Made by a program: the position numbers and the translations under genes
From: a virus
IMG/VR virus record: IMGVR_UViG_3300026119_000010
Span: 1-41,300 of that record
Reading direction: 5' to 3' (one strand)
Length of the DNA stretch: 41,300 bases
Part shown: in pieces, positions 1 through 41,300 of the stretch
Layout of the letters: every line of letters starts with the position of its first letter
Numbering within the stretch: position 1 is the stretch's first letter
Notes under the pieces: generated by a model
Seen by the model: only the letters and a program-made list of their open reading frames with translations
What the model was told of the DNA's origin: nothing
Database searches by the model: none

Positions 1-10
1 TATTCTTCCT

Positions 11-559
11 TTAATTCGTCCCATTATTATAACTCAACATAGTGCTATATTTACCTAAAGTATTTTTAAATCTGTTGTCTGTTTTCATATTATTCAAAAA
101 ATACTTTCTTGTTCCCTCACTTAATCTTTTTCTATGTTCTAAAGTATGTTTCTTACCTTTTCTATTATTAATCTTACTAAAAAACCCAAGCGGTTTTTCT
201 TTTGCTAACCTTCTATTTCTATCTATAATAGATTGTTTACCGTTTTTCTTTAAATCTCTTTCATAATAACTACCACTATCTGCTATATTTTCTTTATGAG
301 TTGCCCAATATAAATGTTTAGGGTTAGCACATTTAGCATTGTTGCAAGCGTGTGCTAATACTACCTTTACACCATCTTTATTTCTTAATGGTATATTTGT
401 ATCTAATACGTGTGCTAATAATCCTTTTAAATAAAAACTATAACCTGATTGTTTATATTGTGTTTCAAAAATTCTTTCAATACATTTATCTTTTAAATCT
501 AAATGAGATTGTCTAACCGTTTTAGGCTGACTCATATATTCTTCTGTAATGTGTATCAT
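11..559 (-). CDS. HNH homing endonuclease, free-standing (HNH_3/NUMOD-type)
   Basis: This 182-aa protein carries a cysteine-containing HNH core at residues 68-94: H70, C72, C77, a CANPKHL block with H82, and N91 in KENIAD. That is the pattern of HNH_3-type homing nucleases. A basic segment at about 136-152 (KKHTLEHRKRLSEG) resembles the NUMOD3 DNA-binding repeat of intron- and phage-borne nucleases. The expected role is sequence-specific DNA cleavage that spreads the gene between related phages. Its ATG overlaps the gp41 stop as ATGA, so it is probably translated from gp41 mRNA. After its stop there is an AGGAAG ribosome site, so another gene should follow just outside the window. Family assignment is secure; the target site cannot be read from the sequence. 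Confidence 0.85.
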   Translation of the reverse strand: MIHITEEYMSQPKTVRQSHLDLKDKCIERIFETQYKQSGYSFYLKGLLAHVLDTNIPLRNKDGVKVVLAHACNNAKCANPKHLYWATHKENIADSGSYYERDLKKNGKQSIIDRNRRLAKEKPLGFFSKINNRKGKKHTLEHRKRLSEGTRKYFLNNMKTDNRFKNTLGKYSTMLSYNNGTN

Positions 560-1944
560 ACTTTAAAATCAGAAAACTTATCGTAAGCAGTTTTCTCTTC
601 TTTCGTTTCCTTTTGATTAGAGTCAACTATGTTTTGTGCTTGTTGCCCTACATCATACAATCTCATTTTTGACCTATCAACACCTATAATAAATGACCGA
701 TTGACTGCTAGGTCATTATATCTATTCTTTAATTGTTTGATTTTCATTTGACCTAATGCTTCTAATTCATCATTAGAAATTAAAGCAAACATAAAGTCTG
801 CTGTTGCAGGTAAACCAAAACTTTCTGCTGTATCTTCTAATCCTATATCTGTACTAACAAATCCAGTTCTAGTTGTTTGTGTAGCAGAAAACAAAGGTAC
901 ATTAAATTCTACTGCAAGTCCTCTTAACTCTTCAGCAATTGCCTTAATATAAAAATAAGAACCTACATTACCACCTTTAAATCTACTTGACGCACATATA
1001 TTTAAATAATCTATGAATAATACATCTGGTTTAAAACTTTTCTTTAATGCAAGTTCATTAAACAATGCCCTAAAGTGTCCACTATGAGCAGACGCTGTTG
1101 GGTATTCTTTAATAATTAATGTCCCACCAGTTTTCTTTCGTAATTTTTCCATTTTATTTTCATATAAATCTTTTGGCATTGTATGTAAATCATCTATAGT
1201 TACATCTAAAAGATTTGCGTCTATTCTTTCTGCAATTCTTTCCTCCGCCATTTCTAAAGTTATATATAAAACATTTAAACCTTGTACTAAATATGCACTC
1301 GCACAATGACACATAAACAAAGATTTACCAACACCTGTTCCTGCTAATGCAATGTTCAAAGTCTTACTAGGAACACCACCTTTGGTAATTCTATTCATAT
1401 AATCTAAATCAAATTGATATTTTGTTTCTTTTGTATGATACCATTTAAATCTCTCTTCGTGGTCACCTATATAATCGTGCCCTATATGTTGGTCAAATGA
1501 TACTGCTAATGCGTCTGCTAATATACCAGGTATGGATTCTGGCGTTCTCTTACTATCTTTCTTATCTAAAATTTTAATACCACTTAATATAGCATTATGT
1601 ACTGCTCTATCTTTACAAAACTTTTCAGTTGTATCTAACAACCATTGTGGATCAGAATCTAATTTAGATATAGAATTAACAATTTCTTTTAATGTATTAT
1701 GTTCATCTTCATTAACATCTTTTCTTTGAGATAATTCAATGATGATTGCTTCTTTTGTTGGAAGATTATTATATTTTTGAACAAACTTATATATTTCTGC
1801 AAATAAAACCTTTTCAGTTCTTAATGGAAAATAGTCTTCTTTTAAAAATGGTAATACTTTTCTAGCATAATCCTCTTCATAAAAAAGATTATTTAAAATT
1901 GTAGTTTCTATTCTTTCAAAATTAGTTAATGATTGCTGTACCAT
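556..1944 (-). CDS. gp41: Replicative DNA helicase (T4 gp41, DnaB-like)
   Basis: This 462-aa protein is the hexameric 5'-3' helicase that unwinds the fork and works with primase. The N-terminal third is the helical DnaB/gp41 N-domain (primase and hexamer contacts). The RecA-like core starts near residue 170, with Walker A (ALAGTGVGKS, about 198-207), a DnaB-type acidic site (ITLEMAEERIAER, about 229-241), Walker B (DVLFIDYLN, about 305) and a sensor region (FSATQTTR, about 352). Length is close to T4 gp41 (475 aa). It follows uvsX and a 110-aa gene with a 2-base gap, so it is probably read from the uvsX promoter. The C-terminal tail after residue 435 is charged and low in complexity. Confidence 0.95.
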   Translation of the reverse strand: MVQQSLTNFERIETTILNNLFYEEDYARKVLPFLKEDYFPLRTEKVLFAEIYKFVQKYNNLPTKEAIIIELSQRKDVNEDEHNTLKEIVNSISKLDSDPQWLLDTTEKFCKDRAVHNAILSGIKILDKKDSKRTPESIPGILADALAVSFDQHIGHDYIGDHEERFKWYHTKETKYQFDLDYMNRITKGGVPSKTLNIALAGTGVGKSLFMCHCASAYLVQGLNVLYITLEMAEERIAERIDANLLDVTIDDLHTMPKDLYENKMEKLRKKTGGTLIIKEYPTASAHSGHFRALFNELALKKSFKPDVLFIDYLNICASSRFKGGNVGSYFYIKAIAEELRGLAVEFNVPLFSATQTTRTGFVSTDIGLEDTAESFGLPATADFMFALISNDELEALGQMKIKQLKNRYNDLAVNRSFIIGVDRSKMRLYDVGQQAQNIVDSNQKETKEEKTAYDKFSDFKV

Positions 1945-1946
1945 CT

Positions 1947-2279
1947 TTATTCTTCACTGTTGATAATTGAGAGTTTTCCATCCTTCAATTGTTCCTCCAT
2001 AACCTCAACTAATATGTCTCCAATTTTATTTCTAAAATTTTCACTTTTTGTATCTACTTTTTTGAGATTTTTCATAACTTCATAATTAAAACGCAAAGGC
2101 ATTTTACCATTTGCTGTTTCTTCACTTGCAAATTGTACTTTTCCATACTTATAAATTACATCTTTAAATTCACCTTCTGTAATTTTAATACAGGAAAAAT
2201 CATCACCTTCTCTTTGAGCAAAGGTGTAACTTTTACTCTTCGTCTGATCCGTATGTGAATTTTTTGTTTGCGAATTCAT
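1947..2279 (-). CDS. Conserved phage protein between uvsX and gp41, unknown function
   Basis: This 110-aa ORF is not recognised. It is mixed-charge, with no membrane segment or cysteine motif. The centre ([21 protein letters not shown]) looks like beta strands, and the C-terminal 45 residues are likely helical and acidic. The ATG at 2279 gives an unusual 47-base overlap with the end of uvsX. No other in-frame ATG, GTG or TTG lies before the conserved-looking part, so I keep this start; the first 17 residues, which read uvsX codons in another frame, are polar and may be a flexible tail. Its position inside the recombination/replication unit suggests a replication accessory role, but that is context only. 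Confidence 0.7.
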
Positions 2280-3264
2280 CTATTTTTTTTAATACTTCCT
2301 TTGTAAAATACTTATCTGGATTATCATTAATTTGTTTACCAAATACTTTAGAACCATCTGGCATTTCAAATCTAGTTGATACTTTCTTAAAGATACCTGC
2401 CTCTTCTCCTAGTTCTAATAGTCCATAATGCTTATCCAAACCGTGTTTATAAGTTAACTTAACATCCACTTTAGCATTTTCTTTAGTAATTCTTGATTTA
2501 TATATTTTACAATGAATAATATTTCCAATAATCTCGGTACCCAATTTCTCTTTTCGTTTACCAAGATAGATGATTGTTGAAGCAGCGTATTTCAATCCTG
2601 AACCACCACCCATTTCTTTTTGTGGGAACATAGAACCAATCACATCATAAGTATGGTTGGTCATTAACAAAGGAACATTTGCTTGTCCTAGTTTAAGTGT
2701 TAAAACTCTAAATGTAGATTTGACAATTTGTGCCCTTGTCATATCTCTTGTTTCTTTACCTTCTGCTGTGTCTTCCATTTCTTTTGTAGTAGATAACATT
2801 CCTAAACTATCTAACACAAACATTAAAGGTTGTCTGTCTTTTTCTTCTTGTTCTAAATATTTGTCAAGTATTTTTATTGATTGATTTCTAAATTCTTGTA
2901 CAGTTGATACTGGTGCTACTACTACTCTTGTACTATCAACGCCTCTATTTTCAATCATTTCCTTTGATACAGCATTTTCTGATTCAAAAAATATAACTCC
3001 TGAATTTTTATCTTTATCTAAAAAATGTTTAATTATTCCTAATGCGAAAAATGTTTTACCTGTTGCGGCTTCTCCTGCGATTGCAGTAATACGATTGCCT
3101 GGTAACCCACCATAAATTGAACCTGAAAGAAGAGCATTAAAAGAATAGGAACCTGTATCTATATATGAAGTAACATCACCTGCTGTGATACCTTCACTTG
3201 CTAAACTAGCATATTCATTTCCAGTTTCTTTAATAATTTCTTTTAAAAAGTCTTTCATACTCAC
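2233..3264 (-). CDS. uvsX: UvsX, RecA-like strand-exchange recombinase
   Basis: This 343-aa RecA-family ATPase forms filaments on ssDNA and drives strand invasion in recombination-dependent replication. Walker A is GEAATGKT (64-71). Walker B is the hydrophobic run ending in LDSLG (about 147-155). The [10 protein letters not shown] segment (about 205) fits the L2/DNA-contact region. Length is slightly below T4 UvsX (391 aa). Partners are UvsY and UvsW, encoded at 34.5-32.6 kb. A 17-base-spaced promoter lies at 3311-3339. The ribosome site AGGAA sits directly against the first ATG (3264) but 6-7 bases before the third codon (ATG, 3258), so translation may start at 3258. Confidence 0.96.
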
Positions 3265-3310
3265 TCATTTCCTGTTCTGTATATGATAATACATAAAATT
3301 TTATACTATT

Positions 3311-3339
3311 AATATAACATAATTCCTTTACCAAGTCAA
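3311..3339 (-). promoter_or_regulatory. Sigma-70-like early promoter for uvsX
   Basis: On the minus strand, TTGACT (3334-3339), exactly 17 bases, then TATATT (3311-3316). The leader to the uvsX ATG would be about 40 bases. The rest of 3265-3415 holds only ORFs of 15 codons or fewer and no clear hairpin. Confidence 0.75.
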
Positions 3340-3415
3340 GTTCCTTTGGTAAAAAATTCTGACTAATATACTCATTTGATTGTCTATATATCGTTATTTT
3401 CACAATTCTCTATCA

Positions 3416-3496
3416 TTAATACCCAAGCCCTACTATAATTAACATTATAATTAAAACAACTACTACACCCATAAAAAAATTAAATAACATACTCAT
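3416..3496 (-). CDS. Membrane microprotein (26 aa)
   Basis: This ATG-TAA ORF of 26 codons starts two bases after the stop of the upstream methyltransferase gene, so reinitiation is likely. After MSMLFNFF the sequence is a run of V, I, L, M and G to the end: essentially one transmembrane helix with a two-residue tail. No ribosome site is visible beyond the tight coupling. It resembles in size and shape the 28-aa ORF on the other side of the methyltransferase (4737-4823), though the sequences are not clearly related. Function is unknown. An inner-membrane peptide acting on lysis timing, host membrane or a membrane complex is possible but unsupported. Confidence 0.6.
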   Translation of the reverse strand: MSMLFNFFMGVVVVLIIMLIIVGLGY

Positions 3497-3498
3497 AT

Positions 3499-4737
3499 TT
3501 ATTCCATACAGTCTTCTAACGTTCCTAATCTACTAGTCTTAAACAAATCAATTTTCTCTCCAAAGCACCAAATATTTTCAATATAAGTCATTGCCATAAA
3601 AATATTTAACTCTTCTTTAGTTTTAAATTTTTTAGTACCTTGAGGACGTTGCATAATTCTCATACCAATTTGACCTAAAAATTTATCTTTAAAAGAATCA
3701 ACTAGTTCATCACTTGACCTATATCTTTTATTCTTAATTTTTGGATCCATAATATTAACAAACATATATTTTGATTTACTTAAAGTCTTTTCTGCAACTG
3801 GAAGAAAAAAACTATCTCTCCATTTTTCATACTCATTAAATTTACTCCAGGATTGGTCTTCTTCATACTCTCCACCTTTGTTATATTGTTCAGTAGAAAA
3901 ATATGGTGGACTTGTAAATGCACAATCTATATCTGGTAATTCATTATAAGGTAAATCTTCTGCACCACATCTCCATATCTTAACAGTTTTATTTGGAAAG
4001 AATTTACTATACGCTTCTATCTGTTTCTGATATATCTTATATGTATTTGGATTAGGATCACAACCATAATAATGTGTTGCCTTACTAGCAAAAAAACCAG
4101 CAAGTCTATCTCCCCAACCACAACTCGTATCTAATACTGTTTCTGCATTGGTCATATCATATATTGTTTTTGCAACAACTGGTTTAAATTGTGTTGCAAT
4201 ATATGTACCCAACCTAAAGGCACTCATATAAGAATCTTTATCTAAAACTTTCTTTATATTAATACCTCTCCATATAGGTCCTAAACATTTCCATATATCT
4301 CTTGCGTTACCATTTTGCCAAACTTCTATCGGTGCTCTAAAACCATAACTTGAACAATTTAATCTTAACTCTTGATGAAAATAATTTGAAGATGTATTAA
4401 ATATATTTGGACCATTTATAATACCTAAACCATATTCTTTAAAATTATATTTGTAATCTTCATACTTTTCAAATACATCTTTTTTTATTTGTTCTTTAGG
4501 TGTACATATAGATGAAGTATTAAACCTTGATAATAAAGTTATATTAGTACGCATATCAGCATACGATATTTGTCTTAAAGGAAACTTTGGTCTGAAAGTA
4601 GCAATGTATTCTGCTAGTACTTCTCTAAATCTTTCTTTACCTAATTTTTCAGTCCATATTAAAAACTGACTTGGATTCATAATAGGTAGACCATCTTCGT
4701 TAGCAAACTTTTTTAAATCTGTTGTATATAAATCCAT
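3499..4737 (-). CDS. DNA methyltransferase-like protein (class I SAM fold, TSPPYF motif)
   Basis: This 412-aa protein has a methyltransferase fold in its C-terminal half. The SAM-binding motif I is LDTSCGWGD (about 202-210), an acidic DPNP block follows, and the catalytic motif IV is TSPPYF (about 275-280), typical of amino-methyltransferases acting on N4-cytosine or N6-adenine. The N-terminal 200 residues show no known domain and may read DNA or bind a partner. The longest ORF begins with TTG at 4869, but its first 44 codons read through a separate microORF. The ATG at 4737 overlaps that ORF's stop as TAATG, so I choose it. It is a distant paralogue of the 24659-25813 protein: both have the same motif order and spacing. 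Confidence 0.8.
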   Translation of the reverse strand: MDLYTTDLKKFANEDGLPIMNPSQFLIWTEKLGKERFREVLAEYIATFRPKFPLRQISYADMRTNITLLSRFNTSSICTPKEQIKKDVFEKYEDYKYNFKEYGLGIINGPNIFNTSSNYFHQELRLNCSSYGFRAPIEVWQNGNARDIWKCLGPIWRGINIKKVLDKDSYMSAFRLGTYIATQFKPVVAKTIYDMTNAETVLDTSCGWGDRLAGFFASKATHYYGCDPNPNTYKIYQKQIEAYSKFFPNKTVKIWRCGAEDLPYNELPDIDCAFTSPPYFSTEQYNKGGEYEEDQSWSKFNEYEKWRDSFFLPVAEKTLSKSKYMFVNIMDPKIKNKRYRSSDELVDSFKDKFLGQIGMRIMQRPQGTKKFKTKEELNIFMAMTYIENIWCFGEKIDLFKTSRLGTLEDCME

Positions 4738-4823
4738 TACTTCTCTTTGTTCCACATTAATAATAAACATACAGGTATTGCATAAATTAACAATACAAAT
4801 AAAATTGATAATAAAATCGTCAT
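4737..4823 (-). CDS. Membrane microprotein (28 aa)
   Basis: This 28-codon ORF is locked between neighbours at both ends: its ATG overlaps the MT-A70 gene stop as ATGA, and its TAA overlaps the next methyltransferase ATG as TAATG. The peptide is MTILLSILF followed by a hydrophobic stretch to about residue 23, then a charged WNKEK tail. That is a single transmembrane helix with a basic C-terminus. Exact coupling on both sides is strong evidence that it is translated. It also explains why the larger ORF in another frame should not begin at 4869. Function is unknown. Confidence 0.7.
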   Translation of the reverse strand: MTILLSILFVLLIYAIPVCLLLMWNKEK

Positions 4824-5365
4824 ACTTCATTCCCCCAAACATCCCAACCATCGGTTTTCTGTCTAGCAAATAATTCTATTCTAGGTAAATCACCACATAG
4901 ATTAACTATATCATTTCTAATTCTATCTGGTTTTCTACTATGCTCTCTACGTTCACTCACTACTAATCTATCTACGTTACCACTTATTCTTTTTGGGTGT
5001 CCTCTAGTTGCTAAAATACATATCTCTGGATTTGCTCTAGTCCATAACCCAGGTCCTTTAAAATAATAATTTTTAATTCTCTTCTTGTTCATCTTCACCC
5101 AGTGAAAGGCAACCGTCTTATACGTAAATCCCCATTTCTCTACTATAGGAATCTGCTTATGTAATAATGGATCTGTACACCACATAAACAATGCACAATC
5201 TTTTTCTGCAATATCTCCAATTGGTAGTTCTTCAATCTCTTTCATTGTCATTGTTTTATAATGATGAATAGGATTTGTTTGTGCCTTAGCATTATTCCAG
5301 TTCTGGAAATGCCAAGGTGGGTCTGCATAAATTATATTATATGTCTTATCAATATCTTCCATCAT
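4820..5365 (-). CDS. MT-A70-family N6-adenine methyltransferase
   Basis: This 181-aa protein carries the MT-A70 catalytic signature DPPW at residues 15-18 (context IIYADPPWHF). Downstream are a FMWCTDPL strand (about 60), a WVKMNKK segment and the SERREHSRKPD block (about 137-147) typical of this family in phages. It probably methylates adenine in DNA; RNA is the other possibility in this family. Length is right for the minimal phage form. Its ATG overlaps the epimerase stop (ATGA). With the TSPPYF proteins the window holds three amino-methyltransferase-like genes and no restriction enzyme, consistent with protecting phage DNA or marking it. Confidence 0.88.
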   Translation of the reverse strand: MMEDIDKTYNIIYADPPWHFQNWNNAKAQTNPIHHYKTMTMKEIEELPIGDIAEKDCALFMWCTDPLLHKQIPIVEKWGFTYKTVAFHWVKMNKKRIKNYYFKGPGLWTRANPEICILATRGHPKRISGNVDRLVVSERREHSRKPDRIRNDIVNLCGDLPRIELFARQKTDGWDVWGNEV

Positions 5366-6318
5366 AAAATATAATTCTCCTTAAACCATTCTACATATTT
5401 TTTAATACCTTCTTCAATATCAATTTTTGGTTCCCATCCTGTTAATGTTTTTAATCTACTACTATCTAACGTATCTCTACTAGGATAAAAAGAATCCGAT
5501 TCTTTAATATTTAACTTACAATTATTACCCATATAATCTTTAACAAGGTCTGCCGCTTCTATTATAGTTCTACCTCGTCCTCTTGAACAATTAAAAACCA
5601 TATTAGTAGCACCTTTACCTAATGCACCTTGTACAAATGCTTCTGCTACTTCCGTAACATATGTAAAATCTAATTTACTTTTAGCACCTGTAATAGTTAT
5701 TTCACCCTTTTCAAACATACTCTTTGCCATTTGACTAATTACTCTTATAATCATATCTCTTGTTCCATAGATTGCACTAGGTCTTAAAATACAATATTCT
5801 AATCCATAATCTTTATTAAAAGTTTTAATCATTTGCTCACCTGCTAGTTTATAAGAACCATAAAGTGTTTTAGGATCTGTTGGATGAAATTCATCTGGTG
5901 CGTCTGACATAAAATTACCATACACCATACTAGAAGACGCAAATACAATTCTTTTTACTTTATACTTAACGCACAACTGTAAAATCTTTAATGTACCATC
6001 AATTGCTGTTGTTGTTTCCTGTTCAACATTACGTAATAGCATACGAGCATTCGGACAACTTGCTAAATGTATAACTATATCTGGTTTAAAAAATTTAAAT
6101 GTACCTTCAGAATCAAAAATAGAAGCACAAAGAGAAGCAGAATTAGCGTGTTCTATTCTTTGTTTAATTATTCTCTTATACTCTTTCTTATCATAACACT
6201 TATAATCAGTATAATTATCTATTATACCTACTGTATAACCTTTTGCATTTAGATTGTTTGCTATATGACAACCTATAAATCCGTGACCACCTGTTATTAA
6301 GACTTTATACTTTTCCAT
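5362..6318 (-). CDS. NAD-dependent nucleotide-sugar epimerase/dehydratase (extended SDR)
   Basis: This 318-aa protein is an extended short-chain dehydrogenase. The Rossmann NAD site is GGHGFIG (10-16), the catalytic dyad is Y153-x3-K157 within LYGSYKLAGE, and SSSMVYG (about 128-134) supplies the usual Ser. Such enzymes use UDP-, GDP- or dTDP-sugars; the reaction (4-epimerase or 4,6-dehydratase) cannot be fixed from these motifs. It is the last gene of a three-gene sugar cassette with the NodB-like deacetylase and the glycosyltransferase, overlapping the former by 22 bases. Likely uses are glycosylating a phage product or altering host surface sugar. GalE/WcaG-type annotation would be reasonable. 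Confidence 0.88.
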   Translation of the reverse strand: MEKYKVLITGGHGFIGCHIANNLNAKGYTVGIIDNYTDYKCYDKKEYKRIIKQRIEHANSASLCASIFDSEGTFKFFKPDIVIHLASCPNARMLLRNVEQETTTAIDGTLKILQLCVKYKVKRIVFASSSMVYGNFMSDAPDEFHPTDPKTLYGSYKLAGEQMIKTFNKDYGLEYCILRPSAIYGTRDMIIRVISQMAKSMFEKGEITITGAKSKLDFTYVTEVAEAFVQGALGKGATNMVFNCSRGRGRTIIEAADLVKDYMGNNCKLNIKESDSFYPSRDTLDSSRLKTLTGWEPKIDIEEGIKKYVEWFKENYIL

Positions 6319-6857
6319 TTTATATTTTCTTCTTCAATTAATAATTCTAAACTCAACCAACATTTATTATCCCAATTTCTATGTGTATGGTGTGTCATTA
6401 TAATATTATTTTCTGGTACTTTAATTTCTTCCATAACTTTATCTTTAACTTTCATCAAATCAATTACATTTGTACTATCAGAAACTTTTTTAAATCCCAT
6501 ATCATATAATAACTTATAATCACCATCAAATTTATTCCACGGTGGAACAAAACAAGGATAAAATTGATTCTTAAATAATGATTCTAACATACCTTTACCT
6601 GTTAATATATCTAAACTATCAAACTTTTCAAATTTTGGTTTACCTTTATCTGCATTATTAATATGTTTCCAACCGTGCTGTACTACAGTTACATTAAGAT
6701 ATTTTTTAATTAATGATACAAGATTAAATTTTATATTACCAGGAACAACTGCTAACATTACTTGTATCCTTTTTGTAAGTTCTAAAAATCTCCGAGTACC
6801 TTGTGTCAACTCAAAACAATCATCATCCCTTAATATTAATTCTCGCATATTTTCCAC
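6297..6857 (-). CDS. Polysaccharide deacetylase-like (NodB-fold) protein
   Basis: This 186-aa ORF starts with GTG at 6857; an ATG three codons later (6848) is an equally good start. Features of the carbohydrate esterase 4/NodB fold are visible: an acidic LRDDD near the N-terminus, a metal-type motif in VVQHGWKHIN (about 77-86, H-x3-H), VPPWNKFD (about 113-120) and a late IMTHHTH (about 153-159) that could hold the second catalytic site. It is probably a metal-dependent N- or O-deacetylase for a sugar or glycan made with the adjacent glycosyltransferase and epimerase. It overlaps both neighbours by about 20 bases. The family call is from motifs only. Confidence 0.7.
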   Translation of the reverse strand: MENMRELILRDDDCFELTQGTRRFLELTKRIQVMLAVVPGNIKFNLVSLIKKYLNVTVVQHGWKHINNADKGKPKFEKFDSLDILTGKGMLESLFKNQFYPCFVPPWNKFDGDYKLLYDMGFKKVSDSTNVIDLMKVKDKVMEEIKVPENNIIMTHHTHRNWDNKCWLSLELLIEEENIKWKSIKS

Positions 6858-7846
6858 AATAATTGTTTTGTCTTTTTTACACCATTCATATTTGGTTTAA
6901 TTTTCATATTATTTACAAATCTTGCTCTTGTAGTTTGTTCTTGTTCGTCATTTTTATCTACATATGGAACAAATTTTGCAGGTGTATCAGTCATCCATAA
7001 ATCCATAACTGTATTATATCCTGCTTGACTAATAGATAATTTATGCTTAGCAAGTAAATCTCTAAAATTTTTAACATTATAAACTATCTTCACTTTATCC
7101 CATTTATGGAAGATGTATAAAGGTTTTAATATCGGCATTATAACTTTCATCTTCTTCTTATCACTTACCCATTTTAATAATTTTTTTTGATGTTCTTTTG
7201 GGTGGTTAGGACCAACAGAAAACGTCCAATCTGTTCCATCATATAATTCCATTGCCTTATCAAAGCAATCCATTGCAACTCTACCACCACCTGCAGATAC
7301 AACTGTACCATTTCTTTCCTGTGGTTTTGGTTTATATGTGTCAGTTACATAACCTGTATAATAAACAGGTGGATCAATTAAATTTAAATGTTCAAAACTT
7401 TCATCTAACTTAATAAAATTTTTATCTCCGTGTACAAGTATAGCGTCAAAATATTCATTTGCCCAATTAGTAGTTAATGCTGAATAATAATCTGTACCTC
7501 TTTTCTTACTAATATTTTTCCAAGGATAACAAATATCTCTAACAGATGATACAATTTTTACATCTTTCCAATTATTCTTTACAGACTTTAATAAAAATTC
7601 CATACCAGAATCAAACCATTCATATCTCATAAAAGGAAATCCATCCAATAATATAATATCTGGTTTATAATCATTTATTATTTTCAATTGTTTAGCAAAT
7701 ATTGTTTTTCTTTCATCATCCGTAAATGCACCAGTTATATACTCAAACTTACAATCTTTAAGACCTTTTCTTATATTATTACATCTAACATAATGCCCAC
7801 TACCTACTTCACTTTGACAAAAAATATATACTTTAATGTGTGCCAT
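6836..7846 (-). CDS. GT-B glycosyltransferase (MurG/PseG-like)
   Basis: This 336-aa protein starts with a Rossmann segment containing GSGHYVR (15-21), the glycine-rich nucleotide-sugar loop seen in MurG, PseG and predicted GT28-type transferases. The C-terminal half has a conserved acceptor/donor loop, [14 protein letters not shown] (about 272-285), and [17 protein letters not shown] (about 293-309), matching the donor-binding signature of this superfamily. It probably moves a sugar from a UDP- or CMP-donor, or acts as a PseG-like hydrolase. It overlaps the nadA stop by 14 bases. With the deacetylase and epimerase it forms a self-contained glycan cassette. Confidence 0.75.
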
Positions 7847-8789
7847 ATACCATCCTCTCTATCGGTCGCTTTGCTTTTTTCATTATATCATTTGGTATTT
7901 TCACCTCATATGTGTTCATCATTAATGATTGTAATATTCCTGGTAAAGTAATTCTTTTCATATGTGGACACAAATTACAAGGTCTAACAAATTCTACATT
8001 TGGATTTTCTATTGAAACATTATCACTCATTGAACACTCCGTAACCATTAATACTTTACGTGGTTGTTTTTCTTTAACATAATTGCTCATTTTAGATGTT
8101 GAACCTGTAAAGTCCACTTCAGCAATTACTTCTGGTGGACACTCTGGATGTGCTAATATAGTAATGCCTGGATTATCTTCTCTATATTCTCTAATTTCTT
8201 TAGCAGTAAATTTTTCGTGTACTATACAAGTACCGTGCCAAGATATAATTTTAACCTTTGTTTCTTTAGCAACATTTTTAGCAAGGTATTCATCTGGAAG
8301 AAACATAACTCTATCTACTCCCAACGATTCAATTATCTCAACTGCATTGGAAGATGTACAACAAATATCTGTTTCTGCTTTAACTTCAGCAGACGTATTC
8401 ACATAAGTTACCACAGGCACACCTGGGTATTTTTCTTTTAATAATCTTACATCTTTACCAGTAATAGATTCTGATAATGAACAACCTGCTTTAGGGTCTG
8501 GAATTAAAACTGTTTTATCTGGACTCATCAACTTTGCTGTTTCTGCCATAAAATAAACACCACACATCAAAATAGTATCTGCTGTTGTTTTCGCTGCTTC
8601 TTTTGCTAACTTTAAAGAGTCTCCAACTATATCTGCAACACAATGATATATCTCTGGCGTCTGATAATTATGAGCAAGAATAACTACATTTTTTTCTTTT
8701 TTTAATTTGTTAATACTTTCAACATAAGGAGCGTGAAACGGCCACTCAATCTCTGGTATAACTCTTGCTACTTTTTCATATGCACTCAT
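7833..8789 (-). CDS. nadA: Quinolinate synthase NadA
   Basis: This 318-aa protein is full length for NadA, which condenses iminoaspartate with dihydroxyacetone phosphate to quinolinate in de novo NAD synthesis. The ligands of the [4Fe-4S] cluster are in place: C76 ([12 protein letters not shown]), C188 (WHGTCIVH) and C274 (CNLCPHMKR). Other conserved segments are ILAHNYQ (37-43), DSLKLA (57-62), DPKAGCSL (98-105), HPECPPEV (214-221) and TGSTSKM (228-234). No residue expected for activity looks lost. No nadB or nadC is visible, so it would feed the host pathway. It sits 9 bases after a coiled-coil microgene inside the replication unit. Phage acquisition from a bacterium is inferred. Confidence 0.95.
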
Positions 8790-8798
8790 TTTTTTATT

Positions 8799-8984
8799 CT
8801 ACCAATCTCTATTAATTATTTTAGGAGATTCTGTATAGACATCACCACTAGCATCGTGTGACAATGTGTAGGACTTCTTATCTGGTTTAATATCATCTAT
8901 TTTCTTTTCAAGTTCAGTCACTTTTTTAATTAAAAATTTAATATCTTCTTTAAGTTCTCTAACTATATATTGTTCTATTGTCAT
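8799..8984 (-). CDS. Small coiled-coil protein (61 aa)
   Basis: The first 33 residues are a clear heptad-type helix rich in I, L, K and E (RELKEDIKFLIKKVTELEKK), followed by a polar tail with SHDASGDVYTES. No domain is recognised. Its ATG overlaps the preceding 41-aa ORF stop as ATGA. The helix resembles that of the 50-aa protein two genes upstream (9103-9255: SLGEDVKLLIKKLERIETDLKEI), so the two may be diverged duplicates or may pair with each other. Function unknown. Confidence 0.65.
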   Translation of the reverse strand: MTIEQYIVRELKEDIKFLIKKVTELEKKIDDIKPDKKSYTLSHDASGDVYTESPKIINRDW

Positions 8985-9106
8985 TTTTTTCTTTTCCTTG
9001 CTTCTTCTTGTTGTTCTTTCTGTAAAATTTTTACTCTCTTATCCCACGCCCATCCATTAATCTTACTGCCTATTCGCTCTATGATTCCTAAAATATAATA
9101 TATCAT
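8981..9106 (-). CDS. Microprotein with amphipathic N-terminus and basic tail (41 aa)
   Basis: This 41-codon ORF begins inside the stop of the 50-aa gene (ATGA at 9106-9103) and ends inside the start of the next (ATGA at 8984-8981). It opens with MIYYILGIIERIG, likely membrane-seeking, then GWAWDKRVKIL, and ends in a run of Q, E, R and K residues. Coupling at both ends makes translation very likely. Function unknown. Confidence 0.65.
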   Translation of the reverse strand: MIYYILGIIERIGSKINGWAWDKRVKILQKEQQEEARKRKK

Positions 9107-9255
9107 ACTTCTAATATTTCCTTTTTAATTTCTTTTAAATCGGTCTCAATACGTTCTAATTTCTTTATCAAAAGTTTAACATCTTCACCAAGACTATCAA
9201 TCTTTTGTAGTGTTGGTAGGAGCTCTAATTCTTTGTCTGATTTATATAAACTCAT
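9103..9255 (-). CDS. Small coiled-coil protein (50 aa)
   Basis: This 50-aa protein is mostly one heptad-patterned helix (ELELLPTLQKIDSLG, then VKLLIKKLERIETDLKEI). The longest ORF starts with TTG at 9297 inside gp43. The ATG at 9255 overlaps the gp43 stop as ATGA and is chosen instead. It opens the three-microgene run between DNA polymerase and nadA. The matching helix in 8799-8984 suggests they could form a coiled-coil pair. No known function. Confidence 0.65.
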   Translation of the reverse strand: MSLYKSDKELELLPTLQKIDSLGEDVKLLIKKLERIETDLKEIKKEILEV

Positions 9256-11738
9256 CCGAAAAATGCCTCCAGATTTGCTCTCTTTTCGTGTTCCCAACCT
9301 ATTGAGTTTAATATAAATCTCATAGGGTCTAGGAAAGTTTTCTCAAATTGTATTTCATAATCAATATATTTCTGTAGATTAAACTCTTTTGGTAATTGTG
9401 TTACATAACTAATCACATCAAACTTAAATGGATTTGCCTGTAACAATTTAATAAATTTAATCTTATCTCCTTCTTGTATATAAGGATACTTATTTTGTAA
9501 TTGAAATTCTTTTATTTGGTGATTATAAATCAACGCACCTTTAACGTGTATTGGTGTACCTTTAATAAACACATCTTTACTACTGCCATATTTTCTCATA
9601 TTATTACAAGACCTTGGAAATGATATCTGCTCAGCAGACATATTCATAAATTCTTTTTTAAAATCTGCAATGAAAATATGTAAATCACTTTCAGATTTAC
9701 TCATTATAATTTTAATTGCCTCTTTAATTTTACCACGGCACACTTGTGGTGTTGATGATTTAATTGCTTCTATACCCATAATCTTTAATTTAGGAATAGA
9801 AAGTCTAACACCTTCCTCATCTAAAACATTTAACATATATCTTTTCTTAGCAACCCATATACCTTTATTCGCAATCACTTCACGTGCCATAACCATTGCG
9901 TTCTTAAATGCGTTAGTATAATCTGATAACTCTTTAAATTGTTTTGCAATAAAAGGTTCTAATTTGTTATCACATACCTTAGCAAGAAAATCACATACTT
10001 CATCATCTGACTTGCCATTACAAACTTGTTTTACTAATGGTTCTAAACATACGTAAATAGAATCTGTATCAGACGCTATAACATAATCTGTATTTTCAGT
10101 TTTTAATATCTTATTTAAATAATCATTTACTTTATTTTCAATAAATCTAATAATAAATTGTCCTGCTGTTGTAATACCACTTGCCTGTCTTACATCATAA
10201 TATCTAAAATACTGATTACCAATTGCACCATAACAACTATTCAATGCAATCTTTCTTGCCCATTGTATGTTATGACACCTTGCAATTTCTTTTGCTAATT
10301 CTTTCGTTGGTTCTTTTTGATATAGTTTTTTCGCTTTCAACTCACGATTTTTATAAACAATACGGTCTTTATATATCTTCTCTACCATTTCAGGTAAGAA
10401 TCCTTGACTATCTCTTTTAAACATTGCACCATTTGGTACAATACAAGCGTCTTTATCTTTTAAAAACTCTAGGGGTGTCTTCTTACTCAACATTTTATTC
10501 ACAGAAACACCAGATGAATTAACACCTAATATTTTTTCGGGAGAAATATTATATTGTACAATAATATGTGGATAAAGAGAGTTGATATCAAAAGACACCA
10601 CCCATTTTTGCATACCAAGTTTAGGCTCTTTTACATAAGCGCCTTCATACTTTGTATCCTTGGAATGTTCTTCCCTAGGAGGTACACAAATATTTTTTTT
10701 CATCAAGTGGTTTGCGATTAAGGTATCCCAAACTCTAACCTGTGAGAAAATATCGTTATAATTTACTTTAGTTTCATATGCAAACGTTAAAGATAAATCA
10801 ATTAAACCTAATTTATCTTCTAATGCGTCAACAATTTCTACGTCTTGGATATTATATTCTACGAATTTTTGAAAATCTTTTGTATAAAAATCTTTAAAAA
10901 TACCATATGGATTTTCACGTTTACTTTCACCTAATTCAACTTCACCTATAAAACCTAATCTATAACTTTCTTGTCTTGCTGGTATAAACCATTTATACAA
11001 ATCAAGATAATCTAACATAGCAATACCATACAAAGTATAATATGTATTAGTTCTACCACGTATAATAATTTGTTCACTAGATATTAAATTCCAAGGTGAC
11101 ATACGACTTGCAACTTTATGACCTACAAGTAATTTTATTCTATTCATTAAATAAGGTAAGTCAAAAAATTTAGTATTCCAACCTGTAATAACATCTGGAT
11201 AATTCTTTAACCAGAATTTCATAAACTCCATTACTAAATGTTTTTCGTCTTTACATTCAATGTAAGTTACATCTGTACGGTCTGTTGTAAATTTACCAAC
11301 ACCCCAAGTTATAATCTGTTTATTGGATTGATTCTTAACACTAATACAAAGTAATTCTTCTATAGGATTATCTACTTCTGGAAAACCATTTTCACAACCA
11401 CACTCTATATCTAATGTAAATATTTTAATTAAATCTTTTGACCATTTAACTTGTTTTGGAAATTCTTTATTAATATATTGATAATGATATCTTTCAAGTC
11501 CATAGATAGGTGAATTTTGAGTTGCGATATCTTTTCTAAATCTACGAGCAGCGTCAATAGATTTAAAAATTATTGGTTTTAAATTTTGACCTTGTAAAGT
11601 TTTAAAATCTGTTTGTTCTTTTGTTAATGAATATAATGTTGGAGAAAAATTAATCTTCTCTTTATACTCCTTGTCATTATGTACACCTCTAACAAGTAAT
11701 TTTCCTTTATATTCTATTACATTTTTATAAAAGTTCAT
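9252..11738 (-). CDS. gp43: Family B DNA polymerase (T4 gp43)
   Basis: This 828-aa replicative polymerase carries all exonuclease and polymerase motifs. ExoI has D110 and E112 (LDIECG). ExoII is GWNTKFFDLPYL (about 190). ExoIII is YNIQDVEIVD (about 294). Motif A is DINSLYPHII (about 383), motif B is KIALNSCYGAIGNQY (about 490), and motif C is the catalytic SDTDS (about 555). The C-terminal tip EAFFG fits a sliding-clamp-binding peptide. It is slightly shorter than T4 gp43 (898 aa). It overlaps the ferredoxin gene by 14 bases. In T4 it is repressed by RegA, also encoded here. Confidence 0.98.
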   Translation of the reverse strand: MNFYKNVIEYKGKLLVRGVHNDKEYKEKINFSPTLYSLTKEQTDFKTLQGQNLKPIIFKSIDAARRFRKDIATQNSPIYGLERYHYQYINKEFPKQVKWSKDLIKIFTLDIECGCENGFPEVDNPIEELLCISVKNQSNKQIITWGVGKFTTDRTDVTYIECKDEKHLVMEFMKFWLKNYPDVITGWNTKFFDLPYLMNRIKLLVGHKVASRMSPWNLISSEQIIIRGRTNTYYTLYGIAMLDYLDLYKWFIPARQESYRLGFIGEVELGESKRENPYGIFKDFYTKDFQKFVEYNIQDVEIVDALEDKLGLIDLSLTFAYETKVNYNDIFSQVRVWDTLIANHLMKKNICVPPREEHSKDTKYEGAYVKEPKLGMQKWVVSFDINSLYPHIIVQYNISPEKILGVNSSGVSVNKMLSKKTPLEFLKDKDACIVPNGAMFKRDSQGFLPEMVEKIYKDRIVYKNRELKAKKLYQKEPTKELAKEIARCHNIQWARKIALNSCYGAIGNQYFRYYDVRQASGITTAGQFIIRFIENKVNDYLNKILKTENTDYVIASDTDSIYVCLEPLVKQVCNGKSDDEVCDFLAKVCDNKLEPFIAKQFKELSDYTNAFKNAMVMAREVIANKGIWVAKKRYMLNVLDEEGVRLSIPKLKIMGIEAIKSSTPQVCRGKIKEAIKIIMSKSESDLHIFIADFKKEFMNMSAEQISFPRSCNNMRKYGSSKDVFIKGTPIHVKGALIYNHQIKEFQLQNKYPYIQEGDKIKFIKLLQANPFKFDVISYVTQLPKEFNLQKYIDYEIQFEKTFLDPMRFILNSIGWEHEKRANLEAFFG

Positions 11739-12063
11739 CTGGTCTCAAATGTAGGATTAAACCATCAAGTTCTTTAGTAAGTTTTATCTGACAAGATAAT
11801 CTACTAATGCCTGGTTTATATCCTTTTTCATATTCTAATTGTTCTTCCTCAAGGGAATTATCATCCATCTTTGGTACTTTATCTATCCATTTTTCATCTA
11901 CATATACGTTACAAGTACAACACAGACAATTACCACCACAATCAGCAGGTATTTCTGGTATATCTACTGGTGATTCAAATTTGGCTGCCTCCATTGCGCT
12001 CAACCCTTCTTTGACTTGAACACGAATTTTGGATCCGTTTCTTACAAAATATACGTCTATCAC
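11725..12063 (-). CDS. [2Fe-2S] ferredoxin, adrenodoxin/ISC type
   Basis: This 112-aa protein has cluster ligands spaced C42-x5-C48-x2-C51-x39-C91 (DCGGNCLCCTCNVYV and RLSCQIKL), the pattern of adrenodoxin-like ferredoxins that serve Fe-S assembly and P450-type enzymes rather than plant-type photosynthetic ferredoxin. It starts with GTG, overlapping the Sm-like gene stop as GTGA. Two more cysteines (C46, C49) lie inside the motif. It could supply electrons for cluster assembly with the nearby Nfu-like protein, or to a phage enzyme. It is probably read from the promoter at 12409-12437. Confidence 0.9.
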   Translation of the reverse strand: MIDVYFVRNGSKIRVQVKEGLSAMEAAKFESPVDIPEIPADCGGNCLCCTCNVYVDEKWIDKVPKMDDNSLEEEQLEYEKGYKPGISRLSCQIKLTKELDGLILHLRPDELL

Positions 12064-12389
12064 TTATCTAATGATGGCAAACCTGTTTCAGTTATTAACT
12101 GTTTTTTAGGTGTCATAATAGCTGACGTACTATTAATATAATTCTGTTTGATATGTTCTTTTGGTTTTGATATAGACATAACCTTATCTGCTCTAATTTC
12201 AATTGAGTCTCCATCTGAATATGGAGCATAAGGGGTCATCATTAATTGGACTGGTTTACCTGGTGCTTGTTGCGTAGGTATGATAACAAATCCTTTTATG
12301 ATTGTAACTATCTTTGATCCTTCTGTAATTTTTCCAATAACATCTTCTCCTGTTACCAATCTACAGACTAATATTTCATCACTTGCCAT
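12060..12389 (-). CDS. Sm/Hfq-like small beta-barrel protein
   Basis: This 109-aa protein shows the pattern of an Sm-like fold: ILVCRLVTGEDVIGKI near the N-terminus resembles the Sm1 strand-turn (a conserved G-x-D/E), followed by alternating strands and a later MSISKPKE strand. A paralogue lies at 32206-32640 (KLTNGDDIVTHM, then KILTIT). Hfq-like small proteins of this type are recurrent in marine T4-like phages, and RNA binding is likely but unproven. It has its own promoter (12409-12437) and a ribosome site (AAGGAGAAATATA-ATG). It is followed, GTGA-coupled, by the ferredoxin and then gp43. Confidence 0.6.
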   Translation of the reverse strand: MASDEILVCRLVTGEDVIGKITEGSKIVTIIKGFVIIPTQQAPGKPVQLMMTPYAPYSDGDSIEIRADKVMSISKPKEHIKQNYINSTSAIMTPKKQLITETGLPSLDK

Positions 12390-12408
12390 TATATTTCTCC
12401 TTAACTAT

Positions 12409-12437
12409 AATATACACCATTTCTCATCAATTGTCAA
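12409..12437 (-). promoter_or_regulatory. Sigma-70-like early promoter for the Sm-like/ferredoxin/gp43 unit
   Basis: On the minus strand, TTGACA (12432-12437) with a 17-base spacer to TATATT (12409-12414). The -35 overlaps the stop codon of the Nfu-like gene. The leader is about 15-20 bases with a good AAGGAG site. It drives the DNA polymerase gene and whatever follows. Confidence 0.75.
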
Positions 12438-12814
12438 TGCTTATATTCCTCATCAATAAGTCCCTTTAATCTTTTTTCTTCTTCACTATCAAAGTCAGGA
12501 AATTCATTCCTTGGAACAAAAGGTTTATAACCTTGTTCTTCCGCCTTAACATCATCTTCACCAACAATAGCTTTTACTTCTGGAACATAATGCTTTAACA
12601 TTTCTTCTACACTTTTATGTAAGGTCTGTTTAGACATAGCACAACCTGAACAAGCACCTGCCAGTTCTAATTTTGCAACACCTAAATCCATATCAAAATC
12701 TAAATAATTTATAAACCCATTGTGTTGAGCTACAGCAGGGGCTATTTTATCTTCCAAGATAAATTTAATATCCTTTGCTATATCTTCTTTACTTCTTGTT
12801 TCTTCATTTACCAC
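12434..12814 (-). CDS. NifU C-terminal domain (Nfu-type) Fe-S cluster carrier
   Basis: This 126-aa protein is a Nfu/NifU C-terminal domain, with the cluster-binding CxxC at C55-C58 (LAGACSGCAMSKQTL) preceded by NGFINYLDFDMDLGVAKLEL. Such proteins hold and pass [4Fe-4S] clusters to target enzymes. It starts with GTG at 12814, with AAGGAGC 8 bases upstream. The acidic C-terminal 35 residues are an extension beyond the domain. A likely client in this genome is NadA, whose [4Fe-4S] cluster is essential; the host Fe-S machinery is the alternative. Confidence 0.88.
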   Translation of the reverse strand: MVNEETRSKEDIAKDIKFILEDKIAPAVAQHNGFINYLDFDMDLGVAKLELAGACSGCAMSKQTLHKSVEEMLKHYVPEVKAIVGEDDVKAEEQGYKPFVPRNEFPDFDSEEEKRLKGLIDEEYKH

Positions 12815-12836
12815 TTGAAGTAGCTCCTTTTTATTT

Positions 12837-13040
12837 TTAGTTTTTTTGTAAATTTACTGCTGAAGAACCTTTTTCTCCTTCAGTAATTTCAAACGTTAAT
12901 TCATCACCTTCATTTAACTCTAAACTTGCTGCTTGAGCAGCTGAAGAATGTACAAAAACATCTTTTTCTTTGTCTTCTCGTTCTATGAAACCGTAACCCT
13001 TTGTTGGGTTAAACCATTTTACTTTTCCTTTTATACTCAT
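12837..13040 (-). CDS. Cold-shock domain RNA chaperone (CspA-like)
   Basis: This 67-aa protein is a complete cold-shock domain: [14 protein letters not shown] holds the RNP1 motif (KGYGFI, 14-19) and VFVHSS (28-33) is RNP2. It binds single-stranded RNA or DNA and melts RNA structure. The size is that of bacterial CspA/CspE. It lies between the RimK-protease fusion and the Nfu-like gene with short gaps and an AAAGGAG ribosome site. A role in translating structured phage mRNA (for example the hsp20 leader) is plausible inference. Confidence 0.95.
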
Positions 13041-13046
13041 CTTATC

Positions 13047-14453
13047 TTATTTTTCTCCTTTCTTGTCATCTAAACTATATTTTGTTGTTATTATATATTT
13101 TCTATTTGGATTAACCATAACATTAAATCTGTTCATAGTTTCCCTATCAAATAATATTTTTGATTTTTCATCTCTATCATCAAGTGTAAATTCTACATCT
13201 TTATAAACTCCTCCTGCAAAATCTACATCAAGTTTTATCACATATCTTTCTTCTTCATAATCTCTTAAACCACCTACACTAATTTTTTGCTTACGTACTA
13301 TATCATTTGTAAGTGTTTTACCTTCTAATGACCAAGTGATTTTACCACCGCCTTTTTTTATTTTATCAGCGTGTATAACAGACGTGCCTGAATTACCTGT
13401 ATCAAATTTACCTACTATACGTCCAACTGGATGTATATATACAACTTCTTTATATCCACACTCACTAGGTACTTTCTTCCAAGTATCTCTATTTTCAAAA
13501 TGTTGTACTATTTCTTTACTTAAATTTCTTCCTGTTGCCTCTTCAATACCTTCTGTACCTGGAGATGAATTAACCTCAATAACAAATGGTGGATCTTTCT
13601 TTCTATTTTTTGATGGGATAAAATCTACTGCAACCCATTGACCATCTACTGCCTTAGCAGCTTTTAAACTTTCTTCTACTTCTAATTCTGTTAGTTCTAA
13701 TTCTCTTACCTCCGCACCTCTTGATACATTACTTCTAAAATCTCCTGGTACAACATCCCTTCGCATTGACGCTAAAACTTTACCTTGCAATACTAAAACT
13801 CTAGCATCCCAATCTGTTTTAATATATTGTTGTAATAGTATATCAGAATCTTCATCTTGTTTATTGAGTAATTGTACAATTGAATCTAATGATTTTTCTG
13901 ACTCAATGAATAAGACACCTACACCTTTTGAACCTCTTAATGTTTTTAAAATAACTGGAAACTTATCGTTTAATTGTTTAAAAGCTTCCATTGAATTTTC
14001 TGGATCAGTAACTAATACTGATATAGGTTGTTTAATTCCATAATCAGCAAGTCTTAATGAAGTTCTATATTTGTCAGCACATACATTTACACATTGTCTG
14101 CTATTAACTACACACACTACGTGCTTTTCTAATCTTGATATTAAATCTAACCAACTATCTCTACGTACAACTGAACCTCTAATAATAGCAATTGAATCTC
14201 TTGCTGAAACTCTAAACCCTTTTTTATCATCCTTGTTATGGAAATATAACTCACCATCTTCCTCGGTAGTTACATACCCACCAGTATTTCTATAGATATA
14301 TGCCTTATGACCTAACTTTAAGGCTTGTTTCAATAAATTTTTTGCTGTATGGAAATTTAAATCATCTTCAGGTTCATCTGATATAATGATTAATCTGTAC
14401 GGTCCAAAAATTTTAGCTTCTGTTATATAATCTTTGAATTTTGATATCTGCAT
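13047..14453 (-). CDS. RimK-like ATP-grasp ligase fused to a retropepsin-like (RimB-type) protease
   Basis: This 468-aa protein has two parts. Residues about 20-320 are a RimK-type ATP-grasp ligase: the ATP lid (FPVILKTLRGSKGVGV, about 165-180), LLQQYIKTDWDARVLVL, and the metal-binding D277 (VAVDFIP) with E293/N295 (VIEVNSSPGTEGIE). Residues about 335-465 are an aspartic-protease-like domain with DTGNSG (351-356), as in the RimB/ATP-dependent zinc protease family. RimK adds glutamates to ribosomal protein S6 and RimB trims them, so both activities may sit in one chain. Its ATG directly follows the regA stop. Likely role: altering the host ribosome. Confidence 0.88.
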   Translation of the reverse strand: MQISKFKDYITEAKIFGPYRLIIISDEPEDDLNFHTAKNLLKQALKLGHKAYIYRNTGGYVTTEEDGELYFHNKDDKKGFRVSARDSIAIIRGSVVRRDSWLDLISRLEKHVVCVVNSRQCVNVCADKYRTSLRLADYGIKQPISVLVTDPENSMEAFKQLNDKFPVILKTLRGSKGVGVLFIESEKSLDSIVQLLNKQDEDSDILLQQYIKTDWDARVLVLQGKVLASMRRDVVPGDFRSNVSRGAEVRELELTELEVEESLKAAKAVDGQWVAVDFIPSKNRKKDPPFVIEVNSSPGTEGIEEATGRNLSKEIVQHFENRDTWKKVPSECGYKEVVYIHPVGRIVGKFDTGNSGTSVIHADKIKKGGGKITWSLEGKTLTNDIVRKQKISVGGLRDYEEERYVIKLDVDFAGGVYKDVEFTLDDRDEKSKILFDRETMNRFNVMVNPNRKYIITTKYSLDDKKGEK

Positions 14454-14924
14454 TTATTCGCCATCTGTTACTGGACTTTCTTCAGGTTTTTTCTCTTCGG
14501 TTTTCTTTTTATCGTCAACCTTTTTACCTATATTATATTTAGCAGATAAAGTCCAGTCTTTTTTCTCTTTAAATGGTAATACCTTTATCTGACTCAACGG
14601 AGCTTTACTCTCGGTCATTTCTTTTTTAACCACATCTACTAAGCTCCAGTCTTGTAATAATAAAGTAATTGTATTTCTTCTTTGAATATCGTTTTCCGAT
14701 AGCGTTGATTTTTTACCATCTAAAGCAAATAATTCCTTGAAATGGACTATATAGTATTTGCCTTGTTTATGTAGTATATGACAAGATTGGTATAAAGTTT
14801 TATCTTTTCTACTTGCTACACCAATTCTAGTTAATGTTTCTCGTACTTTAAGGAAATCGTCTGGTTGTTTGATAGTCACCTCTAACATATCACTTTGTAC
14901 CCAACTAATAATTTCTTCGCTCAT
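14454..14924 (-). CDS. regA: RegA translational repressor
   Basis: Residues 9-110 match T4 RegA closely in pattern: LEVTIKQPDDFLKVRETLTRIG, the long conserved block around YQSCHILHKQGKYYIVHFKE and a WSLVDVVKK segment. RegA binds the start regions of early mRNAs and stops their translation. At 156 aa it is longer than T4 RegA (122 aa) because of a Lys/Glu/Pro-rich tail after residue 130, probably disordered. The regA-gp62 linkage follows T4, but here gp43 is several genes downstream. The start overlaps the gp62 stop by 4 bases. Confidence 0.96.
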   Translation of the reverse strand: MSEEIISWVQSDMLEVTIKQPDDFLKVRETLTRIGVASRKDKTLYQSCHILHKQGKYYIVHFKELFALDGKKSTLSENDIQRRNTITLLLQDWSLVDVVKKEMTESKAPLSQIKVLPFKEKKDWTLSAKYNIGKKVDDKKKTEEKKPEESPVTDGE

Positions 14925-15316
14925 CTAAGCTTTCTCCCACCTTTTGTAAGTTTTATTTTAATATTCTCAATTTGGTTTTTTGAAAGTATGTTAAGAGCTT
15001 CTTTTGCTTTTGAATTACTATATCCATAATACTCTTTTATTAACGCTAAATTCTTTAACTTGGTTTGCGATAACCATTTACCTCCAAATCGCCTTTTCTT
15101 TCTTATACTATTTATGAAAAAGTGAAATTGCATACGTTTTGGTAGGAAGTGTAAACCATTCATTTCATTACTATGCATTACAGTATCATAAAACATAGAC
15201 ATACATCTATTAATTACATATGGTGGGTATTTCTTTTCCCAAGTAACATCATTTGTATCTAATAGATTTTCCTTGGTTTCATTTATCGCTTTAAGATAAT
15301 CTTTAAGTTCATACAT
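14921..15316 (-). CDS. gp62: Clamp loader small subunit (T4 gp62)
   Basis: This 131-aa basic protein fits gp62 by position (next to regA, near gp44 and gp45) and by content: KYPPYVINRCMSMFYDTVMH (about 30-49) and LPKRMQFHFFINSIRKKRRF (about 58-77) are the pattern of phage clamp-loader small subunits. It is shorter than T4 gp62 (187 aa), as is usual in marine relatives. With gp44 it loads the gp45 clamp. It is separated from gp44 by four accessory genes. The C-terminal GGRKLR tail is basic. Confidence 0.85.
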   Translation of the reverse strand: MYELKDYLKAINETKENLLDTNDVTWEKKYPPYVINRCMSMFYDTVMHSNEMNGLHFLPKRMQFHFFINSIRKKRRFGGKWLSQTKLKNLALIKEYYGYSNSKAKEALNILSKNQIENIKIKLTKGGRKLR

Positions 15317-15983
15317 TGAATTCTGCCTTATCAGTTATAAAAGATAGAGCACCACCATCATATGTAGGTGTATTCTTTACACCAACACCTTCTGTTAATA
15401 AAATGTTACCTGATACTGATATTCTTTCTACATCTGATTTAAACGGTGGAACACTATGATGTAATGACGCTGGATATATCCACATTTCATTTACAACTGG
15501 TAATATGGAATGCTTAGTTATAATTTCTGGTTGGTCTTCACCATATTGAAATCTAATATGACCAGGACCAGGACCATTACCTTTAAACTTTGCACTTTCT
15601 TTTTTTATCTCTTCTGGTACTTGTAAAAATAACACAAAAGAATATGATCCACTATGAGTATGTGGAGGATTATATTCTCCTCCCTTCATAAAATTTATCC
15701 ATAAATTTTGTATCAGACATTTTTTAAAAGGATGTATAGCATAATAAAATAATGGGTCGTGCTGGTCTTGTATTTTTCTAAAATATGGAATAAAATATTG
15801 TTTAAAATTTTCTACAAACCAATATTTATCTTTATCAGGAAATAAATTTTCTTTATCTAAATATCCTGCAAGATGTTGAGTATGTGATATAGTAGTTTGT
15901 CGTCCACGTTCTAGTAATTCCTTACACAAAACAGGACTAATTACTGCACCGCCAATTACAGGACCAAAATGAATAAATCTCAT
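15309..15983 (-). CDS. 2OG-Fe(II) oxygenase-like protein (phage type)
   Basis: This 224-aa protein has the layout of the phage 2OG-Fe(II)_Oxy_5 group: NLWINFMKGGEYNPPHTHSG with H108 and H110, SFVLFLQVP, an RFQYGED strand, then WIYPASLHHSVPPF with H175/H176 and R187 in ERISVSGNI (2-oxoglutarate contact). The usual HxD acid is replaced by HxH, so the metal site needs checking. A paralogue lies at 28165-28947, sharing the N-terminal FGPxI, HLAGY and YGE features. Substrate unknown: protein, nucleotide or small-molecule hydroxylation are all possible. It overlaps the gp62 start by 8 bases. Confidence 0.8.
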   Translation of the reverse strand: MRFIHFGPVIGGAVISPVLCKELLERGRQTTISHTQHLAGYLDKENLFPDKDKYWFVENFKQYFIPYFRKIQDQHDPLFYYAIHPFKKCLIQNLWINFMKGGEYNPPHTHSGSYSFVLFLQVPEEIKKESAKFKGNGPGPGHIRFQYGEDQPEIITKHSILPVVNEMWIYPASLHHSVPPFKSDVERISVSGNILLTEGVGVKNTPTYDGGALSFITDKAEFNV

Positions 15984-16243
15984 AATATAATATAATATTT
16001 AACAATGCCCATTACGAATACTGCTATTGCCGCTGTATTTAAAAATATTAAAGCTCTATCGTGCCATAACATACCCACTACAAACCAACCCATTAATCCT
16101 ATGGTGTGCATATATAAATTGTATGGTGTTAGTTCTAAAGAAGTTAACGTCATACCTATTAATATAATAAAAGAACTTATCCATTTTATGTACCAGGACA
16201 AATCGTGTAAGGGTGTTATTTTTTTTACTTCAAATTTTTTCAT
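15980..16243 (-). CDS. Small membrane protein, three predicted helices (87 aa)
   Basis: Residues about 16-35 (WYIKWISSFIILIGMTLTS), 46-62 (HTIGLMGWFVVGMLWHD) and 64-85 (ALIFLNTAAIAVFVMGIVKYY) are hydrophobic enough to span a membrane. The N-terminus is short and basic. Its ATG overlaps the stop of the 61-aa membrane gene as TAATG, and its own stop overlaps the oxygenase start as ATGA. No family is recognised. Grouping with a second membrane protein suggests they act together. Confidence 0.75.
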   Translation of the reverse strand: MKKFEVKKITPLHDLSWYIKWISSFIILIGMTLTSLELTPYNLYMHTIGLMGWFVVGMLWHDRALIFLNTAAIAVFVMGIVKYYIIL

Positions 16244-16428
16244 TATTTAAACCATTGCATATACACCAAATATGGTACTAATATCGGCCAAACTATATGT
16301 TCAACAATTTCATACAGTACAGCAAGACTTAATAATATTGCCCACCATTTTGATGTCTTTGCTTTTTCTGAAAGCTTTGTAAAAAGTTTAGAGTGAAACC
16401 TTTGTATGCTTTGTAGTAATGCGTTCAT
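16243..16428 (-). CDS. Small membrane protein, one or two predicted helices (61 aa)
   Basis: The first 28 residues are amphipathic and basic (RFHSKLFTKLSEKAKTSK). Residues 29-57 are hydrophobic (WWAILLSLAVLYEIVEHIVW and a following ILVPYLVYM), with two acidic residues and a histidine in the middle that may split the segment. The ATG overlaps the upstream stop as ATGA and the stop overlaps the next ATG as TAATG. Unknown function. Confidence 0.7.
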   Translation of the reverse strand: MNALLQSIQRFHSKLFTKLSEKAKTSKWWAILLSLAVLYEIVEHIVWPILVPYLVYMQWFK

Positions 16429-17003
16429 TTTTTAAACTCCTTGTCCATAAATGGCTCCAGTGATGATTTATATCCTGACCAAACAATAGTAGCTCTAAAC
16501 CCATTTTTAATATATTTCATTTCCCATTTTGTAAATTCTTCTGGAACTGATAATACTTGATTTATTTTTGGTAATTTTTCATCCCCATAATAAAGTTCAT
16601 ATCCTAAATAATCATATTTATCCTTTGTAAGAACAGGTCGTTTTCTAGTCATCTGTGCTAATTTATTATTTTGGTCTCTAGTAACCACAATAGTTTTTCT
16701 GCATTCAAAAAAAAGGGCCTCAAACTTTTTATAATCATTAAACAATTCAGTATCCATTATATATTTCATAATAGTTTGTGGTGATAGATAATGGTCATTT
16801 GTATATCTTTTATCTGGTGTTGTTGCTCCAGGTTCTGTAGAAAGACCTGTCTTAACAGGATATGTATCAAAAACCATTTGATAAAATGTCCTAGAGATTG
16901 CTCTTTCAGTGTGTTCATTCATACCAGGCTTCCATCTATATAAACTAGCTTTTGCAAAATCCCAAGTAGTTAAACAATATTCTTTTGCTTTTTCATCTAT
17001 CAT
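16425..17003 (-). CDS. Hypothetical phage protein (192 aa), linked to gp44
   Basis: Not recognised. The protein is soluble, rich in aromatic and basic residues, with no membrane segment or cysteine motif. Features include KRYTNDHYLSPQTIMKYIMD (about 66-85), ECRKTIVVTRDQNNKLAQMTRKR (about 99-121), and a C-terminal GFRATIVWSGYKSSLEPFM. It starts as ATGA on the gp44 stop, so it is translated with the clamp loader. A replication-associated role is inferred from that linkage only. Confidence 0.65.
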   Translation of the reverse strand: MIDEKAKEYCLTTWDFAKASLYRWKPGMNEHTERAISRTFYQMVFDTYPVKTGLSTEPGATTPDKRYTNDHYLSPQTIMKYIMDTELFNDYKKFEALFFECRKTIVVTRDQNNKLAQMTRKRPVLTKDKYDYLGYELYYGDEKLPKINQVLSVPEEFTKWEMKYIKNGFRATIVWSGYKSSLEPFMDKEFKK

Positions 17004-17944
17004 TTGAATTTACAATTTGCCATTACTTCGGTTAAACAAGCAACCATATTAATCTCTTGGTCTGCTACAAAAGCAGCCTTGTATTGATACCCAGCAATAA
17101 CTAAAACTGCTTGTGGTATAGATTGTGGTTGTAAATATTTGTATAGTATTTCATATACACTTGAAAATAATGCTGATGGTTCTTTGTCTAGGTTTTGTAT
17201 AACCCATTTTCTCATATCATTAAATCTTTTTTCTTTTAAAATCTCTATAAGTTTTTTAGTATCTACTTCAGTTAAACTGAATAAAACACCACTATCAATT
17301 TTACCTCTTACTGAATATCTTTGAAGTTCATTTATAGTTCTTCTAAAGTCTGGATAATATTTTTGTATTAGTTCTGCAAGTACTTTTGGATCAAAACCTA
17401 TCTTCTCTTCATTTAAAATATACTGCAATCGTTTATGAAAGTCACTATAAGATTTATTTTTTTCACCATTTGTAACCGCAAAATCAATAACAGTACATCT
17501 ACTATGTAATGCAGGTAAAATTTTATGCTTAAAATTACAAGTAAAGATAAATCTACAATTCTTATAAAATATTTCTATGAAAGCTCTTAATGCAGGTTGA
17601 ACGGACTCTGGATTCATATAATCCGCTTCATCAATTATAACAACTTTATGACCTGCTGTTTCAGTTAAAGATACAGTTGACGCAAAATTCTTAATATTAT
17701 TTCTTAGCGTATCTATATGGCGACCTTCATCTGATCCATTAATCATAATGTAATCAACACCTAACTCTTCACATAAGGCACGTGCTACAGTAGTCTTACC
17801 TGTACCTGCTGTACCTGATAGTAATAGGTTTGGGATTTCTTTTTGATTTAGAAACTGTTTAAAAGTTTCTTTTAATTCATTTGTTAAAATGCAATCTTCA
17901 ATTTTTCTAGGTCGGTATTTCTCAACCCATAAATTTTCTGACAT
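17000..17944 (-). CDS. gp44: Clamp loader large subunit (T4 gp44, AAA+)
   Basis: This 314-aa protein is the AAA+ ATPase that opens gp45 and loads it on primed DNA. YRPRKIEDCILT at the N-terminus is the RFC box. Walker A is GTAGTGKT (44-51). Walker B is VVIIDEADY (about 105-113). The SRC motif with the arginine finger is HSRCTVIDF (about 147-155). The C-terminal third is the helical collar. Length matches T4 gp44 (319 aa). It lies 27 bases after gp45 and is probably transcribed from the gp45 promoter. Confidence 0.97.
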   Translation of the reverse strand: MSENLWVEKYRPRKIEDCILTNELKETFKQFLNQKEIPNLLLSGTAGTGKTTVARALCEELGVDYIMINGSDEGRHIDTLRNNIKNFASTVSLTETAGHKVVIIDEADYMNPESVQPALRAFIEIFYKNCRFIFTCNFKHKILPALHSRCTVIDFAVTNGEKNKSYSDFHKRLQYILNEEKIGFDPKVLAELIQKYYPDFRRTINELQRYSVRGKIDSGVLFSLTEVDTKKLIEILKEKRFNDMRKWVIQNLDKEPSALFSSVYEILYKYLQPQSIPQAVLVIAGYQYKAAFVADQEINMVACLTEVMANCKFK

Positions 17945-17971
17945 AATATGTTCACTACTTTCATTATATAA

Positions 17972-18637
17972 TTAAAACTCACTGTCTGGTTCTAATGCAA
18001 TCCAATATTGTACTGGTTTAGTTCTATTAACAAAATGACTTACTTTTTTAGTAGAAATTGCAACATCATAATCATCTGGTATTATCTTTAAATTTTCTGC
18101 TTTGAAGTATGCAACAAATTTTTTATCTGTTGTTCCTATAACAGCAGAATAATCGTTAGATGATTTATTCTTTTTATCAGTTGCAACTATTGTAATGTTT
18201 TTACCATCACCTGTTATTGCAATATCTGGTAAATTCAATGTAAGAATTCCTTTATTTAAATCTGTAAGACTATTGTTCTTTAATGTAAACGTCACATACT
18301 TATCAGGCATACTAATACCTTTTGTTGGATGAACAATTAGTGACTTATCTGCAAAAAAATATTTAATTGATGACGCTGAATTGGTATCTGAAATAACCAG
18401 ATTTCTTGTACCATTGAATTTAATATCTGATTTTGTAAACAATTCAATTGCCCTTAAAAATTCTGGCAAATCATATATCGCAAACTCTTGCTCAAATTTA
18501 TTATCAATGTCTGCCTCGGCAAGAATATTCTTTAAAGTAGATATTGTTTGTAATCTATTTCCTGGTTTAACTAAAATATTTTTATTAATTTCAGAAAAGT
18601 TTTTTAAGATTGTAACTGTATTAGTTGATAAATTCAT
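17972..18637 (-). CDS. gp45: Sliding clamp (T4 gp45)
   Basis: This 221-aa protein has the size and layout of gp45 (228 aa): two PCNA-type subdomains made of alternating strands, with IYDLPEFLRAIELF (about 58-71) resembling the interdomain segment of phage clamps. It forms a trimeric ring that tethers gp43 and, in T4, activates late transcription with gp55 and gp33. It has its own promoter and an excellent GGAGG ribosome site 6-7 bases before ATG. Identification is by order (gp45-gp44-gp62-regA as in T4) plus fold pattern. Confidence 0.93.
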   Translation of the reverse strand: MNLSTNTVTILKNFSEINKNILVKPGNRLQTISTLKNILAEADIDNKFEQEFAIYDLPEFLRAIELFTKSDIKFNGTRNLVISDTNSASSIKYFFADKSLIVHPTKGISMPDKYVTFTLKNNSLTDLNKGILTLNLPDIAITGDGKNITIVATDKKNKSSNDYSAVIGTTDKKFVAYFKAENLKIIPDDYDVAISTKKVSHFVNRTKPVQYWIALEPDSEF

Positions 18638-18671
18638 ATCAAATCCTCCATAATTTATAATACTATTTACT

Positions 18672-18700
18672 AATATAACACTAACTTAACAAAATGTCAA
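18672..18700 (-). promoter_or_regulatory. Sigma-70-like early promoter for gp45
   Basis: On the minus strand, TTGACA (18695-18700), 17 bases, TATATT (18672-18677). The start would be near 18665, leaving a leader of about 28 bases that ends in TGGAGGATTTGAT before ATG. TATAAATT in the leader differs by one base from a late box and is not counted. Confidence 0.8.
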
Positions 18701-18707
18701 TGTTGGT

Positions 18708-19118
18708 CTATTGTGTAACAGGACAATTAGGATTCTCTTGTAACTCTACAAGAGCAGCCTTTACTGTAAACAATTGTTCTGCTAATTCTGCCGCTACTAC
18801 TTCTGCTGTAACTCTATCATTATCAGATACTTGTAATCTACCATTAATTGCCGCTAAATCATCTTCGGATGCTTTTAATACATCTGTTATTTCTGCTATT
18901 TCTAGTTCATAATCTTGTATTGTACCTTCAAAATGTGCAATACTATCCAAGTATCCTGCTTCTACACCAGAAATACCTACTTCAGCATTTGCAAGTTCTG
19001 CTCGTAATACATCTTTATCATTTTTTTGGTCTACAGTAATAATCAATAACGCAACTATAGCAATAACTGCCGCTATAGCCGTTCCTGATATCTTATCTTT
19101 TAACTCTTTAAGTTTCAT
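18708..19118 (-). CDS. Inner-membrane-anchored coiled-coil protein, candidate i-spanin
   Basis: This 136-aa protein has one N-terminal transmembrane helix (about 11-29, GTAIAAVIAIVALLIITV) after a basic start, then a long acidic helix (about 35-120) with coiled-coil character, so most of it should lie in the periplasm. The end has a single Cys (NCPVTQ). That layout fits an Rz-like i-spanin. Its start overlaps the lipoprotein gene stop as ATGA, giving a lipoprotein/coiled-coil pair as in two-component spanins, although the usual order (coiled coil first) is reversed and the lipoprotein is not Pro-rich. A structural or membrane-scaffold role is the alternative. Confidence 0.55.
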   Translation of the reverse strand: MKLKELKDKISGTAIAAVIAIVALLIITVDQKNDKDVLRAELANAEVGISGVEAGYLDSIAHFEGTIQDYELEIAEITDVLKASEDDLAAINGRLQVSDNDRVTAEVVAAELAEQLFTVKAALVELQENPNCPVTQ

Positions 19119-19315
19119 TTATTTTCCTTATCAATTAATTCGCAAGTAACCTCATCTGCTTGTAACCCAGCATTTCCATCAAAAACCCATAAGTAAGAAT
19201 AGAGAACCTGGTCCCCTTTTTCTACACATTTTTTTCCTAATGATATGCTTGGATTTTGTATGCTTGAACAGCCTATAAGAATCAAACTCATTAAAATCAC
19301 TAATATTTTATTCAT
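19115..19315 (-). CDS. Small lipoprotein, candidate o-spanin
   Basis: This 66-aa protein starts with a signal peptide, MNKILVILMSLILIGC, ending in a lipobox (LIGC) with Cys16 as the lipidated residue. The mature part of about 51 residues starts CSSIQNPS and has two further Cys (about 30 and 59) that could form a disulfide. It would sit in a host membrane leaflet, probably the outer membrane because no Asp follows the Cys. It is the first gene after the combined early/late promoter and is coupled to the coiled-coil protein. An o-spanin role is inferred. Confidence 0.6.
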   Translation of the reverse strand: MNKILVILMSLILIGCSSIQNPSISLGKKCVEKGDQVLYSYLWVFDGNAGLQADEVTCELIDKENK

Positions 19316-19348
19316 AATTTCCTCATCTATATTATTATATTATATATT

Positions 19349-19377
19349 ATTATATATCAATAGTATTTATATGTCAA
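19349..19377 (-). promoter_or_regulatory. Consensus early promoter with a late box inside its spacer
   Basis: On the minus strand, TTGACA (19372-19377), 17 bases, TATAAT (19349-19354): both hexamers are perfect sigma-70 consensus. The spacer begins with TATAAATA (19364-19371), the T4-type late promoter box. Host sigma-70 early and gp55 late could therefore both start transcripts here, with leaders of about 27 and 43 bases to the lipoprotein ATG. The DNA between -10 and the start codon is almost pure A/T. The promoter begins just past the hsp20 terminator. Confidence 0.8.
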
Positions 19378-19386
19378 GGGTGGGCT

Positions 19387-19424
19387 AAAAAAAAATAGTG
19401 GCAGTATATTTCAACCGCCACTAT
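19387..19424 (-). terminator. Rho-independent terminator after hsp20
   Basis: The arms 19417-19424 and 19395-19402 (ATAGTGGC with GCCACTAT) pair over 8 bases around a 14-base loop. On the minus strand the stem is followed directly by a run of about nine T. It lies 15 bases after the hsp20 stop and 10 bases before the next -35. Confidence 0.9.
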
Positions 19425-19438
19425 CTATGTCTATGTTA

Positions 19439-19888
19439 TTATTTAACTTGTATTGTTTTAAGTTTCTTTTCTTCTGGAATTACTTTTTCCATAGAAACTT
19501 TTAACAGACCATCTTTCAGTTCTGCACCTGTGACTTTTACATCACTAGCAATTGTGAAAGACCGTTTGAACATCCTTTTAGATATTCCTCTATAAAGAGT
19601 ACCGCCATTGTCTTCTACCTCTTTTTCAGCCTCGTCTTTAACTGATTCGATAGTCAACATACCATCCTCTACATCTACATTAATGTCTTTTTTATTAAAG
19701 CCAGCTAATGCTACTTCAATATCGTAAGTATTCTTACCAGACTTAACTATATTGTATGGTGGGTAAGACGGTTGTATATCGGATATAAAATCGTCATCAA
19801 ACATTGATTGAAAATTATCAAAGATTGAATCGAATCCAACCGATATTGGTCTTAACCTGTTAAAAATAGATAATGCTTTATTGGTCAT
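19439..19888 (-). CDS. Small heat-shock protein Hsp20 (alpha-crystallin family)
   Basis: This 149-aa chaperone holds unfolding proteins. The N-terminal region (about 1-40) resembles IbpA/Hsp20 (SIFNRLRPISVGFDSIFDNF). The alpha-crystallin domain (about 45-135) has YDIEVALAGFNKKDINVDVEDGMLTI in pieces, a YRGISKRMFKRSF strand and the LKDGLLKVSMEK signature (about 126-137). A C-terminal KTIQVK replaces the usual IxI tail. Hsp20 is a common gene of T4-like marine phages. It has a strong ribosome site (AAGGAGG, 5 bases before ATG) and follows a long structured leader. Confidence 0.95.
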   Translation of the reverse strand: MTNKALSIFNRLRPISVGFDSIFDNFQSMFDDDFISDIQPSYPPYNIVKSGKNTYDIEVALAGFNKKDINVDVEDGMLTIESVKDEAEKEVEDNGGTLYRGISKRMFKRSFTIASDVKVTGAELKDGLLKVSMEKVIPEEKKLKTIQVK

Positions 19889-20220
19889 ATAAACCTCCTT
19901 TTATTAAGCAAAGTTATCGTTTGTGAGCCCTTAATGGCACTCACTACTACTTATATAAGTACTAATTTACAAATTACAAGCAGCGCTGGTAATTTTATTT
20001 TAGAGAGTGTGAAATTACCAAAATTTCTCCTCTTGAAGCAGCCCTAGGCAAAACTAGGTAATCCACTTGGGTCGTAGGTTTTAGAGTCTCCCCAAACTCC
20101 TACAAAACTATTGAGGTTTTTTTATTGCAGACCTCAAACTGCAACCAGTTTTGATAAATTAATATCGGGACTGGCATTCCCTTCCACGCCCCAGGTCTTA
20201 TGAATTGCCTGGTATAGTAT
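19889..20220 (-). promoter_or_regulatory. Long structured RNA leader upstream of hsp20
   Basis: The 370 bases between rpsU and hsp20 hold no convincing long gene. Read on the minus strand they form a string of hairpins: CCAGG/CCTGG (20191-20212); AAACTG-GTTG-CAGTTT (20136-20151); TTGAGGT/ACCTCAA (20111-20137, sharing two bases with the former); GTAG/CTAC with inner GAGT/ACTC (20074-20103); CCTAG/CTAGG (20043-20058); a 9-bp TGGTAATTT/AAATTACCA (19987-20020); and GTGAG/CTCAC with inner pairs (19923-19943). AAGGAGG follows. A palindrome (19948-19961) contains TATAAGTA, and AATAAATA lies near 20223, each one base from a late box. It may be a cis-regulator or an independent RNA. Confidence 0.6.
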
Positions 20221-20253
20221 ATTTATTATCAAAGCACAGGCAAGGAAATGCAT
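20134..20253 (-). CDS. Possible 39-aa ORF at the start of the hsp20 leader
   Basis: An ATG-TGA ORF of 39 codons begins five bases after the rpsU stop. The peptide opens with a hydrophobic stretch (MHFLACALIINILYQAI) and ends in a polar tail. There is no ribosome site, and the second half coincides with hairpins of the leader, so it may be chance. Tight spacing after rpsU is the only support. Confidence 0.3.
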   Translation of the reverse strand: MHFLACALIINILYQAIHKTWGVEGNASPDINLSKLVAV

Positions 20254-20258
20254 AAATT

Positions 20259-20462
20259 CTATATTCTATCTTGTATAAGCTTTTGTTTCTTTTTCCAGTT
20301 CTTAATACCTTCTTTTTTCTTTTCACGTTTAATGAAAGATGGTTTTCTGTAATATTGTTTTTCTCTATATTCTTTCAATATACCAGCTTTAAGCATTTTT
20401 TTCTTAAGCACTCTCATTGCTTTCTCTACATTATCGTGTCTTACTTCTACTGTTATACTCAT
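20259..20462 (-). CDS. rpsU: Ribosomal protein bS21
   Basis: This 67-aa, very basic protein matches bS21: ITVEVRHDNVEKAMRVLKKKM at the N-terminus, GILKEYREKQYYRKPSFIKR in the middle, and a Lys-rich tail. bS21 sits on the small subunit near the anti-Shine-Dalgarno end of 16S rRNA and affects initiation. Phage copies are known from marine viruses including pelagiphage, and can be incorporated into host ribosomes. Its ATG overlaps the upstream stop as TAATG. It is followed by the structured leader and hsp20. Confidence 0.93.
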   Translation of the reverse strand: MSITVEVRHDNVEKAMRVLKKKMLKAGILKEYREKQYYRKPSFIKREKKKEGIKNWKKKQKLIQDRI

Positions 20463-20704
20463 TATTTTAATAAATCTTTAATTGGTTCTGATAAATTTTC
20501 AACATTAATTCTTTCGCCGCCAGCATTATCTTGTTCTGACATTGGAATTGGTTTTTCTAATCTTTTTGGTATCACTTTAGTTATATTGCAATAAGTACAA
20601 CATACATCATTTGATTCACCTAATGGGTCTGGATTATGGTAGTCCATACCATTATCAATTTCAATTTCACATACACAACATTTCATTTGTTTTGTCGCTT
20701 TCAT
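20462..20704 (-). CDS. Zinc-ribbon-like small protein (80 aa)
   Basis: Two cysteine clusters, MKCCVCEIEI (C9, C10, C12) and VCCTYCNITK (C35, C36, C39), are spaced like a treble-clef or zinc-ribbon. Between them is a DYHNPDPLGESND loop. The rest is polar. It may bind nucleic acid or a protein partner. It is translationally coupled on both sides (ATGA with the membrane microprotein, TAATG with rpsU). The bS21 linkage hints at a ribosome- or RNA-related role, but no family is recognised. Confidence 0.65.
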   Translation of the reverse strand: MKATKQMKCCVCEIEIDNGMDYHNPDPLGESNDVCCTYCNITKVIPKRLEKPIPMSEQDNAGGERINVENLSEPIKDLLK

Positions 20705-20826
20705 ATTAATTTCACTAAAATAATTACTTGTAATATTAGAATTGCAACTGGTAATATAATTCTAACTAATTCCATTTTATTTCTTTTGTTTTGTTTTTGC
20801 ATATATTCTGTATAAAAATCGTTCAT
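20701..20826 (-). CDS. Membrane microprotein (41 aa)
   Basis: This 41-codon ORF begins with a polar, basic segment (MNDFYTEYMQKQNKRNKME) and ends with one transmembrane helix, LVRIILPVAILILQVIILVK. Its TGA overlaps the ATG of the Zn-ribbon gene (ATGA). A purine-rich AGAAAGAAA lies before the ATG. It follows a strong hairpin after the AAA+ gene. The topology suggests a tail-anchored protein with its basic head in the cytoplasm. Function unknown. Confidence 0.65.
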   Translation of the reverse strand: MNDFYTEYMQKQNKRNKMELVRIILPVAILILQVIILVKLI

Positions 20827-20838
20827 TTTTTCTTTCTA

Positions 20839-20882
20839 GTGTAGATGATGGAGGGCACTACCCCTCCATCAAGGACGTACAC
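20839..20882 (-). other. Strong hairpin between the AAA+ gene and the next ORF
   Basis: GATGGAGGG (20847-20855) pairs with CCCTCCATC (20862-20870) over 9 bases around a 6-base loop, inside a weaker outer pairing GTGTA/TACAC. No T-run follows on the minus strand, so it is not a standard terminator; it may protect the 3' end, mark a processing site or weakly attenuate transcription. The two arms contain GGAGGG-like sequence that could mimic or mask a ribosome site. Confidence 0.6.
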
Positions 20883-20897
20883 TATGATTTGAGAGAT

Positions 20898-22154
20898 TTA
20901 AACAACATCCTCTTTTGAATCTTTATCAGATTCATCTTCCTCGTCATCTGACTCACTCTCATTGTCCTTCACTTGTTCTGCTACTTCGGCTTTTCTAGAC
21001 TCTTCGGCAATCTGCTCAGCAGTTGCCCCAGCGTCAACTTTACCATATAACTCTACAAATGAATTCTTTGTATCATCATCAAATCTATTAGTACAAACTT
21101 CAATAGCTTTTTGTTTATCATTAAAGATAGTATATGCTTGTATGATATGTACCAATCTTCTTGTTGAGATAATCTCATCAACTCCGCCATCAAAATAAGT
21201 CTTTCTGATAACGTCTGCCCAAGTCACTAATTTTTGGCAAAAGTCTTTATTCTTTTTACCACTTTTTTCAAGATTTTTAATTAAGATTTTTTCTTCTATC
21301 TTAACACTTGGATATTTTTGTTCAAATGTGATTGGAAATCTTTCCAAAAATGCTTCATTAAGAACATTAGTTCCGATATATTTACCGTCTTCCGAACCTT
21401 GCCCTTTAGTGTTAGCAGTTGCTATCACATTGAATCCTGTTTTAGGTTTAATGTACTTATTAATCTTCTTAACAAAGATTCCAGACCCTTCAAGAATTGG
21501 TTGTAAGCACATTATCTTATTACTTGCTAAGTCTATCTCATCAAGTAAAAGCATTGCGCCTCTTTCCATTGCTTCTATAACTGGACCGTTTTGCCATACA
21601 GTTTGACCTTCTCTTAATCTATAACCGCCAATCAAATCGTCCTCGTCTGTTTCTATTGTTACGTTAACTCTAATAAGTTCACGTCTGTTTTCGGCACACG
21701 CTTGAGTAACTCCCAAGGTTTTACCATTTCCTGACAATCCTGTAATAAAAACTGGATAAAACATTCCAGATTTTATAATAGATTTTAAATCAGGTTGATT
21801 ACCAAATGATACAAATGTTACTTCCTTTTTAGGAACAATATCGCCTGTTAAAGATGAAACAATATAAGCCGCTTCGTTGACTTTATTATCCTTTTCTTCA
21901 ACAACTTTAGGTTTAGATACTACTTCTTTTTTATCTACAACCTTATCATCTATATTTGGTAATTTAAACAAACCCCTACCAATTTTGTAGTGTTTATTTT
22001 TTGTTAACCATTGTGGTGCATAAGCATAACCAAATTCTTTATTGGCAGCTTTCAACTCATTTTTAGTTAACTCATCTTTGCCATACGTTTTTATTGCGTG
22101 TGATACAAAGTCTTTTTGTTTTTGATTTAACATAGTGTTTTCACGTCCTTTCAT
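20898..22154 (-). CDS. CobS/MoxR-type AAA+ ATPase
   Basis: This 418-aa protein has a AAA+ core of the MoxR/CobS group: Walker A is GLSGNGKT (139-146), an ETDEDDLIGGYRL segment (about 168-180) and Walker B LLLDEID (202-208), followed by NVIATANTKGQGS (sensor 1, about 250) and an ISTRRL arginine region (about 330). The N-terminal 95 residues include a small domain and a linker; the C-terminus is an acidic tail. Marine T4-like phages often label it cobS, but cobalamin synthesis is unlikely here: it pairs with the VWA protein upstream, as MoxR ATPases do. The ATG at 22154 overlaps a microORF stop as TAATG; ATG 22133 is an alternative. Confidence 0.88.
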   Translation of the reverse strand: MKGRENTMLNQKQKDFVSHAIKTYGKDELTKNELKAANKEFGYAYAPQWLTKNKHYKIGRGLFKLPNIDDKVVDKKEVVSKPKVVEEKDNKVNEAAYIVSSLTGDIVPKKEVTFVSFGNQPDLKSIIKSGMFYPVFITGLSGNGKTLGVTQACAENRRELIRVNVTIETDEDDLIGGYRLREGQTVWQNGPVIEAMERGAMLLLDEIDLASNKIMCLQPILEGSGIFVKKINKYIKPKTGFNVIATANTKGQGSEDGKYIGTNVLNEAFLERFPITFEQKYPSVKIEEKILIKNLEKSGKKNKDFCQKLVTWADVIRKTYFDGGVDEIISTRRLVHIIQAYTIFNDKQKAIEVCTNRFDDDTKNSFVELYGKVDAGATAEQIAEESRKAEVAEQVKDNESESDDEEDESDKDSKEDVV

Positions 22155-22234
22155 TATCTTATAGGTACATTATAAAGGACTTTTTGATAAAAGTCAACCC
22201 ATAAAATACCCTTATTTTTCAATGTTTTTTTCAT
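22154..22234 (-). CDS. Possible 26-aa microORF before the AAA+ gene
   Basis: An ATG-TAA ORF of 26 codons starts three bases after the VWA gene stop and ends as TAATG on the AAA+ start. The peptide is basic (MKKTLKNKG, then ILWVDFYQKVLYNV). Its body contains the AAA+ promoter, so the codons may be incidental, and no clear ribosome site is present. Coupling at both ends is the main support. Confidence 0.4.
   Translation of the reverse strand: MKKTLKNKGILWVDFYQKVLYNVPIR
22169..22197 (-). promoter_or_regulatory. Sigma-70-like early promoter for the AAA+ gene
   Basis: On the minus strand, TTGACT (22192-22197), 17 bases, TATAAT (22169-22174). Starting near 22162, it would leave a leader of only about 8 bases to ATG 22154, or about 28 bases to ATG 22133. 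The second start is thus favoured from this promoter and the first from read-through. Confidence 0.8.
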
Positions 22235-22237
22235 TAT

Positions 22238-24583
22238 CTATGCAACTTCTGCTATAAATTTGTTTAAAAGTACTCTTGAAACTAAACGATTCTTCATAGA
22301 TTTTCCGAAGATTCTTTTTAGTTCGCCTTTTGTTCCTTGTTTGATTTTTGCATTTTGCAAATCAAAATTCTCTACTCTTAATGCTCTTCCGTCTAATAAG
22401 AAATACTTGTTATATCCTTTATGTGGAACAGCAACACTTTTTTCTTTAGTCATTTGTTTTCTTAATTTGTTTATTCTATTTTCTTTGTCTGACCAATCTT
22501 TATAATCTTCAACAAATCTTTCAACATCCCAACGTCTAACTCTTTTAAGTATATAAAATCCTATATTTGTTACTCCCCAAGAAGTATTTAAAATTTCTAA
22601 TAACATTGATGTAAGTTCTCCATCAAAATGTGCTGGGATATATCTTTTCTTTTTATGTTCTATAATTACTTGATTATCATAATCAATATGTTTACTTGCC
22701 CAAGTTCTACCTTGTTTTTTCATTTGTTTAAGTTCTAATTTATCAACTACATCCTCTTCCTTTAAATCTTCTATAGATACTATCTGATTATTTCTAAAAC
22801 TGTTAGCACCTCCGTCTGTTAATGTTATAAACGTAAGTTTTTCAACAGCATATTTTTTTTGAAATCTAGGTATCAATGTATTACATACAATTAATGCTTC
22901 ATTTAATGGAGTATTTCCCAAATTATATTGGTCTGGCATACCGTAATTTGTTCCTCGTGATATTTCAAGGTTATCTCTTCTTGTCCATCTAGTATCATAA
23001 TCATTTGCCATATGATATAAGTATGTTAATGATTCTTCTAATTCAGTTTTTGTCATTCTATGACTAGCACAATTTACAAGTTTAAAATCATCAAAACATA
23101 AGTCACCTGGTTTATAATTCCAAAATGATTTTTCTTTTTCTTTTTCTTCCGTTGATTTATTCCAACTTCTTTCACTTGTAAAGAAATAAACCTCATAAGG
23201 TATATTAACTTTAGTAACAAAATCTACAAGGTTAATTAATTGTTCTACAGTATTCATTAAACAATCACTCATTGAACCTGACCAATCAAGTAACATTATC
23301 ATACCGTGGTTTTTACCATCTGGTATAATAGTCATCTTTTTAAATATGTCTTCACTAAATTTATAATCTTTTAATTTTAAAGGATCAATAACTCCAGTTT
23401 TATCTGTACTTGCTCTCTTATAAGCAGTAGCAGCTTTTTTCATTTCAAATTCTTTAACAAGATACATAACTGTCTTTTTATTTTTTCTTCTAAACGCTTT
23501 AAATTTATCTTTTATCCATAATTGATATTCTGGAACAGAATCCCATTGTTTTCTAGCAGCACTAATATGATTTCTAAAGTCTTTTAAATATTCTTTGTAT
23601 GAAGTTAAACACATATCAAGATTAGGTTCTGGTAATTTACCATAAAAATAACTTGTTTTTTTATCTAATAACTTTTCCTTTTTCTGTTCAAAAGCTTCAT
23701 TAGTAATTGATTTTAATTTCTTTTTAGGGTGTTCACCGCCAGCACCTTTAGCGTGTTTAGTTGGTTCTGCTTTTTTAGTATCTGTTTTATCTTTATCTTT
23801 TTTTTCATCACTATCAGCAGTATTATTTTGTTCATTTAAATCATCTTTTTTCTTATCTTCTTCCGACTCTTTAGAATCATTACCATCACTCATTTCTTTT
23901 TCATTTTTTTGCTCTTTAGATTTTGGTTGTTCTTCAGGTGGGGTATCATCTAAATCATAATTTTGTGTTATTGGATGGTTATCAAAATCTGGTAATTTCT
24001 TCATTTGGTCTACTTGTTTTTTCTGCCAATTAAGCATTTCTTTAGCAACTTTAACAACATCTGTAAACGTTTTAATTGCGTCAACTTTTTTCAACCATTG
24101 TTTTGCTTTATTGTCAAATATAAATGGTAATCTATCACTTGATTTTGACCTAATATTAATCTTATCAATTATCATTAAATCTTTGTTTATATCTTTACCC
24201 TTTAAAGCAAAGAAGTTTTGTTTTTCTAATATATCAAATCCGCTGATATAATTTCTAACAACTCCTGGGTATTTCTTTTGAATTTTTTTATCTATTCTTG
24301 TATCTTCTAATACATTAACGTAAGTTCTTAACTCATCATCATCTTGAATTTTTTTCCAACCACCTTGTGGAGTAAATAATGCGTGGGCACATTCGTGTGC
24401 TATTAACATATCATATACATCACCTGATTGTTCTTTAAATATAGGGAGAGTTAATACACGAGTCTTTGTATTAAAACTCGCTGTTGATACGTTGTTATGT
24501 TGTATGATTATATTTTCTGTTGCAAGTAGTTTTGCTAACTGACTTTTAGTGTCTAAATTAATTGTAGTGTGTCCCTTTGTCAT
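22238..24583 (-). CDS. VWA-domain protein with N-terminal HExxH metalloprotease-like motif
   Basis: This 781-aa protein has three parts. Near the N-terminus, AHECAHALF (62-70) is an HExxH zinc-protease motif. Residues about 200-300 are a charged, low-complexity linker of K, E, D and S. The C-terminal half is a von Willebrand A domain with the metal site DWSGS (about 432-436) and a later FITLTDGGAN (about 590) supplying the distal Asp. This is a CobT/MoxR-associated type protein: the AAA+ gene next to it would remodel or deliver targets. Role in the phage is unknown (protein complex assembly or remodelling, possibly proteolysis). The linker is atypical compared with the domains. Confidence 0.85.
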   Translation of the reverse strand: MTKGHTTINLDTKSQLAKLLATENIIIQHNNVSTASFNTKTRVLTLPIFKEQSGDVYDMLIAHECAHALFTPQGGWKKIQDDDELRTYVNVLEDTRIDKKIQKKYPGVVRNYISGFDILEKQNFFALKGKDINKDLMIIDKINIRSKSSDRLPFIFDNKAKQWLKKVDAIKTFTDVVKVAKEMLNWQKKQVDQMKKLPDFDNHPITQNYDLDDTPPEEQPKSKEQKNEKEMSDGNDSKESEEDKKKDDLNEQNNTADSDEKKDKDKTDTKKAEPTKHAKGAGGEHPKKKLKSITNEAFEQKKEKLLDKKTSYFYGKLPEPNLDMCLTSYKEYLKDFRNHISAARKQWDSVPEYQLWIKDKFKAFRRKNKKTVMYLVKEFEMKKAATAYKRASTDKTGVIDPLKLKDYKFSEDIFKKMTIIPDGKNHGMIMLLDWSGSMSDCLMNTVEQLINLVDFVTKVNIPYEVYFFTSERSWNKSTEEKEKEKSFWNYKPGDLCFDDFKLVNCASHRMTKTELEESLTYLYHMANDYDTRWTRRDNLEISRGTNYGMPDQYNLGNTPLNEALIVCNTLIPRFQKKYAVEKLTFITLTDGGANSFRNNQIVSIEDLKEEDVVDKLELKQMKKQGRTWASKHIDYDNQVIIEHKKKRYIPAHFDGELTSMLLEILNTSWGVTNIGFYILKRVRRWDVERFVEDYKDWSDKENRINKLRKQMTKEKSVAVPHKGYNKYFLLDGRALRVENFDLQNAKIKQGTKGELKRIFGKSMKNRLVSRVLLNKFIAEVA

Positions 24584-24594
24584 TTTCTATACTA

Positions 24595-24623
24595 ATCCTA
24601 TCACCATTTAATATAGAAGTCAA
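24595..24623 (-). promoter_or_regulatory. Probable early promoter for the VWA gene
   Basis: On the minus strand, TTGACT (24618-24623), 17 bases, TAGGAT (24595-24600). The -10 is weaker than in the others (two mismatches). The start codon is about 10 bases past the -10, so the leader is very short. Confidence 0.5.
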
Positions 24624-24631
24624 GGCCTAAT

Positions 24632-24656
24632 AACCCTTGATTTATAAGGGTTTTTT
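24632..24656 (+). terminator. Hairpin with T-run facing the plus strand
   Basis: AACCCTT (24632-24638) pairs with AAGGGTT (24646-24652) over 7 bases; the T-run (24651-24656) follows on the plus strand, while on the minus strand no T-run follows. No plus-strand gene ends here, so it may stop antisense transcripts, or its stem may act as the 3' hairpin of the methyltransferase mRNA. Confidence 0.4.
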
Positions 24657-24658
24657 GA

Positions 24659-25813
24659 CTATTTTTTCTGGAAAATGAAAATATGCTCGTATTTTGCACC
24701 AGATTCTTGTGAGGATAACTGTAATTTAAACGTATCTGTATGTTCAAATTTCTCTTCTTTTGCTATCTGTACAGTATCATTTTCAATTGTTTTATGTGAT
24801 TTAATGTTCGCTACGTTCAACGCCAGATACTTGTCTTTTTTTAATCCTTTATATGCATTTTGTATAGTCTTTCTTAAAAATCCATTATTCCACTCTTCAT
24901 TACTATTAAATTGATTAAATGATTGTCCATCTTCTTCACCATATTGTTCCCAATTAAAATAAGGTGGACTTGTAAATGCAAAATCTAACGTTTCTTCTTT
25001 TGGTTGAAAAACCTCACTACCACACTTGTTTAAAAAGTAATGTCTTTCTGATTTACCAAAATCTTTCTTAATCTCTTGTAATCCTTTAAACGTTTTTTCT
25101 GCAGGATCAGTACCTATATAATTAATATCTGATATAATAGCACCTAATATACGACCACCATACCCCATTGACATATCCCATACCATAGCACCTGGAAATG
25201 CAAAATGTGAGTATAAACACGCCGCCGCTGTGGGTCTAAAATTAGATACACATTGAGTTCCTGTATATCTTCTTAATAAAGACCTCATTATACTTTCTGA
25301 TTTGTGTTTTGAAGCAGAAGATATTTCAGTTATTTCACCATATAAATTATTTGCAATAGGCATTAAATTATCTACTGAAAATTGACCAAAGAAACTACCT
25401 GTTAATAACTTACGTATACCCTTTTTATAATGTTCTTCGTTAGTGTATATCTCCATAGGTGTTTTCATTTTACCACAACGTATACCAAAACTATGTGGCA
25501 TATATGACCACGCTAAAGATAGACCTGTTTGATTTGGTTTAATAACTTTATCTTGCGTTAATAACCCTTTGAAATCTGTAGATTGTAATGTTTTAAATTG
25601 GGATTCTCTATACGATTTATCTGTAGCATAATAAGGAAAACCTCTTTTCTTCCAATACTCATAAACATTATCAATATTAGATTGTAATTCCTCTTCATCT
25701 TTAACTACGCCTTTTAGATTACCCTTACTAGTTATAAGTTCCTCTCCTAATATAGTAACACCAAATTGTTCTAAAGCATTTTTAGTATCAGTTTTATTTG
25801 TTAACTTTTTCAT
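24659..25813 (-). CDS. DNA methyltransferase-like protein (class I SAM fold, TSPPYF motif)
   Basis: This 384-aa protein has the same plan as the 3499-4737 product: an N-terminal half without a known domain, then a SAM-type strand and loop (MVWDMSMGYGGRILGAI, about 210-226), an acidic TDPAEK (235-240), and the catalytic TSPPYF (281-286) followed by NWEQYG. Amino-methylation of DNA is likely; the target site is unknown. The ATG overlaps the deformylase stop by 20 bases. The N-terminal region differs from its paralogue, which suggests a different target. A sequence-specific role, perhaps in protecting the phage genome, is inferred. Confidence 0.8.
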   Translation of the reverse strand: MKKLTNKTDTKNALEQFGVTILGEELITSKGNLKGVVKDEEELQSNIDNVYEYWKKRGFPYYATDKSYRESQFKTLQSTDFKGLLTQDKVIKPNQTGLSLAWSYMPHSFGIRCGKMKTPMEIYTNEEHYKKGIRKLLTGSFFGQFSVDNLMPIANNLYGEITEISSASKHKSESIMRSLLRRYTGTQCVSNFRPTAAACLYSHFAFPGAMVWDMSMGYGGRILGAIISDINYIGTDPAEKTFKGLQEIKKDFGKSERHYFLNKCGSEVFQPKEETLDFAFTSPPYFNWEQYGEEDGQSFNQFNSNEEWNNGFLRKTIQNAYKGLKKDKYLALNVANIKSHKTIENDTVQIAKEEKFEHTDTFKLQLSSQESGAKYEHIFIFQKK

Positions 25814-26411
25814 CTCTTCCTAATCCTAATTTTGTTAATTTTGTTCTTCTCTCCCATACTTTAAAACTCTTCTTTGCTTTCTTTTCTGCCATTTCCAACT
25901 TCATTTTACTTGCAAGTTCAGTAAAAACTCTACCTATCATATGGTCATATTCGTGTTGAAATATCCTGCTTATCTGACCATCTAAATTTCCTTCTTTTAA
26001 ATCACCTTTTTCATCTGTATATTTTACTACAACTTTTCTTGGTCTTGCTAGCATTAAAAATAAAAAAGGATATGTTAAACAACCTTCTTTCATTAATACA
26101 GTTTCCATACTTGTTGATATAATCATAGGATTAAAACAAGTCATTTTTAAACCATTTGATACTTGCATATGGTCACCTATTACAAACATATTAAAAGGTA
26201 ACCCTACTTGATTAGCAGATAATCCTATACCACCATATCTTAACATTGTTTTAAACATAAGGTCAGCTACTTCTTTTTTATCCTTAAAATTATGTTCTTT
26301 TAATAAATCATCTGTCCAAGGTGCTACCGCTGACAAAACTCTAGGGTCACTTGGTGGTATTAATTTTAATTCTCTTTCTTTCTTTTCTTTTTCTAATTTA
26401 AATACTGCCAT
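25794..26411 (-). CDS. def: Peptide deformylase
   Basis: This 205-aa enzyme removes the formyl group from nascent proteins. All three metal-site motifs are present: GIGLSANQVG (61-70), EGCLTYP with the ligand C111, and HEYDH with ligands H153 and H157 and catalytic E154. It has a short basic N-terminal extension before the fold and a Lys/Arg-rich C-terminal helix (about 167-205). Phage deformylases often lack part of the C-terminus, but here the length is normal. It directly follows gp46. Confidence 0.95.
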   Translation of the reverse strand: MAVFKLEKEKKERELKLIPPSDPRVLSAVAPWTDDLLKEHNFKDKKEVADLMFKTMLRYGGIGLSANQVGLPFNMFVIGDHMQVSNGLKMTCFNPMIISTSMETVLMKEGCLTYPFLFLMLARPRKVVVKYTDEKGDLKEGNLDGQISRIFQHEYDHMIGRVFTELASKMKLEMAEKKAKKSFKVWERRTKLTKLGLGRDEKVNK

Positions 26412-26412
26412 A

Positions 26413-28128
26413 TTATATCTTATCCAATATTGTAAAGTTTTGATGTTTTTTATACTTAACTATATTTGTAAATTTGTCAAACATAATATCTCCTTTATGT
26501 GAAATAATAAAAACATTTTCGTTAGATAATTTTTGTATTATCTTAAAGAAATCATCCGTACCTGACATATCTAAACTTGAATCAAATATCTCATCCAATA
26601 TTAACAAGTTAGTATTTGTACTGTTTTTCAAACGTGCAATTTCTCTCCACGTAAATAATAAAGAAAGGTCTATTCTCATCTTTTCACCTTCACTAAAATT
26701 ATTATAATTAAATGTATCTCTAAATCTACTCTTTACTGTTTCATTAAACTCTTCATCTAAATGGAATGATACATAAAAATCCATTGCCTGTAAATACTTA
26801 TTAATTAAGCTATTCATAATAGGTATATACTTTTTAATAATTTGTGCCTTAGCTCCTTTATCATTTAATACTTGTCTTAATACATCTTGATACTTTTTAT
26901 CTACAATAACTTTATCTAAATCTTCTTTACAAACCTTTAATGAATCTTTCATATCTTGTAAATCTTTTCTAATCTTTATTATATCAGTATCCTTATTTTT
27001 AAACACTTTTAAATCTTCTTCTATATTATCATTATGCAATTTTAAACTTTCTAGTGAAGATTCTGCCTTTGATACATCAACATTTAACTCATATATTTTT
27101 TCTGATACTTCATTATATTCACCCACTTTACTTTCCATATTTACAATCTCTTGTAATAATTTTTTCATACCTTCTTTTAATGTATTAATTGTCTTTCTTT
27201 CTAGGTCACACTTTTGATGTTTAAATGTTGGGTGAAGTGGTTGAGTACAAGTTGGACACACATCATTTTCTTCAAAAAATTTTAAAGATTTTCTATGTCT
27301 AGTTAAATTATTATCAATCTTTGCTTCTAATTTAGATAATATGGTTGTCTTCATATCAACTTTATCTCTATCTTTTACACACTCTTTTGATGAAATAATA
27401 TCTTCATTAAGTTCTTTTATTTTCTTTTCAAATGCTAACCGATCCACTTCATTTTTGTCTAATACCTTTTTTTTGTGTGTTTGGACGTCTATATCCTTGT
27501 GGAGAAGAGTATCCAAGTACTTTGCTTCAGTCTGATACTTGGTTTCTATAAGTTCACAATGATGGCGGACTTCCGTTATTTTATTCTGTAAATCGTTTTG
27601 TTGTCCACGTAAGATGTGGTCCATTCTAGTAAATGCTCTTATGTCTAAAATCTCTTCAACTACTTCTCTTCTAAAACTTGCTCTCATTTTCATAAATGGT
27701 TGATAGGAAGAAGACCCTAATAATACTACTTGACAAAATGACCTATAGTTACACCTCATAATATTTGTTTCAAGATATTTTTGATAATCAATAGTACTTG
27801 CGTCTTGACTTATTAACTCTCCATTACAATGTATTTCAAAAAAGTTAGGTTTAATTCCTCTTCTAACAATATACTCTTTTGGTCCTACACTAAAATATAA
27901 TTCAACCTCGCAACCACCATTATTAATAGTATTCACCATTTGGTCTTTCTTAATAATACGAAACGGTCTATTAAATAATGCAAAACATAAAGCGTCTAAT
28001 AGAGTTGACTTACCACTTCCATTTGAGCCTATAATTAAAGTTAAATGAGATTTATTTAAATCAATAACAATTGGAACATTGCCAGTTGATAAAAAATTCT
28101 TGTAAGATATTTTCTTAAACTGTATCAT
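26413..28128 (-). CDS. gp46: Recombination endonuclease subunit gp46 (Rad50-like)
   Basis: This 571-aa protein is the SMC-type ATPase of the gp46-gp47 end-processing complex. The N-terminal lobe has Walker A GSNGSGKS (34-41). A long coiled-coil region spans about 170-450 with the zinc-hook CPTC at about 293-296. The C-terminal lobe has the ABC signature FSEGEKMRIDLSLL (about 490) and Walker B LLILDEIFDSSLD (about 522-534). Length matches T4 gp46 (560 aa). One oxygenase gene separates it from gp47. Confidence 0.97.
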   Translation of the reverse strand: MIQFKKISYKNFLSTGNVPIVIDLNKSHLTLIIGSNGSGKSTLLDALCFALFNRPFRIIKKDQMVNTINNGGCEVELYFSVGPKEYIVRRGIKPNFFEIHCNGELISQDASTIDYQKYLETNIMRCNYRSFCQVVLLGSSSYQPFMKMRASFRREVVEEILDIRAFTRMDHILRGQQNDLQNKITEVRHHCELIETKYQTEAKYLDTLLHKDIDVQTHKKKVLDKNEVDRLAFEKKIKELNEDIISSKECVKDRDKVDMKTTILSKLEAKIDNNLTRHRKSLKFFEENDVCPTCTQPLHPTFKHQKCDLERKTINTLKEGMKKLLQEIVNMESKVGEYNEVSEKIYELNVDVSKAESSLESLKLHNDNIEEDLKVFKNKDTDIIKIRKDLQDMKDSLKVCKEDLDKVIVDKKYQDVLRQVLNDKGAKAQIIKKYIPIMNSLINKYLQAMDFYVSFHLDEEFNETVKSRFRDTFNYNNFSEGEKMRIDLSLLFTWREIARLKNSTNTNLLILDEIFDSSLDMSGTDDFFKIIQKLSNENVFIISHKGDIMFDKFTNIVKYKKHQNFTILDKI

Positions 28129-28164
28129 AATATAATTTATTCACTTTTTAAAAATAATTATTTA

Positions 28165-28947
28165 TTATTTCTTTGGACGACCTGCGTCAGCAGCGAGTCC
28201 AGCTATATCTTCGGATTCTTGCATTGGTACATCCTGAAGGTTAGGTAGTTCCGCTGTTGATTTTTTAGTAGGGTGTATAAAGTATAAATTACCAGATACA
28301 CTTATTCTTTCTCCTGGAGATTTAAAAGGTATTACTTCGTGTCTTGTCTGAGCAGGAAATATCCACATATATCCTTCTTCAGGTAAATATCCGTGGGTAT
28401 GTTCTGCCCATTGTGGAGTAGAATGTTCGCCATAATGAAATAATACACCGCCTGGAGCAAAACTTTTGCCTTCGTATTTTTTTCTTTCTTCATCTAAATT
28501 TGGTGTTTTTAAATATATAATCCAAGTTAACATTCCTTTATGTATATGTTCAGTATTAAAATCATTTGCTTTCATATAATTAATCCACAAACCCATTAAT
28601 GCATATGATTTTGACCATTGTGGTTCTGAATACTGTGCCTTAACCCATCTACAAGTTCCTTCAACATATTCATCTACATAAGGTTGAAACTCTTGTACGA
28701 ACCACTTTTTATCTTCCATAGTATAATCTCTTTGGTCACCCATATAGCCTGCTAGATGTTTATTAGCTGAACCTTTTGTTTTTAAATTGCCTCTTTTTAA
28801 AAGTCCATTTATTAATTCTTTATGGGCTTTAAAGTGTGCAATATATGGTCCAAAATTTAAAACTCCTAATGTTTCTATTTTCCTATCGTTACCTTCATCA
28901 AGCGGACTGCCAGCTTCCCCACCAAAAGGTATATTATTAACTGCCAT
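28165..28947 (-). CDS. 2OG-Fe(II) oxygenase-like protein (phage type)
   Basis: This 260-aa protein is a paralogue of the 15309-15983 product: FGPYI, HLAGY, WINYMKANDFNTEHIHKG with H134 and H136, FHYGEHSTPQW, then WIFPAQTRHEVIPF with H203 and R214 in ERISVSGNL. As in the paralogue the HxD motif reads HxH, so metal binding could involve two histidines plus H203. It has an extra C-terminal tail. It lies between gp47 and gp46 and overlaps the gp47 stop; a promoter within the end of gp47 can drive it separately. Substrate unknown. Confidence 0.78.
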   Translation of the reverse strand: MAVNNIPFGGEAGSPLDEGNDRKIETLGVLNFGPYIAHFKAHKELINGLLKRGNLKTKGSANKHLAGYMGDQRDYTMEDKKWFVQEFQPYVDEYVEGTCRWVKAQYSEPQWSKSYALMGLWINYMKANDFNTEHIHKGMLTWIIYLKTPNLDEERKKYEGKSFAPGGVLFHYGEHSTPQWAEHTHGYLPEEGYMWIFPAQTRHEVIPFKSPGERISVSGNLYFIHPTKKSTAELPNLQDVPMQESEDIAGLAADAGRPKK

Positions 28948-30004
28948 TTTCTCCTACCTCCGTATATAATTCTTTAGTATAATCTTTTAATTTCTGTTTG
29001 TCAAGGTTGGTATCAAGTTGGTCTATATATTTACCTAAAAACGTAAGTGTATCTTCACCTTGTTCTAATATATCTTCTCTTACACTAGATGTTACATCTC
29101 CTGAATCTTCAAAAATATTTAACTCATATATGTTCAATGTATCATATAGTCTTGCAACAAACTTATCATACATATCATCATCTGTTTTTTGAGATATAAA
29201 CATTTTAATAAAACTATTATCATATCTTTCTATATCTAATTTATTATAATCTGTTTTTGTATCATCATAAACTATTTTCTTAAATATTCTTAATGGGTTA
29301 GATACTCTTGTTAACTCTCTTGTTTGTGTATCAAAAATATGAAACCCTTTTGGGTCTTTATAATCATTCCAAGTTATTTCAAATTGTGTACCTAGATAAT
29401 AAATGTGACCGTCATCTGATTTTTTATGAAAATGTCCTGATATAACTTTTTCAAATCTTTTAAATACAGCTCTATCTAAACCTTGTTCGTTCATAAATCC
29501 TCGGTTCATTTCAAACCCTTTAATTTCTAAATGCCCCATTAAAATTTCAGAATTACTATGTTCAATTGCGTGTATAGATTCATCATAAGTTTCATCACAT
29601 ATCCAAGGCATAAACAAAATATTTAAACCATCAAAGGTAACTTCTTTTGGATTTGCATAAACCCAAGGTTCATTTACACCATCATATGTTGTACAAAGTT
29701 CTGTAATTGCATTTACTTGATTTGTATTCTTATAATATGTATCGTGGTTGCCTAATATAATATGAGTATCAACCTCTTCTTCCCACAATCGTTTCATAAA
29801 TTTTTGCCTAAAAAAATTGGCAGTCTTATAATTTATAAACTTACGTCTATCAACTACATCTCCTAAATGTATTAATGTTTTTATTTTATGTTTTTTTATA
29901 AAAGGAAAAAATATTTCATCATAAAACCTTTGTTGATAATGTGCAAAATGTGGACTATCATTCCGACAACCAAAATGTGTATCATTTAATAGTGCTATTT
30001 TCAT
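28937..30004 (-). CDS. gp47: Recombination nuclease subunit gp47 (Mre11-like)
   Basis: This 355-aa metallophosphoesterase is the nuclease partner of gp46. The five motifs are clear: LLNDTHFG (D8, H10), IHLGDVVDRR (about 45-54), ILGNHDTYY (about 82-90), LMGHLEIKG (about 168) and SGHFHKK (about 195). It forms dimers and resects broken DNA ends. Length is near T4 gp47 (339 aa). The start overlaps the halogenase stop as ATGA. The C-terminal 10 codons overlap the oxygenase gene. Confidence 0.97.
   Translation of the reverse strand: MKIALLNDTHFGCRNDSPHFAHYQQRFYDEIFFPFIKKHKIKTLIHLGDVVDRRKFINYKTANFFRQKFMKRLWEEEVDTHIILGNHDTYYKNTNQVNAITELCTTYDGVNEPWVYANPKEVTFDGLNILFMPWICDETYDESIHAIEHSNSEILMGHLEIKGFEMNRGFMNEQGLDRAVFKRFEKVISGHFHKKSDDGHIYYLGTQFEITWNDYKDPKGFHIFDTQTRELTRVSNPLRIFKKIVYDDTKTDYNKLDIERYDNSFIKMFISQKTDDDMYDKFVARLYDTLNIYELNIFEDSGDVTSSVREDILEQGEDTLTFLGKYIDQLDTNLDKQKLKDYTKELYTEVGENGS
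28976..29004 (-). promoter_or_regulatory. Sigma-70-like promoter inside the end of gp47
   Basis: On the minus strand, TTGACA (28999-29004), 17 bases, TATACT (28976-28981), all within gp47 codons. The leader of about 22 bases contains GGAGGTAGGAG just before the oxygenase ATG. It can uncouple the oxygenase and gp46 from gp47. Confidence 0.65.
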
Positions 30005-31557
30005 TGATAATAATTTTCTAATATAAAGTCGTGATAACTTTGATACTTTTCAGCTGCTTTATTCCACATTTCTTTACGTTTATCTAATTTATTCATATAC
30101 GGTTCCATAAATCCTTTTATTTCTTCTTTAGTCTTATGTGTAAGATATATTAAATTAGGTAAATCTTGTGGTGCCCAATTGAAACCAGCCGCTATATAAT
30201 GTAATCCACTATTACCAGCCTTTTCAGGAGGGTCCACAGTATATTCCCAATTAACAGTTCTTTGTAAACAAATTGCTAAATATCCTTGCAAAATTTTAGC
30301 TTTCATAGTAACTAAACTTTCTTCCCAATCTCTATTGTTATTAGCTTTCCAATATTCAGTATCATTTCTTGTTGATAAAGCATAATGCAACCCAACAAAT
30401 TCAGCAAACCCATAATAGATAGTTTTACAGGCAAATGTGAAGTTGTCTTTGTCCCATTGTGTAATTTCACCTCTTCTTAAATTTCTTACAAGTGCTATTA
30501 AAAATTCGTGTATTGAAAACAAACCATTACTTTCTAATGGTTCAATAAATCCATTAGCTAGACCTATAGCAACTACATTTTTTACAAATAATCTATGGTA
30601 TATACCACACTTCATTTTAATGTTTCTAAATTCGTGTTTTTCAGTACCAAACCCAGGTCGTACCTTTGCTAAATGATTTTTAAATTCTTTTAAAGCAGTT
30701 TTATCATCTACAAATTTATCTGAATAAACATAACCTGCACCAACTCTACTCCACAATGGTATATTCCATACCCAGCCATTTTCTATTGCTGTGCAATTAG
30801 TAAAAGATTCCACTTCTTTAGTTTTATCTACATAAGGTATCTTGGTTACCCACGCTTTATTATTTGGTAGTTTAGGGATAGGTTCAAAAGGTTCTTTTAA
30901 TGCACCTCCTAAAAGCATTGATTTAAAACCTGTACAATCAATAAATAAATCTGCTTTATGTTTGTTTAAGGAAACAATACCATTTTCATCTTGTTTAATA
31001 TCTTTTACATCTTCTTGAATATATTTGACGCCTCTAGGTATACAATAATGATCCTTTAACCATAGACCAAATTTAATTGCGTCAAACTGATAAGCAGAAT
31101 CAGTTGATGTATCAAAACCATAGAATTTATGAGCACCCTTACTTTGATTAACTAGTGCCATAACAGACGAAAAACAATCAGCATAATCTGAAACTGGTGT
31201 TTCTGGATAAAATTCCTTTTTAATCCACCAATCATTATAATTTAATTTAGTTCCTTCTATGGCAGGAATACCAAAAGGATAGTGAAACGGCTCCTCGCCT
31301 TTTCCATTAAAGTCTGTAAACTTAATACTAAATTTAATAGTGCCATCTGTATGTTTTAAAAATTCTTTATCATCTATTCCTAGATAATGTGTCCATTGTT
31401 TAACTTTTGATATTGTACTTTCACCAACTGATATTGTAGGAACTTTAGGTGATTCTAATACAGTTATATCTTTATCAGGAAAAGCTCTTACTAAAGTTGA
31501 AGCTGTCATCCAACCAGCGGAGCCTCCTCCGACTATTAAAATCTTATCACATTTCAT
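30001..31557 (-). CDS. Flavin-dependent halogenase (tryptophan-halogenase family)
   Basis: This 518-aa protein has the two hallmarks of flavin-dependent halogenases: the FAD site GGGSAGWMTA (10-19) and WxWxIP, here GWVWNIPLW (about 257-265). The catalytic lysine expected near residue 75-79 is offered by TIKFSIKF (K75, K79). A second conserved GESTISKV (45-52) follows. Such enzymes make hypohalous acid and halogenate indoles or other aromatics. The marine viral halogenase VirX1 from cyanophage Syn10 is a close functional precedent. Its substrate here is unknown. It sits between gp47 and gp55, with ATGA junctions to both. Confidence 0.9.
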   Translation of the reverse strand: MKCDKILIVGGGSAGWMTASTLVRAFPDKDITVLESPKVPTISVGESTISKVKQWTHYLGIDDKEFLKHTDGTIKFSIKFTDFNGKGEEPFHYPFGIPAIEGTKLNYNDWWIKKEFYPETPVSDYADCFSSVMALVNQSKGAHKFYGFDTSTDSAYQFDAIKFGLWLKDHYCIPRGVKYIQEDVKDIKQDENGIVSLNKHKADLFIDCTGFKSMLLGGALKEPFEPIPKLPNNKAWVTKIPYVDKTKEVESFTNCTAIENGWVWNIPLWSRVGAGYVYSDKFVDDKTALKEFKNHLAKVRPGFGTEKHEFRNIKMKCGIYHRLFVKNVVAIGLANGFIEPLESNGLFSIHEFLIALVRNLRRGEITQWDKDNFTFACKTIYYGFAEFVGLHYALSTRNDTEYWKANNNRDWEESLVTMKAKILQGYLAICLQRTVNWEYTVDPPEKAGNSGLHYIAAGFNWAPQDLPNLIYLTHKTKEEIKGFMEPYMNKLDKRKEMWNKAAEKYQSYHDFILENYYQ

Positions 31558-32090
31558 TTTCTACCTTTTTTTTTTAACTTCTTTTTCTTTTTTGGTATTT
31601 CTACTGTTGGGGTATTCTTCTTTAGAAATTCTGTAAATTGATTCTTAAATTCTCTATCTTCACCTGGTTGTAATGTCATATCATCATAATTTGCTTCTTG
31701 AATCATACGGTGTTTAATTGTAACTTGTTTCTTCTCCTTTTGTATTCTCCGTACAAAAGCATAATAGATAATTTGTGTGAAATATGCAAATGGATTGGTT
31801 GATTTTCTTGGGTTGAAATTGTCCAAATATTGTAAACAATTCTCTATACCATCTGATATCATATCATCACGATAAGTATAGTTAATAAAATTTGGTCTAT
31901 ATGATAGGTGATTCGCTATCTTTAAAAAACACTCGCCTATATAATCTGGCACAGATGGCTTAATTATTTTTATTCTCTTCGCTTTATTTACAGACCTTTT
32001 ATAGAATATCATCGCCTGTAAGAATTCCTTATTATTTACATAATGTTCTGGTTTTTTCTTTGTTTTAATTTTTATAGTCTGTGTATTCAT
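31554..32090 (-). CDS. gp55: Late-promoter sigma factor gp55
   Basis: This 178-aa protein directs RNA polymerase to late promoters of the TATAAATA type. YVNNKEFLQAMIF (about 17-29) aligns with T4 gp55 YVNNKELLQA, and YRDDMISDGIENCLQYLDNF with NPFAYFTQIIYYAFVRRIQKEKKQ (about 70-125) is the sigma region 2 core. The C-terminal tail is Lys-rich. Its length matches T4 (185 aa). It probably needs gp45 for activation. Its promoter leaves almost no leader. The 115-base gap upstream (32091-32205) holds that promoter and two hairpins. Confidence 0.94.
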   Translation of the reverse strand: MNTQTIKIKTKKKPEHYVNNKEFLQAMIFYKRSVNKAKRIKIIKPSVPDYIGECFLKIANHLSYRPNFINYTYRDDMISDGIENCLQYLDNFNPRKSTNPFAYFTQIIYYAFVRRIQKEKKQVTIKHRMIQEANYDDMTLQPGEDREFKNQFTEFLKKNTPTVEIPKKKKKLKKKGRK

Positions 32091-32099
32091 AATAGTTAT

Positions 32100-32128
32100 A
32101 TAATACTACACTTTTTTAAAATTGTCAA
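32100..32128 (-). promoter_or_regulatory. Sigma-70-like promoter for gp55
   Basis: On the minus strand, TTGACA (32123-32128), 17 bases, TATTAT (32100-32105). The gp55 ATG (32090) is only about ten bases past the -10, so the transcript would be leaderless or nearly so. Confidence 0.75.
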
Positions 32129-32171
32129 TAGTACAACCAACATTGACTTTTCACATTTTTATCTATATAAT

Positions 32172-32214
32172 GGACTGTGTAGTCCGTTCAGAAAGCTCCA
32201 GAGTGCTAGTGGAG
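32172..32214 (-). other. Two hairpins between the Sm-like gene and gp55
   Basis: GGACT/AGTCC (32172-32185, GTGT loop) and CTCCA/TGGAG (32196-32214). The stop codon of the Sm-like gene sits in the loop of the second. No T-run follows, so a terminator is not supported; the pair could stabilise the mRNA end or bind the Sm-like protein. Confidence 0.45.
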
Positions 32215-32640
32215 AGTTCTCTTTGATTGATTAGAATCTTTAAAGATTTCATTTAACATTTCGTTCTCTTCATCATCTAATCGTTCTTGATGATAGATTT
32301 TTGTCTTGGACTTTTTAGGCGAATCTAAATGGTCATACTCTTTTGCAAGATTTATATAGCTTTTTGATATATCCCCACCAGCCGTTGTTATAGTTAATAT
32401 CTTATCTTTTGGGATAGTAATAACTTTGTCTGGTGTATAGTTTGTCCATTTTATTAAAGCTATATAATCTCTCATTCCCATAGGTGTCATTTGTGGGATA
32501 TATTTAATTTGTAGAGGTTTCTCTAATCTCATTAATGGCGATTTATCAGGCAATTGTTTATCACCTGATGGCATATGAGTGACTATATCATCACCATTTG
32601 TAAGTTTAATAATTTTTATATTAGCTTGTATGTTTGCCAT
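32206..32640 (-). CDS. Sm/Hfq-like small beta-barrel protein
   Basis: This 144-aa protein resembles the 12060-12389 product: IKIIKLTNGDDIVTHM near the N-terminus (about 8-23) has the Sm-like strand and turn, later ALIKWTNYTPDKVITIPKDKILTITTAGG strands close the barrel (given here in parts: WTNYTPDKV, then KILTIT), and a charged C-terminal tail follows. RNA binding is likely but unproven. It overlaps the end of uvsW by 20 bases; a possible late box lies 52 bases upstream within uvsW. It ends before two hairpins and gp55. Confidence 0.55.
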   Translation of the reverse strand: MANIQANIKIIKLTNGDDIVTHMPSGDKQLPDKSPLMRLEKPLQIKYIPQMTPMGMRDYIALIKWTNYTPDKVITIPKDKILTITTAGGDISKSYINLAKEYDHLDSPKKSKTKIYHQERLDDEENEMLNEIFKDSNQSKRTLH

Positions 32641-34108
32641 TTCCTAACTCTATGTTATGTATTTCATAATCAAAGTCTTCATCATTGTATATATTTATAC
32701 GCTCTCTAAAGTGTTGTAAAGTGTAATTTTCTTTTTCGCCATAGGAAAGGTCATCAGCAATATCATATAATGTTGCGTGTGATTTGTTATCCTTTAATCG
32801 TAATCCTCTACCGATACTTTGTAGATTTCTTATGCGAGATTTGCTAGGGCTACTAAAAACAATATTGTGTAAATTACGAATATTGATCCCAGTACTAAAC
32901 GTCCCAAAACTAGCGACAATAATCGCTCCATCAGACTTTTCCGTAATGGCTCGGACTTGTTCTCGTTCATTAGTTTCTGTTCCTCCGTGTACATAGAAAA
33001 TAGGTCGGTCACCTGCCTTTTCTTTTATTAGTTGATATAATAGTTTACCGTGCTTTTCTACGTATTGAAACAAACATAGTGTATTGCCGTGCAAATTAGT
33101 GGCCAAGTTCTTAATGTATTTATTCCTTTTTTCATTTGAAACTAAAAAATTTATCTCTTCCTGATAAGATTTATTTTTTAAAAAATCTCTTTGTTGTTTG
33201 CTATATTGTAAAACTAAACAAAAAATCTTTAGTTTGGCTAGCTGGTTTCTGTCTTGGAGTTCAGTAGTAGATACAACCTTATTTACAGCACCAAAAAGTC
33301 CTTCTAAAACAAGCTTATGTGTCTTACTATCGTCTAAAGTTCCTGTACAACCAACCTTATATGGGCATTGTACCAACTTTGTACATATCTTGGTAAGTGA
33401 AACCGCCTTAAATAAATGTGCTTCGTCACCAACTATCATACCAAATTGTTTAAACCACGTCTTTGGAAGATTATATATTGACTGCCAAGTAGATATAATT
33501 ACTTTCTTATCAGTATCTTTACTATGACCTTCATATATTCTATGGATATTCTTTTCATTATCCCAACCATAATCTTTAAAATCTTTATATAATTGTTCTA
33601 CCAATGATGTGGTAGGCACTATAATTAATATCTTCTTATCTTTTAATCTTAATAAATTAAATCTTACTAATAGATAAACAATGAGTGACTTACCACTAGC
33701 AGTTGGTGATAATAATAAACAACGTTTTTTCTTTATAGCGTGTATAAATGCTTCTTTTTGATAATCCCTTACCTCCATTGGTATCTTTAAGGCTTCAATA
33801 AATTCAGGAAGACATAAAGTATTTACTTTAGTATCTTCTATCTTTGTACCATCAACAACTTCTATATTATTTTCTTTACACCATTTAAGTATATAAGGAT
33901 AAAGACCAACGTATATCTGTCCAGTTGCATATGAAAATAATCTTATCTTGCCGTCCCATACCCTATTACGAAATTGAGGCATAAATCTAAAACCAGGTAC
34001 TTGAAAAGTAAAATGCTCTCCAAGTTCTCGTCTAATAGATTCGTCTGCTTCTATCTTTAAGTAAACATCATCTTTTTTATCAATGATTAGGTATCGTATA
34101 TTAGGCAT
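32621..34108 (-). CDS. uvsW: UvsW DNA/RNA helicase
   Basis: This 495-aa SF2 helicase unwinds branched DNA and R-loops at the switch from origin- to recombination-dependent replication. An N-terminal domain (about 1-95) precedes the helicase core: Walker A is SPTASGKS (about 140-147), a DEAH-type motif II (VGDEAHLF, about 228), VGCTGTLD (motif III, about 253), and motif VI QSIGRGLRLKD (about 430). The longest ORF begins at 34138, but the ATG at 34108 overlaps the uvsY stop as TAATG and is taken as the start. UvsY lies directly upstream, as in T4. Confidence 0.96.
   Translation of the reverse strand: MPNIRYLIIDKKDDVYLKIEADESIRRELGEHFTFQVPGFRFMPQFRNRVWDGKIRLFSYATGQIYVGLYPYILKWCKENNIEVVDGTKIEDTKVNTLCLPEFIEALKIPMEVRDYQKEAFIHAIKKKRCLLLSPTASGKSLIVYLLVRFNLLRLKDKKILIIVPTTSLVEQLYKDFKDYGWDNEKNIHRIYEGHSKDTDKKVIISTWQSIYNLPKTWFKQFGMIVGDEAHLFKAVSLTKICTKLVQCPYKVGCTGTLDDSKTHKLVLEGLFGAVNKVVSTTELQDRNQLAKLKIFCLVLQYSKQQRDFLKNKSYQEEINFLVSNEKRNKYIKNLATNLHGNTLCLFQYVEKHGKLLYQLIKEKAGDRPIFYVHGGTETNEREQVRAITEKSDGAIIVASFGTFSTGINIRNLHNIVFSSPSKSRIRNLQSIGRGLRLKDNKSHATLYDIADDLSYGEKENYTLQHFRERINIYNDEDFDYEIHNIELGNGKHTS
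32692..32699 (-). promoter_or_regulatory. Possible late promoter box inside uvsW
   Basis: A TATAAATA on the minus strand lies within uvsW codons, 52 bases before the Sm-like gene ATG. As it is in coding sequence the match may be chance. Confidence 0.35.
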
Positions 34109-34536
34109 TACAATGCGCCAGATATGAATTTCTTCCAATCAATAGCGTTCTTTATTGTAAATGTTCTGTTTGATATTTGTCTAACCGTTCTATCTAAAAA
34201 GTCAACTACAGTATTAAGATAGTCCGATTTTTGTTTGAGTTTAATAATGTCTTCATCTGAATCAATATACTTATCAACGTCTTGTCTTAATATTTTTAAA
34301 TTAAAAGGTTTTTCAGCATAAACACTAGGGTCCGCCTTACCTGTATAGTATTCCCATTTCTGTTTTTTGGTTATATGAAATTCACTTTCGTTTCGGCTCA
34401 ACATTAATTTAAACTTTGTTAAAAGTTTCATATATTTGTTATGGATTTGAGGTGTTTTGATTGATTCTAAATCAAGTTCACTATCATTAATTTTTAAATC
34501 TTTGTCAACTAATTCTTGGATTTCTTCTAGGTTCAT
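34108..34536 (-). CDS. uvsY: UvsY recombination mediator
   Basis: This 142-aa protein loads UvsX on ssDNA covered by single-stranded-DNA-binding protein. Length matches T4 UvsY (137 aa), and the pattern is shared: an N-terminal acidic LEEIQELVDKDLKI, KQKWEYYTGKADPSVY (about 57-72) as T4 RLDYYSGRGD, and a C-terminal helix with VVDFLDRTVRQISNRTFTIKNAI in parts (VDFLDRTVRQISNR). Position directly before uvsW is the T4 order. A candidate promoter lies immediately upstream. Confidence 0.9.
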   Translation of the reverse strand: MNLEEIQELVDKDLKINDSELDLESIKTPQIHNKYMKLLTKFKLMLSRNESEFHITKKQKWEYYTGKADPSVYAEKPFNLKILRQDVDKYIDSDEDIIKLKQKSDYLNTVVDFLDRTVRQISNRTFTIKNAIDWKKFISGAL

Positions 34537-34542
34537 ATTAAT

Positions 34543-34571
34543 AATATATCATACTATAATGAAAAAGTAAA
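34543..34571 (-). promoter_or_regulatory. Possible early promoter for uvsY
   Basis: On the minus strand, TTTACT (34566-34571), 17 bases, TATATT (34543-34548). The -35 is weak, but the spacing and the -10 match the others, and it marks the change from late structural to recombination genes. Confidence 0.5.
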
Positions 34572-34577
34572 GTCTAA

Positions 34578-35201
34578 TTACGAGGTTGTAACAGAAGTTT
34601 GTCCACTTCCTGTAGCAAATTCATATATTTTGTATTGCATTGTTACAGTTGCTGTTAAATATTGAACGTCTGTAGCCGCTGTGTCATATTGTAAACTAGA
34701 TAATCCTGTTGGAAATACGTCTGAAAATCTAACTTCAATATTTGAAGTATTTTTACTTGTTAAAATATTAAGTGTTGCGTCTGAATAAACACCACCTGTA
34801 CCAGTTGCTTTATATTTAACTTTACCTGGGTCTGTTTCTTGATTCGCACCAGTAGATGTTGGAAATCTATCTGCTCCACTACGTAATAGGTCTCTAAATT
34901 CTTTTCTATCAGTAGGAAAACCTAAACCAACTAACCAACCGTGTATCTCTCTATAGTTTTCTAAATTTTCATCAACTAAAAAATCCATTGTAAGTGGACT
35001 ATAAGTTAACTTATCTCCAGGTAAAGGAATATCTTTCAATGGTGTTAGTTGTTCCATAGCACCTAAAGTAATTCCAGGCAAATTTACAGCAGTACAAAAA
35101 AATTCTACTTTTGGAAGTTTTGTAATATTAAACTTAAACTGTGTTGGACTTGCATAATCAAATTTAGTAGGTTGTCTGTCTAGTGCTTTTGTAGTTGTCA
35201 T
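34578..35201 (-). CDS. Tail-tube-fold protein (gp19/gp54-like)
   Basis: This 207-aa protein has the pattern of phage tail-tube proteins: FKFNITKLPKVEFFCTAVNLPG (in parts FKFNIT, FFCTAVNLPG) at about 18-40, DENLENYREIHGWLVGLG (about 77-94) and a C-terminal EVRFSDVFPTGLSSLQY with TVTMQYKIYE. Either the main tube (gp19) or the tube initiator (gp54) fits; T4 places gp19 before gp20 instead. The longest ORF starts with TTG at 35285, but its first 28 codons translate the gp23 terminator. ATG 35201 follows a TATAAATA late box by 5 bases, so it is chosen. Confidence 0.75.
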   Translation of the reverse strand: MTTTKALDRQPTKFDYASPTQFKFNITKLPKVEFFCTAVNLPGITLGAMEQLTPLKDIPLPGDKLTYSPLTMDFLVDENLENYREIHGWLVGLGFPTDRKEFRDLLRSGADRFPTSTGANQETDPGKVKYKATGTGGVYSDATLNILTSKNTSNIEVRFSDVFPTGLSSLQYDTAATDVQYLTATVTMQYKIYEFATGSGQTSVTTS

Positions 35202-35206
35202 ACTAC

Positions 35207-35214
35207 TATTTATA
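35207..35214 (-). promoter_or_regulatory. Late promoter TATAAATA before the tail-tube gene
   Basis: A perfect T4-type late box lies five bases before the ATG at 35201, so the transcript would start at or within a few bases of the start codon (leaderless-like). It directly follows the gp23 terminator. Confidence 0.75.
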
Positions 35215-35227
35215 TGGTATCCAGGCC

Positions 35228-35258
35228 AAAAAAAAGGGTGCCTAAAAAGACACCCTTT
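35228..35258 (-). terminator. Rho-independent terminator after gp23
   Basis: AAAGGGTG pairs with CACCCTTT (arms 35251-35258 and 35233-35240) over 8 bases, followed on the minus strand by an uninterrupted T-run reaching 35228. It lies 36 bases past the gp23 stop... it is in fact within the gap between gp23 and the tube gene, and stops the head operon. Confidence 0.93.
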
Positions 35259-35293
35259 AAATCTGTTTGTTCTAAAAATGAACAACCAATATA

Positions 35294-36634
35294 TTACATC
35301 AAGTTCGCAACTTGAACCCTTTGGTAATATCTGTTAGAGTTTGCACTTCCAGCGTCATTTACTGCTGTAGCAGCACCTGTTTGAGCACCAGTTTCAGCGA
35401 AAGGATTAGCAACTAATCCATATCGTGTCTTGAAGCCAATTTTTGGTTGGAATGTGTCTTGACCAACAGCACGTACCATTTGTAAAGGTACATATGGGCA
35501 GTAAAATAATCCTGCGTCATATGGTGATGTACCTTTGTATCCAACAACATAATACTGTTTAGCAGTACTGTTTGCTGAATATGGGTCAATGTAAACTTTG
35601 AATCTACCGTTAAGAACACCTGCAAATGTATTGCCTGTGTCATCAACATTTAAGTTGTTATTCAAAGCTGGAGTATAATCTAATACGCCTGCCATTTGAA
35701 GAGCCGAAGCTACGTCAGATGAACAAACAATTAAATTACCTTTTCCACGTCTGGTTCTTTGAGCGATTCTATTTGCGTCACGTTCCAATTGGAACATTAA
35801 GCCTTTAAATCTTTCAACAGACCATCTACCATTTGAGTCTGTATCTAAATCAAAGATTCCAGCAGTTGTTACGTTACCAGTTTGAGCACCAGCTTCTGCA
35901 TTTATGTAAATTGTTCTAACTACTTCTCGATTAATTTCTGCTAAAATTTCAGCAGATAGTATATTAGCCAATTCTGTTTCAGCGTCTAAACCGTGGATTG
36001 CTTTTAAATCTTGAGCAAGTTCCATAGTATATTCCGCTTTCAGAGCACGTGATTTAGCAGTAACAGTTGATTTCTCAATTGAAAATGCCATTTCAGCAAA
36101 AGCGTTTCCGCTTGCGTCACCAAGTGCTTCAGCAGCAGCTGTTGTCATTGCAGTACCTTTTGTATAAGTTCCTGGGGAACTATCATTTAGTACTGATGGA
36201 TTTGCGCCAGCTTGTTCAGTCGTTGAGTACCCGCCTGTTGCCGATCCAGCAGCATTTCTGCCTGAAAAATCGGAATCAGCTTCGTCAAAGAATGATTCTG
36301 CGCCAGCTTGTGAAGTATATCTACTTCTCATAGCGAAAATAAGTCCTGTTGGACCTGTCATTGGTTGCACACCTGCGATATCGTATGCGATTAGATTAGG
36401 CATAGCTCTTCGTACTAAACTAATTAGGATTGGATCCCAATTTGCTACAGCACTACCTGTTGCGTTAGTTGGAGCTGCCTCAGCCAAGTAAGCAGAGTCT
36501 TCTTTAGAAGCTCTTTCTTGGTTTTCTAATATTACAGATGTAACGGCACGTCTATAAGCGTCCTTAATTTTTGGTAAATCAGGATGCTCTAGTACTGGCT
36601 GCCATTTCTTTTCATTTTGTTCAGATAAGTACAT
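35294..36634 (-). CDS. gp23: Major capsid protein gp23
   Basis: This 446-aa protein is the HK97-fold capsomer. SLVRRAMPNLIAYDIAGVQPM (about 72-92, given here in parts: RRAMPNLIAYD, GVQPM) aligns closely with T4 gp23 RRAIPNLIAFDICGVQPM. The expected prohead protease site is LAE at residues 50-52, so residues 1-52 would be removed on maturation. GTSPYDAGLFYCPYVPLQMVR (in parts: YDAGLFYCPYVPL) near residue 370 and GFKTRYGLVANPF near 400 are also conserved. No perfect late box lies before it; an AAGTAAATA is the nearest degenerate match. GGGAG lies 8-12 bases before ATG. Confidence 0.98.
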   Translation of the reverse strand: MYLSEQNEKKWQPVLEHPDLPKIKDAYRRAVTSVILENQERASKEDSAYLAEAAPTNATGSAVANWDPILISLVRRAMPNLIAYDIAGVQPMTGPTGLIFAMRSRYTSQAGAESFFDEADSDFSGRNAAGSATGGYSTTEQAGANPSVLNDSSPGTYTKGTAMTTAAAEALGDASGNAFAEMAFSIEKSTVTAKSRALKAEYTMELAQDLKAIHGLDAETELANILSAEILAEINREVVRTIYINAEAGAQTGNVTTAGIFDLDTDSNGRWSVERFKGLMFQLERDANRIAQRTRRGKGNLIVCSSDVASALQMAGVLDYTPALNNNLNVDDTGNTFAGVLNGRFKVYIDPYSANSTAKQYYVVGYKGTSPYDAGLFYCPYVPLQMVRAVGQDTFQPKIGFKTRYGLVANPFAETGAQTGAATAVNDAGSANSNRYYQRVQVANLM

Positions 36635-36656
36635 ATGTTTCTATCTCCCTTAATAT

Positions 36657-37868
36657 TTACTTAATAGACAATTTAATGTCTTTTGTTTTGCTTATAGCGG
36701 CGCTGTAAGCAGCCATAGCTTTTGATAAATCTTCGTTAGAAGATTCACCTGCCGCCACATCATCTAGTAACTCTTTTGTTTCAGTTTTCTTTCCAAAATA
36801 AGAATCTTTAACAGTTTCTAATTTCTTTGTATAGTCTGTAGCATTAGAGTATTCAATTTCTTCGGCAAGTTTAGCAAATTTTTCTTTTGATGTATCAGCA
36901 AGGTCTTCGGAAACTTTAGATTTAATTTCATCTTTAGTTTTTGATCCAACTTCCTTGTTTAAATCAACATTTTTTTGAATTTGCTCATTGAGGTCTTTTT
37001 CCAATTTTTCAATTTTATCTGCTTGGTCTTCTAGCACATTATATTTTTCATCTGGAACATCAATGTAATGGTCTTCAAATAATTTTTTCAAACCATTAAT
37101 AAAGTCTTCAGCAATTTCTCCCTTAATTCCTCGTTCAAGAGCGATTTCGTTTTCTTTCATCCACTCCTCAACAACATAAGAAAGGTAAGAATCAACTTTT
37201 TCAGTTAATTCAGCTTTTGCTTTAGCACTTTCTTGCTCAAACTTGTTAGTATAATCTGTTTCCATTTCTTCTTCAATTTCTTTTACTTTTGATTTAATTG
37301 CAGCTTCAAAAATGGTTGCAGCCTTCGTCTTAAATTCATCGGTTAAGTCTTTCTCTCCAGCGACAAGAGCATCAACGTGTTCTTTTACGTCAATCTCTTT
37401 TTTCTTTTCATCTTTCTTTTCATCATCTTCTATTCTTACCTCAGCACCGTCAGATTTTTCTTTCTTCTTATCACCGCTATTTTCTTTTTTCTCTTTGTCT
37501 TTTTTAGCGTCAATAGCTTTCTGTAGAGCTGGTGGCAGTTCGCCTTCCTTAATTTCTTTACCGTCTTTAGTTTCTTTATTCTCCAATTTTGTATTATGTC
37601 CAGTCAATTTTGGCATACCGTCAGGTGCGCCTTGTGATTTTTGTGGAGCTTGTCCAGAAACTTTTTTAATTTTTTTAGTTGCGTCAGGATTGCTGTCTGT
37701 AGGTTTAACTACTGCTTTGCCTAAATCTTCATATGGCGCTTTACCTGCAATATGAGAAGGTTCAGCCGCAACAGCATTCTTTTTAGGAGCATCCGCTTGT
37801 GGATTAGGTGAATTCGCCTCTTCCACTGCTTTAGCTTCCAACGCTTCTAATTTTTTATTATCGGCCAT
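36657..37868 (-). CDS. gp22: Prohead scaffolding core protein gp22
   Basis: This 403-aa protein is almost wholly charged and helical. Residues 1-160 are a Lys/Glu/Ala/Pro-rich low-complexity region. Residues about 225-285 contain the conserved gp22 core: WMKENEIALERGIKGEIAEDF (in parts: ENEIALERGIK) and GLKKLFEDHYIDVPDEKYN (in parts: FEDHYIDVPDEK). A coiled coil follows (about 270-330). T4 gp22 has 269 aa, so this one carries a long N-terminal extension. It builds the internal scaffold and is degraded by gp21. A late box and a 20-base palindrome lie upstream. Confidence 0.9.
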   Translation of the reverse strand: MADNKKLEALEAKAVEEANSPNPQADAPKKNAVAAEPSHIAGKAPYEDLGKAVVKPTDSNPDATKKIKKVSGQAPQKSQGAPDGMPKLTGHNTKLENKETKDGKEIKEGELPPALQKAIDAKKDKEKKENSGDKKKEKSDGAEVRIEDDEKKDEKKKEIDVKEHVDALVAGEKDLTDEFKTKAATIFEAAIKSKVKEIEEEMETDYTNKFEQESAKAKAELTEKVDSYLSYVVEEWMKENEIALERGIKGEIAEDFINGLKKLFEDHYIDVPDEKYNVLEDQADKIEKLEKDLNEQIQKNVDLNKEVGSKTKDEIKSKVSEDLADTSKEKFAKLAEEIEYSNATDYTKKLETVKDSYFGKKTETKELLDDVAAGESSNEDLSKAMAAYSAAISKTKDIKLSIK

Positions 37869-37886
37869 ATAAGAAATCTCCTTATT

Positions 37887-37906
37887 TAAAATAAACGTTT
37901 ATTTTA
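37887..37906. repeat. 20-base perfect palindrome in the gp22 leader
   Basis: Both strands read the same around the ACGT centre at 37895-37898. On the mRNA it would make an 8-9 bp A/U-rich hairpin a few bases before the AAGGAGA ribosome site of gp22. It could tune gp22 synthesis or bind a protein. Confidence 0.6.
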
Positions 37907-37929
37907 TTATTTCTCTCGTTGTTAATAGA

Positions 37930-37937
37930 TATTTATA
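37930..37937 (-). promoter_or_regulatory. Late promoter TATAAATA for gp22-gp23
   Basis: A perfect late box 61 bases before the gp22 ATG. The transcript leader would include the palindrome at 37887-37906. Position between gp21 and gp22 suggests separate control of scaffold/capsid. Confidence 0.75.
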
Positions 37938-37940
37938 CAA

Positions 37941-38585
37941 TTACAGTTTTTCAATGAATTTTTTAAAAACTTCCGCTTGAGCTTCTGCTAAACGTATTCT
38001 TTTTGCTTCATTTATATACTGTTTCCACTCTTCAATATCTCTCTCTTTAATAATTCCATTGTCCCATACCCAATCTTTACCTTCCATAATGCCTTCTACG
38101 AAAGCATCTGGAGCACTAGGGTCTGCTACAATGTCAGCAGCAGTTGCGAGGTAGAAATCTCTTCCTACTTCATTAACACCACTTCTACGTACTAACGAAC
38201 CCATACCTCTTGAAGACACTCCTAGTTGAGCACCTTCATTGATAAGATTTTTTACTATCTTACCGTATGGTGTATCCATTATTTTTGCTTCACCAACAAA
38301 ATTCTGTCCATCTGGATGTAAGTCTGTAATCATATGACTTACTCTTTCAAGATTTACAACAGGTCCATCAGGATGTCCTAACTCGCCAAAAGCACGTCTT
38401 TTATTGATAAATTCTCTATTGTATCTTGCTACTTCTTTTTCTAATATCTCTTTAGGATAGACTCGCCCATTCCTATTTTTGATATCAGATTGTAAAAAGA
38501 TACCTCTAATTTTAAAATTCTTTTTGCCATCAATTTCTTCTATTAGAAATTCTGATTGTACGGCTTGTTCTGTAATTAATTTCAT
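37941..38585 (-). CDS. gp21: Prohead protease gp21
   Basis: This 214-aa protein is a herpesvirus-type serine protease that cuts head proteins at (L/I)xE sites. GELGHPDGPVVNLERVSHMI (about 66-85; H69 is the candidate histidine) and LGVSSRGMGSL (about 137-147, with the nucleophile serine in SSRG) are the conserved active-site segments. Length matches T4 gp21 (212 aa). It has its own late box 14 bases before ATG. Substrates include gp22 and gp23 here; gp67 is likely. Confidence 0.95.
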   Translation of the reverse strand: MKLITEQAVQSEFLIEEIDGKKNFKIRGIFLQSDIKNRNGRVYPKEILEKEVARYNREFINKRRAFGELGHPDGPVVNLERVSHMITDLHPDGQNFVGEAKIMDTPYGKIVKNLINEGAQLGVSSRGMGSLVRRSGVNEVGRDFYLATAADIVADPSAPDAFVEGIMEGKDWVWDNGIIKERDIEEWKQYINEAKRIRLAEAQAEVFKKFIEKL

Positions 38586-38599
38586 TTTCTCTCTCTTAC

Positions 38600-38607
38600 T
38601 ATTTATA
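38600..38607 (-). promoter_or_regulatory. Late promoter TATAAATA for gp21
   Basis: A perfect late box 14 bases before the gp21 ATG, with AAGAGAGAAA as a weak ribosome site. The mRNA leader would be very short. Confidence 0.75.
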
Positions 38608-38614
38608 AGATTTC

Positions 38615-39007
38615 TTATCTAAATTCAACGATTAATGAGTAGTTATCACCATTAGCAAAGTTCTTTGTACTTAACAATACATCACCTGTAGGTGTAGTAG
38701 CATTGTTTGTAAAACTGTTTCCATCAGTTCTAAAATCCATAAATCCTTGTCCTGATAAGAATAAAGCAGTAGCATTTGTAGCGCCGTCCCATACTAATTC
38801 TACTCCTGATTTATTATCAGACGCATTAATAGAATAATAAACTCTTGCTATAGCTCTAGCACCATCTTCGGACATAAAAGTTGTTTCTGAAGCGTCAATT
38901 TTTTTGACCAATACCTCTCCAGAACCATCTGATATGTTAGTCAATTTAATTACATACTTTACACCAGACGTATCTGCTATTGTTTGTATTGTTACTGTAT
39001 CTGCCAT
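38615..39007 (-). CDS. Probable virion protein (130 aa)
   Basis: Not recognised at family level. The sequence is rich in T, S, N and G with alternating hydrophobic residues, so a beta-rich structural protein is likely. There is no membrane segment. It ends with GDVLLSTKNFANGDNYSLIV. It lies among head genes, one base after the 122-aa gene, and may be a capsid decoration or fibre-like protein. Confidence 0.6.
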   Translation of the reverse strand: MADTVTIQTIADTSGVKYVIKLTNISDGSGEVLVKKIDASETTFMSEDGARAIARVYYSINASDNKSGVELVWDGATNATALFLSGQGFMDFRTDGNSFTNNATTPTGDVLLSTKNFANGDNYSLIVEFR

Positions 39008-39008
39008 T

Positions 39009-39377
39009 TTAATTAAATCCTGATTCTTTCCGACACTCTAATACTAAATTAAATTTTGTTACATTAGCGTCTGATTTTACAAATATATCTCCTTCTTTAT
39101 CTGTAGTTTCTGTTTCAATTTTTTCTTCATCTTTTTTAAGTCCATAATTACCACGTCCTTTTAATTCTAAAATTTCTCTCTTATCAAATAATAATGTAAC
39201 CTTGCCTGTGCCTAATATTTCGTGGTGTACATTTACAACCGATACTCTCGGTTCACTTGTAGAGTCAATTAATTTTGTTACATCAAGTGCTGATTGACTA
39301 TCTTCATTTATACTTCCAGTTACCGTACTAATAACTTTTGTTTTATTGTCAACTAAATTTGTTGCTATAACAGTCAT
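39009..39377 (-). CDS. Probable virion protein (122 aa)
   Basis: Not recognised. It has a beta-rich first half (TNLVDNKTKVISTVTGSI) and a second half with GKVTLLFDKREILELKGRGNYGLK (about 56-79). No cysteine motif except one near the C-terminus. TAATG overlap with the 78-aa gene upstream and one base to the 130-aa gene show one operon. Head-associated by context only. Confidence 0.55.
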   Translation of the reverse strand: MTVIATNLVDNKTKVISTVTGSINEDSQSALDVTKLIDSTSEPRVSVVNVHHEILGTGKVTLLFDKREILELKGRGNYGLKKDEEKIETETTDKEGDIFVKSDANVTKFNLVLECRKESGFN

Positions 39378-39613
39378 TAAAATCCTACGTGTGTAGCGTC
39401 ATAAAAATCTTTAGATAATTCACCACGTTCTACAGTTGTACCTTTCTTTCTACATCTAGCATAAACTTTATTTACTTGACCAGTTCCAGGAGTTGTAAAA
39501 GTTCTTATACCACCTGAATATACTCCAGGTGCGTCTGCATATGTATTAGCTGCCGTAGCAGTATTTTCATATTCCCAAATATTATTTGAACCTGTTACAT
39601 CTACCCAAGCCAT
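39377..39613 (-). CDS. Small probable virion protein (78 aa)
   Basis: Not recognised. The N-terminal MAWVDVTGSNNIWEYENTATA is Trp- and Asn-rich, the middle is GTGQVNKVYARCRKKGT. It is compact, beta-like and soluble. The stop overlaps the next ATG as TAATG. Its place between gp67-region genes and gp21 suggests a small head or neck protein. Confidence 0.55.
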   Translation of the reverse strand: MAWVDVTGSNNIWEYENTATAANTYADAPGVYSGGIRTFTTPGTGQVNKVYARCRKKGTTVERGELSKDFYDATHVGF

Positions 39614-39616
39614 TTA

Positions 39617-39874
39617 TTATTCTCCTAATTGTTCTTCTACTTCTTTGTCAAAATATTGATATAGTTCTTCTTTATTTATTTTACTATGCTCAGCAACTTT
39701 CTCTACTGAATTTTCAAACACTTTTATAATATCTCCTGTTTGTGTTTCAATTAATTTAAACGTATCCTGTACCGCCAACTTTAGTTTAGGCGATAACTCA
39801 CCATAACTTTTTGAGTTGATATATCTACTCTCTTCAACTACCTTACTTGTAAACAGTCTTTCTACTATATTCAT
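39617..39874 (-). CDS. Small prohead-core-region protein (85 aa; gp68 position)
   Basis: This 85-aa protein is helical and acidic at the end (LYQYFDKEVEEQLGE). It sits where T4 has gp68, directly after gp67, but it is shorter and I see no clear sequence match. The start overlaps the gp67-like stop as TAATG. A minor head-core role is likely from context. Confidence 0.5.
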   Translation of the reverse strand: MNIVERLFTSKVVEESRYINSKSYGELSPKLKLAVQDTFKLIETQTGDIIKVFENSVEKVAEHSKINKEELYQYFDKEVEEQLGE

Positions 39875-40239
39875 TATACACCTGCGGTTGGTGGATTTTC
39901 GTGTCCTGGCGCTACTTCAATCTCTGGTTTTTCAGGTTGTTGTGCTGTCGGTTCTGGTTCTTTTGGTTCAAATGCTATTTCTTTTCCATCTACATCCATA
40001 ATTTTATCCGTTCTAGCATCTGCCGCTGTTACCGCAGGTTTAGGGTCACTAAATTTTTCAGGTTCAATTCCTTTAAAAATTTTACCTGCAACATCAACTC
40101 TTTGTTTATCCAACGCATTTGCCACCTTATCCCTTAAAGCATCCTTAAATGCTTCTCCAGCTTCTGCATTTCTTCCTTGTTGCAGTTTGCCTATAAACTC
40201 CGCTGTTTTAGTAGGTATACCTTGTTCATTATCTGCCAT
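39874..40239 (-). CDS. gp67: Prohead core protein gp67-like
   Basis: This 121-aa protein matches T4 gp67 in one conserved segment, GRNAEAGEAFKDALRDKVANAL with DKQRVDVAGKIF (about 22-55; T4: SNDLVAARKLFAEAMAARTIDLIKEEKIAIARNF, in parts). The C-terminal half is Pro/Glu-rich rather than the Asp/Glu run of T4. It lies directly after portal gp20 as in T4. It would help to set head shape and be cut by gp21. Confidence 0.75.
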   Translation of the reverse strand: MADNEQGIPTKTAEFIGKLQQGRNAEAGEAFKDALRDKVANALDKQRVDVAGKIFKGIEPEKFSDPKPAVTAADARTDKIMDVDGKEIAFEPKEPEPTAQQPEKPEIEVAPGHENPPTAGV

Positions 40240-40241
40240 TA

Positions 40242-41300
40242 TTATTCTCCTTCTATTGTATCTTTACTAGATTGATATTGTTGCATTGGGTCAGCAATAA
40301 CACCAGTCTTAACTTCTTTTTTAATTTGATTATTAATATCTTCTATTTCTCTTTCACTTTGTCGTAAAATTTTCTTACGAACATACTCTACTGAAAAATA
40401 TTTACCCACATAATCTCTCATTGAATCTGCAAGTCTTAATCGTTCTAACAACATTTCAGAATCTTTTAGTTCAGCAAAATGTCCATCTTGCAAAAAATCA
40501 TATTGGAGAACATCCCTTATGATTAACCAATCTTCGTCTGTGATTACAGCTTTTAAAACTAATTGTGTTCTTAAAATATCATTAAAAATTTCTGTAAATT
40601 TCTTTCTTAATCTTTGTACGAATTTTGTAAATTTAAGTTCGTCCCTAGTTATTTCTGTAGAACGTCCTAAATTAAAACCACTTGAAGCTTCCATTCTACT
40701 AGAAGGAACATTTAAAGAACGATATAATTTACTTCTAAAGTATTCTATATCTCCCATTTCACCAAGATTTTGTCCACCTGGTAAAGTAGTTATATCAGTT
40801 CCTCTTCCACCTTCTCTACTTGGTAACCAAAAGTCTTCAAGCATAGACATATAATTTCTATCATCCCTAATCTCTCCTGTATTTGCGTCATAAACAAGTT
40901 TATTTCTATATCTTGCCATTACATCACGGAGATATTGTTCTGCTTTTACTTTCGGTAAATTACCAACATCAATCTTAAAAATTCTTCTTTCTGGTGCTCT
41001 TGCAATTCTGTATATTACACTTGCGTCCTCAATCATACGTAATTGATTAACAGGTTTAATTGCCTTATGTAAATAAGACAAGACCATATTTTTATTTTGG
41101 TCTATTAATCCTGATGGACAAAATGCTATTGCGTCAACAGCAATTTTTATACCACCAGATGTTGTATTTGTAACACCCTTTTCATTAAATATAAAGTATT
41201 CTTTAACATCATCAATAATATTTAAACCATAAGGAACAGGTCCATCTGGTCTTCTCTTTCTTATTTCTCTAATCTTTTTAATTTTTCGTGGGTCAATATA
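40242..41300 (-). CDS. gp20: Portal vertex protein gp20 (5' end beyond the window)
   Basis: The reading frame stays open to the right edge of the window, so about 352 C-terminal residues are present and the start lies outside. LHKAIKPVNQLRMIEDASVIYRIARAPERRIFKIDVGNLPK (in parts: AIKPVNQLRMIEDA, YRIARAPERRIF, IDVGNLP) matches the portal core, and MSMLEDFWLPSREGG and LPGGQNLG fit the next conserved blocks. At the edge YIDPRKIKKIRE resembles the T4 portal too. The portal dodecamer forms the DNA entry vertex. The longest M-start ORF (41087) is internal, not the true start. Confidence 0.97.
   Translation of the reverse strand, partial: YIDPRKIKKIREIRKRRPDGPVPYGLNIIDDVKEYFIFNEKGVTNTTSGGIKIAVDAIAFCPSGLIDQNKNMVLSYLHKAIKPVNQLRMIEDASVIYRIARAPERRIFKIDVGNLPKVKAEQYLRDVMARYRNKLVYDANTGEIRDDRNYMSMLEDFWLPSREGGRGTDITTLPGGQNLGEMGDIEYFRSKLYRSLNVPSSRMEASSGFNLGRSTEITRDELKFTKFVQRLRKKFTEIFNDILRTQLVLKAVITDEDWLIIRDVLQYDFLQDGHFAELKDSEMLLERLRLADSMRDYVGKYFSVEYVRKKILRQSEREIEDINNQIKKEVKTGVIADPMQQYQSSKDTIEGE

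What the first reader, a model, noticed from the sequence alone, without database searches (positions are those of the whole stretch)
13047..14453. RimK-type ligase fused to a retropepsin-like (RimB-type) protease in a phage
Established knowledge: bacterial RimK adds glutamates to ribosomal protein S6, and the aspartic-type protease RimB trims them. Here one 468-aa chain has a complete ATP-grasp site (D277, E293, N295) and a DTGNSG protease-like site (351-356). A phage enzyme that both writes and erases ribosome marks would be a switch for host translation. The bS21, deformylase and cold-shock genes in the same window support a translation theme (inference).
Basis: partly seen in the sequence, partly recalled or inferred. 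Interest (0 to 1): 0.8.

Follow-up and report, generated by a model that had tools for sequence, protein, structure and literature searches.

The report
Phage polyglutamate ligase–protease fusion (RimK–RimB)
Marine T4-like phages carry one protein that joins a RimK-type enzyme, which adds glutamates to protein ends, to a RimB-type protease, which cuts such tails; bacteria have a similar hybrid with the parts in the opposite order, and what the phage version modifies is not known.

Summary
The fusion is real. Window 13047-14453 (minus strand) is one uninterrupted 468-aa ORF: an N-terminal RimK ATP-grasp ligase with its catalytic residues, then a C-terminal single-lobe retropepsin of RimB/RloA type with an intact FDTGN site. 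Profile search, AlphaFold plus Foldseek, and conservation of the residues that hold polyglutamate (K349, R403, R427) agree. The full-length fusion is in 112 distinct marine viral contigs, in cultured pelagiphage Mosig, and in Yersinia phages YerA41 and GN1 (the YerA41 copy was detected in virions). All 115 contigs with upstream sequence have it directly behind regA; gp43 follows in 67 of 69.

A hybrid is already known in bacteria (RimBK, Little et al. 2025), with RimB first. All six bacterial fusions read here have that order; the phage order is reversed and its tree separate, so the fusions look independent.

The proposed S6 switch is unproven and looks weaker after testing: sampled SAR11 genomes (the known host group) have no RimB, no chromosomal RimK, and 13 of 14 S6 tails lack a terminal glutamate. 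Best reading: a self-contained polyglutamate writer–eraser made with RegA, target unknown. New variant of a known kind.

The parts
13047..14453 (-). rimKB: 468-aa fusion of RimK-type ATP-grasp ligase and RimB-type retropepsin
   Evidence: single ORF; PF08443 and PF05618 (20/20 relatives); conserved as a fusion in 112 distinct viral contigs
13479..14396 (-). RimK-type ligase part (residues 20-325: N-lobe and ATP-grasp)
   Evidence: Foldseek best hits are RimK crystal structures 7qys/7qyr, E=7e-22; TIGR00768 167 bits, cut-off 143
13569..13577 (-). ATP-grasp metal/ATP residues E293 and N295 (E-V-N); D277 is at 13623-13625
   Evidence: aligned to RimK D248, E260, N262; invariant
14178..14180 (-). 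R92, equivalent of RimK R64 (polyglutamate contact); a second one, R218 = RimK R189, is at 13800-13802
   Evidence: invariant; contacts from PMC10092738
13071..13469 (-). RimB-type retropepsin domain (residues 329-461), one lobe
   Evidence: C-domain model pLDDT 80; Foldseek hits 2pma (Lpg0085), 9g59 (RloA2), then Ddi1 and retroviral proteases
13392..13403 (-). catalytic D351-T-G-N354
   Evidence: invariant in all 78 sequences that span it
13245..13247 (-). R403, equivalent of RloA R114; R427 (= R137) is at 13173-13175 and K349 (= K46) at 13407-13409
   Evidence: numbering checked as D-2, D+66, D+89 in RloA-type proteins; R403 and R427 invariant; roles from PMC12239564
14454..14924 (-). regA, phage translational repressor, directly upstream (gap 0)
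   Evidence: PF01818 E=1.1e-45; same order in all 115 distinct viral contigs with upstream sequence
9252..11738 (-). gp43 DNA polymerase, downstream in the same direction
   Evidence: 75% identical to Mosig gp43; found downstream in 67 of 69 distinct contigs with over 2.5 kb after the gene
12837..13040 (-). cold-shock protein next downstream (not annotated in the syntenic Mosig locus)
   Evidence: PF00313 E=2.7e-23; Mosig annotation

Best explanation
The gene encodes a self-contained polyglutamate writer-eraser. The N-terminal RimK-type ATP-grasp half uses ATP to add L-glutamates to a protein C-terminus (or to free glutamate chains); the C-terminal RimB-type retropepsin half, active as a homodimer like other retropepsins, cuts chains of several glutamates, limiting their length or removing the mark, and may also tune the ligase as RimB tunes RimK in Pseudomonas. 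It is encoded in the replication operon straight after RegA, so it is probably made while phage replication and translation are being set up. Shown here: the fusion, both intact sites, conservation, synteny, reversed order compared with the bacterial hybrids. Inferred: catalysis, glutamate specificity, dimerisation, timing. Unknown: the acceptor; host S6, another host protein or a phage protein remain possible.
For: Family hits in both halves. Fold matches of both halves. Catalytic residues invariant. Polyglutamate-holding residues of RloA (K46, R114, R137) correspond to K349, R403, R427, the last two invariant and K349 kept in 77 of 78; three RimK contacts (R64, R189, N262) correspond to invariant R92, R218, N295. 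Similar purifying selection on both halves. Fusion kept between T4-like marine phages and the distant Yersinia phages at 31% identity. Bacterial RimB, RloA and the RimB part of RimBK do cut polyglutamate (PMC11957791, PMC12239564).
Against: RimK contacts R8 and S68 are not conserved (D26 or V/A/S/L; V96 and others), so donor or acceptor could differ. The full-length model is moderate (pLDDT 75) and no dimer was modelled. The Melnitz relatives keep only the ligase half, so the protease is dispensable there. I found no biochemical data for any phage member.
Confidence: 0.62

Rival explanations
1. One reading: the protein adds and removes glutamates on host ribosomal protein S6 and so shifts host translation to phage mRNA.
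For: RimK and RimB act on S6 in Pseudomonas (PMC11957791, PMC7343187); coupling to regA, a translational repressor; the YerA41 copy is annotated as ribosomal protein modification protein.
Against: S6-ligase equivalog score far under cut-off; 13 of 14 SAR11 S6 tails read here do not end in Glu; SAR11 has neither rimB nor chromosomal rimK; the bacterial hybrid RimBK was not seen to modify S6. The window phage's own host is not known, so this lowers but does not exclude it.
Confidence: 0.22
2. The ligase marks a phage protein (for example a replication or virion protein with an acidic tail), and the protease trims it during assembly or after entry.
For: YerA41 g112 (= YerA41_066 by gene order, the RimKB homologue) was found in purified particles by LC-MS/MS (PMC7354516); the sampled hosts lack an obvious S6 target; several window proteins end in Glu, e.g. 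UvsX in GSDEE.
Against: Presence in virions may be carry-over of an abundant protein; Glu-ending proteins are common; RegA tails are not conserved among carriers.
Confidence: 0.2
3. It makes and breaks free poly-alpha-glutamate, changing the glutamate pool or osmotic state of the infected cell.
For: RimK makes free polyglutamate and RimB stimulates this in vitro (PMC11957791).
Against: No gene context points to glutamate metabolism; the tight link is to regA and gp43.
Confidence: 0.12
4. The ATP-grasp half ligates something other than glutamate, or the retropepsin half is only a structural regulator of the ligase.
For: RimK R8 and S68 not conserved; the score for MptN (133 bits) exceeds that for the S6 ligase (99.9 bits); Melnitz lacks the protease half.
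Against: The catalytic DTG and the basic pocket residues are kept without or nearly without exception, which a mere regulator would not need.
Confidence: 0.15

Closest known systems
RimBK hybrid of bacteria (Desulfotalea psychrophila DP2392; Little et al. 2025, PMC11957791)
   Same: one chain with a RimB-type retropepsin and a RimK-type ligase; DTG site; many carriers aquatic
   Different: RimB is at the N-terminus there, at the C-terminus here; all six bacterial fusions read here have RimB first, and both halves of the phage protein fall outside them in trees
Separate RimB and RimK of Pseudomonas (RimABK)
   Same: writer and eraser of polyglutamate; same folds; most key contact residues kept
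   Different: two genes, no phage context; the S6 tail ends in Glu in Pseudomonas, mostly not in SAR11
RloA periplasmic retropepsins of P. aeruginosa (9g58, 9g59) and Lpg0085 (2pma)
   Same: closest solved structures of the C-domain by sequence and fold; K46, R114, R137 kept
   Different: secreted and not fused; catalytic loop DTGAKT there, DTGNSG here
Phage RimK alone (cyanophages such as S-RIM8; Methylophilales phage Melnitz)
   Same: phage-borne RimK-type ligase; the Melnitz copy also follows a translational regulator gene
   Different: no protease half; Melnitz groups with the fused phage proteins, so it probably lost it

Membership tests
RimK family alpha-L-glutamate ligase (TIGR00768, PF08443) | curated profile score | tested here: met
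   TIGR00768 167.4 bits, cut-off 143.4; PF08443 129 bits, cut-off 21
RimK family alpha-L-glutamate ligase (TIGR00768, PF08443) | ATP-grasp catalytic residues and fold | tested here: met
   D277, E293, N295 invariant; Foldseek to RimK 7e-22
S6--L-glutamate ligase (RimK proper, NF007764) | equivalog score above cut-off | tested here: not met
   99.9 bits, cut-off 331
S6--L-glutamate ligase (RimK proper, NF007764) | modifies the C-terminus of S6 | not testable with these tools
   13 of 14 SAR11 S6 tails lack a terminal Glu, which argues against it but does not test it
RimB / bacterial retropepsin (PF05618) | curated profile score | tested here: met
   28.1 bits, cut-off 27, in the window; 20 of 20 relatives match
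RimB / bacterial retropepsin (PF05618) | retropepsin fold with DTG | tested here: met
   model matches 2pma, 9g59, Ddi1, HIV-1 and XMRV proteases; FDTGN invariant
RimB / bacterial retropepsin (PF05618) | homodimer with one Asp from each lobe | not testable with these tools
   only one lobe per chain is present, so a dimer is required; no complex could be modelled
RimB / bacterial retropepsin (PF05618) | cleaves polyglutamate | not testable with these tools
   contact residues K349, R403, R427 kept
RimBK hybrid (Little et al. 2025) | RimB domain N-terminal to RimK on one chain | tested here: not met
   order is RimK then RimB

The most novel reading that the evidence does not exclude
Phages bring a complete, single-chain polyglutamylation cycle into hosts that have no such system, built by a fusion independent of the bacterial one and translationally coupled to RegA, to mark and unmark a so far unknown protein during infection; in some phages it is carried in the particle and acts on entry.
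Probability: 0.35. Interest if true: 0.8.

Novelty: new variant of a known kind. Interest (0 to 1): 0.57.

Why it matters
Polyglutamylation of bacterial proteins is known almost only from S6. A phage enzyme that carries both writer and eraser into a host lacking both gives a clean system for asking what else is polyglutamylated: any polyglutamate in an infected SAR11 cell should be the phage's work. The same domain pair fused in both orders, in phages and in bacteria, suggests that keeping writer and eraser together is useful in itself. If the target is the ribosome it would be a phage takeover of translation; if it is a phage protein it would be a new phage protein modification.

Tried and rejected
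Fusion as an artefact of frameshift, stop or misassembly: rejected, the same uninterrupted fusion is in 112 distinct viral contigs and in cultured phages. RegA tail as the acceptor: considered because the window RegA ends in an acidic tail (DGE), but tails of other carriers vary (DE, KEA, KES, PKV, TEV, PQL). The two GTDB hits (Alphaproteobacteria TMED93, Thaumarchaeota SAT137) as cellular homologues: rejected, both contigs carry T4-like clamp-loader, regA and gp43 genes. The one strong RimK in 41 SAR11 genomes: on a phage-like contig. Bacterial-order RimBK in viral contigs: one scan found none. A long frame with PF05618 in one genome (L185/L183) was a RloA-like protein with frame read-through, not a fusion. 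The order of the TMED93 genome (G001) was searched first for S6 tails, then dropped because it did not appear to be SAR11. Not resolved: dimer model, host of the window phage, rest of its genome (the record is a 41-kb fragment).

Full report
WHAT IS THERE. The stretch 13047-14453 is an open frame on the minus strand, 468 aa, without stop or frameshift. Its ATG follows the TAA of regA without a gap. The first 325 residues are a RimK-type ATP-grasp ligase: PF08443 E=1.9e-37, TIGR00768 above its cut-off, Foldseek of the full model against RimK crystal structures 7qys and 7qyr E=7e-22. The remaining part is a RimB-type retropepsin: PF05618 just above its cut-off but matched by all 20 diverse relatives; a profile of the domain finds 9g58 (5e-9), 9g59 (1e-7) and 2pma (3e-5) (a higher-ranked repeat protein, 8prj, is an artefact that sums many 4-bit pieces); the domain model (pLDDT 80) matches 2pma, RloA2 9g59, Ddi1 and HIV-1, XMRV and EIAV proteases. 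It is one lobe, so it must dimerise to be active (established for retropepsins).

IS IT FUNCTIONAL. D277, E293 and N295, and F350-D-T-G-N354, are invariant in every family member that spans them. In RloA the polyglutamate substrate is held by K46, R114 and R137 among others, and R114A and R137A have the strongest effects (PMC12239564). By position relative to the catalytic Asp (D-2, D+66, D+89; checked in RloA-type proteins) and by alignment these are K349, R403 and R427 here; R403 and R427 are invariant and K349 is kept in 77 of 78. In RimK, polyglutamate touches S7, R8, S14, R64, S68, R189 and N262 (PMC10092738). R64, R189 and N262 correspond to invariant R92, R218, N295; S7 is mostly kept (S25), S14 is T36; R8 and S68 are not kept. 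So the ligase pocket is RimK-like with some changed contacts. dN/dS is similar for both halves, mostly near 0.15-0.3.

HOW WIDESPREAD. Among 50,697 phage records the protease half is found only in Pelagibacter phage Mosig and Yersinia phages YerA41 and GN1; all three have the full fusion. The four Melnitz phages of OM43 bacteria have the ligase only and sit inside the fused clade in the tree, a probable loss. In all 115 distinct contigs with upstream sequence regA lies directly upstream, gap -20 to +7 bases, and gp43 lies downstream in 67 of 69 with over 2.5 kb of sequence. In YerA41 and GN1 the gene is elsewhere, next to ribonucleotide reductase. YerA41_066 corresponds by gene order to g112 of the 2020 paper, a middle gene annotated as ribosomal protein modification protein and detected in purified particles (PMC7354516; the numbering match is my inference).

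BACTERIAL COUNTERPART. Little et al. [quoted passage not shown] In 299 genomes of the phylum of L084's MAG, 97 have PF05618; the six true fusions I read all have RimB first. Trees of each half place the phage proteins apart from bacterial RimK, RimB and RimBK (small sample, FastTree supports 0.93-0.998 on the separating branches). The reversed order and the separate clades point to an independent fusion. A scan of viral contigs with bacterial RimBK found none.

THE S6 QUESTION. The closest cultured phage, Mosig, infects Pelagibacter HTCC1062. I located SAR11 genomes by the 16S SAR11-441 probe sequence (from my own knowledge) and searched 41 of that family. PF05618: none. PF08443: the only strong RimK is on a phage-like contig; the rest score far lower and have the lengths and sequences of other ATP-grasp enzymes, those read being glutathione-synthetase-like. 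Of 14 S6 proteins whose ends were read, 13 end in K, N, D or I, and one in a single Glu after lysines (FEKKE); none has the terminal acidic pair of E. coli or Pseudomonas S6 (E. coli and Pseudomonas tails). Little et al. also did not see S6 glutamylation by RimBK and point out that S6 without a C-terminal Glu implies other targets. The S6 switch is therefore possible but not the default. The window phage's own host is unknown, so this argument rests on relatives.

MECHANISM. Most likely the ligase half extends a C-terminus, or free chains, with glutamates, and the protease half, paired with that of a second chain, cuts them, as in Pseudomonas where RimB both trims and stimulates RimK. Joining the two fixes their ratio and keeps them close. 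Position behind regA suggests expression with the replication proteins. Target: unknown; rivals and refutations are listed in their sections.

NOVELTY. I found no paper in the library that names RimK together with pelagiphages; the Melnitz paper does not mention RimK, and the Mosig record calls the protein putative glutathione synthetase. Given RimBK, this is a new variant of a known kind: the first phage-borne ligase-protease fusion of this type that I could find described or not, with the domain order reversed.

Noticed in passing
L259:2962-3396 (LR756502.1, 642-kb uncultured phage): A stand-alone RimB-like retropepsin ORF (KVDTGAYGTALH) in a huge phage, without a RimK next to it.
   Followed up: partly
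L260:1882-3474 (LR756501.1, 735-kb uncultured phage): A RimK-like ATP-grasp domain at the end of a long frame with roughly 250-300 extra N-terminal residues.
   Followed up: no
L219:1195-2100: A RimK gene on a phage-like contig binned into a SAR11-family genome, next to phosphoribosyltransferase-like and nucleosidase-like genes; outside the fused family in the tree.
   Followed up: partly
L084 and L085: Two GTDB genomes (Alphaproteobacteria TMED93, Thaumarchaeota SAT137) contain T4-like phage contigs with clamp-loader, regA, rimKB and gp43 genes: likely mis-binning or infection.
   Followed up: yes
L216:5566-5940: In YerA41 a gene annotated as mono-ADP-ribosylating toxin lies four genes after rimKB.
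   Followed up: no
window 7833-8789: The translation looks like quinolinate synthase (NadA), a NAD biosynthesis gene unusual in a phage; by eye only.
   Followed up: no
window 30001-31557: The translation looks like a flavin-dependent tryptophan halogenase; by eye only.
   Followed up: no
window 12434-12814 and 11725-12063: A NifU-like protein (PF01106) and a 2Fe-2S ferredoxin-like protein lie between the cold-shock gene and gp43.
   Followed up: no
window 2233-3264: The UvsX-like recombinase ends in GSDEE, resembling the acidic end of E. coli S6; a possible but untested acceptor.
   Followed up: no

Follow-up and report, generated by a model that had tools for sequence, protein, structure and literature searches.

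The 370 nt that separate the bS21 ribosomal protein gene from hsp20 are a composite and not one leader. A promoter-like sequence parts two elements on the bS21 side, A and C, from the predicted 5' UTR of hsp20. We consider it likely that the 55 nt nearest to hsp20 form a short ROSE-like RNA thermometer with a heat-shock-type promoter, the rest of the gap lying outside that UTR. Elements A and C, conserved as RNA structures, fit no tested family. The window, here and below, is the whole stretch of viral DNA that was analysed (41,300 nt, IMG/VR record IMGVR_UViG_3300026119_000010); the positions of its features are collected in Table 1.

A sequence-only reading of the window had described the gap as exceptional and rich in hairpins, and this was borne out. 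The gap is the largest spacing between successive minus-strand ORFs in the window, followed by gaps of 234 nt (at 3265-3498) and 193 nt. Folded as minus-strand RNA it reached -99.9 kcal/mol, compared to -84.6 ± 5.5 kcal/mol for 100 dinucleotide shuffles (z = -2.76), none of which was as low. The plus strand also gave z = -3.18, and the strand was therefore not chosen by folding energy alone. As that reading had proposed, the gap holds no tRNA, tmRNA or long gene (none by ARAGORN or Rfam; no ORF of at least 60 aa). The 9-bp hairpin stem that it had listed is real and corresponds to helix 2 of the pseudoknot within 20033-19987. Both of its late-box-like sequences are present on the minus strand, TATAAGTA at 19955-19948 and AATAAATA at 20227-20220, the latter one base off the coordinates given earlier. 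The 14-base palindrome, TACTTATATAAGTA at 19948-19961, is perfect. Most relatives carry TATAAATA in its place, so we take the palindrome to be incidental.

Relatives were collected from IMG/VR by hsp20 search (80 loci), by the element A pattern (47 loci) and by bS21 (80 loci), in overlapping sets. The nearest named records are the Pelagibacter phages HTVC008M and Mosig. Where a relative has both genes, the gap is mostly 210-390 nt long, and it is modular: next to bS21 comes element A, then hairpins that vary, then pseudoknot C, a stretch resembling a promoter and, ahead of hsp20, two hairpins. All three structured elements show pairs that covary across homologous gaps, which was the check named beforehand. 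In two relatives (L058 and L059) the gaps before hsp20 are near-identical over more than 100 nt including a long hairpin, ATTCACTAGG..CCTAGTGAAT, while element A and its surroundings differ; the shared stretch suggests recombination or a mobile hairpin.

Table 1. Features of the bS21-hsp20 gap and its flanking genes in the window.
Feature	Position	Strand	Description or support
hsp20 (small heat shock protein)	19439-19888	-	Pfam HSP20, E 1.2e-16
Gap between bS21 and hsp20	19889-20258		370 nt; both genes on the minus strand
Putative ROSE-like thermometer element, two hairpins, predicted hsp20 5' UTR	19892-19946	-	Pair counts; R1 match of 75.9 bits, by construction, as L004 with an identical gap is in the training set
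Hairpin 2	19892-19915	-	AACUUU-g-CUU..AAG-GAGGUU, bulged G at 19909; UUGCU pairs with Shine-Dalgarno AGGA
hsp20 Shine-Dalgarno	19894-19899	-	AGGAGG; sequence
Hairpin 1	19923-19944	-	GUGAGU-g-CC..GG-GCUCAC, bulged G at 19938
Predicted hsp20 promoter	19948-19980	-	CTTGTA (19980-19975), N16, TTATATAAGTA
Element C, H-type pseudoknot	19987-20033	-	Helix 1 AGAG/CUCU, helix 2 UGGUAAUUU/AAAUUACCA, A-rich loop 3
Element A: outer stem, box-bearing internal loop, inner hairpin with conserved loop	20173-20251	-	R2 75 bits, E 1e-15, with the identical relative L004 in the training set
Element A inner hairpin	20191-20212	-	CCAGG-CAATTCATAAGA-CCTGG; 88 elements, 34 distinct stems
Late-promoter-like box in the internal loop of element A	20220-20227	-	AATAAATA
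bS21 ribosomal protein gene	20259-20462	-	Pfam Ribosomal_S21, E 2.2e-12

The hsp20 leader is a conserved, covarying structure of two hairpins that lies directly before the hsp20 start. Its architecture was compared in 29 phage leaders, the motif uniformity of which is partly by choice because they had been picked by a regular expression for U(U/C)GCU. In all 29, hairpin 1 has a single bulged G, and hairpin 2 has 3-9 bp, one unpaired G and then CUU with AAG, with the Shine-Dalgarno sequence in the 3' strand. An alignment fitted to the model structure (A3, 56 distinct matches) had 97.1% of its cells paired, with 147 two-sided changes compared to 35.5 in shuffled controls and at most 21 when the partner was slid. 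Hairpin 1 alone had two-sided changes at six of its eight pairs and 98.2% of cells paired. The pairing with the Shine-Dalgarno sequence also covaries, for example in the inner CUA/UAG of S-CAM1. Leaders with the Shine-Dalgarno AAGGAGGTT mostly have AACTTTGCTT as their 5' strand. In L058 and L060, which have AAGGAGTT instead, that strand is AACTTGCTT, shorter by one base, and the pairing is thus preserved.

The motif facing the Shine-Dalgarno is UUGCU in the window. By eye it was recognized in 11 of 12 leaders from distant phages (Paride has UUGCG), and cyanophages and some pelagiphages have TCGCT in place of TTGCT. HTVC008M, Mosig (1-140,000) and the window together have 64 AAGGAG-N-ATG sites, and only the three at hsp20 have U(U/C)GCU ahead of them. 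Five leaders (L062, L065-L068) have CUGUCU at the motif position and no U(U/C)GCU. Their leaders differ, with a hairpin of GTGGGTGCTTTGGAAAGGCCCAC and TTAACTGTCTAACAAGGAGGTTAA that could also cover the Shine-Dalgarno.

A covariance model, R1, was built from eight pelagimyophage leaders (A2), which remained of twelve (A1) after L038, L052, L063 and L069 were dropped as out of register in MAFFT. On held-out distant phages, R1 found seven of 12 hsp20 loci, from OM43, cyanophage, Agrobacterium and Pseudomonas phages, with each match at the start of hsp20; the five loci that it missed (L219, L220, L221, L225, L229) all carry the motif by eye. Over 73 loci (345,574 bases), 67 of 69 matches were hsp20 leaders, and the two strays had E-values of 0.48 and 0.81. 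The hsp20 leader was the best match genome-wide in nine of 15 phage records (the window, two further IMG/VR contigs, Mosig, HTVC008M, Melnitz, S-SSM5, Paride and P-RSM6). The best match lay elsewhere in the contig of L073, Atu_ph07 and S-SSM7, and R1 gave no genome-wide match in S-CAM1, P-SSM3 and ACG-2014f.

The same kind of leader is found in SAR11 bacteria. One scan across GTDB genomes yielded 80 hsp20 loci, the majority from Pelagibacteraceae, and U(U/C)GCU stands ahead of AGGA in all 79 whose leader is long enough. Of these marine bacterial loci, mostly SAR11, 39 of the 80 fetched were given to R1, and all 39 matched at the hsp20 start (E 1e-8 to 0.004). In seven of seven SAR11 genomes the hsp20 leader was the best R1 match genome-wide. 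Some host loci (e.g. L246-L248, L251, L252) are on short or MAG contigs and may be phage themselves. In the hsp20 tree, pelagimyophage hsp20 stands beside several marine bacterial copies; branches are long and few forks are firm, and no direction of transfer was drawn from it for this reason. One possible RNA thermometer is noted for SAR11 strain HIMB5, the gene not being named in section 12 of that source (PMC6429828). It may be the hsp20 one.

Upstream of hairpin 1, TTG-N18-TATAWW was present in 25 of 29 phage leaders, and CTTG at the N16 spacing in 23 of the 29 phage loci and in 69 of the 79 from hosts. The host promoters read CTTGAA-N16-CCATAT, close to the alphaproteobacterial heat-shock consensus. 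The putative promoter of the window has the geometry of the SAR11 hsp20 promoter (CTTG-N16-xxATAT), and CCCATATAAATA is kept in Mosig and L069.

Element A was first defined by its inner hairpin. A regular expression for the loop, with at least four pairs, found 88 non-redundant copies that share the loop C-A-R-T-T-C-R-T-A-A-G-W (conserved loop CAATTCRTAAGW). Because the expression itself selected for them, the constancy of the loop positions and of pairs 1-4 is in part a matter of choice; this does not apply to pairs 5-7, and pair 5 is formed in 32 of the 34 distinct stems compared to 17.2 in shuffled ones. Outer and inner stems were counted together in a MAFFT alignment of 19 sequences (A5), left from 26 (A4) after removal of L030, L032, L052, L058, L216, L192 and L194 as out of register. 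In this alignment 93.9% of cells were paired, with 28 two-sided changes compared to 6.7 in shuffled and at most 9 in slid controls. Model R2 matched in 30 of 38 further loci at E < 0.1, several of which share a group with training sequences, and recovered four that the loop expression had missed (L026, L040, L044, L053). Element A occurs once per genome: its pattern was single in seven of ten records, and R2 agrees. Since R2 gave only weak matches in seven SAR11 genomes (best E 0.08), we regard element A as phage-specific.

The distance from the bS21 stop to the loop is 38-59 nt in most relatives, 18 nt in L035 and 320-434 nt in L073, L076, L077 and L184. A small gene lies between bS21 and element A in L073, L184 and HTVC008M, and in HTVC008M a diverged copy of A follows gp110. 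The gp110 product (L003:2496-2831) has a weak winged-helix match (HTH_39, E 0.019, below the cut-off), and proteins that look similar occupy this place in L073 and L184. A second hairpin with a CTCGTAA loop directly follows element A in HTVC008M (L003:2815-2900) and in L073 (2820-2880), as if duplicated; this like-looped hairpin suggests that the loop is recognized by something. Mosig carries element A as well, about 1.5 kb from hsp20. The intervening gene Mosig_00013 (L002:3476-4447) encodes 323 aa with no confident Pfam match. Similar spacings of about 1.5 kb were seen in L168, L179-L183, L196-L197, L199 and L202.

A box, NATAAATA or TATATATA, precedes the loop by 9-15 nt in 87 of the 88 elements. 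The T4-type late promoter is given as TATAAAT (PMC3037559), and the box is placed roughly so that transcription from such a promoter would begin at the inner hairpin. The idea that a T4 late promoter alone explains the conserved bases was considered, and was kept for the box of element A only.

Element C, the sole match of our pseudoknot descriptor in the window, was analyzed in two MAFFT alignments (A6 and A7) of relatives of like geometry from different clades, neither of which includes a window-type sequence. With nine sequences in one of them, 92.2% of cells were paired and eight two-sided changes were counted against 2.0; in the seven sequences of the other clade, all cells were paired, with 16 changes against 5.3. 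Both helices contribute to these counts, and the signal is lost on sliding. The descriptor is loose (72 matches in the loci compared to 22 in shuffled copies), and its best match is not element C in every locus, e.g. in L027, L030, L045, L058, L064 and L073. It found none in HTVC008M and two elsewhere in Mosig. One clade (L036, L040, L043, L045, L053, L055, L057, L059) has a conserved CGGYGTYGCWAA-like string after a variable hairpin, directly before pseudoknot C.

Known structured RNAs do not account for the gap. No Rfam family reached the gathering score in the window, and only chance-level matches appeared over the gap at E ≤ 10. Over 14 relatives, Rfam gave only the glutamine riboswitch and one tRNA, both outside the gap. 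The sequence-only reading had brought up manA and wcaG as classes, and this suggestion failed: neither model (RF01745, RF01761) matched in the window, and manA, which served as a positive control, was found in related phages far from hsp20. In Mosig it lies at 108164-108371 (L330; 64 bits), just upstream of a putative rubrerythrin gene, with hsp20 at 7917-8366. It was below the cut-off in the contig of L073 and in HTVC008M (G008:C1:121974-122182; W02 5037-5223), and was also found in five cyanophages (W05, W06, W07, W10, W11). SAM-II (RF00521) was rejected for element C, its model being without a match at C in 15 records. Like C, SAM-II is an H-type pseudoknot. In some relatives C has, as in SAM-II, UGAU after helix 1 and UGAYAAA after its partner; these motifs are absent from the window's own element C. 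A glutamine riboswitch follows hsp20 in two pelagimyophage-like contigs (L059:1510-1560, L032:1622-1670). It is also present in Mosig and Melnitz, where it is known from PMC9004378; for this group, PMC7029224 reported no riboswitches.

The sequence-only reading had raised, among other options, a heat-responsive cis-regulator of hsp20. Good support for this is limited to the last ~55 nt. Transcription from the heat-shock-type promoter (19980-19948) would start at about 19947, just before hairpin 1, so that the hsp20 5' UTR would be little more than the two hairpins. At low temperature, hairpin 2 would pair UUGCU with the Shine-Dalgarno AGGA around the bulged G and limit ribosome binding. Warming would melt this weak hairpin, and Hsp20 synthesis would rise. 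In isolation, the minimum free energy structure of hairpin 2 is the proposed fold, bulged G included. The 78-nt UTR folded whole adopts another structure, the Shine-Dalgarno being unpaired to 40-46% between 4 and 42°C with hardly any dependence on temperature; in the 370-nt fold, the Shine-Dalgarno end of hsp20 pairs with a far upstream stretch. We therefore infer the temperature response from the architecture and from the tested Pseudomonas relatives. The phage has the promoter geometry and the kind of leader of SAR11 hsp20 genes. The two other conserved structures, element A by the stop codon of bS21 and pseudoknot C, would belong to the 3' flank of bS21 or to a longer transcript made by read-through.

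The UUGCU hairpin could instead be a static damper of translation, or an mRNA-stability hairpin, that holds Hsp20 at a low constant level. The lack of a clear temperature dependence in the fold of the 78-nt UTR would agree with this, as would the small temperature swings that a phage meets in the open ocean. We nevertheless regard a static role as quite improbable, given that the bulged G and U(U/C)GCU recur before hsp20 in very distant phages and in SAR11 hosts, and that, across the three genomes scanned, the motif is absent before every other AAGGAG start site. Moreover, isolated hairpin 2 has only marginal stability (-5.8 kcal/mol at 15°C, -2.1 kcal/mol at 37°C), and the same architecture has been shown to sense temperature in Pseudomonas (PMC3669281). 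Read as DNA, the TTTGCTT before hsp20 resembles the MotA box consensus and might be a middle-promoter box of the T4 MotA type. We give hardly any weight to this. A Shine-Dalgarno and a start codon follow downstream and no -10 box does, cyanophages and some pelagiphages have TCGCT, and the motif is present in SAR11 hosts too. MotA as the sole reason for the conserved bases was rejected on these grounds (the missing -10 box, the host occurrence) together with the covariation of the Shine-Dalgarno pairing.

Other arrangements of the gap concern elements A and C. The whole 370 nt could be one ligand- or protein-responsive hsp20 leader, transcribed from upstream and with A and C as sensing domains. 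Both elements covary, the order A, C, thermometer is held in most relatives, and Melnitz has, by eye, a C-like pseudoknot just upstream of hsp20. Against such a leader stand the promoter-like sequence of fixed spacing that lies between C and the thermometer, the loss of C in some relatives (L052 by descriptor, L027 and L030 by eye), the distance between A and hsp20 in Mosig and the lack of a match to any riboswitch family in the gap, and we think it unlikely. Somewhat less doubtful is a separate small RNA that would start at the late-type box of A, have the inner hairpin at its 5' end and pseudoknot C at its end. The near-constant position of the box before the loop and the single copy of A per genome fit this, and in L073 the box comes right after the stop codon of the preceding gene. 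The covarying outer stem of A, however, needs RNA from upstream of the box, and a terminator after C is not established. Just as tentatively, A and C could act in cis. Element A, promoter-bearing and with a loop that would probably be a recognition site, would together with C set how far bS21 transcription or message reaches into the heat-regulated hsp20, coupling a ribosomal protein and a chaperone through an as yet unclassified phage RNA of marine T4-like phages.

The hsp20 gene is listed as a core gene of T4-like cyanophages (PMC3037559), and it is frequent in the SAR11 phages examined here. If the hsp20 mRNA senses heat directly, chaperone synthesis would be timed to temperature or folding stress without a regulator, by the same device as in SAR11. 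Taken together, the leaders of SAR11 and its phages offer a large set of naturally occurring variants of a single putative RNA thermometer, from seas both cold and warm. Isolated phages carry elements A and C or are close to phages that do (Mosig has A, HTVC008M a diverged copy), which opens their function to direct test.

Among structured RNAs of marine T4-like phages, manA and wcaG are known classes; neither matched in the window. According to PMC2864571, ibpA chaperones are among the genes downstream of manA. The phage RNA thermometers cited in PMC11182007 (lambda cIII, SPbeta blyA and a gut-phage sigma70) likewise make translation of a phage gene responsive to temperature. None of those cited there is on a small heat shock gene; blyA and sigma70 are of the fourU type, and none of the three is described as ROSE-like in that source. 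A search of the open-licence literature for thermometers in phage, cyanophage and SAR11, for ROSE and for hsp20 gave no description of a phage hsp20 thermometer among the papers listed, and term searches of PMC2704228, PMC7029224 and PMC9004378 gave no mention of thermometers or hsp20 regulation.

The marks of ROSE-like elements are U(U/C)GCU facing the Shine-Dalgarno, a bulged G and the Shine-Dalgarno in the last hairpin (PMC11182007). Such elements comprise two to four hairpins and usually, though not always, precede a small heat shock gene. The window element has a bulged G opposite the Shine-Dalgarno, two hairpins of which the last contains the Shine-Dalgarno, and a small heat shock gene downstream. 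For the ROSE_3 model (RF02523), the genome-wide best match fell on the leader of hsp20 in Melnitz (34.1 bits, E 1.6e-6), P-RSM6 (23.7 bits), the contig of L073 (22.7 bits) and S-CAM1 (14.8 bits). None of the 19 sequence records searched reached its gathering score of 43 bits, the 12 distant phage loci were likewise below the cut-off, and the window, Mosig and HTVC008M gave no match. We therefore call the element ROSE-like by its architecture and not a member of ROSE_3. The closest known system is ibpA of Pseudomonas, a short two-hairpin ROSE-like element in a 61-62 nt UTR behind a sigma32 promoter, of which the second hairpin melts (PMC3669281). With ibpA and ROSE_3 the window element shares two hairpins in a UTR of about 60 nt, the Shine-Dalgarno in the second of them, U(U/C)GCU, the small heat shock gene and a heat-shock-type promoter. 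The ROSE_3 consensus has a single unpaired G in both hairpins, as does the window element. Unlike Pseudomonas ibpA and ROSE_3, the window-type element is carried by phages and by SAR11.
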